This document shows positions 1-64,000 of a DNA stretch of 64,000 bases, piece by piece. The stretch lies in contig CP051243.1 of NCBI GenBank assembly GCA_017795025.1, positions 372,001 through 436,000 on the forward strand, in the 5' to 3' direction. Positions within the stretch are counted from its first letter, which is position 1. Each line of letters starts with the position of its first letter. A program made the position numbers and the translations under genes. The DNA is from Flavobacteriales bacterium (GTDB taxonomy: Bacteria > Bacteroidota > Bacteroidia > Flavobacteriales > Schleiferiaceae). Below the pieces are notes generated by a model. The model was not told the origin of the DNA. It was given only the letters and a program-made list of their open reading frames with translations, and made no database searches.

Positions 1-2
1 CG

Positions 3-3000
3 GCGGAGCGTAACATTCCAGAAGGTTTTGGTGTGCCCTTTATGGGACCCATTACCACGGGCCTCGGTGAAATCTACCAGTACACCCTTGAGGTAGATTC
101 GGCCCACCGCGATCAGTATAGTATAACCGACCTACGTACCATTCAAGATTGGATTGTAAAGCGACAATTATCCGGGATTAATGGGGTAGTAGAAGTAAAT
201 ACTTGGGGCGGTTACTTAAAACAGTATCAGGTGGCCATCAACCCCGATTTACTGCGGAGCTTGAATGTTAATCTTGATGCGGTATACCGAGCCCTAAAGC
301 AAAACAATGGCTTGGCTGGGGGGGCTTATATCGAAAAGGGAGATCAGAGTTATTTTATTCGTAGTGAAGGCTTAGCCAAGAGTATTCAGGATATAGAAAA
401 CATCGTAGTAGAGAAACGGGGATCCCGTCCTATTCTGGTAAAAGACCTGGCCACAGTGAAGATTGACGCAGCCCCCCGGTTTGGGGCGATAACCGCTAAT
501 GGGCAGGGCGAAAGAGTGATGGGGCAAGTTATGATGCTCAAAGACGCCAACTCTAAAAAGGTTATTGAAAGCGTTAAAGATCGGGTAGCCGAGATCAGTG
601 CCAATCTGCCGGAAGGCATTTACCTAAACCCCTTTTTAGAGCGCAGCGAATTAATTGGCAAAACGACCTTTACCATTGCCGAGAACCTCATTTTAGGTTG
701 CTTGATTGTGATTTTTGTGGTAGTGCTCCTATTGGGAAATTTCCGATCGGGAATGGTTGTCGCCTCCATGATTCCGATTACCCTTCTCTTCGCCATTTCA
801 TTGATGTATGTTTTCGGCATTGATGCCAATTTGATGAGTCTGGGTGCCATTGACTTTGGGATTATCATTGATGGGGCGGTGATTATTGTTGAATATATTG
901 CCTACCGGATTACCCGCGAATTCAAAGTTTTGGAAGGATTAAGTGCGGCGGATCGCCGAGCAAAAATCGATGGAATTACTTTGGAAGCATCGCATAAAAT
1001 GATGCACTCGGCAGTTTTTGGGCAGTTAATCATCATCATCGTTTTTATCCCCATTTTAAGTTTAGCCGGGGTAGAAGGGAAGATGTTTCGACCCATGGCT
1101 TTAGTGTTCAGTTTTGCTCTTACCGGTGCCATGCTACTTTGTTTCACCTATGTTCCGGTGATGGCCTCCTTGTTTCTGAAACCCAAAGCATCTAAAGGGC
1201 CCAACTTCGCCGATAGAATTATGCACCGTTTGGAGGCTTGGTATCGTCCTAGCTTAAACTGGGCTTTGGGCCACGCCCGCCTGGTAATAGCCGCAGCCTT
1301 CACCCTCTTTCTAGCGGCGGTCGTGCTTTTTACCCGCATGGGAGGCGAGTTTGTGCCTACCCTCGATGAAGGAGATTATGTTATTCAGCCGGTTTTAAAA
1401 ACAGGTACCTCCTTAGAGCGCACCATCGAGCTGACCACCAAAATGGAGCAAATTTTAAAAGGTTTCCCAGAGGTAGATCAGGTGGTAAGTCGCATCGGTG
1501 CCGCCGAAGTTCCAACCGATCCCATGTCGATGGAAGAGGCGGATGTAATCATCAAATTGAAGCCTAGGGGAGAATGGCAAACGGCAGAAACTAAAGATGA
1601 CCTTGCCAATCGTTTTAAAGAGGCCTTAATGATTATTCCCGGGGTAGATTATGAGTTCACTCAGCCAATCGAAATGCGCTTTAATGAGCTGATAACGGGG
1701 GTAAGGGCTGATTTAGCCATCAAGATCTTCGGTGAAGATTTGGATGTGCTCAGTAGCTTAGCCCATCAGATAAGTGCTAAAATTGAGGGTGTTCCGGGTG
1801 CAGCCGACATAAGCGTTGAAAAAATTGTGGGGCTTCCTCAGGTTAAGGTTTCCTTTAAACGTGCCCAAATGGCTCGCTACGGCTTAGATGTAGAGTCGCT
1901 CAATCAATATATCTCGGCCGGATTTGCCGGAGCAAAGGTGGGGTCCATCTTCGAGGGGGAGAAGCAATTTGATATTGGTCTTCGCTTTGATGCCGATTGG
2001 CGAAATGAGCCTGAGGATTTAGCAAAAATTAGAATTGAAACGCCGGGCGGAGCCTCCATCCCCCTGTCGGCTGTAGCCGATATAAGCTTAACCAAAGGTC
2101 CGGCTAAAGTATCCCGCGAGGACACGAAGCGAAGGATAGTGGTAGGAGTAAACGTTAGGAACCGGGATTTAGAATCGGTGGTTGAGGATGTACAAGCCGT
2201 CCTTAAAGACGAGATTAAACTTCCCGAAGGCTATTTTGTGGAGTACGGTGGGCAGTTTCAAAATTTACGCTCGGCACGGACCCGCTTATCTTACGCCGTG
2301 CCGCTTGCTTTACTACTCATATTCATCTTACTCTATTTCGCCTTCAACTCTGTGCAGGATGCGATTATGATCTTTTCCGCCATTCCTCTTTCTGCGGTGG
2401 GAGGAATTATTTTTCTCTACCTGCGAGGTTTGCCCTTTAGCATTTCCGCTGGGGTAGGCTTTATCGCTTTGTTTGGAATTGCGGTGCTTAATGGAATTGT
2501 TTTAATTGAGGAGTTTAAAGAACTCAAGAAAAAGTCTATGGACAGTCCTAAAGCGCTCATTTTAAAAGGTAGTCTTTCCCGTTTGCGTCCGGTTCTATTA
2601 ACCGCCTCTGCGGCTGCATTAGGCTTTTTGCCTATGGCGATTTCCACCTCTGCTGGAGCAGAAGTACAACGCCCCCTTGCCACGGTGGTTATCGGCGGAT
2701 TGATAAGCTCGACAGCCTTAACCCTCATGGTTTTACCAGCGCTTTATTATCTGCGCGAACGCGCCCGAGAGAAGAGAAGTAAGGCGAATAGCCTAATGGC
2801 CGTATTGCTTGTTGGTGCTCTTATTCCTCAAGGTTTGGAGGCACAATCTACATCCTACAGTTTAGAGGATTTAGAGCAGATGGCCTTACACGAAAACTTC
2901 GGTTTAAAGGCGGCCGAGCTGGCGGCCAAGGCCGAGCAAGAGCTCATTAGCGGATCGGCTTCTATAAGTCCCACCTCGGTGTACTATTCCTTCGATGAGA

Positions 3001-3980
3001 ATAATATAGCGGAGAATAATGCCCCAATTCGTGTATGGGGGGTAGAACAAGAGTTTAATTGGCCGGGTAAGTATCGGCAAGAGCAAAGGCTGCAGCGGGC
3101 TAAGTATCAAAAATCACTGCAAGAAAGCGAGATGGCGAAGGCGGTTGTTTTAAAGTCTTTAAGCCTCCATTTTTATGAAGCGATTTATTGGCAGCGCCTT
3201 TTGACCGAATATCGCTCCTTGGATAGTTTGTATTTAATCTCGGCAAAGGCTGCACGCAAGCAGTTTGAGAAGGGGGATATCAATCAACTAGCGGTTTTAA
3301 GCCTGGAGTCTAAAGTGGCTGAGGTACTTCACCTGCGGGATGAAGCGGCCCTAAGGTATCAAAACAGCTTGCGTCAAATTGCCTCCATTGTGCAGGCCGA
3401 TTTAGGATCAGATTTTCGCTTAAGGCTCGGTTCAGGGCTCGAGCCAATTCTACCTGACACTTCCGCCCATCAAGGCTTGCAATTAAAACAGGAGGAGTTA
3501 AAACTGGCCCAAGGTCAGCAAAGTTTAGCCAATCAAATGTGGTGGCCGGGTTTAAGCTTAGGCTATTTTCAGGGAACCAACGATTTGCCCAATGCGCGAA
3601 TTTATCAAGGCTATCAAATTGGCCTAAGCATTCCCTTGTGGTTTGCACCGCAACAAGCCCAAAGTCAAGCAACGGAAATCCGCAGTCGGCAAAAACAGGC
3701 CGAATTAGCCGATTACCGTCAACAATTAAACCGTGAATATCAAAACCTCCTGGCCGAAGCCAGTCATCTGAAAGAAGTATTAGGTCAATACCAAGAATTG
3801 CATTTACCCTTGGCGCGTAAACTTCGCTCTCAGGCCGAAAAATCTTGGCAAGAAGGGGAAATTGCCTATCTGGAATACGTGCAGCTACTTGACCGTAGTT
3901 TGGCGATTAACACCGATTATCATTTCCAACGGATGCAATATGCCCAAAAGCTCATCGAACTTAAATACTTGTTATTATGA
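3..3980 (+). CDS. CusA/CzcA-type heavy-metal RND efflux pump fused to a TolC-like outer-membrane factor (5' end off window)
   Basis: The reading frame is open from the left edge, so the N-terminus is missing. The first two thirds (to about 2780) is an RND transporter. It holds the heavy-metal-pump signature in a membrane helix, DFGIIIDGAVIIVE near 853-895, whose acidic residues are the proton-relay positions of the CzcA/CusA family. After the last RND helices comes a short hydrophobic, signal-like stretch ending GLEAQ (about 2800-2850). From about 2860 to the stop the protein is coiled-coil-rich and TolC-like (ALHENFGLKAAELAAKAEQE onward). Fusion of the inner-membrane pump to the outer-membrane factor is, as I recall, seen in Bacteroidota. 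The stop overlaps the next gene's start (ATGA), so pump and adaptor are translationally coupled. Expected role: export of metal cations (Cu/Ag or Zn/Co/Cd; not decidable here). Confidence 0.9.
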   Translation, partial: AERNIPEGFGVPFMGPITTGLGEIYQYTLEVDSAHRDQYSITDLRTIQDWIVKRQLSGINGVVEVNTWGGYLKQYQVAINPDLLRSLNVNLDAVYRALKQNNGLAGGAYIEKGDQSYFIRSEGLAKSIQDIENIVVEKRGSRPILVKDLATVKIDAAPRFGAITANGQGERVMGQVMMLKDANSKKVIESVKDRVAEISANLPEGIYLNPFLERSELIGKTTFTIAENLILGCLIVIFVVVLLLGNFRSGMVVASMIPITLLFAISLMYVFGIDANLMSLGAIDFGIIIDGAVIIVEYIAYRITREFKVLEGLSAADRRAKIDGITLEASHKMMHSAVFGQLIIIIVFIPILSLAGVEGKMFRPMALVFSFALTGAMLLCFTYVPVMASLFLKPKASKGPNFADRIMHRLEAWYRPSLNWALGHARLVIAAAFTLFLAAVVLFTRMGGEFVPTLDEGDYVIQPVLKTGTSLERTIELTTKMEQILKGFPEVDQVVSRIGAAEVPTDPMSMEEADVIIKLKPRGEWQTAETKDDLANRFKEALMIIPGVDYEFTQPIEMRFNELITGVRADLAIKIFGEDLDVLSSLAHQISAKIEGVPGAADISVEKIVGLPQVKVSFKRAQMARYGLDVESLNQYISAGFAGAKVGSIFEGEKQFDIGLRFDADWRNEPEDLAKIRIETPGGASIPLSAVADISLTKGPAKVSREDTKRRIVVGVNVRNRDLESVVEDVQAVLKDEIKLPEGYFVEYGGQFQNLRSARTRLSYAVPLALLLIFILLYFAFNSVQDAIMIFSAIPLSAVGGIIFLYLRGLPFSISAGVGFIALFGIAVLNGIVLIEEFKELKKKSMDSPKALILKGSLSRLRPVLLTASAAALGFLPMAISTSAGAEVQRPLATVVIGGLISSTALTLMVLPALYYLRERAREKRSKANSLMAVLLVGALIPQGLEAQSTSYSLEDLEQMALHENFGLKAAELAAKAEQELISGSASISPTSVYYSFDENNIAENNAPIRVWGVEQEFNWPGKYRQEQRLQRAKYQKSLQESEMAKAVVLKSLSLHFYEAIYWQRLLTEYRSLDSLYLISAKAARKQFEKGDINQLAVLSLESKVAEVLHLRDEAALRYQNSLRQIASIVQADLGSDFRLRLGSGLEPILPDTSAHQGLQLKQEELKLAQGQQSLANQMWWPGLSLGYFQGTNDLPNARIYQGYQIGLSIPLWFAPQQAQSQATEIRSRQKQAELADYRQQLNREYQNLLAEASHLKEVLGQYQELHLPLARKLRSQAEKSWQEGEIAYLEYVQLLDRSLAINTDYHFQRMQYAQKLIELKYLLL

Positions 3981-5122
3981 AGCCTCTTTTAAGCAAGGCT
4001 AAGCTCCTAACTTTTGTTGCCCTCTGGGCTATGATTGCTTGCAGTTCGCCCTCCGAAACTCCTGCGATAGGTGACAAGGCAACGCTACCTTCAAATTCCG
4101 AGCGATTCCTAAGTAAGGAGCAATGGCAAAGTGGGGATTTTCAAATGGTGCAGATGGTAGAGCGCGACTTTTCGGGGCAGGTTCCCCTCACCGGAAGAAT
4201 GATTATTCCCCCGGTTGATCAATATCAATTGAGCACTTTTTTTGCCGGTTCGGTGAGTGATTTAAAGGTCCAAAATGGGGACCTGGTCCGAAAAGGGGAG
4301 CTATTGTTTTACTTACAAGGGCCAACCGTAATCGATCTGCAAAAGGATTATTGGGAAAGCAAAGCGAACTTAGAATATGCCAAACTCGACTACTTAAGGC
4401 AGAAGGAATTGCGACAGGATTCCATTGTGGCCGAGAAATCCTTTCAGAAAATAGAATCCGATTACTATAGCAGTCAAGCGCGTTTTAGCGCCCTAGATGA
4501 AAAATTGAAATTACTCGGTTTCAATCCGAATGCTTACAAAGAGGGAACCATCGTATCTCGCTTAGCCATTTATGCTCCCCAATCCGGTATTATCAGTGAT
4601 TTAGCTATTAGCAGCGGCTATTACCTCGAGCCTAATGAGCGGGCATTGCAAATTAATAAGTTGGACAATCCCATGCTGGAGCTTAGGGTGTTCGAAAGGG
4701 ATTTAAGCAAATTGAAAATTGGTCAGTCGCTGGATTATACTTTACAGTCGGAGTCGGGACAGGTTTACAGAGCCAGCGTTAATCGCATTAACCCCAATTT
4801 CAGTTCGGAAGGTTCGGCCTTAGTATACGCCAGCCTTCAAGACCCTAAGCCCGAAACTATAGCCAATGGGATGTACATTTCAGCTAGCCTTAATTATACC
4901 AGCAATAAAATGTGGGCTTTACCGGAGCAGGCCATTGCCGAGAAAAATGGAAAGTACTTTGCCTTACAAGTTGAAGAAAAGGAAGAGATTTATTTTTTAA
5001 AGCCGGTTGAGCTCCAATTAGGATCGAATGAAGCAGGCTATCAAAGCATATTAGGGTCTACGAAGCAAATGCATTCGTATTATTTTTTAAATAAAGACGT
5101 TTTCCAATTGCTTGAAGAATAG
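3977..5122 (+). CDS. RND efflux periplasmic adaptor lipoprotein (CusB/CzcB, HlyD family)
   Basis: A 381-residue membrane-fusion protein. The N-terminus is a lipoprotein signal with the modified Cys at residue 22 (AMIAC). A split biotinyl-lipoyl-like domain follows (GSVSDLKVQNGDLVRKGELL, then the YAPQSGIISDLAISSGYYL half), separated by a helical hairpin. After it comes a beta-barrel domain (LELRVFERDLSKLKIGQ) and a C-terminal membrane-proximal domain. It starts inside the stop of the upstream pump gene by an ATGA overlap, so the two form one efflux unit. It has no Met- or His-rich N-terminal tract, so metal specificity cannot be read. It is the last gene of this unit; the next gene begins 45 bases later behind a possible promoter. 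Confidence 0.9.
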   Translation: MKPLLSKAKLLTFVALWAMIACSSPSETPAIGDKATLPSNSERFLSKEQWQSGDFQMVQMVERDFSGQVPLTGRMIIPPVDQYQLSTFFAGSVSDLKVQNGDLVRKGELLFYLQGPTVIDLQKDYWESKANLEYAKLDYLRQKELRQDSIVAEKSFQKIESDYYSSQARFSALDEKLKLLGFNPNAYKEGTIVSRLAIYAPQSGIISDLAISSGYYLEPNERALQINKLDNPMLELRVFERDLSKLKIGQSLDYTLQSESGQVYRASVNRINPNFSSEGSALVYASLQDPKPETIANGMYISASLNYTSNKMWALPEQAIAEKNGKYFALQVEEKEEIYFLKPVELQLGSNEAGYQSILGSTKQMHSYYFLNKDVFQLLEE

Positions 5123-5142
5123 CCCAAAAAGCTTCACCTTTG
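5112..5142 (+). promoter_or_regulatory. Possible Bacteroidota promoter for the cytochrome operon
   Basis: CACCTTTG (5135-5142) differs by one base from the Bacteroidota -7 element TAnnTTTG. It has a TTG 20 bases upstream (5112-5114) and lies 25 bases before the start of the membrane cytochrome gene at 5168. It sits in the only real gap between the efflux genes and the seven-gene electron-transfer operon. This is a pattern match only. Confidence 0.35.
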
Positions 5143-5167
5143 TTAAGATTGACCTAACCAATACCTT

Positions 5168-6016
5168 ATGATTTCCAGGAAGCAGGGATACCAATTGTAT
5201 CTATTCCTGTTGGCTTTAACAGTTAGTATCATTACTGTATGGCTGGCCTTGGAAGGCTATGATTACTATCATACTCCGATTGAGGAACGCTTTTATCATG
5301 AGCATCACGATTGGTTTAAGGCCTCTGGTATTTTTGGTCATGGCCTCGGTATCATCGGCACCCTGCTTATAACGATTGGCGTATTCCTTTACATCCCCGC
5401 TAAGAAATATGGCTTTCTTGAGAAATACATTCGCCTGAAGTACCTACTCGATTTTCATATTTTCCTTTGCACCCTAGGGCCAATTTTAATTTTATTTCAC
5501 ACCACTTTTAAGTTCGGAGGAATTGTTTCGGTAGCCTTTTGGTCTATGGTTCTCGTTGTTCTTTCGGGCGTTATCGGGCGTTATATTTACTTGCAATTGC
5601 CGCGTAGTATTTCGGGAAGAGAAATGAGCCGCCAAGAAATTAAGCAGGCGCAGGAGGCGGCCTTCGCCGAGATGGCTTTTTTGACTGATCAAAAACCAGA
5701 ACTTTTAAATGCGATTAAATCCTATGAGAATCCGCATAAATCGTGGTGGGGACGTCGTAAGCATTTTATAAGTACCCTTAAATCGTATCGAGCTGAAATG
5801 GCCGAACTGGATATTTCCGATACCCAAAGGAAAAAAGTAATGGCCACCCTACGTTCGGAATTGAAGCTCCAGCAGCGTATCAATAATTTAGAAACGATGC
5901 AGCGCCTATTTAAATATTGGCATGTGGCGCATCGTCCCTTTGCCTTGATTATGCTCTTTGTGGTTATAGCGCATATAGCGGTAACCTGGATTATGGGCTA
6001 TACCTGGATTTTCTAA
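5168..6016 (+). CDS. Haem-b-type / ferric-reductase-like integral membrane protein
   Basis: 282 residues with about five membrane helices (near residues 8-30, 54-76, 95-115, 120-142 and 256-280). A soluble, charged helical insertion (about 145-250) lies before the last helix. Histidines in or next to helices (H58, H97, H111, H252, H255, H269) are placed as haem ligands would be; the pair in FHIFLCTLGPILILFHT is especially like cytochrome b561/ferric-reductase-type helices. Its stop overlaps the next start (TAATG), coupling it to the Fe-S flavoprotein. Likely role (inference): the membrane haem protein that carries electrons between the quinone pool or flavoprotein and the periplasmic multihaem cytochromes. 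The exact family name is uncertain. Confidence 0.7.
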   Translation: MISRKQGYQLYLFLLALTVSIITVWLALEGYDYYHTPIEERFYHEHHDWFKASGIFGHGLGIIGTLLITIGVFLYIPAKKYGFLEKYIRLKYLLDFHIFLCTLGPILILFHTTFKFGGIVSVAFWSMVLVVLSGVIGRYIYLQLPRSISGREMSRQEIKQAQEAAFAEMAFLTDQKPELLNAIKSYENPHKSWWGRRKHFISTLKSYRAEMAELDISDTQRKKVMATLRSELKLQQRINNLETMQRLFKYWHVAHRPFALIMLFVVIAHIAVTWIMGYTWIF

Positions 6017-7338
6017 TGGTCTACGAATACCTCATATACGGATTTACTTTTTTGGTTTCGGCGGGGATCGTGGTTTACTATTATCGTTCGGGAGCTAAGA
6101 AGTCTAAACTTGTGGCCGCTAAGGTGGAACAAGCCCAAGAAGAAGGAAGGTATCAGCCGGTCTCCCTATACCCGTATATAGACCCCAGTCGATGCATTGG
6201 CAGTGGGGCTTGTGTGCGTGCTTGCCCAGAGGAGGATATTATTGGCTTAATCGACGGGAAGGGAACCTTAATAAACGCGAGCAGTTGCATTGGTCATGGG
6301 GCCTGCTTTCACTCTTGTCCGGTGGATGCCATAAGCCTGCGGATAGGTACCGAAGAACGTGGGGTTGACTTACCTCATATTAAACCAGACTATGAAACCA
6401 ATATTAGCGGTATTTACATTGCTGGTGAACTGGGGGGAATGGGATTGATAAAAAATAGCGCGGAGCAAGGCGTTCAGGCCTGTGCCAACCTAGCAGACTC
6501 CCTTCCAGAGCAGAAGTCTTGTGATTTAGATATAGCCATTATTGGAGCTGGACCAGCGGGTATTGCTGCGGCCTTAAAGGCCAAGGAATTGGGCTTAAGT
6601 TTCGAGGTTTTGGAGCAGGAGTCCTTAGGAGGTACCGTGGCTACTTTCCCTCGGGATAAAGTAGTAATGACCCAAGCGATGGAATTACCGCTTTACGGGA
6701 AGCTAAAGCTTAGCAATACTTCAAAATCCGAATTGATGGGAATTTGGACGGAGTTACTGGAATCTCACCAAATTAGCATAAGCGAACACTGCAAGGTGGA
6801 AGGTATTGAGGAACTTGCCCCATATCATTTTAGATTAAAGACCGCTGCGGGTCGCCAAATCGAAAGTCGATCGGTAATCATCGCCATTGGTCGACGCGGC
6901 AGCCCCCGTAAATTAGGGGTCCCAGGAGAGGAAAGGGAAAAGGTAGCTTATCGACTATTAGAACCGGAGCATATCCAAAACCAAAAGGTATTGGTAGTTG
7001 GGGGTGGTGATTCGGCAGTAGAATCGGCTCTTTTACTGATGGAGCATAATGAAGTAAGCCTTTCCTACCGAAAGGAACACTTTGCCCGAATTAAAAAAGG
7101 GAACCAAGTCAATTTAGAAAAAGCTTTCGCGGAGGGGAAAATTAGGCCGCTTTTGGCCACTAATGTGCAGGCTATTGAGGAGGACCGGGTGCTAATTAAA
7201 GATGCACAAGGCGAGGAAATCGATTTACCGAATAATCGGGTTTACATCTTTGCGGGAGGAGAATTACCCATTCCTTTTTTAAAGGATAGCGGCATTAATG
7301 TGGAGAAAACTTTTGGTAAAACCCTGCGGAAACATTGA
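6016..7338 (+). CDS. Membrane-anchored ferredoxin-like / FAD-NAD(P) oxidoreductase
   Basis: I start it at the ATG overlapping the upstream stop (TAATG), not at upstream in-frame codons inside that gene; this gives 440 residues. One membrane helix (about 4-23) precedes a two-cluster ferredoxin-like domain. Its motifs are CIGSGACVRACP (60-71) and CIGHGACFHSCP (91-102); in both, the usual second Cys is replaced (S63, H94). A conserved linker, IYIAGELGGMGLIKNSAEQG (133-152), leads into a thioredoxin-reductase-like fold with FAD motif GAGPAGIAAA (177-186) and NAD(P) motif GGGDSAVES (329-337). No TrxR redox CxxC is seen. Likely role (inference): electron exchange between NAD(P)H and the adjacent membrane haem protein, facing the cytoplasm. 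Confidence 0.85.
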   Translation: MVYEYLIYGFTFLVSAGIVVYYYRSGAKKSKLVAAKVEQAQEEGRYQPVSLYPYIDPSRCIGSGACVRACPEEDIIGLIDGKGTLINASSCIGHGACFHSCPVDAISLRIGTEERGVDLPHIKPDYETNISGIYIAGELGGMGLIKNSAEQGVQACANLADSLPEQKSCDLDIAIIGAGPAGIAAALKAKELGLSFEVLEQESLGGTVATFPRDKVVMTQAMELPLYGKLKLSNTSKSELMGIWTELLESHQISISEHCKVEGIEELAPYHFRLKTAAGRQIESRSVIIAIGRRGSPRKLGVPGEEREKVAYRLLEPEHIQNQKVLVVGGGDSAVESALLLMEHNEVSLSYRKEHFARIKKGNQVNLEKAFAEGKIRPLLATNVQAIEEDRVLIKDAQGEEIDLPNNRVYIFAGGELPIPFLKDSGINVEKTFGKTLRKH

Positions 7339-8936
7339 ATAAGCTAGCTTCCATACTGCTGCTATTATTCTTGCTTCTTATCGGAGCTCAGCTTCAGGCG
7401 CAGTTTTCGCCGGGGAAACTTTCTAAAGCTCATGCTGAGTATGAAGGCTTGGAAAATTGTACGCTTTGTCATGAGCTAGGAGCTAAGGTTTCGGAAACGA
7501 AGTGCCTCGAATGCCATAAAGAATTGCAAAGCCTAATTAGTCGCAAGCGGGGTTATCATTCCTCTAATGAAGTTCAGGAAAAGACCTGTATTGATTGCCA
7601 TAGTGAGCATCACGGTAGAAAGTTTGACGCGGTGCGATTTGATAGTGTGAATTTCAATCATAGGCTAACTGGCTATAAGTTGGAAGCTGCACATGAGCGT
7701 ATTGACTGCCGTGATTGCCATAAATCAGATTACATCTCGGATTCTGAAATAGCCCAACGCCAAGGAACTTACCTAGGATTGCAAGAGGCCTGTTTGTCCT
7801 GTCATTTGGATTACCATCAAGGGGATTTAGGAAAGGATTGTCTTTCCTGTCATAATTATCAGGATTTTGAGCAAACGCCCGGCTTCGATCATCAGGAGAC
7901 AGACTTTCCTCTAAAAGGCGCTCATCAAAATGTGGATTGCTTGGAATGCCATCCCATGGAAATTCGGGAGGCGAAGGAGTTTCAAAAATTCAAAGGTTTA
8001 AAGTTTGCCAATTGTACCGATTGCCATGAAGATGCGCATCAAGGGCGCTTTGGTCCGAATTGCACTGATTGTCATTCGGAGCAATCCTGGTCTCAGCTAA
8101 AAAATAGTCATCGATTTAACCACGACCTTACCGATTATCCTTTAAGAGGGATGCATCGAACCGTATCTTGTAATGAATGTCATAGTAGCGGCGATTTTTC
8201 ACAAAACTTGAATTATGCCCGATGTACCGATTGTCATGATGATTACCATCAAGGCGAGTTAGAGGGCTTAACAAAAGGCATACAAGATTGTGATGCCTGT
8301 CATAGCCTCGAGAAGGATTTCACTTGGAGTAATTACGATTGGGAAGATCATAATAGTTCGGAGTTTCCTTTAGAAGGTGCCCATCTTGCCACCCCTTGCT
8401 TTGCATGCCATAGGGAATCGGAAGACAGCCGTTGGGATTTCGAATTTGAAGCCCACAATTGTGTGGCCTGTCACGATGATATTCATCAGAACTACATCAG
8501 CGAAAGCTATTACCCGGAACAAAACTGCGAAGCTTGTCATAATGCCGATCGTTGGTCCAGTATCACTTTCGATCATCAAAAAACGGATTGGCCCCTCGAT
8601 GGTGCTCATGCTTCAGAAGATTGCCGCGCTTGTCATTTCGAAGGGGAGGAGCAAGAGTTTAATACCTTAGAGGGCCGTTGTGCTGAATGTCATACTAATG
8701 TGCACGGCGAGCAGTTTAATCAAGAGGGGGAAAGGGCTTGTACCGAATGTCATCGCACCGCCATAGAATGGAATGCGGATGCCTTCGATCACCAAAAAAC
8801 AGAATTTCCACTCGAGGGAAAACATGCCGAAATAGAATGTGCGGCTTGCCACAAGCCCGAATCATTAAGCGATGGATCCGAAAGGATTATTTATAAAATT
8901 GAAAGATTCCAATGTATAGACTGTCACGGTACTTAG
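7335..8936 (+). CDS. Periplasmic multihaem cytochrome c with 20 CxxCH sites
   Basis: 533 residues. The only fitting start is TTG at 7335, overlapping the upstream stop (TTGA). It gives a clean signal peptide (MNKLASILLLLFLLLIGA... cleaved near LQAQ). I count 20 CxxCH haem-attachment motifs. Much of the chain is a repeat of about 70-80 residues built around an 'F-x-H-x-x-T-x-[FWY]-P-L-x-G-x-H ... CxxCH' pattern (for example FDHQKTDWPLDGAH), with about three haems per unit, like cytochrome c3/c7-type wires. The dense haem load and small spacing imply a long electron-conducting protein in the periplasm. It overlaps the next cytochrome gene by 25 bases. CcsBA at the end of the operon presumably attaches its haems. 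Confidence 0.92.
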   Translation: MNKLASILLLLFLLLIGAQLQAQFSPGKLSKAHAEYEGLENCTLCHELGAKVSETKCLECHKELQSLISRKRGYHSSNEVQEKTCIDCHSEHHGRKFDAVRFDSVNFNHRLTGYKLEAAHERIDCRDCHKSDYISDSEIAQRQGTYLGLQEACLSCHLDYHQGDLGKDCLSCHNYQDFEQTPGFDHQETDFPLKGAHQNVDCLECHPMEIREAKEFQKFKGLKFANCTDCHEDAHQGRFGPNCTDCHSEQSWSQLKNSHRFNHDLTDYPLRGMHRTVSCNECHSSGDFSQNLNYARCTDCHDDYHQGELEGLTKGIQDCDACHSLEKDFTWSNYDWEDHNSSEFPLEGAHLATPCFACHRESEDSRWDFEFEAHNCVACHDDIHQNYISESYYPEQNCEACHNADRWSSITFDHQKTDWPLDGAHASEDCRACHFEGEEQEFNTLEGRCAECHTNVHGEQFNQEGERACTECHRTAIEWNADAFDHQKTEFPLEGKHAEIECAACHKPESLSDGSERIIYKIERFQCIDCHGT

Positions 8937-9934
8937 TATTAAGCATTTTGCTTAGCTGGGGGATGGCGGCTCAAAATCCGCATGGCCTCGAGTTTAAAAT
9001 TGATTGTTCCGACTGCCACAATTCGGGCTCTTGGCAGGTGGTGATCGAGAATATTCGTTTTGATCATGGCAGCACCGGCTTTGAACTAGAAGGACAGCAC
9101 GCCCAGGTGCAATGCATGGACTGCCATCAGGAGCTGGATTTTCGGGAAGTGGGTTCCGATTGCATCGACTGTCATACCGATATACATCAAATGAGCGTAG
9201 GAAATGACTGCCAGCGTTGCCATAACAGTGATTCGTGGTTAGTATTTGAAATTCCCGAATTGCACGAGCAGAACGGGTTTCCACTGCAGGGCGCTCATAG
9301 TACTTTAGCCTGTGTTGATTGTCATAACAATGAGAATAACCTGGTTTGGGAACGACTGGGCCAAGAATGCGTGGATTGTCATCGGGAAGATTATATGCAA
9401 ACTTCATCGCCCGATCACGTGAGCTCTGGTTTTTCAACCAATTGTGTGCAATGCCACGAGCCTTTCAGTTTGGATTGGAGAGGAGATAACTTCCATTATT
9501 TCTTTCCCTTAGTTCAAGGTCACGATGGTCTCGATTGTGCCCAGTGCCATAGCAGTCCGAGTTACGACCAAGCCAACCCCGATTGTATTTCCTGCCATTT
9601 AAGTGATTACCAAAATGCCAGTAATCCTGAGCATCAAAATGCTGGTTTTCCGAGAGATTGTGGAATGTGTCATAGTTTAAATCCCGGTTGGGCACCGGCG
9701 AGCTTTGATAATCACGATGATCAGTTTTTCCCCATTTACAGTGGTAACCACGCTGGAGAATGGAATCAGTGTACGAATTGCCATAATAATCCTGGGAACT
9801 TTAGCAGCTTTAGTTGTATCGATTGTCATGAGCATAATGATCCAGGACGAATGGCTGATAAGCACGATGATGTTGGCGGCTACCGTTTTGAAAGTAATGC
9901 CTGTTACAGTTGCCATCCTGACGGAAGAGAATGA
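8912..9934 (+). CDS. Periplasmic multihaem cytochrome c with 13 CxxCH sites
   Basis: 340 residues. The ATG lies 25 bases inside the upstream gene and is supported by a good signal peptide (MYRLSRYLVLSILLSWGMAAQ). I count 13 CxxCH motifs, with the same 'H-x-x-T/N-G-F-x-L-x-G-x-H' spacers as the 20-haem neighbour (for example FDHGSTGFELEGQH). The two look like paralogues from one repeat family, which is also clear from their adjacency. The stop overlaps the next start by ATGA. Likely role (inference): second segment of a periplasmic electron wire, possibly the one that docks with or enters the beta-barrel encoded next. Confidence 0.92.
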   Translation: MYRLSRYLVLSILLSWGMAAQNPHGLEFKIDCSDCHNSGSWQVVIENIRFDHGSTGFELEGQHAQVQCMDCHQELDFREVGSDCIDCHTDIHQMSVGNDCQRCHNSDSWLVFEIPELHEQNGFPLQGAHSTLACVDCHNNENNLVWERLGQECVDCHREDYMQTSSPDHVSSGFSTNCVQCHEPFSLDWRGDNFHYFFPLVQGHDGLDCAQCHSSPSYDQANPDCISCHLSDYQNASNPEHQNAGFPRDCGMCHSLNPGWAPASFDNHDDQFFPIYSGNHAGEWNQCTNCHNNPGNFSSFSCIDCHEHNDPGRMADKHDDVGGYRFESNACYSCHPDGRE

Positions 9935-11529
9935 GAAATTTAATAGTTATAGGATTGGTATTATGCGGCTTTATCGCTTTGGGGCAGGAGCGTCGAGAAG
10001 CCGAAGTGACCTACCTTAACAGTCGGAGTGTATACCTCCGCTTTGAAAACACGGATGGGATAAATGAGGGCGACACTTTGTACAATTCCTCCGATAATAG
10101 CCCTTGCCTGCAAGTTCAGCGAGTTTCTTCGGTTTCCTGTTTAGCGATTCGAATTGGAAATTGTGAACCGGTAAAAGGGCAGAAGTTTTATATCCTAAAG
10201 GAGGCTTCAAAAACGGTGGAAGAAGAAACGGAAACTACGGCACCAAGTAGTCCTCAGGTGATAGAGTCCACTGCCGATAGTTTAAGTCGAATACCGCAAA
10301 GTCCAGAGCCTAAAACGCGCAAGCGAGATAAGGGATTTTTAAACTTAGGCTTTAGCTCAGCGGCAACTCTAAACGATGCCGGTCGGCAAAATTATCGTTC
10401 TTTAATGAGGGCTAGTTTGCGGGTAGATAGCCTCTTTGGAAAAGACTTGAGTCTGGAGGCATACGGTAATCTGCAGAGTTTCCGGCGTGGTTATGCCAGC
10501 AGTGCCGATGACTACCGAGCCAATATTTACAATTTGGCCTTGGTATACCAGCCTATAGAATCACAACGAATAGTGCTTGGGCGTCGTATTAACCCTAGGG
10601 TAGCCTCTTTAGGGGCTATCGATGGTTTACAGTGGGAAGGCAGCTGGGGCAATTGGTCTGCCGGGGCTATCTTAGGTAGTAGACCGGATTTTGGAAATTA
10701 TGCCTACAATTTCAATTTGATGCAATATGGCGCTTATGGCGCTTACGATTGGCATAAAGGGAAACAAAGCGGCGCCCTGAGTTTAGGTTTAATGCAGCAA
10801 ACCAATCAAGGGGCCATTGATCGCCGTTATATTTATACCCAGCAATCCTATCGCTGGTCAAGGCTTTATGTCTTTGCTTCCGCAGAAGTAGATTTGTATG
10901 AGAACTTCGATACCGCTCAAGCGGCAAATACCTTTCGCTTAAGTTCGCTATACCTGTCTGCTCGCTATCGCCTTAGCAATCGCTGGACCCTCTTTGCTTC
11001 CTACGATTCGCGGCAACAGATCATTTTCTTCGAACGCTACGATTCGGAAATTGAGCGACTTTTAGCGGAGCAAGGGGCTCGAGAAGGTATTCGCTTGCGA
11101 AGCGATTACCGTTTCTGGAAATCTACCCATCTGGGTTTATCCTATAATTTGCGCACGAATCCCACTTTTGGCAATAACAGTCAAAACCTGCAGGCCTCCA
11201 TCAGTCAACACCGTTTGCCTTGGATTGGTGGAAGCTTAATTTATCGCTTTAATATCAACCGTAATGGCAATTTAAACTCGGAGATCAACTCCTTGCGATA
11301 CTCGAGGAACATTCAGTCCAAATCAAGAGTATCGGCCTATTACCGTTACGTTTCCATGGCTTATGCTTTACGGGAGATTAACTTAGACCCTCAGCATTTT
11401 TATGGTGTGGAATACAGTCATCAGTTTGGGAATCAATGGAATTTGGGTATCATGGGAGAATACAGTATGATACATCAGCAAGACCAAATTCGTGTTTACC
11501 TTCGCGTTAATAAAAGACTCAATTTTTAA
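9931..11529 (+). CDS. Predicted outer-membrane beta-barrel protein of the cytochrome operon
   Basis: 532 residues with a signal peptide (MRNLIVIGLVLCGFIALGQ). A small N-terminal domain (about 20-95) resembles a beta-rich periplasmic module. A Pro/Ser/Glu-rich linker (about 95-140) follows, then about 390 residues of alternating polar/hydrophobic strands rich in Tyr, Trp, Arg and Ser, ending in a terminal Phe (KRLNF) as in many outer-membrane barrels. I recognise no named family. Its position between two multihaem cytochromes and CcsBA suggests (inference) the barrel of a porin-cytochrome conduit, analogous to MtrB/PioB, but no sequence similarity to those is claimed. It is coupled to the upstream gene by ATGA and lies 2 bases before the next gene. 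Confidence 0.7.
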   Translation: MRNLIVIGLVLCGFIALGQERREAEVTYLNSRSVYLRFENTDGINEGDTLYNSSDNSPCLQVQRVSSVSCLAIRIGNCEPVKGQKFYILKEASKTVEEETETTAPSSPQVIESTADSLSRIPQSPEPKTRKRDKGFLNLGFSSAATLNDAGRQNYRSLMRASLRVDSLFGKDLSLEAYGNLQSFRRGYASSADDYRANIYNLALVYQPIESQRIVLGRRINPRVASLGAIDGLQWEGSWGNWSAGAILGSRPDFGNYAYNFNLMQYGAYGAYDWHKGKQSGALSLGLMQQTNQGAIDRRYIYTQQSYRWSRLYVFASAEVDLYENFDTAQAANTFRLSSLYLSARYRLSNRWTLFASYDSRQQIIFFERYDSEIERLLAEQGAREGIRLRSDYRFWKSTHLGLSYNLRTNPTFGNNSQNLQASISQHRLPWIGGSLIYRFNINRNGNLNSEINSLRYSRNIQSKSRVSAYYRYVSMAYALREINLDPQHFYGVEYSHQFGNQWNLGIMGEYSMIHQQDQIRVYLRVNKRLNF

Positions 11530-11531
11530 AC

Positions 11532-12287
11532 ATGTTTAAAAAGAGCATGGGGCTTTTAAGCCTCTCCTTATGGCTAATTTCTTGTCAGCAAGGCCCCACC
11601 GTTTTAGAAGAAGACAGTCAGGCGGCACAAGGTATTTTCGAGCCTGCTTCAGGTTCGAGTAAAACCCAAGTATCGCAAGCAGAGGCTGAGCATCGCGTAT
11701 TTTTGATGGATACCCTAAGTGGCAGTCGATACTCGTATTTAAAGGTAAGGGAAGGCGATAAGGAGTTTTGGTTAGCGACCCTAAAGCGCAGCTACATCCT
11801 GGAAGAGGAATACATTTTTGAAAAGGGGATTTATAAAACCGATTATTACTCTACCGCATTTGATCGTAGTTTCGATGAAATTTACCTGGTATCCGATTTA
11901 CGGCCGGCTTTTTCCCAGGGTCAGCAGGAAGCCTTAGGAAACATCTTTGAATCAAAATCCCCCGCAAAGGACCTCAGTACTGCGGATATTCAAGCGATGG
12001 ATGGGGCCATCAGCATAAAGGAACTGATTGAAAATGCCGATTCTTACGTAGAGCAAGAAGTGAAGCTTACCGCTAAGGTGGTAAAGATTAATGCCAATAT
12101 TATGGACCGTCATTGGCTGCATTTGAAGGATGGAAGTATGGATCAATTCGATTTGGTGGCCACCTCCCAAACAGCAGTTCCGGCTGGTCATACCATTAAC
12201 CTTAAGGCCACCTTAAGGAAGTCCGTCGATTTTGGAGCGGGATATTCCTATGATTTAATTTTGGAGAATGCAGAAGTACTTCCTTAA
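11532..12287 (+). CDS. Lipoprotein with C-terminal OB-fold-like domain
   Basis: 251 residues with a lipoprotein signal (lipobox LISC, Cys 18). The middle of the protein is of unknown fold. The C-terminal 100 residues (SIKELIENADSYVEQEVKLT, later DRHWLHLKDGS and GHTINLKATL) read like the small OB-fold domains found in lipoproteins beside multihaem cytochrome genes (NrfJ-like); this is recognition by pattern, not by search. Its stop overlaps the CcsBA start (TAATG). Likely role (inference): accessory factor for assembly or docking of the haem proteins, held to a membrane by its lipid anchor. Confidence 0.6.
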   Translation: MFKKSMGLLSLSLWLISCQQGPTVLEEDSQAAQGIFEPASGSSKTQVSQAEAEHRVFLMDTLSGSRYSYLKVREGDKEFWLATLKRSYILEEEYIFEKGIYKTDYYSTAFDRSFDEIYLVSDLRPAFSQGQQEALGNIFESKSPAKDLSTADIQAMDGAISIKELIENADSYVEQEVKLTAKVVKINANIMDRHWLHLKDGSMDQFDLVATSQTAVPAGHTINLKATLRKSVDFGAGYSYDLILENAEVLP

Positions 12288-15200
12288 TGACTAAAAACAA
12301 AACTGCTCTTCATCGAGTGCTGAACACTTTCTTCGGCAGACGCGCCGCCCTATTGTACATCTTACTTTTCGCGGCAGCGGTAGGGATTGCCACCTTTGTA
12401 GAAAACGACTATGGCACCGACAGCGCCCAAAAGGTTATTTATAAAGCGGCTTGGTTTGAGTTGCTCTTGCTTCTCTTTTCCGGAGCCTTAATAAAGAACA
12501 TTATCGATTTTCGATTAATTCAGCGTAAGATGTGGGCCGTCTTATGCTTCCATGCCGCTATCATTATCATATTAATTGGCGCTGGCGTCACGCGTTACTT
12601 CGGATATGAGGGTATGATGCACATCCGGGAAACCGAACAGAGCAATCAGTTCTTATCAAGCGAAGCTTACCTTAAACTGCATTTCGAGAAGGAGGGAAAA
12701 GATTACCAATTAGAAGAACCCGTTCTTTGGTCTTCCCTTGGAACCAATACATTTAAGGAGGAATACCAATTGGGTTCGGACCGGATTAAGGTGGACTTAA
12801 AGGAGACCTTTATTAATCCCGAGTATGAGCTGGAAACAGTCGATAATGGGGAGCCCATTTTAAAACTGGTTTTTGGTTCCTCACAAGGGCGAAGCGAATA
12901 TTTCCTACGCTATAACACCCAACGCTATATTGGCGGGGTTCCCTTTTATTTTGGGCCTGGTCAAATGCCCGATGCTTTTTCCATTCAAGTAGATGACGAG
13001 GGCAAGGCGATGGTGTTTAGCGGGCAACCTTACAGCTATATGCGGATGGCCGATCGGCAGATGTTTGAAATGCCGGCTGATACTCTTAGTGAGCTTGCCC
13101 TGCGTAGTTTGTATCGCTGGGGCGGTTCCTCTTTTGTTTTTGGTGACTTTAGCCTTTCGGGAAGGCTCCAACGTAAACAAGGAGACTTGAAAATTCAATC
13201 GGGCTCTACCATTGGATTAATGTTCGAGGTTGAGCATCAAGGCCAGCTTCACGAATTGTATTGTGAGGGTTATAAGGGTTCTCCAGGTCGATACGAGTCG
13301 GTGGATTTAGATGGATTGCGACTCAATATAGCCTATGGTTCTAAAGTGCGGGAACTTCCATTTGCCATTAAGCTGTACGATTTTCAAATGGAGCGCTATC
13401 CGGGAACCAACTCGCCAGCCTCTTATGCCAGCGAAGTCCAAGTGATAGATCCTAGTAAAGGGGAGGAGTTCGATTTTAGGATTTACATGAATCATATTTT
13501 AAATCATGGCGGATACCGTTTCTTTCAGTCTTCCTACGACCGAGATGAGCTTGGCACCTACCTTTCTGTGAACCACGATTTTTGGGGAACCTGGATTAGT
13601 TACTTCGGTTATGCCTTACTCACTTTAGGTATGCTGTGGACTTTAGTTTCGAAGAACACCCGCTTTGCTCAATTGGCTAAACAAATAAAGGATCTTCGAG
13701 CAAAAAGGGGAACGATGCTCGTTTTACTCTTCTTCGGCTTTAGCAGTTTGCAGGCACAAACAGAATTGGAAAGTAATTTAGAGGCCGTTTCGAAAGAACA
13801 TGCCGACTTGTTTAGCACGGTTCTCGTTCAAGATGTTCGAGGTCGGATGAAACCCATGCATACCCTTAGCAGGGAGGTGATGCGTAAGCTTTTAGGAAAA
13901 GAAAGTTATCGAGGATTAAGTGCCGATCAAGTGGTGCTAAGTGTTTGGTCCAACAATGCCAATTGGTATGGCGAGCCGATGATAAAATTGCCTTATCACC
14001 CCAAGTGGGCAGAACTAGGATTTACGGATAGGGTGCAAACCTATAAGGCCTTTTTTAACACAGATGGATCCTACAAATTAGCCCAAGAAGTACAAGCGGC
14101 CAATGCGGTAATCGACAAGGAAAAAGGTACTTGGGAAAAAGCGGTTCTCAAGCTGGATGAAAAGGTGAACATCTTTAATATGATGTTATCGGGTTACTTG
14201 CTCAAAATTGTTCCTTTAGAGGGAGATGTGAATAACACTTGGGTTTCAGACTATTCACACGGCGAGGCCCAGTCCATCGTTGCCGATCGTTTATTTCCGG
14301 CTTATCAGGAAGCCCTAAGCCGCGGCATGGCCAGTGGGGATTATTCTTTGGCCAATGGAATCATTACCGAGCTCAAGAAGTATCAAAATGCTCAGGATCC
14401 CGAAATCTTACCGAGTGAAAGCCAAAGGTCGATGGAAATCTTCCTAAATAAACTCAAGGTATTTAACCGCTTGGCTCTTATCTACACTTTACTGGGCCTC
14501 GGGTTTTTAATCACCTTGTTTTTACAAGTATTCCGACCTAAGAGTAGTTTTAAGCGCTTGCACCAGGTACTGCTTATAGGTTTAGTTCTGGCCTTTAGCT
14601 TTCATACCCTAGGATTGGGTTTACGTTGGTACGTATCAGGACGTGCGCCCTGGAGTAATGGTTATGAAAGTATGATTTACATTGCCTGGACCGGAACCTT
14701 AGCGGGGCTCTTGTTTAGTCGAAAGAGTAGTGGGGCCTTGGCAGCTACAAATGTCTTAAGTGGCGTTGTTTTGCTCATTGCCATGCTCAGTTTCCTCAAC
14801 CCCGAAATTACGCCCTTAGTTCCCGTACTCCGTTCTTATTGGCTCACCATACATGTTTCGCTCGAAGCAGGCTCCTATGGCTTCCTGATGTTAGGGGCCT
14901 TGATTGGGGTCATCAATTTATTGTTGATGATTTTCCTCAACGATTCCAATAAAGCGAGGGTGCGAGATATGGTTTCGGAGATGACTAAGCTTAGTGAGAT
15001 GACCCTCATTGGCGGTTTATTTATGTTGAGCATCGGTACCTACCTTGGCGGGGTTTGGGCCAATGAAAGTTGGGGACGTTACTGGGGTTGGGATGCAAAA
15101 GAAACCTGGGCCTTAGTGTCGATTTTAGTTTATGCTTTTATTCTGCATATGCGATTTGTCCCCGGACTAAAAAGTGCTTTTGCCTTTAATTTCGCGAGTT

Positions 15201-15388
15201 TGTTTGGCTTGGCATCAATTATAATGACCTATTACGGGGTAAACTACTATCTCTCGGGCTTGCACTCCTACGCCGCAGGAGACCCCGTTCCCGTTCCGGC
15301 TTGGGTTTACTATTCCATAGGCAGTTTGATCCTCATAAGTGCCTTGGCCTTTTGGCGTCAAAAGGTGGTCTGGAAAAGGAAGTCCTAA
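12287..15388 (+). CDS. ccsBA: Fused cytochrome c synthase CcsBA (ResB-CcsA, System II)
   Basis: 1033 residues. The N-terminal half is ResB/CcsB-like: three early membrane helices, a large periplasmic domain, and another helix near 440-460. A signal-like hydrophobic stretch at about 483-495 precedes a second periplasmic domain. The C-terminal 300 residues are the CcsA part, with several helices and the haem-handling tryptophan-rich WWD motif WGRYWGWDAKETWAL (about 929-943). The enzyme delivers haem across the membrane and attaches it to CxxCH cysteines. Being the last gene of the cytochrome operon suggests it matures the 33 haem sites encoded just upstream, perhaps besides the cell's general c-type cytochromes. 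A weak hairpin follows the stop. Confidence 0.93.
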   Translation: MTKNKTALHRVLNTFFGRRAALLYILLFAAAVGIATFVENDYGTDSAQKVIYKAAWFELLLLLFSGALIKNIIDFRLIQRKMWAVLCFHAAIIIILIGAGVTRYFGYEGMMHIRETEQSNQFLSSEAYLKLHFEKEGKDYQLEEPVLWSSLGTNTFKEEYQLGSDRIKVDLKETFINPEYELETVDNGEPILKLVFGSSQGRSEYFLRYNTQRYIGGVPFYFGPGQMPDAFSIQVDDEGKAMVFSGQPYSYMRMADRQMFEMPADTLSELALRSLYRWGGSSFVFGDFSLSGRLQRKQGDLKIQSGSTIGLMFEVEHQGQLHELYCEGYKGSPGRYESVDLDGLRLNIAYGSKVRELPFAIKLYDFQMERYPGTNSPASYASEVQVIDPSKGEEFDFRIYMNHILNHGGYRFFQSSYDRDELGTYLSVNHDFWGTWISYFGYALLTLGMLWTLVSKNTRFAQLAKQIKDLRAKRGTMLVLLFFGFSSLQAQTELESNLEAVSKEHADLFSTVLVQDVRGRMKPMHTLSREVMRKLLGKESYRGLSADQVVLSVWSNNANWYGEPMIKLPYHPKWAELGFTDRVQTYKAFFNTDGSYKLAQEVQAANAVIDKEKGTWEKAVLKLDEKVNIFNMMLSGYLLKIVPLEGDVNNTWVSDYSHGEAQSIVADRLFPAYQEALSRGMASGDYSLANGIITELKKYQNAQDPEILPSESQRSMEIFLNKLKVFNRLALIYTLLGLGFLITLFLQVFRPKSSFKRLHQVLLIGLVLAFSFHTLGLGLRWYVSGRAPWSNGYESMIYIAWTGTLAGLLFSRKSSGALAATNVLSGVVLLIAMLSFLNPEITPLVPVLRSYWLTIHVSLEAGSYGFLMLGALIGVINLLLMIFLNDSNKARVRDMVSEMTKLSEMTLIGGLFMLSIGTYLGGVWANESWGRYWGWDAKETWALVSILVYAFILHMRFVPGLKSAFAFNFASLFGLASIIMTYYGVNYYLSGLHSYAAGDPVPVPAWVYYSIGSLILISALAFWRQKVVWKRKS

Positions 15389-15389
15389 G

Positions 15390-15403
15390 CGCTTTAAAAA
15401 GCG
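15390..15403 (+). terminator. Weak hairpin after the cytochrome operon
   Basis: CGCTTT-AA-AAAGCG forms a 6-bp stem directly after the ccsBA stop, followed by TTTAAAT. The T-run is short, so this is only a possible terminator. Confidence 0.35.
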
Positions 15404-15455
15404 TTTAAATAGGCTTACTCTTTAAGCATTAGATAGCTTGCGGGTAAAAGTGGAA

Positions 15456-15968
15456 ATGCATTTACCTGAAGAACTCATCCTGAGTAAAATATACCGCCTT
15501 CGCAATTATAAGGTGATGATTGATCGTGACCTCGCCCAGCTTTATGGGATTCCAACCAAAGTATTAAAGCAAGCGGTTCGTCGAAACCTGGATCGTTTCC
15601 CCGAGGACTTCATGTTTCAAATGACACCAGAAGAATTAGAAATTTGGAGGTCACAATTTGTGACCTCCAAAGAAGACCTGAAGGGACTGCGGCATGCTCC
15701 TTTCTGTTTTACGGAGCAAGGAGTAACCATGCTATCATGCGTATTAAAGAGTCCTCAGGCCATTGCCGTAAATATTCAAATCATCCGCACCTTTGTGAAG
15801 ATGCGAGAAGTGCTTTTAAGTCAGCAAGAACTAGCCTTGCAGATTGAGGAGCTCCGCCAAGAAGTAGGGGAGCATGACCTTAAAATAGAAAAGATATTTG
15901 AGGCCATTTTGAGCTTAGCAGCTGAAAAAGAAAAGCCTCGTGCTCCAATTGGTTTTAAGCCTTCCTAG
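15456..15968 (+). CDS. ORF6N-domain protein
   Basis: I place the start at the ATG at 15456 (170 residues); an in-frame TTG at 15438 and a GTG at 15450 are alternatives. The N-terminal half matches the ORF6N domain: ILSKIYRLRNYKVMIDRDLA, LYGIPTKVLKQAVRRNLDRF, FCFTEQGVTMLSCVLKS. ORF6N is a small presumed DNA-binding domain common in phage antirepressors and, as single genes, in Bacteroidota chromosomes. The C-terminal part (about 120-160) is a coiled-coil helix. The stop overlaps the convergent LOG gene's stop by four bases (CTAG). No phage genes are nearby, so its role is unknown; it may be a remnant of mobile DNA or a stand-alone regulator. Confidence 0.8.
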   Translation: MHLPEELILSKIYRLRNYKVMIDRDLAQLYGIPTKVLKQAVRRNLDRFPEDFMFQMTPEELEIWRSQFVTSKEDLKGLRHAPFCFTEQGVTMLSCVLKSPQAIAVNIQIIRTFVKMREVLLSQQELALQIEELRQEVGEHDLKIEKIFEAILSLAAEKEKPRAPIGFKPS

Positions 15969-16675
15969 AAGTTAGGCTTAAGCATATACTTAAGGTAGAA
16001 GTCTTCAATCACTTCCACCGCCTCATCGGCCGTGTCTACCAATTTAAAGAGTTCTAAATCCTTAGCGCTGATATTGTTTTCGGCTTCCAATAGCGTGGTT
16101 TTAATCCACTCGATTAATCCGCCCCAAAACTTCTTCCCGACCAAAACAATGGGAAAGCGCCCAATCTTATAGGTTTGGATTAAGGTTAAGGCTTCGAAAA
16201 GCTCGTCGAGGGTGCCAAAGCCACCGGGCATAACTACGAAGCCCTGAGAGTACTTTACGAAAATTACTTTACGCACAAAAAAGTAATCAAAGTCGAGGCT
16301 CTTGTCATTATCAATATAGGGATTGGGCTCTTGCTCCATCGGGAGGTCGATATTTAAGCCCACCGAATTCCCATTACCCTCTTTGGCTCCTTTATTCCCA
16401 GCTTCCATAATACCAGGACCACCACCAGTGATAATACCAAAGCCACTTTGCGTAAGCTTATACGCCACTTCCTGTGCAAGTTGATAATAGGGGTTATCGG
16501 GCTTGGTGCGCGCGGAGCCAAAAATGGAAACACAAGGGCCCATTCGAGCCATTGATTCGTAACCATTTACGAATTCACTCATGATTTTAAAAATGCCCCA
16601 TGAGTCGTTGGTGCGTATTTCGTTCCAGCTTTTGGGCTCAAAAGCGCGCTGTAATTGATCGTCAGATTTTGCCAT
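15965..16675 (-). CDS. LOG-family protein (TIGR00730; nucleotide 5'-monophosphate phosphoribohydrolase type)
   Basis: 236 residues of Rossmann-like fold with both family signatures: GGGPGIME (84-91) and PGGFGTLDE (150-158). Members cleave the N-glycosidic bond of (cytokinin riboside or other) nucleoside monophosphates; old annotations call them lysine decarboxylase-like. The true substrate here is unknown. The ATG overlaps the uvrA stop (TAATG), so it is the downstream gene of a uvrA operon. It converges on the ORF6N gene, with the two stops sharing CTAG. Confidence 0.85.
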   Translation of the reverse strand: MAKSDDQLQRAFEPKSWNEIRTNDSWGIFKIMSEFVNGYESMARMGPCVSIFGSARTKPDNPYYQLAQEVAYKLTQSGFGIITGGGPGIMEAGNKGAKEGNGNSVGLNIDLPMEQEPNPYIDNDKSLDFDYFFVRKVIFVKYSQGFVVMPGGFGTLDELFEALTLIQTYKIGRFPIVLVGKKFWGGLIEWIKTTLLEAENNISAKDLELFKLVDTADEAVEVIEDFYLKYMLKPNF

Positions 16676-19503
16676 TAATTTTTTCGTTTTAATTCCGTTT
16701 CCAGGAATCTCGCGGTATGCCCCACTTGCTTTTTAGCAAGATCTTCGGGACTGCCGCTAAATACAATAGTACCCCCTCCAGCGCCTCCTTCCGGACCAAT
16801 ATCAATAATATGATCGGCCAGTTTAATAACGTCGAGGTTGTGCTCAATAATTAATACCGTGTTGCCACGGTCCACCAATTTATTCAAAACTTCCATTAAA
16901 ACCCTAACATCTTCGAAATGCAAGCCGGTGGTGGGCTCATCTAAAATGTAAAGGGTTTTACCTGTATCGCGCTTGCTGAGCTCGGTAGCTAGCTTCACCC
17001 TTTGGGCTTCCCCTCCCGAAAGGGTAGTTGATTGCTGCCCTAAGGTAATGTATCCTAAGCCTACATCTTGCAGGGTTTTTAGCTTCTGATAGATTTTGGG
17101 GATACTTTCAAAAAACTGCACCGCGCGGTTAATGCTCATATCTAAAACATCTGCGATGCTCTTTCCTTTGTAACGTACCTCTAAGGTTTCGCGGTTAAAG
17201 CGTTTACCTTGACAAGTTTCACAATCTACATAAACATCCGGAAGGAAGTTCATCTCAATAACACGGATTCCAGCCCCTTCGCAGGTTTCGCAACGACCGC
17301 CTTTCACATTAAAGCTAAATCGTCCGGGCTTATAACCACGAACTTTCGCCTCGGGAAGGTTGGCAAACAAATCACGGATATGGGATAATACCCCGGTGTA
17401 AGTGGCAGGGTTGGAGCGCGGGGTACGACCAATCGGACTTTGGTCAATATCAATTACCTTATCAATATGCTTTAGTCCCTTAAGGCTATCATAGGCCAAG
17501 GGCTCTTTAACCGATTGATAGAAGTGCTTGGATATGGCGGGGTATAAAGTTTCATTGATTAGGGTAGATTTACCCGAACCCGAAACTCCCGTTACCACGA
17601 CAAGCTGTCCTAAAGGTAAATTCAAATTCACCTTTTTTAGGTTGTTGCCGCTGGCTCCCTTGAGTTCAATTTGTTTGCCATTGCCTTGGCGACGCTCAGT
17701 AGGTATGGCAATTTCCTTATTGCCGTTGAGGTATTGCGCGGTAACGCTGTCGCTTGCGCGGATATCATCTATACGACCGTGGGCGACAATCTCACCACCA
17801 TGGCGGCCGGCTCCTGGACCAATGTCCAAGATGAAATCAGCCTCTTCAATCATATCTCGATCGTGCTCCACTACAATCACCGAATTGCCTAAATCGCGCA
17901 GTTCTTTAAGCGACTGAATGAGTTTTTCATTATCTCTTTGATGCAGGCCAATACTCGGCTCATCTAAAATATAAAGCACATTTACCAGCTGCGAGCCAAT
18001 TTGGGTGGCCAGTCTAATACGCTGCGCCTCTCCTCCCGAGAGGGATTTAGCGGGTCGGTTTAGACTTAAATAGTTGAGTCCCACATTTAAAAGGAAACCA
18101 CAGCGCGTGCGTAGTTCCTTCAAAATCTCCGATCCAATGCGGCGCTGTTGCTCATCCATTTTCGATTCGGCCGCCTCCAGCCAACTGTAGAGCGCTTCTA
18201 CATCCATTCGGGCTAAATCGGCAATGCTCTTTTCGCCAATTTTAAAATGCCGCGACTCTTTTCGTAAACGATCGCCATGGCAAGTAGGACAGGTCACCTC
18301 ATTCATATAACCTTCAGCCCAGCGCTTAATGCTTCGACTTTTGGTTTCTTCGCTTTGCTGCTTGATGAAGTTCACCACACCCTCAAATTTGAGGCTATAC
18401 TTGCGGGTTATGCCTAAGGTTTTGTTAGGCACCTCGAATACTTCATCCGCTCCGTAGAGAATGGTGTCTAAACCTTCCTTTGGAATATCTTTAATGGGCG
18501 TCGTGAGTTTAAATCCGTAGCGATCGCCAATAATTTCAATTTGGTTAAAAATCCAATTGGCTTTAAACTCTCCTAAAGGACTTAAGCCCCCTTGTTTAAT
18601 ACTCTTCTTATCGTCGGGAACCACCTTAGCCAAGTCGATTTCATGCACCTGACCTAAACCATTGCACTTGGGACAGGCCCCTTTGGGACTGTTAAATGAA
18701 AAAGTATTGGGTTCGGGTTCGGGATAGGCAATCCCGGTGCTTGGACACATTAAGTTTCGGCTGAAGAAGTGCAATTTAGGATCTTCAAATTCCTGCACCA
18801 TAAGTACGCCATTGCCTTGGGAGAGGGCAATTTGCAAGGATTCAACTAAACGTTTTTCATCGGAGCTGTCCACTCTCAATCGGTCAATAACCAATTCAAT
18901 ATCATGCGTTTTATAACGGTCCAGGCGCATGCCATGGGTGATATCTTTGATTTCGCCGTCTACCCGAACCTTTAAAAAGCCTTGCTTGGCTACCGAAGCA
19001 AAAAGCTCGCGGTAATGACCTTTACGTGAACGAATCAAGGGGGCTAAGATGTAAACCCGTTTTCCAAGGAAACGCTCAATAATCAGATTTTTGATTTGCT
19101 CTTGCGTATAACTTACCATCTCTTCTCCAGTTTCGTAGGAGTAGGCGGTGGAAGCACGAGCATAGAGCAAGCGCAAGAAATCGTAAATCTCCGTAACGGT
19201 TCCAACGGTAGATCGAGGGTTCTTGCTGGTGGTTTTTTGTTCGATGGAAATTACGGGGCTCAGACCATTAATCTTGTCAACATCTGGGCGCTCCATATTC
19301 CCTAAAAACTGTCGGGCATAGGCCGAGAAAGTTTCGATATAGCGCCTTTGCCCTTCGGCGTAAATGGTGTCGAAGGCTAGGGATGATTTCCCACTGCCAC
19401 TTAAACCGGTAATCACTACCAGTTCGTCGCGGGGAATTTCAATATCAAGGTCTTTAAGGTTGTGTACTCTAGCTCCGAGTACCTCTATTTTATCTGATTC
19501 CAA
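16675..19503 (-). CDS. uvrA: Excinuclease ABC subunit A
   Basis: 942 residues, the normal UvrA length. Two ABC ATPase halves are visible: Walker [15 protein letters not shown] near residue 33 and [14 protein letters not shown] in the second half, each with its LSGGEAQR signature. Zinc modules read [15 protein letters not shown] and [23 protein letters not shown]. The first zinc module reads CPST...CPKC, so one of the usual four cysteines is absent, as I recall for other Bacteroidota UvrA. UvrA scans DNA for damage and loads UvrB, which is also encoded in this window at 35364. The start is TTG at 19503; no nearby ATG fits the conserved N-terminus [17 protein letters not shown]. It is translationally coupled to the LOG gene downstream. 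Confidence 0.97.
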
Positions 19504-19526
19504 AAGGACAGGTCTTCAAATTCTCG

Positions 19527-19534
19527 CAAAAATA
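19527..19534 (-). promoter_or_regulatory. Candidate -7 promoter element for uvrA
   Basis: On the minus strand TATTTTTG is an exact match to the Bacteroidota -7 consensus TAnnTTTG, 23 bases before the uvrA TTG start. No convincing -33 TTTG is seen at the expected distance. Confidence 0.4.
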
Positions 19535-19621
19535 CAAGTCTTTTTAACCTTTGAGGAGAATCGAATGTTTTAATAAAAGGAATTCTTTTAGCCCTTTGAG
19601 GCGGCAGGCCTTGATTTGCTT

Positions 19622-20842
19622 TTACTTAGAAGGTTTGGAAACCAATCCGGCCATATCTAAAATCTCATCGGCAATAGCCAAGCTCGCAGTTGCTGCCGGA
19701 GAGGGAGCATTTAGAACATGCACGGAGTTGCCAAATTTTTCGATTTTGAAATCATCCACCAATTCACCGGAGCTCTTTAAGGCCTGAGCGCGCACGCCGG
19801 CTCGCACGGGTTGAATATCCTCCATCTGTAAATCGGGAATCATCTTCCGCAAGGCTTGTAAAAAGAGCTTTTTCGAAAAGGCCCGCTTCATTTCTTCCAT
19901 ACCCTGACCGGCATGTTTGCTAAAAAGCTTCCAGGTGCCAGCATAACCTAGGGATTCCATTGTGTCCTTCCAGTTGAAGGAAGTAGGGTGGTAGCCTTCA
20001 CGCTTAAAGCTGAAAACGGCATTCGGTCCGCACTCCACACTGCCATCTACCATGCGGGTAAAATGCACACCCAAGAAGGGGAAATCGGGATCTGGAACCG
20101 GATAAATAAGGTGCTTTACTTTATGACGGGCCTGTTCAGTTAATTCATAGTAGTCGCCGCGAAAGCCAATAATTTTCATGTCGAGCTTGGCCCCCTCTTT
20201 ACGGGCGAGGCGATCGCTTTGCAGTCCGGCACAGAATACTTTTCGACCAGCGTAGACGATACCTCGGCTGGTACGAAGCCCTTCCTTTCCATCTTCCTGA
20301 AAACTATCGATAAACTTGGTATTGAGCATTAATTTACTCTTGGGATTGATCCCTTGAATTAGCTCTACCAGTTTATGGCACATACCCACATAATCGATGA
20401 TTCCGGTTACAGGAACGCGAATCGCCTTAATCCCTCGGGTATGAGGTTCAATTTCGCGAATCGCCTCCGGACCAATCATCTCAATTCCCTCAATTTCATT
20501 GGCTACGCCTTTTTCGTAGATGCCTTGTAAAATGGGAAGTTCCTTTTCTTCAGTGGCTAGAATAATCTTACCGCAGATATCGTGCTTCACACCATGCTCC
20601 TTGGCAAAGGCTACAATTTGCTTGCGACCATTGGTGCAATTAAGGGCTTTGAAACTTCCAGGCTTATAATAAATCCCGGAGTGAATTACGCCCGAGTTGC
20701 GCCCGGTTTGGTGGGCACCTAATTGCGCTTCCTTCTCTAAAATGGCAATGCTGTGCTCGGGATAGGCTAATTGGTACTTATAAGCGGTTGCCAAACCTAC
20801 AATCCCCCCTCCAACAATCACTAAGTCAAAACGCTCGGACAT
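19622..20842 (-). CDS. lhgO: L-2-hydroxyglutarate oxidase
   Basis: 406 residues of the DAO/LhgO flavoprotein family. The N-terminal FAD motif is VGGGIVGLATAYKYQ, followed by the typical HQTGRNSGVIHSGIYYKPGS segment and KPGSFKALNC. It oxidises L-2-hydroxyglutarate to 2-oxoglutarate, passing electrons to the membrane quinone pool, and so repairs a side product of central metabolism. The C-terminal part contains IQPVRAGVRAQAL, with the conserved Arg region, and NAPSPAATASLAIADEI. It is a single gene, separated from uvrA by about 120 bases and from the next minus-strand gene by about 40 bases. Confidence 0.92.
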   Translation of the reverse strand: MSERFDLVIVGGGIVGLATAYKYQLAYPEHSIAILEKEAQLGAHQTGRNSGVIHSGIYYKPGSFKALNCTNGRKQIVAFAKEHGVKHDICGKIILATEEKELPILQGIYEKGVANEIEGIEMIGPEAIREIEPHTRGIKAIRVPVTGIIDYVGMCHKLVELIQGINPKSKLMLNTKFIDSFQEDGKEGLRTSRGIVYAGRKVFCAGLQSDRLARKEGAKLDMKIIGFRGDYYELTEQARHKVKHLIYPVPDPDFPFLGVHFTRMVDGSVECGPNAVFSFKREGYHPTSFNWKDTMESLGYAGTWKLFSKHAGQGMEEMKRAFSKKLFLQALRKMIPDLQMEDIQPVRAGVRAQALKSSGELVDDFKIEKFGNSVHVLNAPSPAATASLAIADEILDMAGLVSKPSK

Positions 20843-20881
20843 AATCGCAAAAAATTTTCGCGAAGATAATGCCCATCAGCC

Positions 20882-21694
20882 TTATAGCTGAATCTTTAAG
20901 CCGTCAAATGCCAGATTTCGTCCAGGCGCTAAATTTTTCTCAATGCTTTCATGCAAACCCATTTGATGACTGATATGGGTAGCATAGAGTTGCGGTACTT
21001 GCAGTTTATCGGCGATGGCTATCGCTTCTTCTAAGGTGAAATGAGAGTGATGCGCTTTCTGCCGTAAGGCATTTAGAATTAGCACCTCTAAGTTTTGCAA
21101 TTGCGGGAAAGCATTTTCCGGAATCGCATTTACATCGGTTAAGTAGGCCAGAGGTCCAAAGCGAAAGGCCGTTACCGGTAAATTGGCATGCCATAATTTA
21201 AGGGGCTCAATTTCCATTTCCCCAATTTGAAATTTCTCCTCCGGTAGGCATACAAAATGAATTTGGGGGATTCCCGGATAATCTGAGTTTTTAAAGATGT
21301 AGGAGTATTGTTCCCTCAAACGGTTTTCTACTTGCTCCGTGCAATAGATGGGAATAGCATGCCCCTGAATAAAGTTAATGGCCCGCAGTTCATCCAAGCC
21401 AGCGGTATGGTCTTGGTGCTCATGAGTGATGAGGACGGCGTCTAGGTCGTGAATCGCACTGCGCAAAAGTTGCTGCCTTAAATCGGGTCCTGCATCAACC
21501 AGCACTCGGGTTTGACCTTTTTGAACAAAAAAGCTGCTGCGTAGTCGCCGATCCTTGGGATTGGTAGAAGCGCATACTGCACAAGCACAACCTACCACGG
21601 GCACCCCTTGGGAGGTTCCACTGCCCAGGACTTCAAAAAACCATTCAAATTTGGAATGTGGAGCGTTCAAATTTCTTGAGGAATTACCCTTCAA
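20882..21694 (-). CDS. MBL-fold metal-dependent hydrolase (PhnP-like)
   Basis: 270 residues with a beta-lactamase-fold metal site, HEHQDHTAGLDELR, and a later metal-binding TDVNAIPE region. Its N-terminus has the GSGTSQGVPVVGC and CAVC pattern of the PhnP-like branch, whose cysteines bind an extra structural zinc. PhnP itself is a cyclic ribose phosphodiesterase, but relatives have other phosphodiesterase roles, so the substrate is unknown. The listed ATG gives about 20 extra residues ahead of the conserved start (EVLGSGTS), so a shorter start is possible. It is divergent from the gene at 21746 across a 50-base gap. Confidence 0.85.
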   Translation of the reverse strand: MKGNSSRNLNAPHSKFEWFFEVLGSGTSQGVPVVGCACAVCASTNPKDRRLRSSFFVQKGQTRVLVDAGPDLRQQLLRSAIHDLDAVLITHEHQDHTAGLDELRAINFIQGHAIPIYCTEQVENRLREQYSYIFKNSDYPGIPQIHFVCLPEEKFQIGEMEIEPLKLWHANLPVTAFRFGPLAYLTDVNAIPENAFPQLQNLEVLILNALRQKAHHSHFTLEEAIAIADKLQVPQLYATHISHQMGLHESIEKNLAPGRNLAFDGLKIQL

Positions 21695-21709
21695 ACATAG
21701 CTATTCTAT

Positions 21710-21717
21710 TACTTTTG
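21710..21717 (+). promoter_or_regulatory. Candidate -7 promoter element for the gene at 21746
   Basis: TACTTTTG is an exact match to TAnnTTTG, 28 bases before the ATG. The upstream -33 position has only TTC (21690-21692). Confidence 0.4.
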
Positions 21718-21745
21718 TTATGCATTACTCTAGATCCCTACTCTT

Positions 21746-23200
21746 ATGGAACGCATGGTTCTGTCCACTGCCCAAAAAGCTCTAAAAGTCAATCTTAACG
21801 AAAACATCTATGGAACCTTCGCCGAAATTGGTGCGGGTCAAGAGGTGGTTCGAAACTTTTTCCGAGTAGGTGCCGCCTCAGGAACGGTCGCCAAAGCGAT
21901 GAGTGCTTATGATAAGCTCTTTTCCGATGCTATTTACGGTAAGGAAAACGATGGCCGCTACGTTACTGAGGACCGCTTGCGCAAGATGTTGGATCACGAA
22001 TATGGCTTAATCGAGCAACGTTTAGATCGTGAAGATCATCCTAAACGCTGTTATTTCGCTTTTGCGAATACGGTGGCCACCATCAACTTTACGCGAAAAT
22101 TCAAGGGTCATGGTTGGATGGGTATTCGCTTCCAATTGCATCCGGATCAAGAGCCAAACGATGTGCTTTTCCACATCCGCATGAAGGAGGAGGAAGCTTC
22201 TCTACAGCAGGAAACCATCGGGATTATGGGGGTAAACCTGATTTACGGTTGCTTCAATATTCGCAATAATCCAGAAGAGCTTTTAAAATCGCTTTACGAT
22301 AATATTGCCCGCTATAAAATGGAAATTGACATGATCCATTTTGAGGGACCGGAATTCAAGAATGTAGACAATCGATTGATGTCCTTACGCTTGATTAAAA
22401 ACGGCTTTACCGATGCGGTAATCTTTGGTCCCGAAGGCAATAACATCCTTCCGGCGGCTTTACTTTACAAGAAGAATATCCTTACCGCTCGTGGAAGTTT
22501 CCGTCCGGTTACCAAGGTAAATATGGATATGGTACGCACCGGTATTGAAGCTTTTACGGAAGAGCGAAAGGTGGAAAAGGAAAAGCTGGTGGTGCTCTTC
22601 GAGATTACCCTGAATAACCTCAAGGCGGAAGGGGAGATTGATGAACAAGATTTCCTTGATCGGGCTGATATCCTTTGTTCTTTGGGGCAAACGGTATTGA
22701 TTTCCAATTACCAGGAGTACTATAAATTGGTGGAGTACTTCAGCCGCTATACCGAGGAACGCATGGGCCTTATTATGGGGGTTACCAATTTGCATGAACT
22801 CTTTGATAACAAATACTATCGCGATTTAAAAGGCGGTATTTTGGAGGCCTTCGGCGTTCTGTATTCCAGCGATCTTAAGATTTACGTTTATCCATCGCAG
22901 CCCAAGCCAGACCTACCACTGGAAACTTCTAAGGACTTTAAGATTCATCCGCGATTCCAACCTCTATACGACTTCTTAGTCTTTAACCGTCGGATTAAAG
23001 ACATTGAAACCTACGATCCGGAAATTTTGCAAATCTTCTCTAGGGATGTGCTTCGCAAAATTCGCAAGGGACAAAGTGGCTGGGAAGATTGTTTACCTAC
23101 CTATGTAGACCAAATGATTCGTGATAAGCAGTTGTTTGGCTATCACCCGGGAAACGCTGAAAAAGACGGAGAGCTTATTGAAGCAGAGGAGGAAGATTAA
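21746..23200 (+). CDS. Conserved protein of unknown function, probably Bacteroidota-specific
   Basis: 484 residues, soluble by inspection, with no signal peptide or membrane helix. It opens with STAQKALKVNLNENIYGTFA followed by EIGAGQEVVRNFFRVG, a start I associate with a highly conserved Bacteroidota family of unknown role. I do not recognise a catalytic motif, though KGHGWMGIRFQ and DAVIFGPEGN look like conserved core segments. The C-terminus is acidic (EAEEED). Database names such as receptor or adenylyltransferase may be attached to relatives, but nothing in the sequence supports them. The ATG at 21746 or the in-frame ATG at 21755 could be the start. The stop overlaps the convergent cysteine desulfurase stop by TTAA. 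Confidence 0.8.
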   Translation: MERMVLSTAQKALKVNLNENIYGTFAEIGAGQEVVRNFFRVGAASGTVAKAMSAYDKLFSDAIYGKENDGRYVTEDRLRKMLDHEYGLIEQRLDREDHPKRCYFAFANTVATINFTRKFKGHGWMGIRFQLHPDQEPNDVLFHIRMKEEEASLQQETIGIMGVNLIYGCFNIRNNPEELLKSLYDNIARYKMEIDMIHFEGPEFKNVDNRLMSLRLIKNGFTDAVIFGPEGNNILPAALLYKKNILTARGSFRPVTKVNMDMVRTGIEAFTEERKVEKEKLVVLFEITLNNLKAEGEIDEQDFLDRADILCSLGQTVLISNYQEYYKLVEYFSRYTEERMGLIMGVTNLHELFDNKYYRDLKGGILEAFGVLYSSDLKIYVYPSQPKPDLPLETSKDFKIHPRFQPLYDFLVFNRRIKDIETYDPEILQIFSRDVLRKIRKGQSGWEDCLPTYVDQMIRDKQLFGYHPGNAEKDGELIEAEEED

Positions 23201-24336
23201 AGCTTCGCCTTCATTTCCTTAAGAACATCGAGTACCTTTTGCACCTCTTCAAGCGTGTTGTTCCGAGAAAAGGAGAAGCGTAAAACGGAATCTTCATGTT
23301 GAGGATTCATGGCCGCAATCACATGCGACTTTTGCACGCTGCCTGAAGAACAGGCACTTCCTCCGGATACAGCAATCCCTTTTAAATCGAGATTAAACAG
23401 CAACATGGAGTCTTGCGCTAATTCGGGGATACTCACGCTAAGTACGGTGTACAGGCTTTCATCATATTCACCCGAAAGTCCATTGGTATAAGCCTTAGGG
23501 AAAAGGGCTTTAAGTCCTTCCCAGAAACGTCGCTTTAAATCGAGAATATAAGCTCGGTCTTGGTCCATGTCGGCACAAGCCAGTTCCAGGGCCCTGGCTA
23601 AGCCACCAATCTGAACGATACTTTCAGTACCACCGCGAAGACCACGTTCTTGGGCTCCGCCTGTAATAAAGGAGCTCACTTTTACCCTGCGATCAATATA
23701 CAGAAAGCCCACTCCTTTGGGACCATGGAATTTATGACTGGAAGCGGTGGCGAAATCTACCGGAAGGTTTTTAAGACTCATGGGGAAATGCCCAAGGGTT
23801 TGCACGGTATCACTATGGAAGAAAGCCTCGTGCTCTCGGCAAAGATTCCCTACTTTTTCAAGGTCAAGGAGATTGCCAATTTCATTGTTACCGTGCATCA
23901 GGCTAACTAAGGTTTTAGGGCCATTCGCTAGCTTGGTTTCTAGTGCTTCCAAATCGATGCGACCTTTCTCATCTACCGCAAGGATTTCTACCGAAATATT
24001 AAAGTGCTTGGCCCAGCGATCGGCCGCATGTAAAACCGCATGATGCTCGAGGGGAGAGGTAAGAATGCGTTGCACGCCAAGGTCTGAGATGGCGAGGGAA
24101 ATAGCGGCATTATCGGCCTCCGTGCCTCCGGAGCAAAAGATGATTTCTGCCGGAAGGCAATCTAGATTCTTGGCGATACTTTTTCGGCTCGACTCTAAAA
24201 TAACCTTGGCCTTACGACCTTGAGCATGAGTACTGGAGGGATTTCCATAGGCACCATCCATCAACTCTAGCATGTATTCTTTTACCTCTTTACGCAATGG
24301 AGTAGAAGCGGCATTATCGAAATAGATATAGTCCAT
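23197..24336 (-). CDS. Cysteine desulfurase (NifS/IscS family)
   Basis: 379 residues. It starts YFDNAASTPLRKEV, as in NifS/IscS. The PLP lysine lies in SSHKFHGPKG, followed by the RGGTES substrate/PLP-contact motif. The catalytic cysteine loop is SGGSACSSGS. The enzyme takes sulfur from cysteine as a persulfide for Fe-S cluster, thiolated tRNA or cofactor synthesis. The ATG overlaps the upstream stop (TAATG), coupling it to another fold-type I PLP enzyme. No iscU or sufB gene is adjacent, so its sulfur acceptor is unknown. Confidence 0.93.
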   Translation of the reverse strand: MDYIYFDNAASTPLRKEVKEYMLELMDGAYGNPSSTHAQGRKAKVILESSRKSIAKNLDCLPAEIIFCSGGTEADNAAISLAISDLGVQRILTSPLEHHAVLHAADRWAKHFNISVEILAVDEKGRIDLEALETKLANGPKTLVSLMHGNNEIGNLLDLEKVGNLCREHEAFFHSDTVQTLGHFPMSLKNLPVDFATASSHKFHGPKGVGFLYIDRRVKVSSFITGGAQERGLRGGTESIVQIGGLARALELACADMDQDRAYILDLKRRFWEGLKALFPKAYTNGLSGEYDESLYTVLSVSIPELAQDSMLLFNLDLKGIAVSGGSACSSGSVQKSHVIAAMNPQHEDSVLRFSFSRNNTLEEVQKVLDVLKEMKAKL

Positions 24337-25832
24337 TAAGTGAACCAGCGGTTTACAATTTCATCGCTATCATCGATGCCACTAAGGTGAATAAAGCGGT
24401 TGCTGCCTTTTTCGTAGTGGTAATCATTCACATACTGTTGCCAATTTTCGGCAATGTAGGCGATGGCATCACAAATTTCTACCACCTCGGCATCTGTAAA
24501 GCTGGGATGCACCGAGAGGCGTACCCATCCCGGACGGAAGGTTTGATCGCCAGCTAATACCGTTTGTACGCAATTGGAACTGGTTTCCTTGTCCAGGTGC
24601 AATAGATAATGCCCGTAAGTTCCGGCACAACTGCAACCTCCGCGAGTTTGAATCCCAAATAGGTCATTGAGTAATTGTACCACCAGGTTGTAGTGAATGC
24701 CCTCAATGTAGAAGGATACCGCTCCAATCCGCTCGCGAATATGGCCAGCTAAAATCACCATCCCCGGGATTTTGTTGAGCCTATCAAAAATGTAATCCAG
24801 TAATTCCTTTTCGCGCGCTTTGATTGCTTTAACCGTCATTTTCTCCTTGAGCTGCATAGCTAAAGCGGCCTTCATCGTTTGCAGGAAGCCGGGTGTGCCT
24901 CCATCTTCTCGGGTTTCAATATCCTCAATGTAGTAACGTCCGCCCCAAGGGTCGGTCCACAAAACGGTACCACCCCCAGGGTGATCGGGTACACTGTTGC
25001 GATACAATTGGGAATTGAAAATTAATACTCCCGGTGTACCCGGGCCTCCTAAAAATTTATGAGGAGAGAAGAAGATTGCATCTAAATGGGCACCCTCTTC
25101 CTGAGGATGCATATCAATATCCACATAGGGGCCCGAAGCGGCAAAATCGACAAAACAATATCCCCCTGCGGCATGGATGCGCTTCGCCACCTCATAGTAA
25201 GGGGTAAAGATGCCCGTTACATTACTGCAGGAAGTTATACTGGCAATCTTATAGGGACGATCTTGGTATTGCTCCAGCAATTGATCGAAATGATCAAGGT
25301 CCATTAGGCCTTCATCGGTGTGACCAATTACTACCACATCTGCTATAGTTTCCAACCAAGAAGTTTGATTGGAATGGTGCTCCATATGACTAATGAAAAC
25401 CACCGGACGAAACTGCTCTTCAATATCGGAGCTGCCCTTAAATTGCTCGGGTACCTTTAAGCCAAGGATGCGTTGAAACTTTAGGGCCGCACCTGTCATA
25501 CCGGTTCCGGTAGGTATCAACACATCGTCGTGCTGAGCATTCACATGTTGCTTAATCACCAACTTGGCGCGGTGATAGGCCTTGGTCATGGTGCTCCCCG
25601 TGTAGGAAGTTTCGGTATGCGTATTGGCTACTAAGGGTCCAATCTCTTCGAGCAGCTGTTTTTCGATTGGTTCATACAATCTCCCGCTGGCAATCCAATC
25701 GGCGTAAAGGATACGTTTGGGTCCGTAAGGTCCTATAAACTCACTTTTGTTTCCGACGATGTTTTCGCGGTACTCATCGAAATGGCTTTCCCACTTTGTG
25801 CCGGGAATGCTCTTAGAGATCTTGGTTTCCAT
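24336..25832 (-). CDS. Class V aminotransferase-fold PLP enzyme (selenocysteine lyase/cysteine desulfurase-like)
   Basis: 498 residues, longer than IscS-type enzymes by about 100. The PLP lysine is in FFSPHKFLGGPGTPG, and substrate-binding segments TGTGMTGA and HMEHHSNQ are typical of class V aminotransferases. A cysteine-containing loop, RGGCSCAGTYGHYLL, sits where desulfurases carry the active Cys. An N-terminal motif, YADWIASGRLYEPIE, is typical of this long subfamily. The product is either a desulfurase/lyase or an unassigned aminotransferase. It is coupled to the downstream cysteine desulfurase by TAATG and lies 7 bases after the glmM-like gene, suggesting one transcript. Confidence 0.85.
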   Translation of the reverse strand: METKISKSIPGTKWESHFDEYRENIVGNKSEFIGPYGPKRILYADWIASGRLYEPIEKQLLEEIGPLVANTHTETSYTGSTMTKAYHRAKLVIKQHVNAQHDDVLIPTGTGMTGAALKFQRILGLKVPEQFKGSSDIEEQFRPVVFISHMEHHSNQTSWLETIADVVVIGHTDEGLMDLDHFDQLLEQYQDRPYKIASITSCSNVTGIFTPYYEVAKRIHAAGGYCFVDFAASGPYVDIDMHPQEEGAHLDAIFFSPHKFLGGPGTPGVLIFNSQLYRNSVPDHPGGGTVLWTDPWGGRYYIEDIETREDGGTPGFLQTMKAALAMQLKEKMTVKAIKAREKELLDYIFDRLNKIPGMVILAGHIRERIGAVSFYIEGIHYNLVVQLLNDLFGIQTRGGCSCAGTYGHYLLHLDKETSSNCVQTVLAGDQTFRPGWVRLSVHPSFTDAEVVEICDAIAYIAENWQQYVNDYHYEKGSNRFIHLSGIDDSDEIVNRWFT

Positions 25833-25839
25833 AAGCGCC

Positions 25840-27225
25840 TTAGATCATTGCTTGAATTTCACTGATAAATCTTTCGGCGAGGGCTTGTGCTTTTTCAGGG
25901 CTCAGGGCCTCGGTGTAAATACGAATAATCGGTTCCGTATTCGACTTACGTAAATGTACCCATTCTTCGGCAAAGTCAATCTTCACGCCATCTACGGTAC
26001 TAATCTCTTCACTGGCGTACTTCGCCTCCATTTTTTGGAGAAGGCCATCTACATCCATACCTGCTTCCAGTTGGATTTTGTTCTTGGCCATATAATAGGC
26101 AGGATATTCTGCTCTTAAGGTACTCAGGCTTTTGCCGCTTTTGGCGAGATGGGTAAGCACCATTGCAATACCTATTAAGGAATCGCGACCGTAGTGTAAA
26201 TCGGGAAGGATAACCCCTCCATTTCCTTCACCACCAAGTACGGCCCCAACTTCTTTCATTTTGGTCACCACATTTACTTCACCCACGGCCGAAGCATAGT
26301 ATTCTTGTCCGCTCTTTTTGGCTAAATCCCGCAAAGCTCTGGAGCTTGATAAATTACTAACCAAAGGACCTTGTTTATGCTGTAAAAGGAAATCGGCCAC
26401 CGCTACTAAGGTGTATTCCTCGCCAAACATTTCTCCCTTTTCATCAATCATCGCCAGGCGGTCTACATCGGGGTCAACCACAATTCCTAGGTCACACTGC
26501 TTGGTTTTTACCAATGACATGATATCGCCCAAATGCTCTTTTAAAGGCTCCGGATTATGCGGGAACTGTCCATTGGGTTCGCAGTATAAAAGTTCGGCAT
26601 TTGTTACGCCCATGGCCTCAAGCAGCATCGGGATGGCAATGCCACCGGTAGAGTTTACCGCATCTACGGCTACTTTTAAATTGGCGGCTTTTACTGCCTC
26701 CACATCGATATAGGGTAAAGCCAGAATAGCTTCAATATGCTTTTCGATGGTGCCCTCGCGGCTTTCCACGGAACCTAAATCATCAACTTCTACGAAATCG
26801 TAATCTTCCGACTCAATCATGCGTAGCAGCTCGGCACCATCGGCACCAGAAATAAATTCGCCCTTCTCATTAAGCAGTTTTAAGGCGTTCCATTGCTTGG
26901 GGTTATGCGAGGCGGTAAGAATAATCCCACCCTGGGCCTTTTCGAATACTACCGCCATTTCAACCGTGGGGGTAGTTGAAAGGTCTAAATCAATTACGGT
27001 GATACCCGTGCCCACTAAGGTGTTTTGGACAATACCTTGAATCATCGGTCCACTCGGACGCGCATCACGACCAATTACCACTTTAACTTCCTTCCCGGGA
27101 TGTTTTTTCTTTAACCAATGTCCGTAAGCAGCGGCAAACTCTGCTGCATCGAGGGGGCTTAAGTTTTCACCTTTGGCGCCACCAATCGTACCACGAACGC
27201 CGGAAATAGATTTAATGAGGGTCAT
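25840..27225 (-). CDS. glmM: Phosphoglucosamine mutase / phosphohexomutase
   Basis: 461 residues of the alpha-D-phosphohexomutase family. The start SISGVRGTIGG, the active-site phosphoserine loop LTASHNPKQWNALK, the metal loop DPDVDRLAM, the sugar loop GEGNGGVI and the phosphate-binding C-terminal loop RKSNTEPIIRIY are all present in order. GlmM converts glucosamine-6-P to glucosamine-1-P for peptidoglycan and LPS. Phosphoglucomutase/phosphomannomutase activity cannot be excluded from sequence. It is the first gene of a minus-strand unit with the two PLP enzymes and has a perfect -7 element upstream. Confidence 0.88.
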   Translation of the reverse strand: MTLIKSISGVRGTIGGAKGENLSPLDAAEFAAAYGHWLKKKHPGKEVKVVIGRDARPSGPMIQGIVQNTLVGTGITVIDLDLSTTPTVEMAVVFEKAQGGIILTASHNPKQWNALKLLNEKGEFISGADGAELLRMIESEDYDFVEVDDLGSVESREGTIEKHIEAILALPYIDVEAVKAANLKVAVDAVNSTGGIAIPMLLEAMGVTNAELLYCEPNGQFPHNPEPLKEHLGDIMSLVKTKQCDLGIVVDPDVDRLAMIDEKGEMFGEEYTLVAVADFLLQHKQGPLVSNLSSSRALRDLAKKSGQEYYASAVGEVNVVTKMKEVGAVLGGEGNGGVILPDLHYGRDSLIGIAMVLTHLAKSGKSLSTLRAEYPAYYMAKNKIQLEAGMDVDGLLQKMEAKYASEEISTVDGVKIDFAEEWVHLRKSNTEPIIRIYTEALSPEKAQALAERFISEIQAMI

Positions 27226-27242
27226 TGCTTTTAAATTTTGCG

Positions 27243-27250
27243 CAAATATA
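27243..27250 (-). promoter_or_regulatory. Candidate -7 promoter element for the glmM unit
   Basis: On the minus strand TATATTTG matches TAnnTTTG exactly and lies 17 bases before the glmM ATG. A TTTC about 18 bases further upstream is a partial -33. Confidence 0.45.
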
Positions 27251-27378
27251 ATGGCTTAGGCGCGCGCAGAAACGTTTTTTAAGCTTGGATTCCTTCTGTT
27301 TTAAGGGATTGCTCTCGCTTGGGAAACAGGGCTTTAGCTTTTTAATTGGAAATTTACAGGGCTTCTAGTTTTCAACAA

Positions 27379-27463
27379 CTTGTGCACAAGTAAGCGAGTG
27401 AAAATGTGTAAATACCTGTTTTACAAAGCTCTAGCTAAATGTTGTTCATTTCTTTGTGGATAA
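27379..27463. other. DnaA-box-like cluster in the divergent intergenic region
   Basis: The roughly 300-base gap between the divergent glmM and TPR genes holds a perfect DnaA 9-mer on the minus strand (TTATCCACA, 27455-27463). It also has a 12-base palindrome CTTGTGCACAAG (27379-27390), whose centre is one base from a DnaA box on either strand. Three sites would be needed for a strong case; only one is exact. No gene is seen in the gap. Confidence 0.3.
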
Positions 27464-27486
27464 GGGCAGGAGCAATGTTACCTTTG
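27453..27486 (+). promoter_or_regulatory. Bacteroidota-type promoter for the TPR gene
   Basis: TTTG (27453-27456) and TACCTTTG (27479-27486) are a -33/-7 pair with a 22-base spacer, 41 bases before the ATG at 27528. The -33 overlaps the perfect DnaA box at 27455-27463. Confidence 0.5.
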
Positions 27487-27527
27487 CCCCCGGCATTTGG
27501 ATAAATTTAAATGTCCAATTCCACTTT

Positions 27528-28925
27528 ATGTTCGAAGACGAAAACGAAGACGATTTTTTTAATCTCCTCGACTTGATTGACGAATTTAAGCGCATGGAGG
27601 CTCAAGGGCTTTCCCGCTTTTACGATCTAGAGGAATTTGAAGCAATCGCGGATTACTTTTACGAGACGGGTAAATCGAAGAAAGCCCTCGAGGTTTTGGA
27701 GATGGCCCAAACCCAGCATCCTTACGCGGCATCTTTACATTTAAAACAGGTACAGTATTTAACCTCTTTAGATCGTACCCGCGAAGCCGCGCAGGTTCTC
27801 AATAAGTTGGAAGGACAAGTATTGGATTACTTTGAGATGCATATGGCTCGCGCGGGTCTATACTCCAAAACGGGTAATCATCAAAAGGCCATCGAGCAAT
27901 ACCGACAGGCGCTTAATCATACCGAGTTTCCAGAGGATGTATATCATCTCTTAGCCTTAGAGTACCAATTGGTTGGTGCTTACACCAAGGCCCTGCGCTA
28001 TTTAAAAATGTCTCTGGAGCTTTATCCGGAAGATGAGATTGCTCTTTACAATTTAGCCCTCTGCTATGATCTTTTGGAGCGACCAGAGGAGGGCATTACT
28101 TATTTAGAAGGATTCATCGATCAAAACCCTTACTCCGAAATTGCCTGGTATCATCTCGGATTGATGCAGGCCAAATTAGAGGAATATCCACAAGCCTTGC
28201 GGGCCTTGGATTATGCGATTGTTATCGATGAGTATTTCTCCGCAGCCTACTATGAGAAAGCGCGAATTTTAGAATTGGAATTCCGTTACCAAGAGGCGGC
28301 TGAAACCTATCAGGCTACCTTCGAATACGATGGTAGCAGTGGTTATGGCTACTATAAAACGGGCTTATGTTATTTACGCCTCAGTAAATACCAATTGGCC
28401 GAAAAATTCCTTCAAAAGGCTATTCACGAAGATGCGGAGTTGGAAGAAGCCTTTTACGAGTTATCCCTTTTAAAGGACGAACAAAAGCAATGGCCCGAGG
28501 CGCTTTACCTCATTAATAAAGCGGTAGAATTAGACCCTGAAAATTGGGAATACCGTCATAGCAGCGCCATGATGCATCGCAGAGCGGGTAAGCTCGACGA
28601 AGCCGTAGGTATTTATGCCAAGCTCATTGAGGATCAATATTACAATGCCAGCACTTTTACCGAATATGCGCAATTGCTATTCGATATGTGTGAGTTTAAG
28701 TTGGGAATGGATGTATTATACAAGGCTTTAGACCTGATTCCCGGTAGCAGTCAGCTGCATTACCAACTTTCGGGTTACTTGTTTACCATTCAGGAAAAGG
28801 ATGAAGCGATGATCTACCTGCGTAAGGCCTTGCATTTAGATGCCGGTGGCAAGAGTTTCTTCTTAGCTTTATTCCCCTGGCTTAAAAAAGAAAAACGAGT
28901 ACGGGATTTACTGGGCCTCGATTAA
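27528..28925 (+). CDS. Tetratricopeptide-repeat protein
   Basis: 465 residues from the ATG at 27528 (MFEDENEDDFFNLLDL). An upstream in-frame GTG at 27456 would start inside the promoter and is rejected. After a short acidic N-terminus the whole chain is TPR helices of 34 residues (for example YHLLALEYQLVGAYTKALRY and ALYNLALCYDLLERPEEGIT), roughly a dozen repeats. No signal peptide is seen, so it is probably cytoplasmic. TPR arrays are protein-interaction scaffolds; the partner is unknown. It lies 36 bases before the DUF368 gene and may share its transcript. Confidence 0.88.
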   Translation: MFEDENEDDFFNLLDLIDEFKRMEAQGLSRFYDLEEFEAIADYFYETGKSKKALEVLEMAQTQHPYAASLHLKQVQYLTSLDRTREAAQVLNKLEGQVLDYFEMHMARAGLYSKTGNHQKAIEQYRQALNHTEFPEDVYHLLALEYQLVGAYTKALRYLKMSLELYPEDEIALYNLALCYDLLERPEEGITYLEGFIDQNPYSEIAWYHLGLMQAKLEEYPQALRALDYAIVIDEYFSAAYYEKARILELEFRYQEAAETYQATFEYDGSSGYGYYKTGLCYLRLSKYQLAEKFLQKAIHEDAELEEAFYELSLLKDEQKQWPEALYLINKAVELDPENWEYRHSSAMMHRRAGKLDEAVGIYAKLIEDQYYNASTFTEYAQLLFDMCEFKLGMDVLYKALDLIPGSSQLHYQLSGYLFTIQEKDEAMIYLRKALHLDAGGKSFFLALFPWLKKEKRVRDLLGLD

Positions 28926-28961
28926 GCGGCATTTCCTTTCTTTGCCAAAACATTTCCTAAA

Positions 28962-29930
28962 ATGAAATATGCACTCCTTTTCCTTAAGGGTTTAGCCATG
29001 GGCGCAGCCGACGTGGTTCCTGGGGTAAGTGGCGGTACCATCGCCTTTATTACTGGAATATATGAAGAGCTCATTGAGAGTATTAATCGCATTAATATTG
29101 AGGCCTTTAATAAGCTGCGTAAAGAAGGAATTGCCAGTGCTTGGAATTACATCAACGGTTGGTTCTTTGTGCCCCTCTTTTTAGGAATAGGTGTTTCCAT
29201 TCTCTCTTTAGCGAAAGGCATTTCTTGGCTGCTTAAAAACGAACCGGTTTTGCTGTGGAGCTTTTTCTTTGGATTAGTGTTTGCCAGTATCTTCTTCGTA
29301 GCCAAGCAGGTGAAAAACTGGACCACCAGTCCAATTGTCACTTTTATCTTAGGAGCGGCCATTGCATACACCATTACCATTTTACCCGCTTCGGGCTCTA
29401 ATGATGCACTTTGGTATATCTTCTTAAGCGGAAGTATTGCCATTTGTGCCATGATCTTACCGGGTATATCTGGTTCCTTCATTCTGGTTTTATTGGGTTC
29501 GTATTCGGTGGTGTTAGGCGCCATCCACGAACGTGAATTGAGTATTATCGCGGTATTTGGGGTCGGTGCGGTGATTGGCTTACTTTCATTTGCTCGGCTC
29601 CTAAAAACCATGTTCGCCAAATACCACGATGTTACGGTGGCCTTGCTATCTGGATTTCTCTTAGGCTCACTCAATAAAATTTGGCCCTGGAAGCAAGTCG
29701 AGGAGGTTATGATTAAGCATCCTGGTGAAGTCAATGAGGAGATTGTTCCCATCTTGGAGCGCACCGTGCTTCCAAATGATTTTAGTGCTCCCATTTTGGA
29801 AGGAGCCGTGGTTATTGGTCAAGAATCAGCCGACCCACAATTATGGCCAGCCATTGGTCTAGCGGTAGCCGGAGCGGCCTTAATCTTTTTGATGGAGCGC
29901 TTTGCCGCACCCAAAACTAAAAGCGCCTAA
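28962..29930 (+). CDS. DUF368 membrane protein (PopT-type undecaprenyl-phosphate translocase family)
   Basis: 322 residues with about eight membrane helices. The two family signatures, related by an internal repeat, are visible: DVVPGVSGGTIAFITGIYE near residues 18-36 and MILPGISGSFILVLLGSY near 165-182. DUF368 proteins (PopT) have been reported to recycle undecaprenyl phosphate across the membrane, feeding cell-wall and glycan synthesis. Whether this copy does so is inferred from family only. It ends one base before the aroE start and follows the TPR gene closely, so a TPR-DUF368-aroE transcript is likely. Confidence 0.88.
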   Translation: MKYALLFLKGLAMGAADVVPGVSGGTIAFITGIYEELIESINRINIEAFNKLRKEGIASAWNYINGWFFVPLFLGIGVSILSLAKGISWLLKNEPVLLWSFFFGLVFASIFFVAKQVKNWTTSPIVTFILGAAIAYTITILPASGSNDALWYIFLSGSIAICAMILPGISGSFILVLLGSYSVVLGAIHERELSIIAVFGVGAVIGLLSFARLLKTMFAKYHDVTVALLSGFLLGSLNKIWPWKQVEEVMIKHPGEVNEEIVPILERTVLPNDFSAPILEGAVVIGQESADPQLWPAIGLAVAGAALIFLMERFAAPKTKSA

Positions 29931-29931
29931 A

Positions 29932-30669
29932 ATGGAACTGGGCCTCATAGGCAAAAGTTTGGTACACAGCTTTTCCGCGGCCTACTTTGAGGCGAAGTTT
30001 CAGGAACTCGCGCTAAAGAACCATCACTATCACAATTGTGAATTAGCGCAAATTGAGGATTTCCCAAGCCTTGCGCAGCGTCGTAATTGGGCCGGGTTTA
30101 ATGTTACCATTCCCTACAAGGAGCAAATTATCCCTTATCTCAATAGCCTTTCGGCAGAAGCGCAAGCGATAGGGGCCGTGAATACCTTGGTTCCTGAAGC
30201 CGGCGGCTGGCGTGGTTATAATACCGACTACCTCGGTTTTCAAAAAGCAATCAAGGAGCAATGGCCTCAGCTCAAAGTGAAGAAAGCCCTTGTTCTAGGA
30301 ACGGGAGGCGCCGCTAAGGCGGTGGTTTATGCTTTAGAGCAATGGGGTAGTGAGGTTCAGTTAGTGTCTCGAAGTCCCAAGGGCCAAGAAATAAACTATC
30401 AGGAAGCCGGTCGCCGTATTCATGATTTTGATTTGGTGGTTAATACCACTCCACTAGGCACCTATCCAGCTATAGAAGAGCTTCCACCCCTTGATTTACC
30501 CCAGCAATTAGAGGGGCAGTTTTTTATCGATCTGATCTACAATCCTCAAGAAAGTCGCTGGCTGCGAATGGCCGCCGAGAGAGGGGCGCAAACTCAAAAT
30601 GGGGCGGCGATGTTGAAATGGCAAGCCGAATACGCTTGGTCCCTTTGGCAGGATGCAAGAAATGGATAA
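29932..30669 (+). CDS. aroE: Shikimate dehydrogenase
   Basis: 245 residues from the ATG at 29932, one base after the upstream stop; an earlier in-frame ATG lies inside that gene. Shikimate-binding GKSLVHSFSAAYF, the catalytic-lysine loop NVTIPYKEQI, and GAVNTLV and NTDYLGF are all present. The NADPH-binding turn is LGTGGAAKAVVYAL, with NTTPLGTYP downstream. It reduces 3-dehydroshikimate to shikimate in aromatic amino-acid synthesis. It is slightly shorter than typical AroE (about 270) but complete. Confidence 0.93.
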   Translation: MELGLIGKSLVHSFSAAYFEAKFQELALKNHHYHNCELAQIEDFPSLAQRRNWAGFNVTIPYKEQIIPYLNSLSAEAQAIGAVNTLVPEAGGWRGYNTDYLGFQKAIKEQWPQLKVKKALVLGTGGAAKAVVYALEQWGSEVQLVSRSPKGQEINYQEAGRRIHDFDLVVNTTPLGTYPAIEELPPLDLPQQLEGQFFIDLIYNPQESRWLRMAAERGAQTQNGAAMLKWQAEYAWSLWQDARNG

Positions 30670-30723
30670 GCTAAAAAGCTTTTTAAATAATCGCTCAGGC
30701 CTATGCCCGCTTGGAAATTCCAT

Positions 30724-30731
30724 TATTTTTG
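30724..30731 (+). promoter_or_regulatory. Candidate -7 promoter element for the DUF349 gene
   Basis: TATTTTTG matches TAnnTTTG exactly, 18 bases before the ATG at 30750. A palindrome AAAAAGCTTTTT between aroE and this element could be part of a weak terminator. Confidence 0.4.
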
Positions 30732-30749
30732 TGGCCCATTCAGATAATC

Positions 30750-32921
30750 ATGAGCGATACACAGAACAACTTACCAGAAGGTGAGGAGCAAAAGCCCTTA
30801 GAAAATCAAGAGGCCCAAAGCCAGCAGGAGGAGACCCAGCCTCAGGCGGAAGCCGAGCAGCCCAATCCTGCTCCTAAAAGCGAGGATGTAGCAGCCGAAA
30901 GCCCAGCCGAAGAAAAAGCGGAAGAAAGTCCTAAGGAGGAAACTTCAGCGGAAAGCGCAGAGGCAAAGGCCGAAGCGCCTGAGGCAGAGGGAGAGGGCGC
31001 TAGTGAAGCCGCCCTAATCGATGAAGCCACCGCGAGCGCGGAAAATGAGGCAGAAGAGATTCTAAGTGATGAAGACTTAGAAAAGGACGATGATACGGCA
31101 GAAGTGCAAGGAGATGAGGATCATGATGAGGAGCATCCCGATGAATTGGAGATGCCCGATTATGCCGAATACCTGCCCGAAGATTTAGTGGCAGCAGCCT
31201 ATAAGCTTTTAAAGGAGCAACCCATTCAGAAGCTTAAGGACCACTTTACGGCCATTCGCAAGTATCTACTCAAATTATTGAATGAGGAGCGGGCAGAGAA
31301 ACTCGCCGAATTTGTGGAGCAAGGAGGAAATGAGCTCGACTTTGAGTTTATTCAGCCTTTACGGGAGCAGTTCCGGAGTATCTATTCCGAATACCGCAAC
31401 CGTCGTCGCAAGTACTACAATGAATTAAGTGCTCAGCTCGATCAAAACCTTTTGGTTAAAAAGAACCTGATTGAGCGTTTAAAAGACTTGGTGAACAAAG
31501 AAGAGTCTATTGGCGAAACCTTTAAAGAGTTTCGGGATATTCAGGAGTCCTGGCGAAATACCGGTCCGGTACCCCGCAATGAAAGCCGCGATTTATGGCG
31601 GACCTATCACTTCCACGTAGAGAACTTTTACGAATACATCAAGATCAACAAGGAGCTTCGCGACCTTGATTATAAAAAGAATAAGGAGCATAAAGAAGAC
31701 CTGGTGAAAAAGGCCCAAGCCATCTTGGATGGGGATGACCTTCGCGCAGGTTTCAAGGAACTGCAAAAGCTCCATAAAGAATGGCGTCAAATTGGTCCGG
31801 TTGAGCCAGAATTACGCGAAACCCTTTGGCAGGAGTTTTCAGGAATCACCAAAAAGATTCACGAGAAACGTGAGGAGTTCTTTAAAGATTTACGCGAGAA
31901 ACGCGAAGAACTGCTAGAAGAGAAGCGCAAATTGGTGAAGCAATTGGAAGAATTGCCTCGCAATTTCAAGAAACATCACGAGTGGCAAAAAGCCATTCAG
32001 GAGGTTAACAATATCCAAAAGGAGTTTAAGAAAATTGGTCGCTTAAATGTAGCCGATAACGATGCGGTTTGGGAAGCCTTCCGCGGAGCGCTACGCGATT
32101 TCAATCAGGCTAAAAACCAGTTCTACAAGAACCTTAAAAAGGAACATCAGGAGAATTTGGATAAGAAACGGGCTTTATTAGCGCGGGCCGAAGAAATTAA
32201 GGATAGCGAGCAATGGCGCGATACCGCCAATGAACTGAAACGCATTCAGGCGGATTGGAAAAAAATTGGTCACGTTCCCAAAAGTGAAAGTGATAAGATT
32301 TGGAAAGAGTTCCGCGCGGCCTGTAATCATTTCTTTGATCGTTTAACGGCCCATAACAAAGGGCGCGATGCCGAATTTGAAGAGAACGCCAAGGCACGGA
32401 CCGATTTCTTAGAGGCCTTGGAGAAATGGAGTCCCGACCTAAAAGACAAGAAGGCAGCGATTAAGGAAATCAAATCCAAAATTGCCGAATGGCGTAAACT
32501 GGGACCTTCCCCTCGTAAACTGCGCAATGAATTGGAGAATCGCTTTAACAAGGCGATTGATGGCTTCTTTAAGTCGATTGATTTGGATCGTTTGGAATCG
32601 CAACGCATCCGCTTTGAGAATAAGGTGGACAGCCTCGCCTCGCAAGGAGAGCGTGAACTGCAAAAAGAGCGTGACTTCCTGCGTCGCAAGTTAGATGAGG
32701 CCAAGAAGGAACTTATTCAATTGGAGAACAACTTGGGCTTCTTCAGCAGCAGCGACCCCAATAGTCCCATTGTTAAGGAGGCAAAGAAAAACATCGATGC
32801 ACAAAGCCGCTCGGTTTCCTCCTTACAGGGTCAAATTAAAATGCTGGGTCAAAAGCTAAAGGACATGCGCGAAGCCAAGGAGAATAAGGAGCAGGCCGAC
32901 AGCAGTTCTGAAGAATCTTAA
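30750..32921 (+). CDS. DUF349-repeat protein with acidic low-complexity N-terminus
   Basis: 723 residues from the ATG at 30750 (MSDTQNNLPEGEEQ); upstream in-frame codons fall in the promoter region. The first 130 residues are almost all Glu, Ala, Asp, Ser and Gln and probably disordered. The rest is highly charged and helical, with several DUF349 units of about 70-75 residues recognisable by repeated W-[KR]-x-[IT]-G-[PRH]-[VL] motifs (SWRNTGPVPRNESRDLW, EWRQIGPVEPELRETLW, DWKKIGHVPKSESDKIW, EWRKLGPSPRKLRNEL). DUF349 is of uncertain function. It is likely a cytoplasmic coiled-coil scaffold; it has no signal peptide. Confidence 0.88.
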   Translation: MSDTQNNLPEGEEQKPLENQEAQSQQEETQPQAEAEQPNPAPKSEDVAAESPAEEKAEESPKEETSAESAEAKAEAPEAEGEGASEAALIDEATASAENEAEEILSDEDLEKDDDTAEVQGDEDHDEEHPDELEMPDYAEYLPEDLVAAAYKLLKEQPIQKLKDHFTAIRKYLLKLLNEERAEKLAEFVEQGGNELDFEFIQPLREQFRSIYSEYRNRRRKYYNELSAQLDQNLLVKKNLIERLKDLVNKEESIGETFKEFRDIQESWRNTGPVPRNESRDLWRTYHFHVENFYEYIKINKELRDLDYKKNKEHKEDLVKKAQAILDGDDLRAGFKELQKLHKEWRQIGPVEPELRETLWQEFSGITKKIHEKREEFFKDLREKREELLEEKRKLVKQLEELPRNFKKHHEWQKAIQEVNNIQKEFKKIGRLNVADNDAVWEAFRGALRDFNQAKNQFYKNLKKEHQENLDKKRALLARAEEIKDSEQWRDTANELKRIQADWKKIGHVPKSESDKIWKEFRAACNHFFDRLTAHNKGRDAEFEENAKARTDFLEALEKWSPDLKDKKAAIKEIKSKIAEWRKLGPSPRKLRNELENRFNKAIDGFFKSIDLDRLESQRIRFENKVDSLASQGERELQKERDFLRRKLDEAKKELIQLENNLGFFSSSDPNSPIVKEAKKNIDAQSRSVSSLQGQIKMLGQKLKDMREAKENKEQADSSSEES

Positions 32922-32924
32922 ACG

Positions 32925-33815
32925 GTGCAAGGTTTAGGCGATTTCTTAATTCCGGGGGGCATTGCCCTCATCATGTTTGGGATTGGCCTGGGCTTGCGTT
33001 TTTCCGATTTTAGCCGAGTCTTCTTAAGACCGAAGGCCATATTGTTTGGTTTGTTGGGCCAGTTTTTCTTGCTGCCCTTAATCGCATTTTTCATGGCCTG
33101 GGCTCTGCCGATTGACCCCTTACATAAGGTAGGACTAGTACTAATCGCCTCCGCACCGGGAGGAACCGCATCCAATTTGGTAAGCCATATGCTTAAGGGT
33201 AGAGTAGCCCTCTCGGTTAGCCTAACCTCCTTTAATAGTTTTGGCATCTTGCTAAGTATTCCCCTTTACCTAAACTTGGCCTTAGGTTGGTTTATGGGGA
33301 CCGAAACCGAGATCAGCATTGGCTTTTGGGACACCTTCCGGGAAATATTATTCACGGTGGTTTTACCGGTAATTGCGGGGGTTTTGCTGCGCGAGTACGG
33401 ACCTAAGGAGGCCATTCAAAAATTGCAGCAGCCTTTAAGGTATATCCTTCCCGCCATATTGTTTCTGATTTTTAGCTATGCCATTTTCTTCGAAGACGGC
33501 GGATCTCAAACGCAGGCCTTTCAAAATAATTTCACCCTTTTCATTCCCTTGATTGCATTCAATTTGGGAACCATGCTCCTGGGTTATTTCTTTTCGCGCT
33601 GGGGAGGGGTTAAGCATGTAGGTGCTTACACCATCGCCGTGGAGCTAGGTTTGCAAAATGCCGCTCTGGCCATTTTTATTGCCAGTCAGGTTTTAGAGCG
33701 ACCCGAAATTTCCATGGTAGCTGTGATGTACAGTAGCTTTAGCTTCTTTAGCACCTGGTTTTTTGCCTGGCTCTTAAAGCATCGCATGCATCAAAAATTA
33801 GGGATAGAGCTATAG
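32925..33815 (+). CDS. Bile acid:sodium symporter (BASS) family transporter
   Basis: 296 residues with about ten membrane helices. It starts at GTG 32925, three bases after the DUF349 stop; no ATG fits. Family motifs include APGGTASNLVSHMLKGRVALSVSLT, with the Gly-Thr-Ala-Ser-Asn helix break, and AVELGLQNAALA in the second half, the crossover regions of SBF/BASS proteins. It is probably a sodium-coupled importer of an organic anion; the substrate cannot be told. It converges on the minus-strand gene at 33816 with the stop codons directly abutting. Confidence 0.87.
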   Translation: MQGLGDFLIPGGIALIMFGIGLGLRFSDFSRVFLRPKAILFGLLGQFFLLPLIAFFMAWALPIDPLHKVGLVLIASAPGGTASNLVSHMLKGRVALSVSLTSFNSFGILLSIPLYLNLALGWFMGTETEISIGFWDTFREILFTVVLPVIAGVLLREYGPKEAIQKLQQPLRYILPAILFLIFSYAIFFEDGGSQTQAFQNNFTLFIPLIAFNLGTMLLGYFFSRWGGVKHVGAYTIAVELGLQNAALAIFIASQVLERPEISMVAVMYSSFSFFSTWFFAWLLKHRMHQKLGIEL

Positions 33816-34217
33816 TTAGCGCCCCAAGCGAAATCCAATCCAAGCCATGGGAATGTAAGCAAATAGCACATCTACCGCATTCATCCAAGCCGGAGCTCCC
33901 AAGGAATAAGCCGCGTAAATACCGCCCAAGAGGAACCAAGCGCCAATAAGCATGGCTAGGGGCATCTTGCGGGTCGCCGCAATTTTAGTGCAGATGAAGG
34001 CGCCCACCAAGGTGCCAAGGGCATGCGCTAAGAAAGGCATGATAAAATGCTTTACTTCGAATAAATGGATATTGGCCTGAATAGACTCCATTGAAGTGGG
34101 ATCAACCCCTTCTGGTGGCGGAATAATGGCGCCGCTGTACATAATGATGAGGAAGTTTAAACCTCCTCCTAGGAAGATGCCCAACAGAACACCCAAAATG
34201 TTACGTAGAATTTTCAT
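33816..34217 (-). CDS. Small integral membrane protein of unknown function
   Basis: 133 residues from the ATG at 34217 (MKILRNILGVLLGIFLGGGLN). A longer in-frame start (GTG 34259) adds 14 residues without a signal. There are four likely membrane helices with small-residue faces (LAHALGTLVGAFICTKIA, MLIGAWFLLGGIYAAYSLGA). It lies 63 bases downstream of the ohrR-like gene on the same strand. No function can be assigned. Confidence 0.7.
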   Translation of the reverse strand: MKILRNILGVLLGIFLGGGLNFLIIMYSGAIIPPPEGVDPTSMESIQANIHLFEVKHFIMPFLAHALGTLVGAFICTKIAATRKMPLAMLIGAWFLLGGIYAAYSLGAPAWMNAVDVLFAYIPMAWIGFRLGR

Positions 34218-34280
34218 GCCCCTCAATTTATTGGTTTCCTCTAAGGTATATAAATACACAAGGAATTGAGGGCGGCGAAC

Positions 34281-34742
34281 CTAGAACTTATTTGAATGCT
34301 TGTTTAAAGCAGCTAAAATTTTAAACAAGCTCTCTTGCAATTGCAGTACTTCTTCTTGCTTCAAGCCGCTACCTTCAAAAGCTTTTACAATTTTAGCCGG
34401 CACTTCCATAGCTTGGAATTGCAGTTTACGGCCGCTTTCGCTGAGGTGAATTTCAACACTACGCTCATCCGTCTTAGAAGGCCGGCGCTGGAGGAGGGCC
34501 TTTTGTTCTAAACGCTTTAAGAGGGGGGTAACCGTATTGGTTTCCAGATGCAGCCGACGGGCAATATCATTCACCCGCTGACCATCGGCCTCCCATAAAA
34601 CGAGCATCACCAAGTACTGCGGATAGGTAAGCCCCAGCTCCTCTAAATAAGGAGCATAGAGCTTAGTGGTTAAACGCGAGCTGGCATAGAGGGGAAAGCA
34701 CAGCTGATTTTGCAGCAGTAGGGCTTCCTTACTTGCTTTCAA
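34281..34742 (-). CDS. ohrR: MarR-family regulator, OhrR type (organic peroxide sensor)
   Basis: 153 residues. The reactive-cysteine segment NQLCFPLYASSR puts Cys 15 where OhrR senses organic hydroperoxides. It is followed by LGLTYPQYLVMLVLWE, the winged-helix recognition region DIARRLHLETNTVTPLLKRLE, and the DERSV wing. Only one cysteine is present, suggesting a one-Cys OhrR that would need a low-molecular thiol to complete sensing (family knowledge). It overlaps the upstream glutathione peroxidase gene by 14 bases, so sensor and peroxidase share a transcript. It probably represses its own operon until oxidised. Confidence 0.88.
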   Translation of the reverse strand: MKASKEALLLQNQLCFPLYASSRLTTKLYAPYLEELGLTYPQYLVMLVLWEADGQRVNDIARRLHLETNTVTPLLKRLEQKALLQRRPSKTDERSVEIHLSESGRKLQFQAMEVPAKIVKAFEGSGLKQEEVLQLQESLFKILAALNKHSNKF

Positions 34743-35223
34743 CGCTTAAGGTCTTTTCAATATCCGCCTTAATAGCCTGCGGCTCGGTGGTAGGGGCAAA
34801 GCGCTTCACTGGCTTACCATTGGCATCCACTAAAAACTTGGTGAAGTTCCATTTGATAGCATTGGTAAGGGTGCCAGGTAAAGCCTTTTTTAAATACTTA
34901 AATAGGGGATGGGCGCCACTGCCATTCACGTCTACCTTAGCCATCATGGGAAAGCTAACCCCGTAGTTTACACTGCAAAATTCCTGGATATCTTCGCTGT
35001 TCCCGGGTTCCTGACCCGCAAATTGATTGCAAGGAAAGCCTAATATTTCCAGGCCTTTCTCGCGGTACTCTTGGTAAAGCTTTTCCAAACCTTCATACTG
35101 AGGCGTTAATCCGCATTTAGATGCGGTATTCACAATCAGCAAAGTTTTCCCTTGATAGTCTTCTAGTTTTACTTTTTCCCCTTGTAGGGTTTCGGCTTCA
35201 AATTGATAAATGTTCTTTGGCAT
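34729..35223 (-). CDS. Glutathione peroxidase family (thioredoxin-fold peroxidase)
   Basis: 164 residues from the ATG at 35223 (MPKNIYQFEAETLQGEKV); an upstream in-frame TTG lies inside the promoter. The catalytic tetrad regions are visible: NTASKCGLT, with Cys in place of selenocysteine, then GFPCNQFAGQEPG and KWNFTKFLVD. An additional Cys in FPCNQF and one in FCSVNYG could act as resolving thiols, typical of bacterial Gpx that use thioredoxin. It reduces organic and hydrogen peroxides. It is the first gene of an operon with the OhrR-type regulator. Confidence 0.92.
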   Translation of the reverse strand: MPKNIYQFEAETLQGEKVKLEDYQGKTLLIVNTASKCGLTPQYEGLEKLYQEYREKGLEILGFPCNQFAGQEPGNSEDIQEFCSVNYGVSFPMMAKVDVNGSGAHPLFKYLKKALPGTLTNAIKWNFTKFLVDANGKPVKRFAPTTEPQAIKADIEKTLSVESK

Positions 35224-35256
35224 ATCGAATGGTACTGTTTTATGTCGTGTGCGATA

Positions 35257-35264
35257 CAAATGTA
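35257..35264 (-). promoter_or_regulatory. Candidate -7 promoter element for the gpx-ohrR operon
   Basis: On the minus strand TACATTTG matches TAnnTTTG exactly, 33 bases before the ATG. An OhrR operator could lie in this leader; I see no perfect palindrome. Confidence 0.4.
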
Positions 35265-35363
35265 GTTTTCTTAAGGAGAAGCGGCGGACTCTTTCTATTT
35301 TTTCCGCCTATTAGCTCATAGACTTAGCATCTCTAGCTCCTTTAGAAAGCTTAATTTCGCGCC

Positions 35364-37382
35364 ATGGCGCAAAATTTTGAGCTCGTATCCGAATATAAAC
35401 CTACTGGTGACCAGCCTCAGGCCATTAAGGAATTGGCCGAGGGCGTAGATGCCGGCGAGCGGTTTCAGACCTTATTGGGAGTTACCGGCTCGGGAAAAAC
35501 ATTTACCGTAGCCAATCTGGTAAAGGAGGTGCAAAAACCCACTTTGGTTTTAAGTCATAATAAGACTTTAGCGGCCCAATTGTATTCGGAGTTTAAGCAG
35601 TTCTTCCCCAATAATGCGGTGGAATACTTTGTGTCCTATTACGATTATTATCAGCCCGAAGCTTATATCCCCACCACCGGAACTTATATCGAGAAGGATT
35701 TAAGTATTAACGATGAAATTGAAAAACTGCGATTATCCACCACTTCCGCTTTACTTTCGGGACGTCGGGATGTTTTGGTGGTGGCCTCGGTTTCCTGTTT
35801 ATACGGTATTGGTAATCCAGAGTCTTTTAATGAGCAGGTAATTGAGATTGCGGTCGGGCAGGTGGTGCCACGCAATCAACTTTTATACTCTTTTGTAAAT
35901 GCCCTTTACAATCGTACAGCGGCTGAATTTAGTCGAGGTAATTTTAGGGTAAAAGGGGATACTGTAGATATTTTCCCGGCTTATGCCGATACCGCATTTC
36001 GTATTCACTTTTGGGGCGATGAAATTGAGGCGATTGAAAGCTTTAATCCTTCGACCCGAGAGGTAATCGAGAAATTTGATCAGGTGCGCATCTTCCCGGC
36101 CAACATCTTTGTAACCGGCAAGGAGCACTTGCAAACGGCCATTCATCAAATTCAAGATGATATGGTGTCTCAAGTGGATTTTTTCAATAAACAAGGTCGG
36201 CCCCTCGAAGCTAAGCGTTTGCAGGAGCGTACCGAGTTTGATTTGGAAATGATCCGCGAATTAGGGTATTGCTCGGGCATTGAGAACTATTCTCGCTACT
36301 TAGATGGCCGTGCCCCGGGTACGCGTCCCTTCTGTCTCTTAGATTATTTCCCAGATGATTACCTGATGGTGATCGATGAGAGTCATGTGACCGTTTCGCA
36401 AGTTCGTGCGATGTACGGTGGTGACCGCTCGCGTAAGGAAAACCTAGTGGAGTACGGCTTCCGCTTACCGGCGGCCATGGACAATCGTCCGCTAACCTTC
36501 GATGAATTTGAGTCCTTACAGAACCAAGTCATCTACGTAAGTGCCACGCCCGCCGATTACGAATTGGAGAAGAGTCAAGGGGTAGTGGTGGAGCAACTTA
36601 TTCGTCCCACCGGTTTATTAGATCCGCGTATTGAAGTACGTCCGGTGCAAAACCAAGTGGACGATTTAATGGAGGAAATTAATAAGCGCGCGGAGCTCGA
36701 CGAAAGGGTATTGGTAACCACCCTAACCAAACGCATGGCGGAGGAATTGACCAAATACTTAACGCGCTATGGGGTCCGCTGTCGCTATGTGCATTCGGAT
36801 GTAGATACCTTGGAGCGCGTGGAAATCATGCGGGATTTGCGCTTGGGTTTATTCGATGTATTGATTGGGGTGAACCTGTTAAGAGAAGGCTTGGATTTAC
36901 CGGAAGTAAGTTTGGTGGCGATTTTAGATGCTGATAAGGAAGGTTTCTTGCGGGCCGAACGCTCCTTGGTGCAGACCGTTGGTCGAGCGGCTCGTAATGT
37001 GAACGGCTTGGCGATAATGTATGCCGATAAGATAACCGATAGCATGCGTCGCACCATCGATGAGACCAACCGTCGCCGTTCGGTGCAGCATGAATACAAC
37101 GAGAAGCACGGTTTAAAACCAACCGCGCTAAAGAAATCGACCGAGTCCATTTTACCGGGCTCCAAGAAAGACCATAATCCTTACCGCAGCACGGCACCCA
37201 GTCCAAGGGCGGCGGAGGAAAATGCGGTTTATCACAGCAAGGCCGACATGCGAAAAGGCATTGAAAAGATTCGCAAGAAAATGGAAACGGCCGCCAAATC
37301 CCTTGACTTTATCGAAGCAGCCGCCCTCCGGGATGAGATGGTGGCGCTGGAAGAACGAATGGCCAAGGAGTTTCCCAATTAA
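35364..37382 (+). CDS. uvrB: Excinuclease ABC subunit B
   Basis: 672 residues, the full UvrB length. Walker A is [10 protein letters not shown] and the beta-hairpin region [12 protein letters not shown] is present. The DEAD-like box is VIDESHVTV and helicase motif VI is QTVGRAARN. The C-terminal UVR domain ([20 protein letters not shown] then [11 protein letters not shown]) binds UvrC or UvrA. UvrB is the damage-verifying helicase-like core of nucleotide excision repair. The start follows TAATTTCG (35352-35359), one base from a TAnnTTTG element, so the leader may be very short. Confidence 0.97.
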
Positions 37383-37416
37383 TGAACAATTAGCGCCGAA
37401 AAGACGATACTTGATT

Positions 37417-39822
37417 ATGCATAGAAAACTCTTCCTACTTTTTCTTAGTGTTTTAACATCGAACGGCCTTTGGGCTCAAGTTCAAGGTCAAATTGTAGGT
37501 CCGGATGGAGTCTCTTTACCGATGGCCAATGTAGTCTTGGTCCAAAACAGTGAGCTTAAAGCAGGTCAGGCGGCTGATGTAGATGGTCGTTTTAGTTTAG
37601 AGGCGGCTCCCGGAAAGTACCAATTGCAAGTCAGCTTTATTGGTATGCGAAACGACACTATAGACATTGAAGTGCCCGCTTCGGGGAAATTGAACTTAGG
37701 TGTATTAAAGATGCGGCCTGGTTCCACGGTGATTGCCGAAGTTGAGGTTCAGGCGAAAGCCAAAATGATGGAGTTTGAGCAGGACAAGCGGGTATTTAAT
37801 GTAGGTCAGGATTTAACCTCGGCCGGAACCAATGCCTCCGATATTCTCAATAACCTGCCTTCGGTGAGTGTAGATGTAGAAGGCAATGTGGCCCTAAGGG
37901 GTTCCAATAATGTACGGATCCTCATTAACGGGAAACCCAGTGGTTTAATTGGTTCCGATCCGGCCTCTGCCCTCAGGCAATTGCAGGGAAACACCATTGA
38001 AAAGATTGAGGTAATCACCAATCCTTCCGCTCGCTATGATGCAGAAGGAGAAGCCGGCATCATTAATATTGTATTAAAGAAACAGGATCAAAAGGGCTTC
38101 AATGGCAGCTTTGACCTCAGTGGAGGTTATCCTGAATTATACGGTGCTGGAGCGACCATGAACTACCGTCGCAATCGCCTTAATTTCTTTACCAATATCA
38201 GCTTCAATCAGCGTCGCAGTCCTGGCGGCGGAAGCTCCAATCAAAAGTTCTTTTTACCTGATACATCTTATTCCTTTTTGCGTGATCGCTACCAGAACCG
38301 TGGGGGCAACGATTTTAACTTTCGAGTGGGTATGGATTATTACCTCACCGAAAAGCAAACCCTAACCGGTTCCTTTCTTTTTAGTCCCAGTGTAGGTCGT
38401 AATTATGTGGATTTAGAATTCCGCGACCTCGATGCCAATGGCAAGGAAGTACGGGTGGTGAATCGCTTTGACAATGAACTGGAAACCGAGGATGTGGTAG
38501 AAGGTAATTTATCCTGGCAAAAAACCTTTGGCGATAATGATGATCATAAGTGGACGGCCGACTTGCGTTATAGCTTGGAGGATGACCGCGAGAATTCCGA
38601 TATCAGTCAGGATACCCTCGGCCGCCCAGGCGTATTTGAACAGCAGGTGGCCAATGTGGAATACCAGCGCAGTACTTTAGTGCAAACCGATTACGTGCAT
38701 CCTTTAGGGGAGAAGCGCAGCTATGAAACCGGAGCAAGGGTAACCTTACGGGAGATTGAGAACGACTACCAATTGAGTAATGAAGCGGATGATGGCACCT
38801 TTACTCCCGATCCGGATTTTGACAGTCGCTTCTTATTTACCGAGAATGTGTATGCGGCCTATGGTATTTACAACGATGCTTGGGGCGAGAAGATAACCTA
38901 TCAGCTAGGGCTGCGGGCCGAGATGACCGACTTAACCACCGAGGTGGGCTTTGGTGACAGCATTAACCGACGGGTGTATACTAATTTATTCCCTAGTGCC
39001 TTCTTTACTTATAGCTTTAGTCCTTTGGCCGACTTACAATTAAGTTACAGTCGCCGGATTAGCCGACCCGGATTCCGCACCTTGGCGCCTTTCTTTGGTT
39101 TCAGCGATAACCGTAATTTCTATTCGGGGAATCCCAATGTAAACCCCGAGTTTACCGATAGTTATGAAGCGGCTTACGTACGCTATTTTGAGAAGGGTAG
39201 TTTGTACAGCGGTTTGTATTACCGTCACCGCACCGGGGTTATCGAACGAATTACTTTGGTGGAAGAGCGCGATGGACAGGAATTCACTCGATTCTTCCCC
39301 ATCAACCTAGCGGTACAAGATGCCTATGGATTGGAGTTTAATTTCCAGTACAATGTGGCGCAGTGGTATGAGGTAAATGCGAACTTGAATTTGTTTTACA
39401 CCCAAACCGTAGGTGATTTTGAAGGCCAGGATTTTGGGGTACGTAACTATTCCAGTAGCGGGCGATTGGTGAATCGTTTGAAATTTTGGGAAAGCGATTT
39501 ACAAGTAAGCTTTAATATGCAAGGGGCAAGCCAGTCGGCCCAAACCCGCCGTTTAGGGATTTACACCCTCGATTTAGCTTGGAGTCGGGATATTTTAAAA
39601 GGCAATGGCACCATTACCCTCTCGGTACGCGATTTATTCAATAACCGCATTCGTCGCTATTATACGACCGGAGATATTGCCGCGGGTGGCTATTTCGACA
39701 CCTTCGGGACCTTCCAATGGCGTCAACGTCAGTTTACGATTAACTTCAGCTACCGCATCAATCAGCGAAAATCGCGTCGACCGCAAGGCGATGGCGGAGA
39801 CTTCGGTGGCGGAGACTTTTAG
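37417..39822 (+). CDS. TonB-dependent receptor / outer-membrane barrel with carboxypeptidase-regulatory-like N-domain
   Basis: 801 residues from the ATG at 37417 (MHRKLFLLFLSVLTSNGLWAQ, a signal peptide). An upstream in-frame extension lies inside uvrB. After the signal comes a CarboxypepD_reg-like beta-sandwich (QGQIVGPDGVSLPMANVVLV). A plug domain follows (NASDILNNLPSVSVDVEGNV, IRILINGKPSG, IEVITNPSARYDAEG), then a barrel of about 550 residues (INIVLKKQDQKGFNGS... LQLSYSRRISRPGFR). The pattern is that of the Bacteroidota 'outer membrane beta-barrel family' receptors. Its ligand is unknown. The C-terminal tail is Gly/Asp-rich (GGDFGGGDF). No SusD partner is adjacent. Confidence 0.88.
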   Translation: MHRKLFLLFLSVLTSNGLWAQVQGQIVGPDGVSLPMANVVLVQNSELKAGQAADVDGRFSLEAAPGKYQLQVSFIGMRNDTIDIEVPASGKLNLGVLKMRPGSTVIAEVEVQAKAKMMEFEQDKRVFNVGQDLTSAGTNASDILNNLPSVSVDVEGNVALRGSNNVRILINGKPSGLIGSDPASALRQLQGNTIEKIEVITNPSARYDAEGEAGIINIVLKKQDQKGFNGSFDLSGGYPELYGAGATMNYRRNRLNFFTNISFNQRRSPGGGSSNQKFFLPDTSYSFLRDRYQNRGGNDFNFRVGMDYYLTEKQTLTGSFLFSPSVGRNYVDLEFRDLDANGKEVRVVNRFDNELETEDVVEGNLSWQKTFGDNDDHKWTADLRYSLEDDRENSDISQDTLGRPGVFEQQVANVEYQRSTLVQTDYVHPLGEKRSYETGARVTLREIENDYQLSNEADDGTFTPDPDFDSRFLFTENVYAAYGIYNDAWGEKITYQLGLRAEMTDLTTEVGFGDSINRRVYTNLFPSAFFTYSFSPLADLQLSYSRRISRPGFRTLAPFFGFSDNRNFYSGNPNVNPEFTDSYEAAYVRYFEKGSLYSGLYYRHRTGVIERITLVEERDGQEFTRFFPINLAVQDAYGLEFNFQYNVAQWYEVNANLNLFYTQTVGDFEGQDFGVRNYSSSGRLVNRLKFWESDLQVSFNMQGASQSAQTRRLGIYTLDLAWSRDILKGNGTITLSVRDLFNNRIRRYYTTGDIAAGGYFDTFGTFQWRQRQFTINFSYRINQRKSRRPQGDGGDFGGGDF

Positions 39823-39832
39823 TTAGGCTCTC

Positions 39833-39851
39833 GGGCTTAAGGAGAAAGCCC
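39833..39851 (+). terminator. Possible terminator of the TonB-receptor gene
   Basis: GGGCTT (39833-39838) pairs with AAGCCC (39846-39851) over a 7-base loop and is followed by ATTTTCAGTTTT. It lies just after the receptor stop. Confidence 0.4.
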
Positions 39852-39861
39852 ATTTTCAGTT

Positions 39862-40371
39862 TTACCAAACCAAGACAAGATCCCTTCGACCGAGTAATTT
39901 GGGTAAAACCCAGATTCCTTCTTGGGCGGGCGTTGTGCTGAATTCCCGATTTGAAGATTCGGGCAAGCAAAGCAAGAGCTGATAATCCTCCTGCAAGAGG
40001 GCAATCTGCTGGGCTAAATTATTGCTTTCCTCTTCAGAATACCGCGCATAATTCTGACGGATAAATTGCTGCAAGGCTGTTTTTAATTGGGAGGAGGAGA
40101 GGCTCAGACTGCTATCGGGTGGGAAGCCCTCATGATAACTTCCTGGAAAGGTAGAAAAGAGTCGATGCGCTTGGTCGGAAGAGGTTTGTAAACTGTCGAG
40201 CAAGTTAAAGGCCTTTTCCTGAGCAGGGCTAAGCGAATCGAAAGACGCCAAACCATCAGAATAGTCCATGGCTGCTTGCTTCTGCACTTGGGGTTCTGCT
40301 TCCTCTTGGGAATGGCAAGCGAATAGCAAGACGGCGGTAAATAGGAAAGGGAGCCATTTTTTCATCTTCAT
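39862..40371 (-). CDS. Lipoprotein of unknown function
   Basis: 169 residues with a lipoprotein signal (lipobox LLFAC, Cys 19) followed by a Glu/Gln-rich linker and a helical, polar domain with many Gln, Ser and Leu residues. No family is recognised. It faces the TonB-receptor gene tail to tail and begins the all-minus accessory block that runs to 48948. The predicted place is the inner face of the outer membrane or the periplasmic face of the inner membrane. Confidence 0.65.
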   Translation of the reverse strand: MKMKKWLPFLFTAVLLFACHSQEEAEPQVQKQAAMDYSDGLASFDSLSPAQEKAFNLLDSLQTSSDQAHRLFSTFPGSYHEGFPPDSSLSLSSSQLKTALQQFIRQNYARYSEEESNNLAQQIALLQEDYQLLLCLPESSNREFSTTPAQEGIWVLPKLLGRRDLVLVW

Positions 40372-40604
40372 GGAGGGGAATTAAGTTCGGTGGGTTGGAG
40401 GTCATCTCCTTTAACGCTAGAATCAGTTTACGACAAAGTATAGGCAGAGCGCGGCATGCTTTTTAGTGACATTCGATTTTTCATTTTCGCTCCGCTAGGT
40501 TTCGCTAAGTTAGGGAATCTCTATCACCATAGGCATTGGGGCTAACTAATGGTTTAGAGGAACAATAGCGCTTACTTGATAAAGGGATTATTTACCCGCT
40601 TTGA

Positions 40605-40925
40605 TTAGGGTAGCTCCTCGGTTTCTGACTTCCCATTACTCGACGCTCGTTTACTTTCTTTTAGTATGCTAATGGAGTCTATAATTACAATGCAGAGGTA
40701 AATGGCTAAGAGGAGCCCACCAATAGGTAAGGTGAAAAGGGTAAGCCAGGGAAGCACCATCCAAACACAATTGCCTTCGTGACAAGGTTCTCCACTAAAC
40801 GTTTCTGATAACCAGGCGCCCGAGAGCCCAACTATTGCTGGGGCTAAAGCAAGGAAGACGATAATGACTAACCAAAATGGAAAGCGCGTTAAGTAGTGTT
40901 TTTTGCTTTGAATTATTAAACCCAT
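40605..40925 (-). CDS. Small membrane protein of unknown function
   Basis: 106 residues with two clear membrane helices (FPFWLVIIVFLALAPAIVGL and VLPWLTLFTLPIGGLLLAIY). They are separated by a loop with two cysteines (CHEGNC) that could form a disulfide or bind metal. The C-terminus is charged. No relative is recognised. About 230 bases on its downstream side hold nothing I can name. Confidence 0.5.
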   Translation of the reverse strand: MGLIIQSKKHYLTRFPFWLVIIVFLALAPAIVGLSGAWLSETFSGEPCHEGNCVWMVLPWLTLFTLPIGGLLLAIYLCIVIIDSISILKESKRASSNGKSETEELP

Positions 40926-41360
40926 CTACAGTTTTTCCTTAGGCCCATGGTTTGCAAGGTAGGGAATGATGGGCGCAAGATTAAAGCTAGCCATATGTTT
41001 CGCTCTTAGCAAAGTATTTACTGAATGCCAGAGGGGCCTATCCACAGACTAATTTTTGTTTTTAGGTCATGATTAAAAAAGCGATCATACCCTTATTTTG
41101 AAATGCTGATCTCTGCACCAGCCAGAGGATTAGGCCGGACCTAATAAGGCATACAAAGTCGAATATATTGGTCGATCTAAACCACGTACACCCTAGTAAG
41201 CTTAGCGGTAATAACCAACACTTTAAAGCTAATTGCATTAAATGAGGGGTACTATTTATGCTAGAACCGACAGTGGTATATAATGAGTTCAGCATGCGCT
41301 TTTGCACTATTCTTTCTGCAGCGGTAGTTTCTTCGAGGTTTTTTAATTAGAGTAGGGGGC
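40926..41360. other. Gap without a supported gene
   Basis: About 435 bases. An 81-codon minus-strand frame at 41062-41307 exists, but its product is poor in charged residues and shows no recognisable motif, so I do not call it. No repeat or terminator stands out. Confidence 0.5.
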
Positions 41361-41798
41361 CTAAAAGTCTTTATCGAGTTTCTTAATCATCTTTAAATGT
41401 GGAATCCCATCTTCGTCAAAGTAGGTGCCTTCCCTTTCATAATCATTTTGTAGGTAAAACTTCACAGCGGTATCTCTGGCATGGCAATACATGAATTTTA
41501 TCCCCTGCGCTTGCGCTAGTGCTTCACAAAAGGCCATCATGCTTGAGCCAATTTTCTTGTTTCTAAAGGTTTCCAAGACGGCCACTCTTTGCATTTTCAT
41601 TTTTTCACCCTCAGGGACTAAAACGGCAGTGGCAACCAGCTCTTTGTCTAGGTATCCAGCTATTTGAATATGATTTTTCTCTTCTTCAAGTTCCGCTGGA
41701 CTAAACTTGCTTCCAAGGGGTTCTCTGAGAATACACTCTCTAAGTTTCACCGCAACCCTCCATTCTGGAGTATTGTGTTTTATTTCTTTGAAGGTCAT
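41361..41798 (-). CDS. GNAT-family N-acetyltransferase
   Basis: 145 residues from the ATG at 41798 (MTFKEIKHNTPEWRVAVKLR); a longer start adds 13 residues. The GNAT core is clear: the beta4/acetyl-CoA loop MQRVAVLETFRNKKIGSSMM carries the R/Q-x-x-G-x-G/S pyrophosphate-binding motif in the form RNKKIG. It is followed by YCHARDTAVKFYLQNDYERE, the usual C-terminal 'A-x-x-F-Y-x-x-x-G/D-F/Y' segment. The acceptor substrate is unknown. It resembles the ElaA-like branch in its LRECILREPLG start, which is a weak impression only. Confidence 0.82.
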   Translation of the reverse strand: MTFKEIKHNTPEWRVAVKLRECILREPLGSKFSPAELEEEKNHIQIAGYLDKELVATAVLVPEGEKMKMQRVAVLETFRNKKIGSSMMAFCEALAQAQGIKFMYCHARDTAVKFYLQNDYEREGTYFDEDGIPHLKMIKKLDKDF

Positions 41799-41875
41799 GT
41801 TTTCGATGATAAAGTAGGTTTCCTGCCGATCTCCCAAGTTGCGGGTTTGGCCTTAAATTTTCGGTAGGTCTAAAG

Positions 41876-42433
41876 CTAGGCATATAGCTCTTTTTTGACG
41901 GCCACAAGGTTTTTTAAAAAGGTATTAATGTTTCTTTTATTCCAACCGTAGGAAGCTACCGAACTCAATTTATTGGGGTCGCAGATGCTATTCAAGAGCA
42001 GTCGGTCTTTGTTTTTTACGATAGTAATCATTTCACCCCAACTTCCGGTCCAATTCCAAGGGCGATAGGCACGGAGAATAGCTTCGTCGTTCAATTCAAT
42101 TTGCCAATTATATTCCGCAACGGTTCTTTTTAGGGCTTCTTGGAACTCTTGCTCTGAATAGTCAATTTTTACTTCTTTAAACCGCAGTCGTCTTTTTTGA
42201 ATGAAGTAAAATGCAATAGCGGGAATGATCCAGGGCCATGAGATGTTTATGAGTTCCTCCGCGGTTCGAAGGCCCTCATACGTTTTGCTCACATAGATTT
42301 CATATAAACTGAAAAGCGTAAATCCAGGGATCAATAAAATATACAGCACAACGAAATAGTGGTCGAGCCGCTGCCAAAAACTTAGTTTCAGTCGCCTGCT
42401 TTGTTTCATGATATCAATGCATTCTTTTGTCAT
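41876..42433 (-). CDS. Membrane protein of unknown function
   Basis: 185 residues with two N-terminal membrane helices (YFVVLYILLIPGFTLFSLY and ISWPWIIPAIAFYFIQ). A soluble C-terminal domain (about 80-185) contains conserved-looking aromatic segments (YNWQIELND, RPWNWTGSWGEMITIV). The start could be the first ATG at 42433 or an internal ATG (MKQSRRLK). No family is recognised. Confidence 0.65.
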   Translation of the reverse strand: MTKECIDIMKQSRRLKLSFWQRLDHYFVVLYILLIPGFTLFSLYEIYVSKTYEGLRTAEELINISWPWIIPAIAFYFIQKRRLRFKEVKIDYSEQEFQEALKRTVAEYNWQIELNDEAILRAYRPWNWTGSWGEMITIVKNKDRLLLNSICDPNKLSSVASYGWNKRNINTFLKNLVAVKKELYA

Positions 42434-42581
42434 TGGCTTTCTAGTTGGAAAAATAGAGGGTTTACAGATAAGTGCACTCTATACACGATTCCGAATAGGT
42501 TTAGGTATAATCCTCAACCGCGCCATTGGCTACCAAAGATGAAAAAGCTGCTTTGACTTTAATAGTTGCGCAGCGCGTTTA

Positions 42582-42887
42582 TTAGTTATTCAAGTCCTGA
42601 AACACCTTGCACCTTTCTTCAAGCGTCGCGACAAGTTTTTTCTGTAGGAGTTTGATATTCTCTACGGTATAGCCTTCCAAGTCATAGGCCGCAAAAAGTT
42701 CATCAGAGTTTAGCGCCATATGGCTACCTATGCATACGTAAATGGTATCTTTTTGATTTCTATTGTCGGTGTTTGGCAGTTTGCGTTCTAGGCAATCACA
42801 AATGGAATCACTAACATCCAAAGCTATTTGCTGGCTATAACATGTTGTGCCGGTAAAAATTAAGAATGCGAAAATTAATCTTCTCAT
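42582..42887 (-). CDS. Small secreted protein of unknown function
   Basis: 101 residues from the ATG at 42887, which gives a clean signal peptide (MRRLIFAFLIFTGTTCYSQ); a start 9 codons earlier would spoil it. The mature part has three cysteines (CDCLERKLP and VCIGSHM) plus one near the C-terminus (ERCKVFQDL). This spacing is like that of small Cys-paired periplasmic proteins. No family is recognised. Confidence 0.6.
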   Translation of the reverse strand: MRRLIFAFLIFTGTTCYSQQIALDVSDSICDCLERKLPNTDNRNQKDTIYVCIGSHMALNSDELFAAYDLEGYTVENIKLLQKKLVATLEERCKVFQDLNN

Positions 42888-43040
42888 GGGGTTTAGTGTT
42901 TTTTCTGTTTCCAAGCTGAGAGGATTTCCCCATCAGCTAATAGCGCTTCTTAGATGACTTTTTCTACTTTCTCGGGTAAATATAGCGAAGCACGGTTCGG
43001 TTTTTATTGGCAATGCGCATAGGTTTTACAGGGATAGGTT

Positions 43041-43535
43041 TTATCCATACTTCCGGACTAATTTTTTTGAGCTATCCTTTTGAAAATAGTCATAAAAGGC
43101 ATCATCGTAACTGTAGTATCTTTTTACATTAGAGGCGATATCACCGCTAAGGGAATCCAGACTCGCTAAAGTGTGCGGGTCAATCTCTGCGCTTTCTGTT
43201 TTTAATAATTCGTTTCTAAGTACAACTAGCCAAGGGTAATACTGGTCTATCTCCAGAATTTCCCTAAAGCACACAATGGCAAAGGTTTCGACACCTTTCT
43301 CTTTAAGAAACTGTATGGATTCCAAAACCGAGTCCTCTGAATAGAGCTCTGTAATTATAAGATCGAATATTTGCCGGGCTGTTTTGAGTTTAGGGCCTTC
43401 TGTTATCAACTCCTCAAACTCACTATCATAAAGGTCAATAGGGAAAATTAAGCTATCCTTCTCCACGAAATGGACAATACCCCGGGGTACCGCTAAATCA
43501 TTCTTTGTAGCAATATATTTTAGGTCTTGTCCCAT
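43041..43535 (-). CDS. Protein of unknown function
   Basis: 164 residues, acidic, soluble by inspection, with no signal peptide. Segments such as AIVCFREILEIDQYYPWLVV and FYDYFQKDSSKKLVRKYG suggest a small globular helical/strand protein. It begins one base after the upstream membrane-protein gene ends, so the two are probably an operon. No family is recognised. Confidence 0.6.
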   Translation of the reverse strand: MGQDLKYIATKNDLAVPRGIVHFVEKDSLIFPIDLYDSEFEELITEGPKLKTARQIFDLIITELYSEDSVLESIQFLKEKGVETFAIVCFREILEIDQYYPWLVVLRNELLKTESAEIDPHTLASLDSLSGDIASNVKRYYSYDDAFYDYFQKDSSKKLVRKYG

Positions 43536-43536
43536 T

Positions 43537-44019
43537 TTATTTGTTGTAGCGCGTTTTTAGTTCATTTTTTAATTCTTCCAATTCCGCGATGGGCGTTTGG
43601 AGAACAGTTTCAATGGAAGTCGATTTACTTTTAAGTCTTAGTCGACCAGCAGGTTCGTCTTCGTAAATAATTTCTATCCCCAGATCTTTGGTCGGGATTT
43701 CTTGTCGTGCGTCTTTAAAGAGTAGATAGTCAGCGATGTATGATATTTTCTCTGGAGCCAAAATCAGGATTTCTCGTCCGACCGCATTCCATAAAATTAC
43801 TCGAAGCAGATAAAATCCAATTCCCCAACAAAGTATGAAAGAGAACGCGATTCCGATATGAGGTCCGTCTCCGTAAATCAAGATGAAAAAAGTCGCAGCA
43901 ATCGGAATTAATGTCAAAATGCACAGGATCAGAGTCAAAACTATTCTGATGAAAAGGGGAGCTTTCTTCGTAGAAATGGTCAGTTGTAAACCATCTATTT
44001 CAATCTGCTTCTGTTTCAT
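43537..44019 (-). CDS. Membrane protein with PH-like C-terminal domain, unknown function
   Basis: 160 residues from the ATG at 44019 (MKQKQIEIDGLQLTIS). Two membrane helices (IRIVLTLILCILTLIPIAA and IAFSFILCWGIGFYLLRVIL) are followed by a strand-rich domain (REILILAPEKISYIADYLLF). That layout resembles membrane-anchored bacterial PH-like proteins, but the match is loose. It lies one base upstream of the next unknown gene and likely shares its transcript. Confidence 0.6.
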   Translation of the reverse strand: MKQKQIEIDGLQLTISTKKAPLFIRIVLTLILCILTLIPIAATFFILIYGDGPHIGIAFSFILCWGIGFYLLRVILWNAVGREILILAPEKISYIADYLLFKDARQEIPTKDLGIEIIYEDEPAGRLRLKSKSTSIETVLQTPIAELEELKNELKTRYNK

Positions 44020-44161
44020 TTTCAAGTGCGATGCAGCGGGAGACCTCACAATAATCTCTAATTTAAATTAAAAGTGCCTGCTATTGGTTGGAGGCTAAAT
44101 CTAAAAAGGTTTGGATAGCGGATATTCGATATAAGGCATTTAGCACTTAAGTGAAGAAAAT

Positions 44162-44179
44162 GCCTGAGTAGGCTTTTTT
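44162..44179 (+). terminator. Terminator-like hairpin
   Basis: GCCT-GAGT-AGGC followed by TTTTTT. The stem is only 4 bp and no plus-strand gene precedes it. Confidence 0.25.
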
Positions 44180-44304
44180 GATTCCAAAGGCCCGGCAAGC
44201 GCTGGGCAAGGTTAAAAAGGCACTCCTCTGTAGTCTTTAAAAGCTGATTTGCGTTCTTGAAAATGGTTCTGTTTAAATGATGATCGAATTTACAAAGGGA
44301 CTTT

Positions 44305-44331
44305 GAGAGGCCTTAATAGGCTCTCTTTTTT
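44305..44331 (+). terminator. Terminator-like hairpin
   Basis: GAGAGGCCT pairs with AGGCTCTC (one bulged G, TAAT loop) and is followed by TTTTTT. It is well formed, but there is no plus-strand gene upstream within the block. Confidence 0.45.
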
Positions 44332-44375
44332 GAGGTTTGGGAGGTTGTGCTAGGGCTAGTTTTGTTGGTGGGTCG

Positions 44376-45644
44376 TTATTTTTTTATCCTTATCGCTTTA
44401 GCTGGCCAATATGACCTAGGGTCATTAACATCGTATATCTCCACAACACCTTGTTCTTTTAAGATATTTGCTAATGCATAACTAGGACCATAACCATACC
44501 CTTTATTTCCTAGAATTACTGTTATAAATGATTTGAGTCCTACGTAATTCATATTTGGTTTGAATTGAATAGAGTTTTCGGCTCTTTCAAGTTCTTTCAA
44601 AAATTGATCTTCTGAGATTACATCAAAATTGTCGTACTCTTTTTCATCTCCTCCGAGGTCGATTTTACCCACTACCTTAACACCAAGTGAATCTGCTTTA
44701 GATTCTGAGGACTTTTCTTCTCGTATATTCTCTCTAATTGCAACCTGTTCTTCTATTGAAAATTTGAAATCGTCAATTTTAGATTCGGCATTGAGAATGG
44801 TTTCTTTCAATTCTTTGTGTAATTGGTACGTAGCATCTAAATCTTCTTGTACAAATAAGTTGTTGTGGGCAACCTTGTTACGGATCTTGAAAAGCTGCTT
44901 CCATTTTTTGTCAAAATCTTTGTCTTTAAAATTTTCTTTGAAAAACCGGTTGTAATTACTGTCCAAATCGGCCTTTAGTTTTTCTAATTCTTCTATCGTG
45001 TTTATCTCAACTAGACTTTCGGCTAAATTTTGGGGTCTATTAAAACCTAGTTTGTGTTTATAAATTATCTCACCTAAATCGTCAAAATCAATCAAAGTGA
45101 GGTCGGTTTGAACTATGTTGGAAAAAACGGTTTCATTTCCATTTCGAATTTTGGTCTTATCAATCACTTTATCGGGAACAGCCTTTTTCCACCAATCAAG
45201 TCCTATTTTCTGGGTAAAGAATTTAGATATATACCTTCTCAATAGATTCTCTAGCTCGTTTATTAAAGGATAAGCTTGATTTGAAATGTCAGTTGATACA
45301 TCATCGGTAAGGATTCTAATATGTTCGAAGGCAAGTCTGTTTCTGAGGTGAATAATGAAAGGGTATCTGAATCTTTCAATCTTGGAAAAGTCTTTAGATT
45401 TAACTTTAATTAGAAAACCTGCTTCAATCAGGTCGTAGAGTGTAGACGATGTGTCAATAGGTTTAATTCGTAGTTTTAAATCACCGTCAGAAATAGAGTA
45501 TTCATCTTTTTTGTTCTCTTCTTTGGCGTCATCCCAAAGCTTCTCTGTTGACATAAGTCCATAAACCAAACTCTTGGGTGAAAGAATTTCACTTTTTCCA
45601 TTTGGGTCAATTATGAGTACTTCAAAGGAATATTCTTTTTTCAT
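44376..45644 (-). CDS. Swt1-type HEPN-domain protein (predicted RNase)
   Basis: 422 residues. An N-terminal domain (1-120) of unknown fold precedes a HEPN domain. The HEPN domain opens INELENLLRRYISKFFTQKI and GLDWWKKAVPDKV (about 128-160), close to the Swt1/Apea HEPN start. It carries the catalytic RX4H motif as R255-NKVA-H260 (KIRNKVAHNN). A C-terminal domain (about 345-422; FLKELERAENSIQF, GLKSFITVILGNKG) is unassigned. HEPN proteins with RX4-6H are often RNases in toxin and antiphage systems. The gene is AT-rich compared with the core genes and sits next to a GHKL ATPase/nuclease gene. The function is inferred. Confidence 0.72.
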   Translation of the reverse strand: MKKEYSFEVLIIDPNGKSEILSPKSLVYGLMSTEKLWDDAKEENKKDEYSISDGDLKLRIKPIDTSSTLYDLIEAGFLIKVKSKDFSKIERFRYPFIIHLRNRLAFEHIRILTDDVSTDISNQAYPLINELENLLRRYISKFFTQKIGLDWWKKAVPDKVIDKTKIRNGNETVFSNIVQTDLTLIDFDDLGEIIYKHKLGFNRPQNLAESLVEINTIEELEKLKADLDSNYNRFFKENFKDKDFDKKWKQLFKIRNKVAHNNLFVQEDLDATYQLHKELKETILNAESKIDDFKFSIEEQVAIRENIREEKSSESKADSLGVKVVGKIDLGGDEKEYDNFDVISEDQFLKELERAENSIQFKPNMNYVGLKSFITVILGNKGYGYGPSYALANILKEQGVVEIYDVNDPRSYWPAKAIRIKK

Positions 45645-45661
45645 ATCATCTTGTTTTAATT

Positions 45662-45735
45662 ACAGCCAACGGTTCTGGCTATAAGCAATAGCGTCCAACA
45701 GGACGCTGTTGCTTATAGGTGTTGTTGTGTGGCGT
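45662..45735. repeat. Long palindromic element, cassette-site-like
   Basis: An 18-base arm CTATAAGCAATAGCGTCC (45679-45696) and its partner (45701-45718) form a near-perfect stem (one G-T pair) over an AACA loop. Outside this lie spacers of about 10 bases and a short outer pair GCCA (45665-45668)/TGGC (45730-45733). The outer-stem/spacer/inner-stem layout resembles integron attC sites. The motif GTGTTGT on the right side (45719-45725) recurs in the element at 47490-47627. No T-run follows, so it is not a simple terminator. Confidence 0.5.
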
Positions 45736-45739
45736 TGTT

Positions 45740-47473
45740 TTATTTGAATTCAATGCCAAGTTCAATCTCCAAAAACTCTTTGAGCTTGATGATTTCTATT
45801 CTGTTTCCACCGCGTGACCTCCTGTCAAGAAAATAAAGTGGTTTATCATCTTCATCCTTTTCGATCTTTAAGTGTCTTATATCAGACTCTTCAACGCCAA
45901 TGAGCTCGGTTGATTCTGAAAGGTTCTTATCAAATTCCCAACATAGTATCCATCGGAGATGTCTGAAAGCATGATTGAAATCTCTTTTAAACATGAATTT
46001 GAGCTCGACATACCAAAATTCGCTTTCACTAATTTTATTGTCAGTTTTGTTTCGAGCAATTAAGTCAATGCCCCGACTTGTATTGTAATCGAGCGGTTCA
46101 AATAGGAATTTGTCTGGGTGCAACGAATAGATTGACATGAACAGACCAAACACTTCTGATTCATTCTGTGGTTCCAAGTAGACGCGCCCATTATATTCAC
46201 AAGTTTTACGGTCTTTTATCGACTTTATTCTGCGTTTATATTCAGCCGTCTCCTGCTTGAGTGTTTTATGTTCCTTCTGCCAACTTCTCAAAGTATATAC
46301 ACCCTTTTCGTGGAGAAAAGTGTCAATTTCATCAAATATCTCTTGAATACGTTCCTTTAATTCGGATTGTATTTGTGGGTCTGTATTAGAAATTGCTCCG
46401 CGGTTTGCGGTGAGTTTTAGCTCTTGGCAATTTACAAATCCATGAACCATTGTCATGGAATTACTGCCAGTTCCAAACCCCGAGATCCACTCGTTGACGC
46501 GGGTTATTGGAATATGATCTTTACAAATCCATAACCCATATCTATCAGAAACCTTATATCTACCTGTTTCTCTCCGAGTACGCTGCTGTATCATTGGATT
46601 GTACTTTCTCTTAATTTGATCTCCTTCAATAGATACAATTAAATCAAAGGTTACTTCTGGGTGGTTTTTAAGTCTTTCATTCTCATACTTAAATCTTTTC
46701 ACATAGTGATCAGCAGCGTCAAACTCTAATTCTTCAAAAAGTTTATCAATGTTGGAGTTTTCGTCTGGAAACGGATGTCCGAATTGAATTTTTTCATAAT
46801 CATCCGAATCGAGACATCTTAAAAAAATTTTAAAGTCTGAATTTTTAACGATTCCAAAAATTTCTTCTATTGAGCCTGCCTTTGTGAACCATTTGATATA
46901 GTCACGAACAATGTCCTGGACGAAAGAGGACCTTTCGTTGTCATTATATCCAACAACTCTAATCTCTGTTCCTGTTTCTTGGTCTGGTAAGAAGTCTTTA
47001 ATTTCCTTTATTTTGGGTTTATGAAGCTCTTCGTTTGATAGTGATTTGAAAGGTTGAATGCAAATAGATTCAAAGCAGCCATCTTTTGATTTTGTCCTGA
47101 CCTTAACTTCTTCAGACCTCAAATAGATTTTGGTTCCATGCCCTTTTTCACCAATTAAATCCGAGTCGCCATTATTTTTCAGTTTTCTTGACTCACTATG
47201 ACCTAAGCCCCAAAAAGATCTTGATAGAACTTCTTTTGTCATTCCCTGTCCATCGTCTTCCAGGTAAATGACCAATCTTCTCGAACCATCTACTGTTTCC
47301 ACCGCGAAATTTATTCTTATATAACTTGCATTCCAGTCAACAGCATTTGATATGGCTTCACGAACTAATTCAAGAGGGTTGCCGAAGTCATTTACTATCT
47401 CAAAGAATTCTGCACTGCTATTTACTTGCGGTTCAATTTCTTTCCAAGTGTCAGTATTGTTCATTTCACTCAT
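45740..47473 (-). CDS. GHKL (Hsp90-like) ATPase with C-terminal PD-(D/E)XK-like nuclease domain
   Basis: 577 residues. The N-terminal Bergerat ATP-binding fold is complete: N-box LVREAISNAVDWNA (E39, N43), G1 box DDGQGM (73-78) and G2 box GEKGHGTK (108-115). The middle (about 200-400) looks like a transducer-type domain with a charged linker. The C-terminal region has RGIDLIARN (D470) followed by YVELKF (E490-x-K492), the D...ExK pattern of restriction-endonuclease-like folds. The architecture recalls MORC/MutL-type ATPases linked to nucleases in bacterial conflict systems. It is AT-rich and bracketed by palindromic elements. The role in defence is inference. An ATG three codons in (MNNTDTW) is an alternative start. 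Confidence 0.75.
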   Translation of the reverse strand: MSEMNNTDTWKEIEPQVNSSAEFFEIVNDFGNPLELVREAISNAVDWNASYIRINFAVETVDGSRRLVIYLEDDGQGMTKEVLSRSFWGLGHSESRKLKNNGDSDLIGEKGHGTKIYLRSEEVKVRTKSKDGCFESICIQPFKSLSNEELHKPKIKEIKDFLPDQETGTEIRVVGYNDNERSSFVQDIVRDYIKWFTKAGSIEEIFGIVKNSDFKIFLRCLDSDDYEKIQFGHPFPDENSNIDKLFEELEFDAADHYVKRFKYENERLKNHPEVTFDLIVSIEGDQIKRKYNPMIQQRTRRETGRYKVSDRYGLWICKDHIPITRVNEWISGFGTGSNSMTMVHGFVNCQELKLTANRGAISNTDPQIQSELKERIQEIFDEIDTFLHEKGVYTLRSWQKEHKTLKQETAEYKRRIKSIKDRKTCEYNGRVYLEPQNESEVFGLFMSIYSLHPDKFLFEPLDYNTSRGIDLIARNKTDNKISESEFWYVELKFMFKRDFNHAFRHLRWILCWEFDKNLSESTELIGVEESDIRHLKIEKDEDDKPLYFLDRRSRGGNRIEIIKLKEFLEIELGIEFK

Positions 47474-47489
47474 TTCTTGATTTTTTTAT

Positions 47490-47627
47490 GTGCCACATAA
47501 TGATTTGCATATGGCCTGTGGCGATTTCGAAGCACTTTCCTGTCCACAGAAACCAAAGCTGGCTACGGAGCGAAAACCTTGCTGGCAGCCGTTCACTCGC
47601 CATGAGCTATATGCCGTGTTGTAGCAC
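47490..47627. repeat. Second palindromic element, cassette-site-like
   Basis: Outer arms GTGCCACA (47490-47497) and TGTAGCAC (47620-47627) pair at 7-8 of 8 positions. Inner arms GCATATGG (47507-47514) and CTATATGC (47607-47614) pair likewise. Spacers are 9 and 5 bases, and the central part is about 92 bases. GTGTTGT at 47616-47622 is shared with the element at 45662-45735. This double-stem layout with unpaired spacers is that of attC-type sites. It fills the gap between the GYF_2 gene and the GHKL gene. Confidence 0.45.
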
Positions 47628-47640
47628 GTTTTTTTTCTTT

Positions 47641-48321
47641 TTATTCTGTTAGAAATAAGATAATCAATGCTATAAATCCTATTGCTATCAGAGAAAATGA
47701 TACCATTCGCAGTATATTATTTGAACGTTCAAATTTCTCGTCATCTATTTGTTTCTCATCAGGGGTTCTTTTATCCGATGTTAATTCTTCGTAGGTTGGC
47801 TGCCCTTCAACTTTTAGTCGTTTTAGGAAACCAATTATAATTAGTGAAATAGACGGTATTATAAAGCTAAAGACACCCCAAACTGTTGAGTTTCGATTTT
47901 GTCGCTTGGCAATATTGACAACATAAATGCAGACGAAAATCCTTATAAGGAGACCAACTAAGGTAAAAATACTTCTACCAATGGCGTACGACTTTTCCGT
48001 CTCATAGTTAAAAGCACCCACAAACATTAAAAACAATGGAAATATAAATAGGGTTAACCCTATTCCAATTGCATCTGTTTCTCTTTTATAGGTTCGGTCG
48101 TATTTCTCATTGATGCTGATTCTTGGACTTGTAGGAAGAGGTGGAGGAGATGTTTTAAAGTAGTCCGCTAATTCAGCAATTTCATTTGCTTTTATCCAAT
48201 TAGTTTGTCCTTCGAACCAAACAAGAGTGTCTCTTTTCAATTCAAGAGGATCTAAGTCCGTTATTGATTTTGGTCCAATTTTATTGCCGTGTTTCTCGTA
48301 ATAAATCTTCATTTTTTTCAA
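47641..48321 (-). CDS. GYF_2-domain membrane protein
   Basis: 226 residues. The N-terminus is a GYF_2 domain (DUF4339-like): IYYEKHGNKIGPKSITDLDP followed by TLVWFEGQTNWIKANEIAEL. A Pro-rich linker (SPPPLPTSP) leads to about four membrane helices (GIGLTLFIFPLFLMFVGAF, IFTLVGLLIRIFVCIYVVNI, VFSFIIPSISLIIIGFL, VSFSLIAIGFIALIILF). GYF_2 modules are thought to bind peptides; the partner is unknown. The gene is AT-rich like its two neighbours. An internal ATG (MKIYYEK) three codons in is an equally good start. Confidence 0.75.
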   Translation of the reverse strand: MKKMKIYYEKHGNKIGPKSITDLDPLELKRDTLVWFEGQTNWIKANEIAELADYFKTSPPPLPTSPRISINEKYDRTYKRETDAIGIGLTLFIFPLFLMFVGAFNYETEKSYAIGRSIFTLVGLLIRIFVCIYVVNIAKRQNRNSTVWGVFSFIIPSISLIIIGFLKRLKVEGQPTYEELTSDKRTPDEKQIDDEKFERSNNILRMVSFSLIAIGFIALIILFLTE

Positions 48322-48573
48322 ATGTGCAGCAATTTATTTATACCCTCTCCCTTATTAAGTAATCCCACCAATTAAGTCCTAGTTAAAGCCGAAGTTCAGA
48401 TGACGATTAATTTCAGGTTTCATAGCGGTTTTAAAGCTAGTTCATAAAGGGGAGTATTCCTAGTTATTACAAGATCTTAGTCGGTTAGGATGGATCCAAT
48501 TGCTAAGTTGAGTGTAGGGGGAGTAGGGTAGGAATTGTATCCAAAAGCCAAGAAATCGGCTAATGCTTTATCC

Positions 48574-48948
48574 CTAGCCAGTGCGCAGGATCTTTTCCAT
48601 TTTACGGCCTTTGGCTAATTCATCGATCAGCTTTTCCATCCGTCGGCAGTCGCGGTACAAAGCAAATTCATCGGGAATGTTTTCGATGCGGTAGCCACAG
48701 ACCACCCCCTTAATGAGTTGCGCATTTTCATGTACCTGGGCACCGGCGAAGAATTGTCCAAAGTCACCATTACCGGCAATAAAGTCGTTTAACTGCTCTT
48801 GGTTGTAACCCGTAAGCCATAATATCACTTGATCAAGCTCTTCCTTGCTGCGACCGTTTTTCTCGATCCGACTGAGGTAATGTTTGTAGATAGAGCCAAA
48901 GTTCATGGTGGCGATTTTGGCATTCTTGGCAGCGGTTACTTCGGGCAT
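48574..48948 (-). CDS. DUF2200 family protein
   Basis: 124 residues. Family segments are visible: YKHYLSRIEKNGRSKEELDQ, VILWLTGYNQEQL, LIKGVVCGYRIENI and LIDELAKGRKMEKILR. The function of DUF2200 is not known. The protein is small, soluble and conserved across many bacteria. The ATG at 48948 gives about 14 residues before the conserved start (MNFGSIYKHY), so the true start may be that internal Met. The gene marks the right edge of the minus-strand accessory block. Confidence 0.82.
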   Translation of the reverse strand: MPEVTAAKNAKIATMNFGSIYKHYLSRIEKNGRSKEELDQVILWLTGYNQEQLNDFIAGNGDFGQFFAGAQVHENAQLIKGVVCGYRIENIPDEFALYRDCRRMEKLIDELAKGRKMEKILRTG

Positions 48949-49384
48949 GATGGTTTGGTTTAAGGCTTAATGTATTGGGCTTCAATATACTGAAGGGAGG
49001 TGGGAATTGCAATTTTTGTGGGTTGATTGCTTGAAGGTATAGCCCTGCCGTCGCTAAAGCTATGGCAGGTTAGTCATGCCGTCGGACAAGCCTTTGGCAG
49101 CTGCTGGTGGATTGGGTATTAGCCTGCGGCTGAACCTAGACCGGTCGCTGCGCTCCTTCTTAGAGCCTAGACCGGTCGCGTGGCTCCCTTTTAGACTATA
49201 TCTTTCTTAAATACTAATATTATTCTTCAAAGGGATAATATCATGTTGTGGAGACCGTAACCTTCGTGCGCTTCGGGGTTTAAAACGGGGTAGGTTTAAC
49301 TTTCCAGACTCAATAAACAACCTGATTTTTCGACTTTGGTGACTTGATTATAGACTCCTCTACTTCTCCTTCCTTTCATTTTTT

Positions 49385-49413
49385 CTTGATAAAAAACGAA
49401 ACAAAAAATCAAG
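49385..49413. repeat. Hairpin CTTGAT...ATCAAG
   Basis: CTTGAT (49385-49390) and ATCAAG (49408-49413) flank an A-rich centre, in a context (TTTTTTCTTGATAAAAAACG) that I have seen as a recurring intergenic sequence in Bacteroidota. That recollection is unverified. Confidence 0.45.
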
Positions 49414-49840
49414 GGCCCTGAAAGGCAATTTCGCGAAGCAGCCTGCGGCGTGCTCCGCAAACCGCCGACTCTTGGGCTGGGCCAGCACGATGAAACATTT
49501 TACTTAATTCAGAGATTTTCGCCTGTGGCTTTATCGAGTCTTCCATACTGCCCTACGAGCGGACTATTGTCCTCCCAAGGCGGACAGGCGGCTCAGGTCC
49601 CATTCTCCTCCGAACAAGGACTGCATGCAGGAAACGTTTATCCCCATTTTTTAATCCTTAAACATGGTCTTAGGTTCCAAAACTCACCTATGGAAGCACC
49701 TGGGCTTTCCCCAGTGATCGTGAGGACCTGAGCGCAATTGCGTCCGCCTCGGGCGGAAGAAGCATGGAGCGATTAGGGCCGAACAGTTTTGCCGATTGAA
49801 GTGAGGCAAAAATCACCTAGGGAAAGGCCTAGCCTTTTTG

Positions 49841-49869
49841 GATACTTTTTTGGCAATGAAAAAAGTATC
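49841..49869. repeat. Hairpin GATACTTTTTT...AAAAAAGTATC
   Basis: A perfect 11-bp stem (49841-49851 with 49859-49869) over the loop GGCAATG. Just upstream AAAGGC-CTA-GCCTTT (49824-49838) forms a second small hairpin. Confidence 0.5.
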
Positions 49870-50045
49870 GTAGAAACTCAGCTAGTCGCCTACTTCCATT
49901 TTCTCGGCTATCCTTCCTAGGCCGGATCCCACCTCACAGAATTTTAGATTCAAAGGAAAATCATTGGAATTCAAGTGTATCTATCGTGTATCGTCCAGAT
50001 TCCAGTCAACCAATCCACTAATCCACTAATCCACCACCCCAGCTC

Positions 50046-50825
50046 CTAAGCAATAACCTTCTTAATCACCCGCAGTTTATGCGTATGCTGCCGTTCCTCG
50101 GCATTGAAAATACCGCTTTGGTCCAGGCGATCGAGGCGCACTTTGCCACTGGCGTGGAGGATGTAGTTATCTTGTAAAATGAGGCCCACGTGAATGATTC
50201 GGCCTTCCGCATTATCAAAAAAGGCTAAGTCACCCGGTTCGGATTCCTCGATAAAGGAAAGGGTTTCGCCCAGCTCGGCTTGCTGATAGGCATCGCGGGG
50301 AATTTGATAACCGGCCAAGCGGTACACCATCTGCGTAAAGCCGGAGCAATCAATGCCCGCCGGGGTACGGCCACCCCAGAGATAGGGGGCATGTAAATAA
50401 GAAAAGGCCGTTTCAATCAGTTCGGTTCTACTTTGCATTTTGGTTAAAGTAGGACCATTGTAATGAAAAACTTCGCCGGCCAGCTCGAAGTTATTTTCGG
50501 CATCTAAGCCCGGAATATAAGAACCCAAAAAGATAGGGAAAAAGCTTCCCCCATCTTTTCGGGATACTAGTTCTATTAAGTCGGAAGCAATCCGCTGTGG
50601 CGCTTCCTTTAAGGCATCGGCTTGGGCATCGTCCATAAAACTGGCTTGCTTACGATCAATCCAGCCTTCGTAGCGGTCGTGGTGCAAGCGAATGCGAATC
50701 CACTTTTTACGCTGCTCCAGCACATCGTAACTCTCGCCAAATATCACTTGGTTAACCATCTCCGAGGTATCGGAGGGCTCCAAACGCATGGGAATTGCAC
50801 TAAGCTTGGAAATGCCTTTGATCAT
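50046..50825 (-). CDS. C40-family cysteine peptidase (NlpC/P60) with N-terminal SH3-like region
   Basis: 259 residues from the ATG at 50825, four bases after the thiolase stop; an earlier ATG overlaps that gene. The N-terminal part (LSAIPMRLEPSDTSEMVNQV, then RHDRYEGWIDRKQ-like text) is SH3-like and would bind cell-wall peptide. The C-terminal NlpC/P60 domain has the catalytic cysteine in GIDCSGFTQMVYRLAG and the histidine in GRIIHVGLIL. It likely cleaves peptidoglycan stem peptides. No signal peptide is seen, so it may act in the cytoplasm on imported muropeptides, as proposed for similar enzymes. Confidence 0.87.
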   Translation of the reverse strand: MIKGISKLSAIPMRLEPSDTSEMVNQVIFGESYDVLEQRKKWIRIRLHHDRYEGWIDRKQASFMDDAQADALKEAPQRIASDLIELVSRKDGGSFFPIFLGSYIPGLDAENNFELAGEVFHYNGPTLTKMQSRTELIETAFSYLHAPYLWGGRTPAGIDCSGFTQMVYRLAGYQIPRDAYQQAELGETLSFIEESEPGDLAFFDNAEGRIIHVGLILQDNYILHASGKVRLDRLDQSGIFNAEERQHTHKLRVIKKVIA

Positions 50826-50829
50826 GGTT

Positions 50830-52008
50830 TTAGGCCATGTTTTCAATTACCATTGCCGAAGCACCGCCTCCGCCATTGCAAATACCAGCGGCGCCAATCT
50901 TTCCATTGTTTTGCTTCAATACATTGATTAAGGTCACAATGATTCGCGCTCCACTCGCTCCTAAAGGATGTCCCATCGAAACGGCACCACCATTAATATT
51001 GGTTTTGGCGGCGTCAATATTTAAAATCTGAATATTGGCTAGACCTACTACCGAGAAGGCTTCGTTTAATTCGAAAGCGTCCACATTGGCAATGTCTACA
51101 CCCGCCTTCGCTAAGGCTTTGGGTAAAGCTTTGGCCGGAGCAGTGGTAAACCATTCAGGTTCGTGAGCCGCATCAGCGTAAGCGCTTACTTTGGCAAGCG
51201 GCTTAAGACCGAGGCTCGCCGCTTTTTCGGCCGACATTAACACCAGGGCCGCGGCGCCATCATTAATATTAGAGGCATTGGCCGCCGTTACGGTACCTTC
51301 TTTGTCGAATACTGGACGTAGGGTAGGCACCTTGGCGTGGTTCACCTTAAATACGTCTTCATCCTGATTTACAACAATGGGATCGCCTTTACGCTGGGGC
51401 ACTTCTACGGGAATCACTTCATCCGCAAAACGGCCTTTTTCCCAACTATCGGCACTACGACGGTAGCTTTCTAAGGCGAAGTTATCTTGCTCTTCGCGAC
51501 TAAAGTTCATGTCCTTAGCGCAAAGTTCCGCGCAATTCCCCATATGGGTTTTATTGTACACGTCGATTAAGCCATCGCGCAATAAACCGTCTTTGGCTTT
51601 AATATCGCCCAGCTTCACGCCATTGCGTCCTTCTAGGTAATGCGGCACATTACTCATGCTTTCCATACCGCCTACAACCACTACTTCGGCGTCGCCCGCC
51701 TTAATGGCTTGGGCGCCTTGCATAATGGCTTTCATGCCCGAAGAGCATACTTTATTGATGGTGGTACAAGGCACATCGTTCCCAATGCCAGCGCCAAGGG
51801 CCGCCTGACGGGCAGGGGCCTGACCTACATTGGCCTGTAGCACATTGCCCATCAATACTTCTTGTACTTCGGATGGGTCGAGATTAATTTTGTTGAGAGC
51901 GCCTTTAATGGCAATAGATCCTAATTGGGTGGCCGAGAGGCTAGACAAGCTGCCTAAAAATCCACCAATTGGGGTACGAACCGCTGATACGATTACTACT
52001 TCTTTCAT
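50830..52008 (-). CDS. Thiolase (acetyl-CoA C-acyltransferase)
   Basis: 392 residues of the thiolase family. The nucleophilic cysteine lies in [12 protein letters not shown] (C88). The histidine motifs NEAFSV and [11 protein letters not shown] are present, as is the second cysteine in the C-terminal [14 protein letters not shown]. The enzyme either condenses two acetyl-CoA or cleaves 3-ketoacyl-CoA in beta-oxidation; sequence alone does not decide. No other beta-oxidation gene is beside it. The NlpC/P60 gene follows at once and may be co-transcribed. Confidence 0.94.
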
Positions 52009-52179
52009 GAGAGGGTATAGTTTAAAGGGTTATCAGAAATACCGCCTCGAGCAGGAATTTCGGGATCATTTGGAAAAAATGACTCTCGTAGAGCGTGCAT
52101 GCGGTATTCTAAGATTTATCTTTACTTAGCAACGTGGGCGAAATTACACAAAATAAGCCGTTCAAATAGTCCGATTCTC

Positions 52180-54279
52180 ATGCGAAAGCTCCTGCTCTTA
52201 GTTCAGAACTATCAAACTCAGATTTCTACTGCCTTACTTTTTTTAGGTTCCCTGGTTTTGGTGGTCTACCTAAGTCCCCGTGAAGCCAAGTTTAAATACG
52301 AATTTCAAAAGGCGAAGCCCTGGCAGCATGCCGACCTTTTAGCGCCTTTCGACTTTGCCATTCAGAAGAGTTCGGAAGATTTACAAGAGGAACGCGCTGC
52401 GATTAATGCCCAAAAAACCATCTTCCTCCGCTATGTGGAAGGGGCCGAAAAAGAGGCCCTAGCCAAGTACCAAAGCGAATTTGAACCGGCCTGGCAAAAG
52501 GCCTTAAAGCAAGGACGCTTTAACTTTATTTTGGAAGAAGGTGATACCAGCTTTTGGCATGATAACCTTTATGAGGCGGGGAAGTCGACCCTGAGTGGCA
52601 TTTTTAAAGAAGGTATTTTACAACCGGCCGATGAAGATCCTTTACTCTCACAATATGGGGAAGTACAATTGCGCAGGGGTTCCTTGGTGGAAAACGTGGA
52701 ATGGGATCAGTTTTACACCATCTCCCAGGCGGATCAGGCGATTCGTGAACGACTTAAAGATCGCTACCCTTCGGCGGTAAGTAGTTTTTTAGCCGCGCGG
52801 GTGGCCTCGGGACTGCGGTACAATATTGTCCTCGACCCGGCGACTACCGAAAAGGTCCTGGCCGATCAATTGCAAAACATTTTACCCACCCGTGGCATGG
52901 TAGAGGAGGGGGAGCTGATTATCGCCAAGGGGAATCTGGTGGATCAAGAACGCTTTGCTAAGCTTCGCTCCCTACAGGAGGTTTATGAGGGCAGCCTTAG
53001 TGGCGATCATTCCTACTTCGGATTGCTCTTTGGTCAGATTTTACTGGCCGGAATCTTATTCTTCGCCCTCTTTGCTTACCTGCGACAGTTTGAGCCTTTG
53101 GTACTGGAAGATATTGCCCGCTTAACCTTTATCCTCCTCAACATCCTGATCATGGTTTTGGCGGCCTTTTTCATTGGTCGTTTTCCGGAGGCTTATATCT
53201 TCCTGGTGCCCTTTGCCATCCTTCCGATGGTGATGCGTTCATTCTTTGATATTCGCCTGGCCCTTTTTGTGCATACGGTAACCATATTGCTGATTGGCTT
53301 TCAGGTGCCCAATAGCTTTCAGTTTACCTTTTTACAGTTTATCGCTGGGGTGTTCTCGGTGCTTTTGGTGAATAACCTCTATAAGCGTCGCGACCTTTTT
53401 ATTACCGCTGGTAAGATTACCCTTGTTTATGCCATTTCCTATTTCAGTCTGGCTATTTTACAAGAGGGTTCCTTGTCGGAGATTAACTACTTAGTCTTTA
53501 CCTTCTTTATTATCAATGGCTTACTCACCTTGGTTTCCTTCCCGCTCATTTATTTCCAGGAAAGGCTCTTTGGTTTAGTTTCGGAGATTTCCTTATTGGA
53601 ATTGAGCGACACCAATAACCCGCTTTTACGAGAATTGGCCGAAACCGCCCCCGGAACTTTTCAGCATGTAATGCAGGTGGCCAATTTAACCGAGAATGCG
53701 GCGATTGCCATTGGAGGTAATGCTTTACTGGCCCGCACCGGCGCTTTATACCATGATATTGGTAAGATGCAAAGCCCGATGTACTTCATCGAAAACCAAA
53801 GTACGGGCATTAACCCCCACGATGAATTGAGCTTTGAGGAGAGTGCGGAGATTATTATCGGTCATGTTACCACCGGGATTACCATGGCCAAAAAGCATAA
53901 ATTACCGGATATCCTAATCGATTTTATTCGCACCCACCACGGTACCAGTACGGTAATGTATTTCTACCGTCAGTATATTAAGGACTTCCCCGAAGATGAA
54001 CGCGCGATGGAGAAGTTTACCTACCCCGGTCCCAAGCCCTTTAGTAAGGAAACGGCTTTGCTTATGATGGCGGATACGGTAGAAGCGGCTTCCAGGAGTA
54101 TCGATAATCCCGATCACGATAAGATTGATAGCTTGGTGGAGAATCTAATCGACGGTCAGATAAAAAGCGGTCAGTTTGAAAACGCCCCCATTACCTTAAG
54201 GGAGATTCGTACCGTAAAGAAAATCTTTAAAAAGATGTTGATGAACATCTATCACGTGCGTATTAAATACCCTGACTAG
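52180..54279 (+). CDS. 7TM-HD phosphodiesterase, PgpH type (c-di-AMP hydrolase family)
   Basis: 699 residues from the ATG at 52180 (MRKLLLLVQNYQTQIS); an upstream in-frame extension has no signal or homology feel. One helix is followed by a large extracytoplasmic 7TMR-HDED domain (about 45-275), seven membrane helices (about 285-490), and a cytoplasmic HD domain. The HD motif is ALYHDIGKMQSPMYF, with further metal-site histidines in HDELSFEESAEIIIGHV and RTHHGTST. PgpH proteins degrade c-di-AMP. The ligand of the extracytoplasmic domain is unknown. Its stop shares CTAG with the convergent GH53 gene. Confidence 0.92.
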   Translation: MRKLLLLVQNYQTQISTALLFLGSLVLVVYLSPREAKFKYEFQKAKPWQHADLLAPFDFAIQKSSEDLQEERAAINAQKTIFLRYVEGAEKEALAKYQSEFEPAWQKALKQGRFNFILEEGDTSFWHDNLYEAGKSTLSGIFKEGILQPADEDPLLSQYGEVQLRRGSLVENVEWDQFYTISQADQAIRERLKDRYPSAVSSFLAARVASGLRYNIVLDPATTEKVLADQLQNILPTRGMVEEGELIIAKGNLVDQERFAKLRSLQEVYEGSLSGDHSYFGLLFGQILLAGILFFALFAYLRQFEPLVLEDIARLTFILLNILIMVLAAFFIGRFPEAYIFLVPFAILPMVMRSFFDIRLALFVHTVTILLIGFQVPNSFQFTFLQFIAGVFSVLLVNNLYKRRDLFITAGKITLVYAISYFSLAILQEGSLSEINYLVFTFFIINGLLTLVSFPLIYFQERLFGLVSEISLLELSDTNNPLLRELAETAPGTFQHVMQVANLTENAAIAIGGNALLARTGALYHDIGKMQSPMYFIENQSTGINPHDELSFEESAEIIIGHVTTGITMAKKHKLPDILIDFIRTHHGTSTVMYFYRQYIKDFPEDERAMEKFTYPGPKPFSKETALLMMADTVEAASRSIDNPDHDKIDSLVENLIDGQIKSGQFENAPITLREIRTVKKIFKKMLMNIYHVRIKYPD

Positions 54280-55388
54280 GGCGCGAAAACCTCCTGCACT
54301 GGCAGGGCCACCTGATTAAAATTAAAGAGCGCCTGATTCTCGAAGGGGGAAGCTTGTTCTCCTTGCGGCCCTTTCCAGGCAATTAACTCAGCACCCCAGT
54401 AGGCAAAACCACGGCCTTGCGGTACATTTTCCACAATCTCGCGAACTTCATTTAAAAAGGCTTTTTGCCCTTGCGGAGAGGCCGGGTAACCGGGCACTAA
54501 TTGACTTTCCATTCCAACAATATTGTTGGTCCAGTCGTTCCAGCCCAAGGTGAATGGGTAGGCGGTTTCGGCCACCATTAAATCTTGCTCATGCGCCTGA
54601 CCCAAGGCGAGGAAGGTATTCTTAAGGGCAGTAAGCGATTTCCCATGCCAAATGGGGTAATAGGAAAGTCCCATGATATCATAATCTAAGCTCGCAACGT
54701 CTTGGTAAAAGTCGAGGGCCCCCTGATTAATTCCAGCGTAATGCAGTAATATCTCAGCGGGTGCATAAGCTGTTCGGGCCGCGGCAATAGCGGTATCCAG
54801 TAACTGAATAAACTGCTCTGGTTTTTCAAAGCGATGCCCCTGCGGATGCAAGAATCCAGGATTGATTTCATTCCCGATTTGAATAACTTCCGGGGCAATG
54901 CGGGCATTTACCCGATACACATACTGGTAGAGGCTATCGGCTAAATCGAGATAACTCAGGTTTTGCCAGCGACTCGGGGTTTTTTGATGGCCAGGATCGG
55001 CCCAGGTATCGCTTAGGTGCAGGCATAACCAAACCTTTAGTCCACGCGATTTTAAAACCTGCGTGAAACTATCTACCTGCGCCAAGCTGTGATGGGAGTT
55101 TTCAGGGTCCACCCACAGGCGCAAGCGAACCATATTAAGGCCTTGGTTTTGGAGGATATCCAAGAAGTTCCCCGGAACACTATCCGCCGTAAAAAAGGGC
55201 AAGCCGGCCTGCTTCACTTTAGGCCAAGCACTGAGATCGGCGGCACGGTAAAACTCCGGGGCAGGCTGGGGCGCAGGGCTTTCGCTTCGAGGCTCTTCGC
55301 AGGCAGTTAAAAGGAAAAGAGCTACAGAAAAAAGGCCTCCCCTAAGGAAGACCTTTTTTAGGCGCTGATTGGTATTTTTAGTCCACAC
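54276..55388 (-). CDS. GH53 endo-beta-1,4-galactanase lipoprotein
   Basis: 370 residues with a lipoprotein signal (LFLLTAC, Cys 29 or 30). The body is a GH53 TIM barrel: FRYRAADLSAWP-like start, NMVRLRLWVDP, the acid/base glutamate in VIQIGNEINPGFL and the nucleophile glutamate in LMVAETAYPF. It cuts beta-1,4-galactan side chains of pectin or similar algal/plant glycans at the cell surface. No SusC/SusD pair or other carbohydrate enzyme is adjacent, so it is not part of a visible utilisation locus. It overlaps the upstream small gene by 11 bases. Confidence 0.9.
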   Translation of the reverse strand: MWTKNTNQRLKKVFLRGGLFSVALFLLTACEEPRSESPAPQPAPEFYRAADLSAWPKVKQAGLPFFTADSVPGNFLDILQNQGLNMVRLRLWVDPENSHHSLAQVDSFTQVLKSRGLKVWLCLHLSDTWADPGHQKTPSRWQNLSYLDLADSLYQYVYRVNARIAPEVIQIGNEINPGFLHPQGHRFEKPEQFIQLLDTAIAAARTAYAPAEILLHYAGINQGALDFYQDVASLDYDIMGLSYYPIWHGKSLTALKNTFLALGQAHEQDLMVAETAYPFTLGWNDWTNNIVGMESQLVPGYPASPQGQKAFLNEVREIVENVPQGRGFAYWGAELIAWKGPQGEQASPFENQALFNFNQVALPVQEVFAP

Positions 55389-55755
55389 TGTCGATCATAT
55401 CTAAGGCATCCTCGGTCGCGTCTACCGTATCTTCATCATCTTCTTCGGCCCGTTCTATTTCGCCGTGGGAGAAGCGAACCTGACCATAAATAGTTTCAAA
55501 ATCGGAAGCTACGGAGTAATCGTCACCATGCTCAGTTACTTCAAAGCGCTCCTGGTAATACTTGCGGTATTGCTCCAAGAAACGATCATTATCCGTTACT
55601 ATTAATAAGGTATCCCGCTTTTCGCTGGCCATCAGCGCCAAGCTAGCATCCTGCAGTTCCCATAAATAACGATTGGGTAAAAGCGGAATTTTGGCTAAAA
55701 AGCGATGATCCGTTTTAATGAGTCCACGTTTGGGTTTTAATTCTAGGCAATTCAT
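55378..55755 (-). CDS. Small protein of unknown function with acidic tail
   Basis: 125 residues, with no signal peptide. The first 90 residues look globular (RFLAKIPLLPNRYLWELQDA, DTLLIVTDNDRFLEQYRKYY). The C-terminal 25 are mostly Asp and Glu (AEEDDEDTVDATEDALD). It lies 12 bases after a secreted-protein gene and overlaps the GH53 start by 11 bases, so the three may be co-transcribed. No family is recognised. Confidence 0.6.
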   Translation of the reverse strand: MNCLELKPKRGLIKTDHRFLAKIPLLPNRYLWELQDASLALMASEKRDTLLIVTDNDRFLEQYRKYYQERFEVTEHGDDYSVASDFETIYGQVRFSHGEIERAEEDDEDTVDATEDALDMIDSVD

Positions 55756-55767
55756 AGGGATTTGTGT

Positions 55768-56205
55768 TTAGTCAATAATTTCATATTTCCAATAGCGTAG
55801 GGTTCCATCTGCGCTTTGGCTTTCCAGAATGTATTCGTATTCGTAATTGGCAGCGTAAATGCTAAAGCGGCTTAGCTTTAAATCTTGCATTTCCATAAAC
55901 TTCGCTACTGCCTCAAAGTCGAGTACCGAGGAAGCCTGCTTAAACATGGACTCATCCTTCGCCTTAATCTGGATGCTGGCGCCTTCCGGACAATTGCAAC
56001 TAATCTCATCTGCCTCCGCATCGTAGTTCATGGTCATGGGGGTAGCTTTTACCTCCCCTTCGGCAGAACAATAAAAATCGAGATCGGCCTCGGTATTGGC
56101 AAAGCGCTGCTTCCATTCCTTGGCATCTAGTTCTTTAATACTGGGGTGACTCGAAATCGATATTAGGGTCAAGAGACCTATAAATAGGGGGAGGATCTTC
56201 ATCAT
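55768..56205 (-). CDS. Secreted protein of unknown function
   Basis: 145 residues with a signal peptide (MMKILPLFIGLLTLISISSH). The mature part has three cysteines (FYCSAEG and SCNCPEG) and a strand-rich C-terminus (YAANYEYEYILESQSADGTL). It is likely periplasmic or secreted. No family is recognised. It lies 28 bases from the M1 peptidase gene on the same strand. Confidence 0.62.
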   Translation of the reverse strand: MMKILPLFIGLLTLISISSHPSIKELDAKEWKQRFANTEADLDFYCSAEGEVKATPMTMNYDAEADEISCNCPEGASIQIKAKDESMFKQASSVLDFEAVAKFMEMQDLKLSRFSIYAANYEYEYILESQSADGTLRYWKYEIID

Positions 56206-56233
56206 GCTAATTTTCTCGAAGTTACCTAAATTT

Positions 56234-58603
56234 CTAAATCTTCACGATGGGATAGTCGCTACCATTAATGCGGATAATGTAGTTCCCGGCGGGGAAGCGT
56301 TCCATGCTTAACTGCAGCTCCTCCCGCGCAAAATATTTTTTATCCAAACGGGTTCGGCCGGCGGGCGTAATAATTTCTATCCGCCAGTCTTGCGGACCAT
56401 TTTGCGACTGTATCGTCACGCTATCCTTTACGGGATTCGGGAATACCCGCAATTGATTTTCGGCCGTAGGTTGCACCATCTCAATATTGAGGCTCTCGGC
56501 ACTATTGGCCAGCACATAATCGCCACTTTGCAATGAATCGAGCATAAAGCTACCAATGCGTGAGGCGGTGCTACCTACTTGCTTAGTTTGATAAGGGTAA
56601 AGGTTCCACTGTTGGCTTCCCTTGGCGCGATAAAGCACCACCAGGCTATCATTACCATTTTGCAGCAAGGCTTGGTCCATCCCGCGATTACTGCCGTCAA
56701 AACGGAGTTCGGCCCGCAAAACGGTTTGATCTAAATTCAGCTTTTGAACCGTCAAATAGCGCCGAGTACCCAATCGGAAATCAAAGGGATTGCTGGAATC
56801 CTTTTCGGCCGAAACCAAGTGTTGCATAGAGATTACCGAGCCGCTATCCACAAAATTGGCAGTGCTGATGGTTAGTCCGCCGTACACTTGGCCTTGACTG
56901 CTTGGTTGGTCAATGGTAAAATGATCATAGCCCGTGGCGGTAAGTAAGGAGCCGCTATATGAAGCTAAAACGGCCACCGGCTCAAAGGGAAGGAGCAAAC
57001 CAAGGTGCTGACTGTTTTTACCCGAATGCTGGAGGCGACGGGTTTCGTAGCTACCATCCGCCTTAAAAAAGGTCACGTCAACAGGAACACTATTGAAGTA
57101 ATTTGGAGCGGCGTAGGTGCGCTGTCGCAGATAAACATTTACCCGACCTAATAAAGGCGTGTAGCTCCAATCGTCTACGCTAAATTGCGGGTAGCCCGGC
57201 TCGAACACCCAATCTTGCCAAAAGTCTTGCAGGTCGTTATTCCCACTTAAGCGAATCATTTCATCCCGAAATTGATTGCTGTTTAAATTGCCATAGGCAT
57301 GATCCTGAAAAAGTTGCTGCAGGGAGCTAAAGAACAAGCTGTCGCCCATATAATGGCGGAGGTTATGGCCTACCATGGCCCCTTTTTGATAGGTGTGGTA
57401 GCCATATACATGTTCGTGCGGCATACCGTAAAGAGGACGATGTTGATTGCCATCGCGCACTGCGGCATACAATAATACATTCCAGGCATTATCGCGCACA
57501 ATTTCTAAATAGCGATCGCGACCATACACCTGTTCGGTATAAATATGGGAGCTAAACTCGGCCATCCCTTCGTTGATCCACATATCCTCTGCCGTTTCGC
57601 AGGTAATCAAATTGCCAAACCAATGGTGCGCGAGCTCATGCGCCATAATATCCTCGCCATTCAAATTACCGTTAATTAGATTGATGGGATAGGAAATACT
57701 GGTGGCGTGTTCCATAGCTCCAACGGTAGTGGCTGCGTAGCCAATACGGGGCCATTGGTAAGGTCCGAAGTAATGCTCAAAAGCGAGCAATGTGGGTTTA
57801 AGGTTCACAAAGGAGGCCTTCAAATTACTGGTATCGGCGGCCTTGGCGGCCAGAAGAATATCCAGGTTACCATTGGCGGCATTTACGGTATCCGATAAAA
57901 ATTGGTAATTGGCCAAAGCGAAGCTGATGAGGTAAGTGGGGATGGACTCATTAAGTCGGGCGGTGCTCATAATGCTGTCGCCCATTTGCTGTCGCGTAAT
58001 TTGATCACCACTTAAAAGGGGCCGCATGGGGTCCTTGCTTAAGACTCTTAATTGGTAGGAAGACTTCTCCACAAAATTGTCGTAGCAAGGAAACCAAGCG
58101 CGTCCGTAGGTATGGGGATTAGAACCAAAGCCCACCCCTAAATTGTAATAATAGCCCTGTCCGGCATGAAAGCCCCCCCAGTTCATAGGGTCACCCTGAG
58201 GATAGCCACTGTAATAGATCCACACCGAAGTGGTGTCGCCAGGATTTAAAGCCTGGTTAAAATCTATCTGCAGGAGAGAGTCATTATAGGTATGGCTGCC
58301 TGCGGTGCCAGGATAAATTACGCTGTCTACTTGGAGCTTCCATAAATCCAAATTGAGACGGCTTACTCCATTCATTTTTGGGTTTACCTTAATGCGAGCT
58401 TCCGCTTTAAACTCCTGCTGAGCAATACCATAGAGGTTTAAAAAGATATCATAGTCGAGAATATCGAAGGTATCACTCTTGGCATTGTTGTTAATATTGG
58501 GCACGCTGCTGGCTTGCAGGGCCTGCTTGCTGTCCATACAATTGTACTGCGCTTGCAATAGCAGTGGACTTAAGAGAAAAAGAAGATACCGGAGCTGGCG
58601 CAT
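56234..58603 (-). CDS. M1-family zinc metallopeptidase with T9SS sorting domain
   Basis: 789 residues with a signal peptide (MRQLRYLLFLLSPLLLQAQ). The exopeptidase motif is a GAMEH variant (295-299) of the usual GAMEN. The zinc site is H322-ELA-H326 with E345 (NEGMAEF) 19 residues later, exactly the M1 layout. After the catalytic domain (to about 530) come beta-rich domains, and the last 80 residues are a type A T9SS sorting domain (LRVFPNPVKDSVTIQS, ending PAGNYIIRINGSDYPIVKI). It is therefore exported through the outer membrane and probably trims peptides at the cell surface or outside the cell. Confidence 0.93.
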   Translation of the reverse strand: MRQLRYLLFLLSPLLLQAQYNCMDSKQALQASSVPNINNNAKSDTFDILDYDIFLNLYGIAQQEFKAEARIKVNPKMNGVSRLNLDLWKLQVDSVIYPGTAGSHTYNDSLLQIDFNQALNPGDTTSVWIYYSGYPQGDPMNWGGFHAGQGYYYNLGVGFGSNPHTYGRAWFPCYDNFVEKSSYQLRVLSKDPMRPLLSGDQITRQQMGDSIMSTARLNESIPTYLISFALANYQFLSDTVNAANGNLDILLAAKAADTSNLKASFVNLKPTLLAFEHYFGPYQWPRIGYAATTVGAMEHATSISYPINLINGNLNGEDIMAHELAHHWFGNLITCETAEDMWINEGMAEFSSHIYTEQVYGRDRYLEIVRDNAWNVLLYAAVRDGNQHRPLYGMPHEHVYGYHTYQKGAMVGHNLRHYMGDSLFFSSLQQLFQDHAYGNLNSNQFRDEMIRLSGNNDLQDFWQDWVFEPGYPQFSVDDWSYTPLLGRVNVYLRQRTYAAPNYFNSVPVDVTFFKADGSYETRRLQHSGKNSQHLGLLLPFEPVAVLASYSGSLLTATGYDHFTIDQPSSQGQVYGGLTISTANFVDSGSVISMQHLVSAEKDSSNPFDFRLGTRRYLTVQKLNLDQTVLRAELRFDGSNRGMDQALLQNGNDSLVVLYRAKGSQQWNLYPYQTKQVGSTASRIGSFMLDSLQSGDYVLANSAESLNIEMVQPTAENQLRVFPNPVKDSVTIQSQNGPQDWRIEIITPAGRTRLDKKYFAREELQLSMERFPAGNYIIRINGSDYPIVKI

Positions 58604-58701
58604 AGTCTTTAATTTGATGCCCGAAGATAAGAAGCTAATCGGGCACCCTAGCGACTCTGGTCAATATTTATAATTTAGAGCTCGCTAAGCCTGAAATCCA
58701 C

Positions 58702-60678
58702 ATGAGTAAACGCAACTTTCTTTCCTCTAGCCCTGCTTTACTCCTTATTCTTTTACCGCCAAGCTTAGCCTTAATGCAGGACCAGGAGGCATTGGATCCT
58801 TCTTTGCACCCGCGGATGTTCTTACTCGGTCTGTTCTTAATCTTGATTAGTCTTTTAAGTCTAAATCGGCAAAAATGGTTTCAAGCCTTAAGGTCGGTCC
58901 CGGCGCTTTTCTTTTTGGGTTTTGTAATGGTGGAATCAATTGCCTGGCTTTGGTATGGGGCTGGCTACGAAGCCGCGGTTCCCTTGCTAAAGGATGTGGC
59001 GTTTTTTGGCTTGTTTATCGCGGTATCTAGTCAGGATTGGAATGCACGCTTACTTCGATATTTAGCCTACTCGGCGCTCCTTACCGCGCTTTGGATTATC
59101 GCCTACACGGTATATAAAGATGGGCTTCCCAATTGGACCGGGCAGATGCAGGATTTTCCCTACGCCGAATTACGGGGTCCCATGGCCCATCATAATTTGT
59201 TGGCTTCGGCTATACTGCTGGTGCTGCCTTTCGGCTTATTCGCCAAACATCGGGAAGGGAAGGGGCCCTGGCTTAGTCGCCTCATCGCCTTTATAGTTGT
59301 GGTACTCGGTTTAGCCTTAATTTACTTTACGCGCTCTCGCTCGGCCTTATTAGGAGCTGCGGCCGCCACCATGACAATTACCGTTTTATATCTTTTTCGT
59401 GCTTGGATTCCTAAATTCATCAGCGCTAAGCGCAGTCTGGGGCTAAGTTTAGTCTTGCTGATGCTCGCAATTTTAATGGTGCAGTATAAGGTGGTGCTTA
59501 GTCAAACCGGGGAGGGCAAAGCCCTACAAAGTCGAATAATTAAAACCAGCGACACCGAGAAAAGCTTTACTACGGGAGAACGCCTCCAAATGTGGGATTA
59601 CAGTTTAGCCATGATTCAGGATCACGGTTTACTGGGTGTTGGACCCGGAAACTGGCGCATCGAATTCCCGATGTACGGTTCGGAGGTCTATCGGGCCCGA
59701 CAAGGCATTGTGCAATTTCAGAGGCCGCATAACGACTACCTCTGGGTCTGGGCCGAAACCGGACCTTTTGGCCTGCTCCTTTTTTTGGGTTTTGTAGTGG
59801 CTATTTTTCAAAAAGCCTTTCGGCAGATGGCATCTCGTGAAAGCGGGAAAGCGCCCTACCTTTTAATAGCGGTTGTGATTGGCTTTTTAGTGGTTTCCGT
59901 ATTTAGCTTTCCCCGCGAGCGCATTTTTCATCAAGTTCTATTCCTGATGGCCGCGGGTATCCTAAACTCGGCCGGCCTAAAATCCGCAGGAATTGGCAAG
60001 CCTTTTCGACTCCCAATCTTTTTTGGCTTGCTGTTTTTGCTCGGTCTGCAAAGTTATGCCGCATATGAGCGCTGGCAAGGGGAGAAGATTAGTCGAAAGA
60101 TGATTGTTGCCCATACCCAAGCGAATTGGCCTCGGCTCTTGCAATTGAAAGCGCAAACCGACCCGCTCCATTTTTACCAATTGAGTCCGATGGGCATGCC
60201 GATGGAATTTTACAGTGGTCTGGCTTATCTTAATCAGCAAGACTATTCGCAAGCCCTGCAAGAATATAGTATCGCGCGGAAGCTGCATCCTAATAATTTG
60301 CAAGTGACCAATAACTTGGCCAATACCTTTACCCTTAAAGGAGAGGTAGATAGTGCCCTGGTGTATTATCGAAGGGCCATTGCAATCTCTCCCTTTTACA
60401 AAGAGGGCATTTTAAATTTGGCGTCCAGCTATTTTAATTTGGGTCAACCGGCAGAAGCTTATGCCATTTTACGCGCTAAGGCGGCCGAGTTTGATGAGGA
60501 CCGCAGTATGTACGAAACTTACCTGATCACCATTTTGCGTCAATGGGCCGCGCAGGAAGGTAAAGACTTGAGTGGCTTGGAAGATCAAGAGCTTATTCGT
60601 TTGCATTATATCCTAGCTTACGACATCCCCGAGGAACCAGCTCTCGAATATTTAGAGGCTCAAGCGCTTACTCATTAA
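58702..60678 (+). CDS. O-antigen-ligase-like (Wzy/WaaL) membrane protein with C-terminal TPR domain
   Basis: 658 residues with about ten to twelve membrane helices in the first 470 residues. The Wzy_C/O-antigen-ligase loop has RPHNDYLWVWAETGPFGLLL and GVGPGNWRIEFP upstream. The last 150 residues are TPR-like (YSQALQEYSIARKLHPNNLQ, ALVYYRRAIAISPFYKEGIL). These proteins join or polymerise glycans on lipid carriers in the periplasm, or glycosylate proteins. No glycan biosynthesis genes are nearby, so the substrate is unknown. A 12-base palindrome AGGGCCGGCCCT (60678-60689) overlaps the stop. Confidence 0.85.
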   Translation: MSKRNFLSSSPALLLILLPPSLALMQDQEALDPSLHPRMFLLGLFLILISLLSLNRQKWFQALRSVPALFFLGFVMVESIAWLWYGAGYEAAVPLLKDVAFFGLFIAVSSQDWNARLLRYLAYSALLTALWIIAYTVYKDGLPNWTGQMQDFPYAELRGPMAHHNLLASAILLVLPFGLFAKHREGKGPWLSRLIAFIVVVLGLALIYFTRSRSALLGAAAATMTITVLYLFRAWIPKFISAKRSLGLSLVLLMLAILMVQYKVVLSQTGEGKALQSRIIKTSDTEKSFTTGERLQMWDYSLAMIQDHGLLGVGPGNWRIEFPMYGSEVYRARQGIVQFQRPHNDYLWVWAETGPFGLLLFLGFVVAIFQKAFRQMASRESGKAPYLLIAVVIGFLVVSVFSFPRERIFHQVLFLMAAGILNSAGLKSAGIGKPFRLPIFFGLLFLLGLQSYAAYERWQGEKISRKMIVAHTQANWPRLLQLKAQTDPLHFYQLSPMGMPMEFYSGLAYLNQQDYSQALQEYSIARKLHPNNLQVTNNLANTFTLKGEVDSALVYYRRAIAISPFYKEGILNLASSYFNLGQPAEAYAILRAKAAEFDEDRSMYETYLITILRQWAAQEGKDLSGLEDQELIRLHYILAYDIPEEPALEYLEAQALTH

Positions 60679-60779
60679 GGGCCGGCCCTAAGGCATTCAA
60701 ATCTGTTAAAGAAAGCTTGAGAGGCTATGGTTTCCAATAAATCTCTTAATTTTCAGCACTAACTCTGAAATTTCCCTCT

Positions 60780-61712
60780 ATGCCTAAAGCATTACTTCTT
60801 TTCCTTGTTTGTTTATTCGGGGGCTCCCTTATGGCGCAGTCGTCTAGTATTCAACCGAATACCGGAACCCAAGGGCAAACCTTACCCATCATTATTTCTG
60901 GTCAGAATACGCAGTACCAAGCCGGCTCGGCCACCGTACAATTGCAGTACAGTCAAGGTTCGCTAACCATAAATCAGGGTAGTCTTACTGGCTTTACGAA
61001 TATTCAGGTAAACAGTCCGACCCAAATCACTGGCACCCTAGTAGTTCCGAGCAATGCTCCTTTTGGGTCTTATAATTTAATGGTGATGGCCGGCAGTAGC
61101 ACCATGACCTTCGATGCATCTGCTTTTACCGTACAAGCACCCAGCAGCAATAGCATTCAAATGCAACCGAATGGTGTAAAGCCCGGGAACACCGTAAATG
61201 GTATGACGGTTACCGTTCCAGGTGGTTCATTTAAAAGCGCCATTACCGGTATTAATAAAGTATGGTTGAGCAAGGGTACAGTGGTTCTCGAGAACTTTAG
61301 CAATATTTCGGTCCAAAATGCCAGCACCTTTACCGCCGACTTTACCGCTCCAGCCAATGTACCGCAGGGGATGTACGATATGAATGTCTTTGAAAACAGC
61401 GGGGCCATGCACGTTAGGGTAGGGGCTTTTGAAATTTCCAATGATGTAAGCTTGGTAGAGCGTCCGCTCTTTAACTTCAGTTATTTCCCTAACCCAGCCC
61501 AGGATTATTTAAAGGTTTCCTATGCGGAGGCGAATACCGCGACCACCTTCGAAATTGTGGATCTAAACGGTCGTTTGATTCAAAGCTATACTGCCGAGGG
61601 CAGCGAGGGCGAAATGGCCTTCTCTATTAGTAACCTTGCGAAAGGTATGTACCTCCTACGCGTGCAGCAAGCCGGTTCGGTAGTCACGGTTAAAAAGTGG
61701 CAGAAGAACTAG
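60780..61712 (+). CDS. Secreted TIG/IPT-like protein with T9SS sorting domain
   Basis: 310 residues with a signal peptide (MPKALLLFLVCLFGGSLMAQ). Two similar beta-sandwich units (about 22-120 and 125-220) each start with a 'QPN-G-x-x-G-x-T' segment, as in IPT/TIG folds (SIQPNTGTQGQTLPIIISGQ; IQMQPNGVKPGNTVNGMTVT). The last 80 residues form a type A T9SS sorting domain (FNFSYFPNPAQDYLKVSYAE ... GMYLLRVQQAGSVVTVKKW). It is probably a surface or released adhesion-like protein; the ligand is unknown. It is followed by a good terminator. Confidence 0.85.
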   Translation: MPKALLLFLVCLFGGSLMAQSSSIQPNTGTQGQTLPIIISGQNTQYQAGSATVQLQYSQGSLTINQGSLTGFTNIQVNSPTQITGTLVVPSNAPFGSYNLMVMAGSSTMTFDASAFTVQAPSSNSIQMQPNGVKPGNTVNGMTVTVPGGSFKSAITGINKVWLSKGTVVLENFSNISVQNASTFTADFTAPANVPQGMYDMNVFENSGAMHVRVGAFEISNDVSLVERPLFNFSYFPNPAQDYLKVSYAEANTATTFEIVDLNGRLIQSYTAEGSEGEMAFSISNLAKGMYLLRVQQAGSVVTVKKWQKN

Positions 61713-61739
61713 ATTTCTAAATACAAATAAAATTGTAAG

Positions 61740-61772
61740 CCGCCTCGGGTATGTTCCTGGGGCGGTTTTTTT
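61740..61772 (+). terminator. Rho-independent terminator of the TIG-like gene
   Basis: CCGCC (61740-61744) pairs with GGCGG (61761-61765) with further partial pairing inside, followed by seven T. It lies 28 bases after the stop. Confidence 0.75.
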
Positions 61773-61799
61773 GTGGGTTTTGCTTCAATTCATCCGCGT

Positions 61800-62745
61800 T
61801 CCCTTCAAAGATTGGAGCACAGAAAACGCAGATGAGTGGCTGTATCCTTTGCCCATAAAACCAATCCGTTCCTCCTTTCCTCCGCGTTCCCATCTAAGAT
61901 TGGAACACAGATTACGCAGATGAGTGGCTATATCTTTTGCCAATAAAACCACACCTTTCATCCCTTCCTCCGTGTTTCATTAAACTCTAGAACACAGATG
62001 ACGCAGATAAATGGATATACCCTTAACCTATAAAACCACACCTATCATCCCTTCCTCCGCGTTCCATTAAACTCTAGAACACAGATGACCCAGATAAATT
62101 GATAAACCCCTTAGCCCATAAAACCATTCCGTTCTTCCCTTCCTCCGTGTTTCATTAAACACTAGAACACAGATGACGCAGATGAATGGTTATATCCTTA
62201 GCCCATAAAACCACACCTTTCATCCCTTCCTCAGTGTTCCATTAAACTCTAGAACACAGAAAACGCAGATGAGTGGCTAAACCCTTAGCCCATAAAACCA
62301 CACCTTTCATCCTTTCATCGGCGTTCAAATAGAAACTAGGAACACAGATAACGCAGATAAATGGATATTCCCTTAACCTATAAAACCACACCTTTCATCC
62401 CTTCCTCCGTGTTCCATTAAACTCTATAACACAGAAAACGCAGATGAGTGGCTAAACCCTTAGCCCATAAAACCACACCTTTCATCCTTTCATCGGCGTT
62501 CAAATAGAAACTAGGAACACAGATAACGCAGATAAATGGATATTCCCTTAACCTATAAAACCACACCTTTCATCCCTTCCTCCGTGTTCCATTAAACTCT
62601 AGAACACAGAAAACGCAGATGAGTGGCTAAACCCTTAGTTCATAAAACCATTCCTTTCATCCTTTCATCCGCGTTCAAATCGAAATTCGGAACACAGATG
62701 ACCCACATGAGTGGAAACCCCCTAAACCAATAACATTACTCCATT
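61800..62745. repeat. Tandem array of about 10-11 degenerate ~88-bp repeats
   Basis: A unit of about 88 bp recurs from 61800 to about 62745. Each contains GAACACAGATnACGCAGAT followed by TAAAACCACACCTTTCATCC and CCGTGTTCCATTAAACTCTA. Inside each unit GTGTTC and GAACAC form an inverted pair. Copies differ by scattered substitutions. The two-unit block at about 62252-62425 is repeated almost exactly at about 62427-62600, showing recent duplication. There is no open reading frame through the array; it fills the gap between two T9SS cargo genes. Confidence 0.9.
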
Positions 62746-62760
62746 CTACCAACGCCCAAC

Positions 62761-64000
62761 TCACCTCCGAATAACCGTCTCCTGCCAAAATTCCCCCTCC
62801 GAATCCTGAACACGAATAATATAGCTGCCTTCAACAGCCGGTAGTCTAAAGCGTTCCTCCTTGCTGTTTCCTGCGGTTTGCCAAGTTCGCACGAGTCGGC
62901 CTTGCGCATCGAGAACTTCCAGGGTATAGCGGCCCGCCTGCGCGAATTCAATATTGACCCAATCCTTGCTGGGGTTGGGCCATATTTTTGGCTGGCTTAA
63001 GGACCATTCCTGGCTACCAATATTCTGTAAATAAACACAGTCACTGGTCTTAAGACATTCCCCTAGTTCAATGATTACGGCATAGTTTCCACTTCCAAGG
63101 TTGAAGTTCATGGGGTCAAAGTTGATCGAGGTAGCTCCATTGATAGGCTGATTGCCATTATCACAGTCGATCCATTGGTAGGTAGCGCCCATTTGTAAGG
63201 CACTAGCGGTAAAGCCATTGCTAACCACGCGAAGGTCTAAGGTGTCAATATAGATGTAGTACTCCTCAATCGAATCACAACCTTGTTGGTTCTGGAGGCT
63301 GTCCACATAATAGGCGTCATTATAGTAAACCGTACCCTTTAGTGTAAAGGAATCACAGGCATTAATATTAGTACTATTAAAATAGCTAGGGCTAAGACTA
63401 AGGTCCAGGAAGTAAATGGAGTCGCAACCCGCCAGACTGCTTAGACTATCGCTGTAAAAGCCGCTGCTGTTGTAAGTCGTACCTCGCCAAGTATAGCTAT
63501 CACAAGCCTGCACTTGTAAAGTATCGCTAAAGCTGGGGCTGAGGTTTAAATCGAGGTAATAAACAGAGTCACAGCCAAAGCTATTGACCAATGAATCGCT
63601 GAACCAACCACTTTGGGTGTAAGTCGTTCCCCGCCAAGTATAGCTATCACAAGCTTGTACTTGTAAGGTATCGCTGTAGCTATAGCTGAGGTTTAAGCTG
63701 AGGTAATAAACCGAATCACAGCCGGAGCTTGTTACTAGGGAGTCACTATACCAGCCACTTTGGGTATTGGTCATGCCCCGCCAAGTATAGCTATCACAAG
63801 CCTGCACTTGTAAGGTATCACTAAAGCTGGGGCTGAGGTTTAAATCGAGGTAATAAACAGAGTCACAGCCAAAGCTATTGACCAATGAATCGCTGTACCA
63901 ACCGCTTTGGGTGTAAGTCACCCCTCGCCAAGTATAGCTATCACAGGACTGCACCTGTAAGGTATCGCTGTAGCTATAGCTGAGGTTTAAGCTGAGGTAA
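62761..64000 (-). CDS. T9SS-exported repetitive surface protein (5' end off window)
   Basis: The frame stays open to the right edge, so the N-terminus is missing; 413 residues are visible. Five copies of a 49-residue repeat (CDSYTW ... GCDSVYYLDLNLS ... SDTLQVQA) are seen, each with two cysteines; the last copy is diverged (CDSFTL). A beta-sandwich of the kind 'ATYQWIDCDNGNQPINGAT' (about 180-270 from the end) follows. The protein ends in a type A T9SS sorting domain (PKIWPNPSKDWVNIEFAQ ... EGSYIIRVQDSEGEFW). It is probably a large adhesin-like protein on the cell surface. At DNA level the repeats are nearly identical, with a 294-bp two-unit period. Confidence 0.9.
   Translation of the reverse strand, partial: YLSLNLSYSYSDTLQVQSCDSYTWRGVTYTQSGWYSDSLVNSFGCDSVYYLDLNLSPSFSDTLQVQACDSYTWRGMTNTQSGWYSDSLVTSSGCDSVYYLSLNLSYSYSDTLQVQACDSYTWRGTTYTQSGWFSDSLVNSFGCDSVYYLDLNLSPSFSDTLQVQACDSYTWRGTTYNSSGFYSDSLSSLAGCDSIYFLDLSLSPSYFNSTNINACDSFTLKGTVYYNDAYYVDSLQNQQGCDSIEEYYIYIDTLDLRVVSNGFTASALQMGATYQWIDCDNGNQPINGATSINFDPMNFNLGSGNYAVIIELGECLKTSDCVYLQNIGSQEWSLSQPKIWPNPSKDWVNIEFAQAGRYTLEVLDAQGRLVRTWQTAGNSKEERFRLPAVEGSYIIRVQDSEGEFWQETVIRR

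Follow-up and report, generated by a model that had tools for sequence, protein, structure and literature searches.

The systems closest to the locus described here are MtrCAB, PioAB and MtoAB (of Shewanella, Rhodopseudomonas and Sideroxydans, respectively), in which, as here, an outer-membrane barrel is encoded together with multihaem c-type cytochromes and for which electron transfer across the outer membrane has been proposed. The MtrB/PioB barrels are predicted to have 28 strands, and a porin is likewise clustered with two multihaem cytochromes, of 8 and 12 haems, in the Geobacter Pcc system (OmbB-OmaB-OmcB), which has been described in several phyla, including Ignavibacterium (PMC4245776). 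In the Bacteroidetes, He et al. (2019) reported putative novel porin-cytochrome genes on the basis of gene organization only (PMC6344600), an anode-enriched MAG carries an uncharacterised cluster of six multihaem genes and one barrel (PMC8258643), and cytochromes carrying over 100 motifs have been reported from the Bacteroidota (PMC11495043). The literature that we searched, consisting of open-licence PMC papers, yielded no description of the gene order or mechanism of the seven genes analysed here.

The window, that is, the whole stretch of DNA that was analysed, comprises 64,000 nucleotides of contig CP051243.1 from a Flavobacteriales bacterium (Schleiferiaceae), and contains seven plus-strand open reading frames between positions 5168 and 15388 (g1 to g7, Table 1). 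An earlier reading of the same DNA, made from the letters alone (the sequence-only reading), had described them as an operon in which neighbouring genes overlap or lie 2 bases apart, with 33 haem c sites, that would form a self-contained electron conduit. The layout and the count both agree with our results. In gene order, the junctions are overlaps of 1, 4, 25 and 4 bases, then a gap of 2 bases and finally a 1-base overlap, and the 33 CxxCH motifs are divided between g3 (20) and g4 (13), where they are accompanied by c-type Pfam matches and invariant distal histidines. The interpretation as a conduit is also supported, and we place the probability that these genes encode a self-contained trans-envelope conduit, leading from NAD(P)H to an external acceptor, at roughly two in three. 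Just downstream of g7, a short open reading frame (15438-15968) appears ORF6N-like by eye.

Table 1. Genes of the candidate conduit operon, with window positions and the main evidence for each assignment.
Gene	Identifier	Length	Assignment	Position	Strand	Evidence
g1	P0001	282 aa	Predicted dihaem cytochrome b, 5 TM	5168..6016	+	AF2 helices, invariant His
g2	P0002	440 aa from ATG at 6016	TM-anchored Fe-S/FAD/NAD(P) protein	6016..7338	+	Pfam Fer4 and Pyr_redox
g3	P0003	533 aa	20-haem c-type cytochrome, signal peptide, TTG start	7335..8936	+	20 CxxCH, Pfam Cytochrome_C7
g4	P0004	340 aa	13-haem c-type cytochrome, signal peptide	8912..9934	+	13 CxxCH
g5	P0005	532 aa	Predicted outer-membrane beta-barrel	9931..11529	+	AF2 model, VIA-align
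g6	P0006	251 aa	Lipoprotein	11532..12287	+	Lipobox LISC, 15-row family
g7	P0007	1033 aa	Fused CcsBA (ResB-ResC), System II haem exporter/cytochrome c synthase	12287..15388	+	Pfam ResB and Cytochrom_C_asm

The first gene had been taken for a haem-b-type membrane protein. The haem-binding part of that claim is reinforced by an alignment of relatives, in which H97, H111, H252, H255 and H269 are invariant in 54 sequences, while no family could be assigned: Pfam and NCBIfam profile scans matched none, a sequence search found no solved structure, a Foldseek search with the g1 model returned no significant E-values, and VIA-align Z-scores of about 7 (7.3 for cytochrome b561, 6.6 for NarI) fall in the chance range for helical bundles. 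The AF2 model is entirely helical (pLDDT 88), and hydropathy reveals five membrane segments with a charged loop of about 100 residues between TM4 and TM5, a loop that the charge distribution suggests to be cytoplasmic. His97 and His111 lie in TM3 and His255 and His269 in TM5, each pair separated by 14 residues. Two helices bearing His pairs at this spacing constitute the classic dihaem b pattern. On this invariant pattern g1 is predicted to be a transmembrane dihaem b protein, with His252 as a further candidate haem ligand.

Kinship of g1 with the ferric reductases was considered and rejected, with no PF01794 match up to E 10. A PF01794 search of 99 genomes of the order identified three carriers, none of them within the genus, and a short g1 paralogue of another genome produced a weak match below cut-off. 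Weak g1 paralogues in other families were likewise set aside as a related but different pair, being mostly shorter cytochrome b genes that adjoin 10-14-haem proteins. Elsewhere in the phylum, short paralogues of 186-201 aa sit next to cytochromes with 10-14 haems (L106:5077-5637, L104:4707-5312 and L105:4497-5075), possibly representing a related two-gene cytochrome b/c system. At L107:4737-10004 a g1-related cytochrome b shares its locus with genes for a 10-haem protein, an FHA-domain protein and an FAD/NAD(P) reductase of canonical order, which is another pairing of a g1-type b protein with a flavoprotein, and three Nitrospinota contigs harbor a g1 relative in whose vicinity genes for a cytochrome, a flavoprotein and a barrel are all absent (L064:9818-10711, L066:2868-3773 and L067:6432-7325).

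In g2, an N-terminal membrane anchor precedes two 4Fe-4S-type motifs and a YpdA/TrxR-like FAD/NAD(P) domain. Pfam scans assign Fer4 and Pyr_redox, with Pyr_redox_2 and Pyr_redox_3 also over cut-off, in keeping with the membrane-anchored Fe-S/FAD oxidoreductase of the earlier proposal. The first cluster motif (C-x2-[S]-x2-C-x3-CP) has Ser or Thr at the bracketed position in 54 of 57 sequences and Cys in two, and in the second (C-x2-H-x2-C-x3-CP) a His replaces one Cys in all 57. Residues ~173 to 433 align to YpdA/Bdr and thioredoxin reductases (best PDB match 7a7b, E 1.4e-45), and HMMER matches g2 profile positions 126-143, out of order, to the FAD segment at the C-terminus of Bdr. Moving this segment to the C-terminus of g2 completed both Pyr_redox_2 (291/291, 82.8 bits) and Pyr_redox_3 (305/305, 137.1 bits), whereas four shuffled tails left the profiles incomplete (76.9-77.1 and 132.6-133.9 bits, respectively). 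The flavin domain is read here as a circular permutation, with the closing FAD segment on the N-terminal side. With FAD and NAD(P) Rossmann domains and this closing segment present, though permuted, g2 has the features of the YpdA/TrxR superfamily, and it falls outside the YpdA family proper (149 bits against the TIGR04018 equivalog cut-off of 339.9). Relative to YpdA/Bdr and thioredoxin reductase, it possesses an extra membrane anchor, two Fe-S motifs and a relocated C-terminal FAD segment.

From the motifs of g2 we infer both NAD(P)H specificity and the direction of electron flow. The nucleotide site could nonetheless run either way and multihaem wires are reversible in principle, so that electrons might instead be supplied from outside, by Fe(II), another cell or an electrode, and pass through the barrel and cytochromes to NAD(P)+ or quinone, as in Pio and Mto. 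According to targeted searches, the genome encodes an alternative complex III and two haem-copper oxidases, one adjacent to the complex and the other at a separate site; these could take the incoming electrons off, and they also make it very probable that the cell respires oxygen and that the conduit is an addition. NAD(P)+ reduction from Fe(II), however, is strongly uphill and needs an energy input, to which no link was seen, and we regard inward flow as unlikely. A conduit running outward from NAD(P)H is most likely, with direction and acceptor both deduced from the genes.

The products of g3 and g4 are both over cut-off for the Cytochrome_C7 and Cytochrom_c3_2 models of Pfam, and a motif count in the two proteins found none of the variant haem motifs CxxxCH, CxxxxCH and CxxCK. 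Outside the CxxCH motifs, exactly 20 histidines of g3 are invariant in 33 20-haem sequences (33, 75, 92, 109, 120, 161, 186, 197, 235, 263, 274, 305, 339, 350, 384, 414, 425, 457, 486 and 497), and exactly 13 of g4 in 13 13-haem sequences (24, 52, 63, 92, 118, 129, 169, 195, 204, 241, 268, 280 and 318). Since this amounts to one invariant distal His per haem, all the haems are predicted to be bis-His and six-coordinate, which would leave no open catalytic haem and fits electron transfer; the pattern predicts that g3 and g4 are wires rather than enzymes. The two differ in their constancy. While g3 is nearly constant, with 20 haems in 35 of 51 complete relatives and 23 in another 10, g4 ranges from 12 to 55 haems across complete relatives (broad motif). 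The cultured carrier Aequorivita antarctica has a version with 23 and 22 haems. Its counts equal 1 modulo 3 in 31 of 37 cases (binomial P about 4e-10 for independent sequences, which related ones are not), and this predominance of 13+3n indicates that g4 grows by tri-haem modules. Sequence search retrieved no solved structure for g3, and no lipobox or other surface signal is visible in either protein. The same genome also encodes, unlinked to the conduit, a 7-haem cytochrome fused to TPR repeats (L108:4477-6447).

The AF2 model of g5 (pLDDT 81.8) consists of a small beta domain (19-91), a flexible linker and a 22-strand barrel (135-531) without a plug, and VIA-align comparison with outer-membrane barrels gives Z-scores of up to 19.7. 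With fair to good confidence, g5 is thus predicted to be an open, plug-less, 22-strand outer-membrane barrel rather than a closed or unrelated porin, in accord with its original designation. A full Pfam scan returned only Porin_4, at 18.4 bits and below the cut-off of 27, and a full NCBIfam scan nothing, which places g5 outside the MtrB/PioB sequence family; a sequence search found no solved structure. The general mark of porin-cytochrome systems, an outer-membrane barrel co-encoded with multihaem c cytochromes, is present. The lipobox of g6 is visible in its sequence, and the gene adjoins g5 in all 17 loci in which it was found; Pfam places it in no family, NCBIfam offers nothing credible, and the OB-like fold given to it in the sequence-only reading is putative.

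Searching GTDB genomes with g1 identified 69 loci, mostly in the Bacteroidota, with others in the Ignavibacteriota, Chlorobiota, Neomarinimicrobiota, Nitrospinota, Nitrospirota and deltaproteobacterial contigs; within the phylum, about 40 of 395 sampled genomes carry a full-length match. The order g1-g2-g3-g4-g5 recurs across Bacteroidota, Ignavibacteriota and other phyla, as a conserved synteny would have it: successive pairs are adjacent (within 400 bases on one strand) in 54/58, 50/54, 40/46 and 28/33 of the loci holding both genes. The divergence of g1, g2, g3 and g5 is correlated over 28 loci (r 0.79-0.90), to which shared species history may contribute. Downstream of g1, the contigs from Nitrospirota and deltaproteobacteria encode a 40-67-haem protein and then a barrel that falls in the g5 similarity cluster.

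These data also bear on the view that the cytochromes are a periplasmic redox buffer, storing electrons or feeding an unlinked periplasmic reductase, with the barrel an ordinary transporter travelling along. That neither a terminal reductase nor a surface-anchored cytochrome is encoded with the conduit genes, and that the genome has other multihaem proteins, would be congruent with such a role. The barrel, however, directly follows the cytochrome in most of the loci holding both, and its relatives do so even behind the 40-67-haem proteins; moreover, the surroundings of the operon in the 69 loci share no conserved family of reductase genes, contrary to what service to a soluble periplasmic reductase would lead one to expect. 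We therefore consider a redox buffer quite unlikely, and a trans-envelope conduit the better reading of the synteny.

Window positions 33-5122, on the same strand, encode an RND pump that carries a fused outer-membrane efflux domain, together with a fusion protein of CusB/HlyD type, and these genes end 45 bases upstream of g1. This arrangement is repeated in UBA7878 (locus L004) and absent from other genus members, and it would suit an assimilatory or detoxifying metal reductase, reducing Fe(III) or Cu(II) at the surface for uptake or resistance rather than respiration. Yet RND genes lie near the conduit in just 9 of the 69 loci, mostly of other types and in other orientations, and a complement of 33 haems represents a large outlay for assimilation. 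A link between conduit and efflux pump was accordingly rejected as not conserved, and a metal reductase of this kind appears very improbable beside a respiratory conduit.

Pfam confirms the CcsBA of the sequence-only reading, ResB and Cytochrom_C_asm both being over cut-off in the single 1033-aa frame of g7. The protein contains WGRYWGWDAKE and shows the System II CcsBA features (ResB, CcsA/ResC and the WWD haem-handling motif), scoring 173.9 bits against TIGR03144, just below the equivalog cut-off of 187.6. In the g1 tree the window groups with UBA7878 and three other genus members, the genus link being drawn from matching contig coordinates. Among the 24 genomes sampled in the family, g1 and ResB/CcsBA are both found in the 7 genus members, which carry the conduit, and in none of the 17 other genera, while CcmE is found in all 24; in the genome under study, ccmF, ccmE, ccmC and ccmB lie at one locus. 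Since CcsBA is confined to conduit carriers and Ccm is kept by all, the operon brings a private haem ligase, and the earlier claim to that effect is strengthened; the association is perfect within one lineage and counts as one event.

The anatomy computed here, comprising the order of the genes, the numbers of haems and ligands, the motifs for cofactors, the predicted barrel and the conservation, strongly supports a trans-envelope conduit; its topology, its assembly into a physical complex, its exposure at the surface, its NAD(P)H donor and its outward direction are what we infer. Facing the cytoplasm, g2 would pass electrons from NAD(P)H to FAD and on to the two 4Fe-4S-type clusters, and from there to g1, the dihaem b of which would carry them across the inner membrane through a haem on the cytoplasmic side (His97 paired with His255 or His252) and another on the periplasmic side (His111-His269). 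The near-constant 20-haem g3 could then carry them over the periplasm to g4, which, with its 13(+3n) haems, may thread or dock in the 22-strand barrel of g5 and, at the surface, pass them on to an acceptor outside the cell, be it solid, humic or of another kind. The 33 haems would be loaded by g7 as a dedicated ligase, and g6 is a presumed accessory. A more specific proposition can be put forward only tentatively: that of a quinone-independent NAD(P)H-to-surface conduit combining a permuted flavoprotein with a Cys3His Fe-S site, an unnamed dihaem b family, a fixed 20-haem bridge, a surface wire lengthened in evolution by three haems at a time (13+3n, up to 55 haems) and its own ligase in the operon.

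If it works as proposed, the Bacteroidota, a large phylum seldom associated with mineral respiration, would have a widespread wiring kit of their own, the parts of which family models do not group with Mtr or Pio. Cytoplasmic NAD(P)H would be linked directly to the surface, whereas the well-studied conduits use quinol. With the 13+3n series, nature provides a way to test wire length against function, and the private ligase beside a retained Ccm makes ligase-substrate matching testable.

The pairing of g1 and g2 recalls the NADPH oxidases and ferric reductases (NOX and FRE), which take electrons from cytoplasmic NADPH through FAD and dihaem b His pairs in two helices across the membrane. The logic is the same, but g1 has no Ferric_reduct match. 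Judged by its sequences, the conduit is of the porin-cytochrome kind, yet no member of MtrAB/PioAB: neither g5 nor the cytochromes have a family-level match to the MtrB/PioB or MtrA/DmsE models (g3, with 20 haems, reaches 41.4 bits against the decahaem TIGR03508 cut-off of 192.2). The Bacteroidetes clusters (PMC6344600, PMC8258643) share the combination of multihaem and barrel genes but were described without a mechanism, and the order in the anode MAG differs. The Pcc core, as described, is set apart by having no dihaem b, flavoprotein or CcsBA. With respect to MtrCAB, PioAB and MtoAB, the barrel is predicted to have 22 strands instead of 28 and the haems number 20 and 13, and where Mtr-type systems rely on a quinol oxidase such as CymA, the inner-membrane partner here is a predicted dihaem b protein with an Fe-S/FAD flavoprotein.
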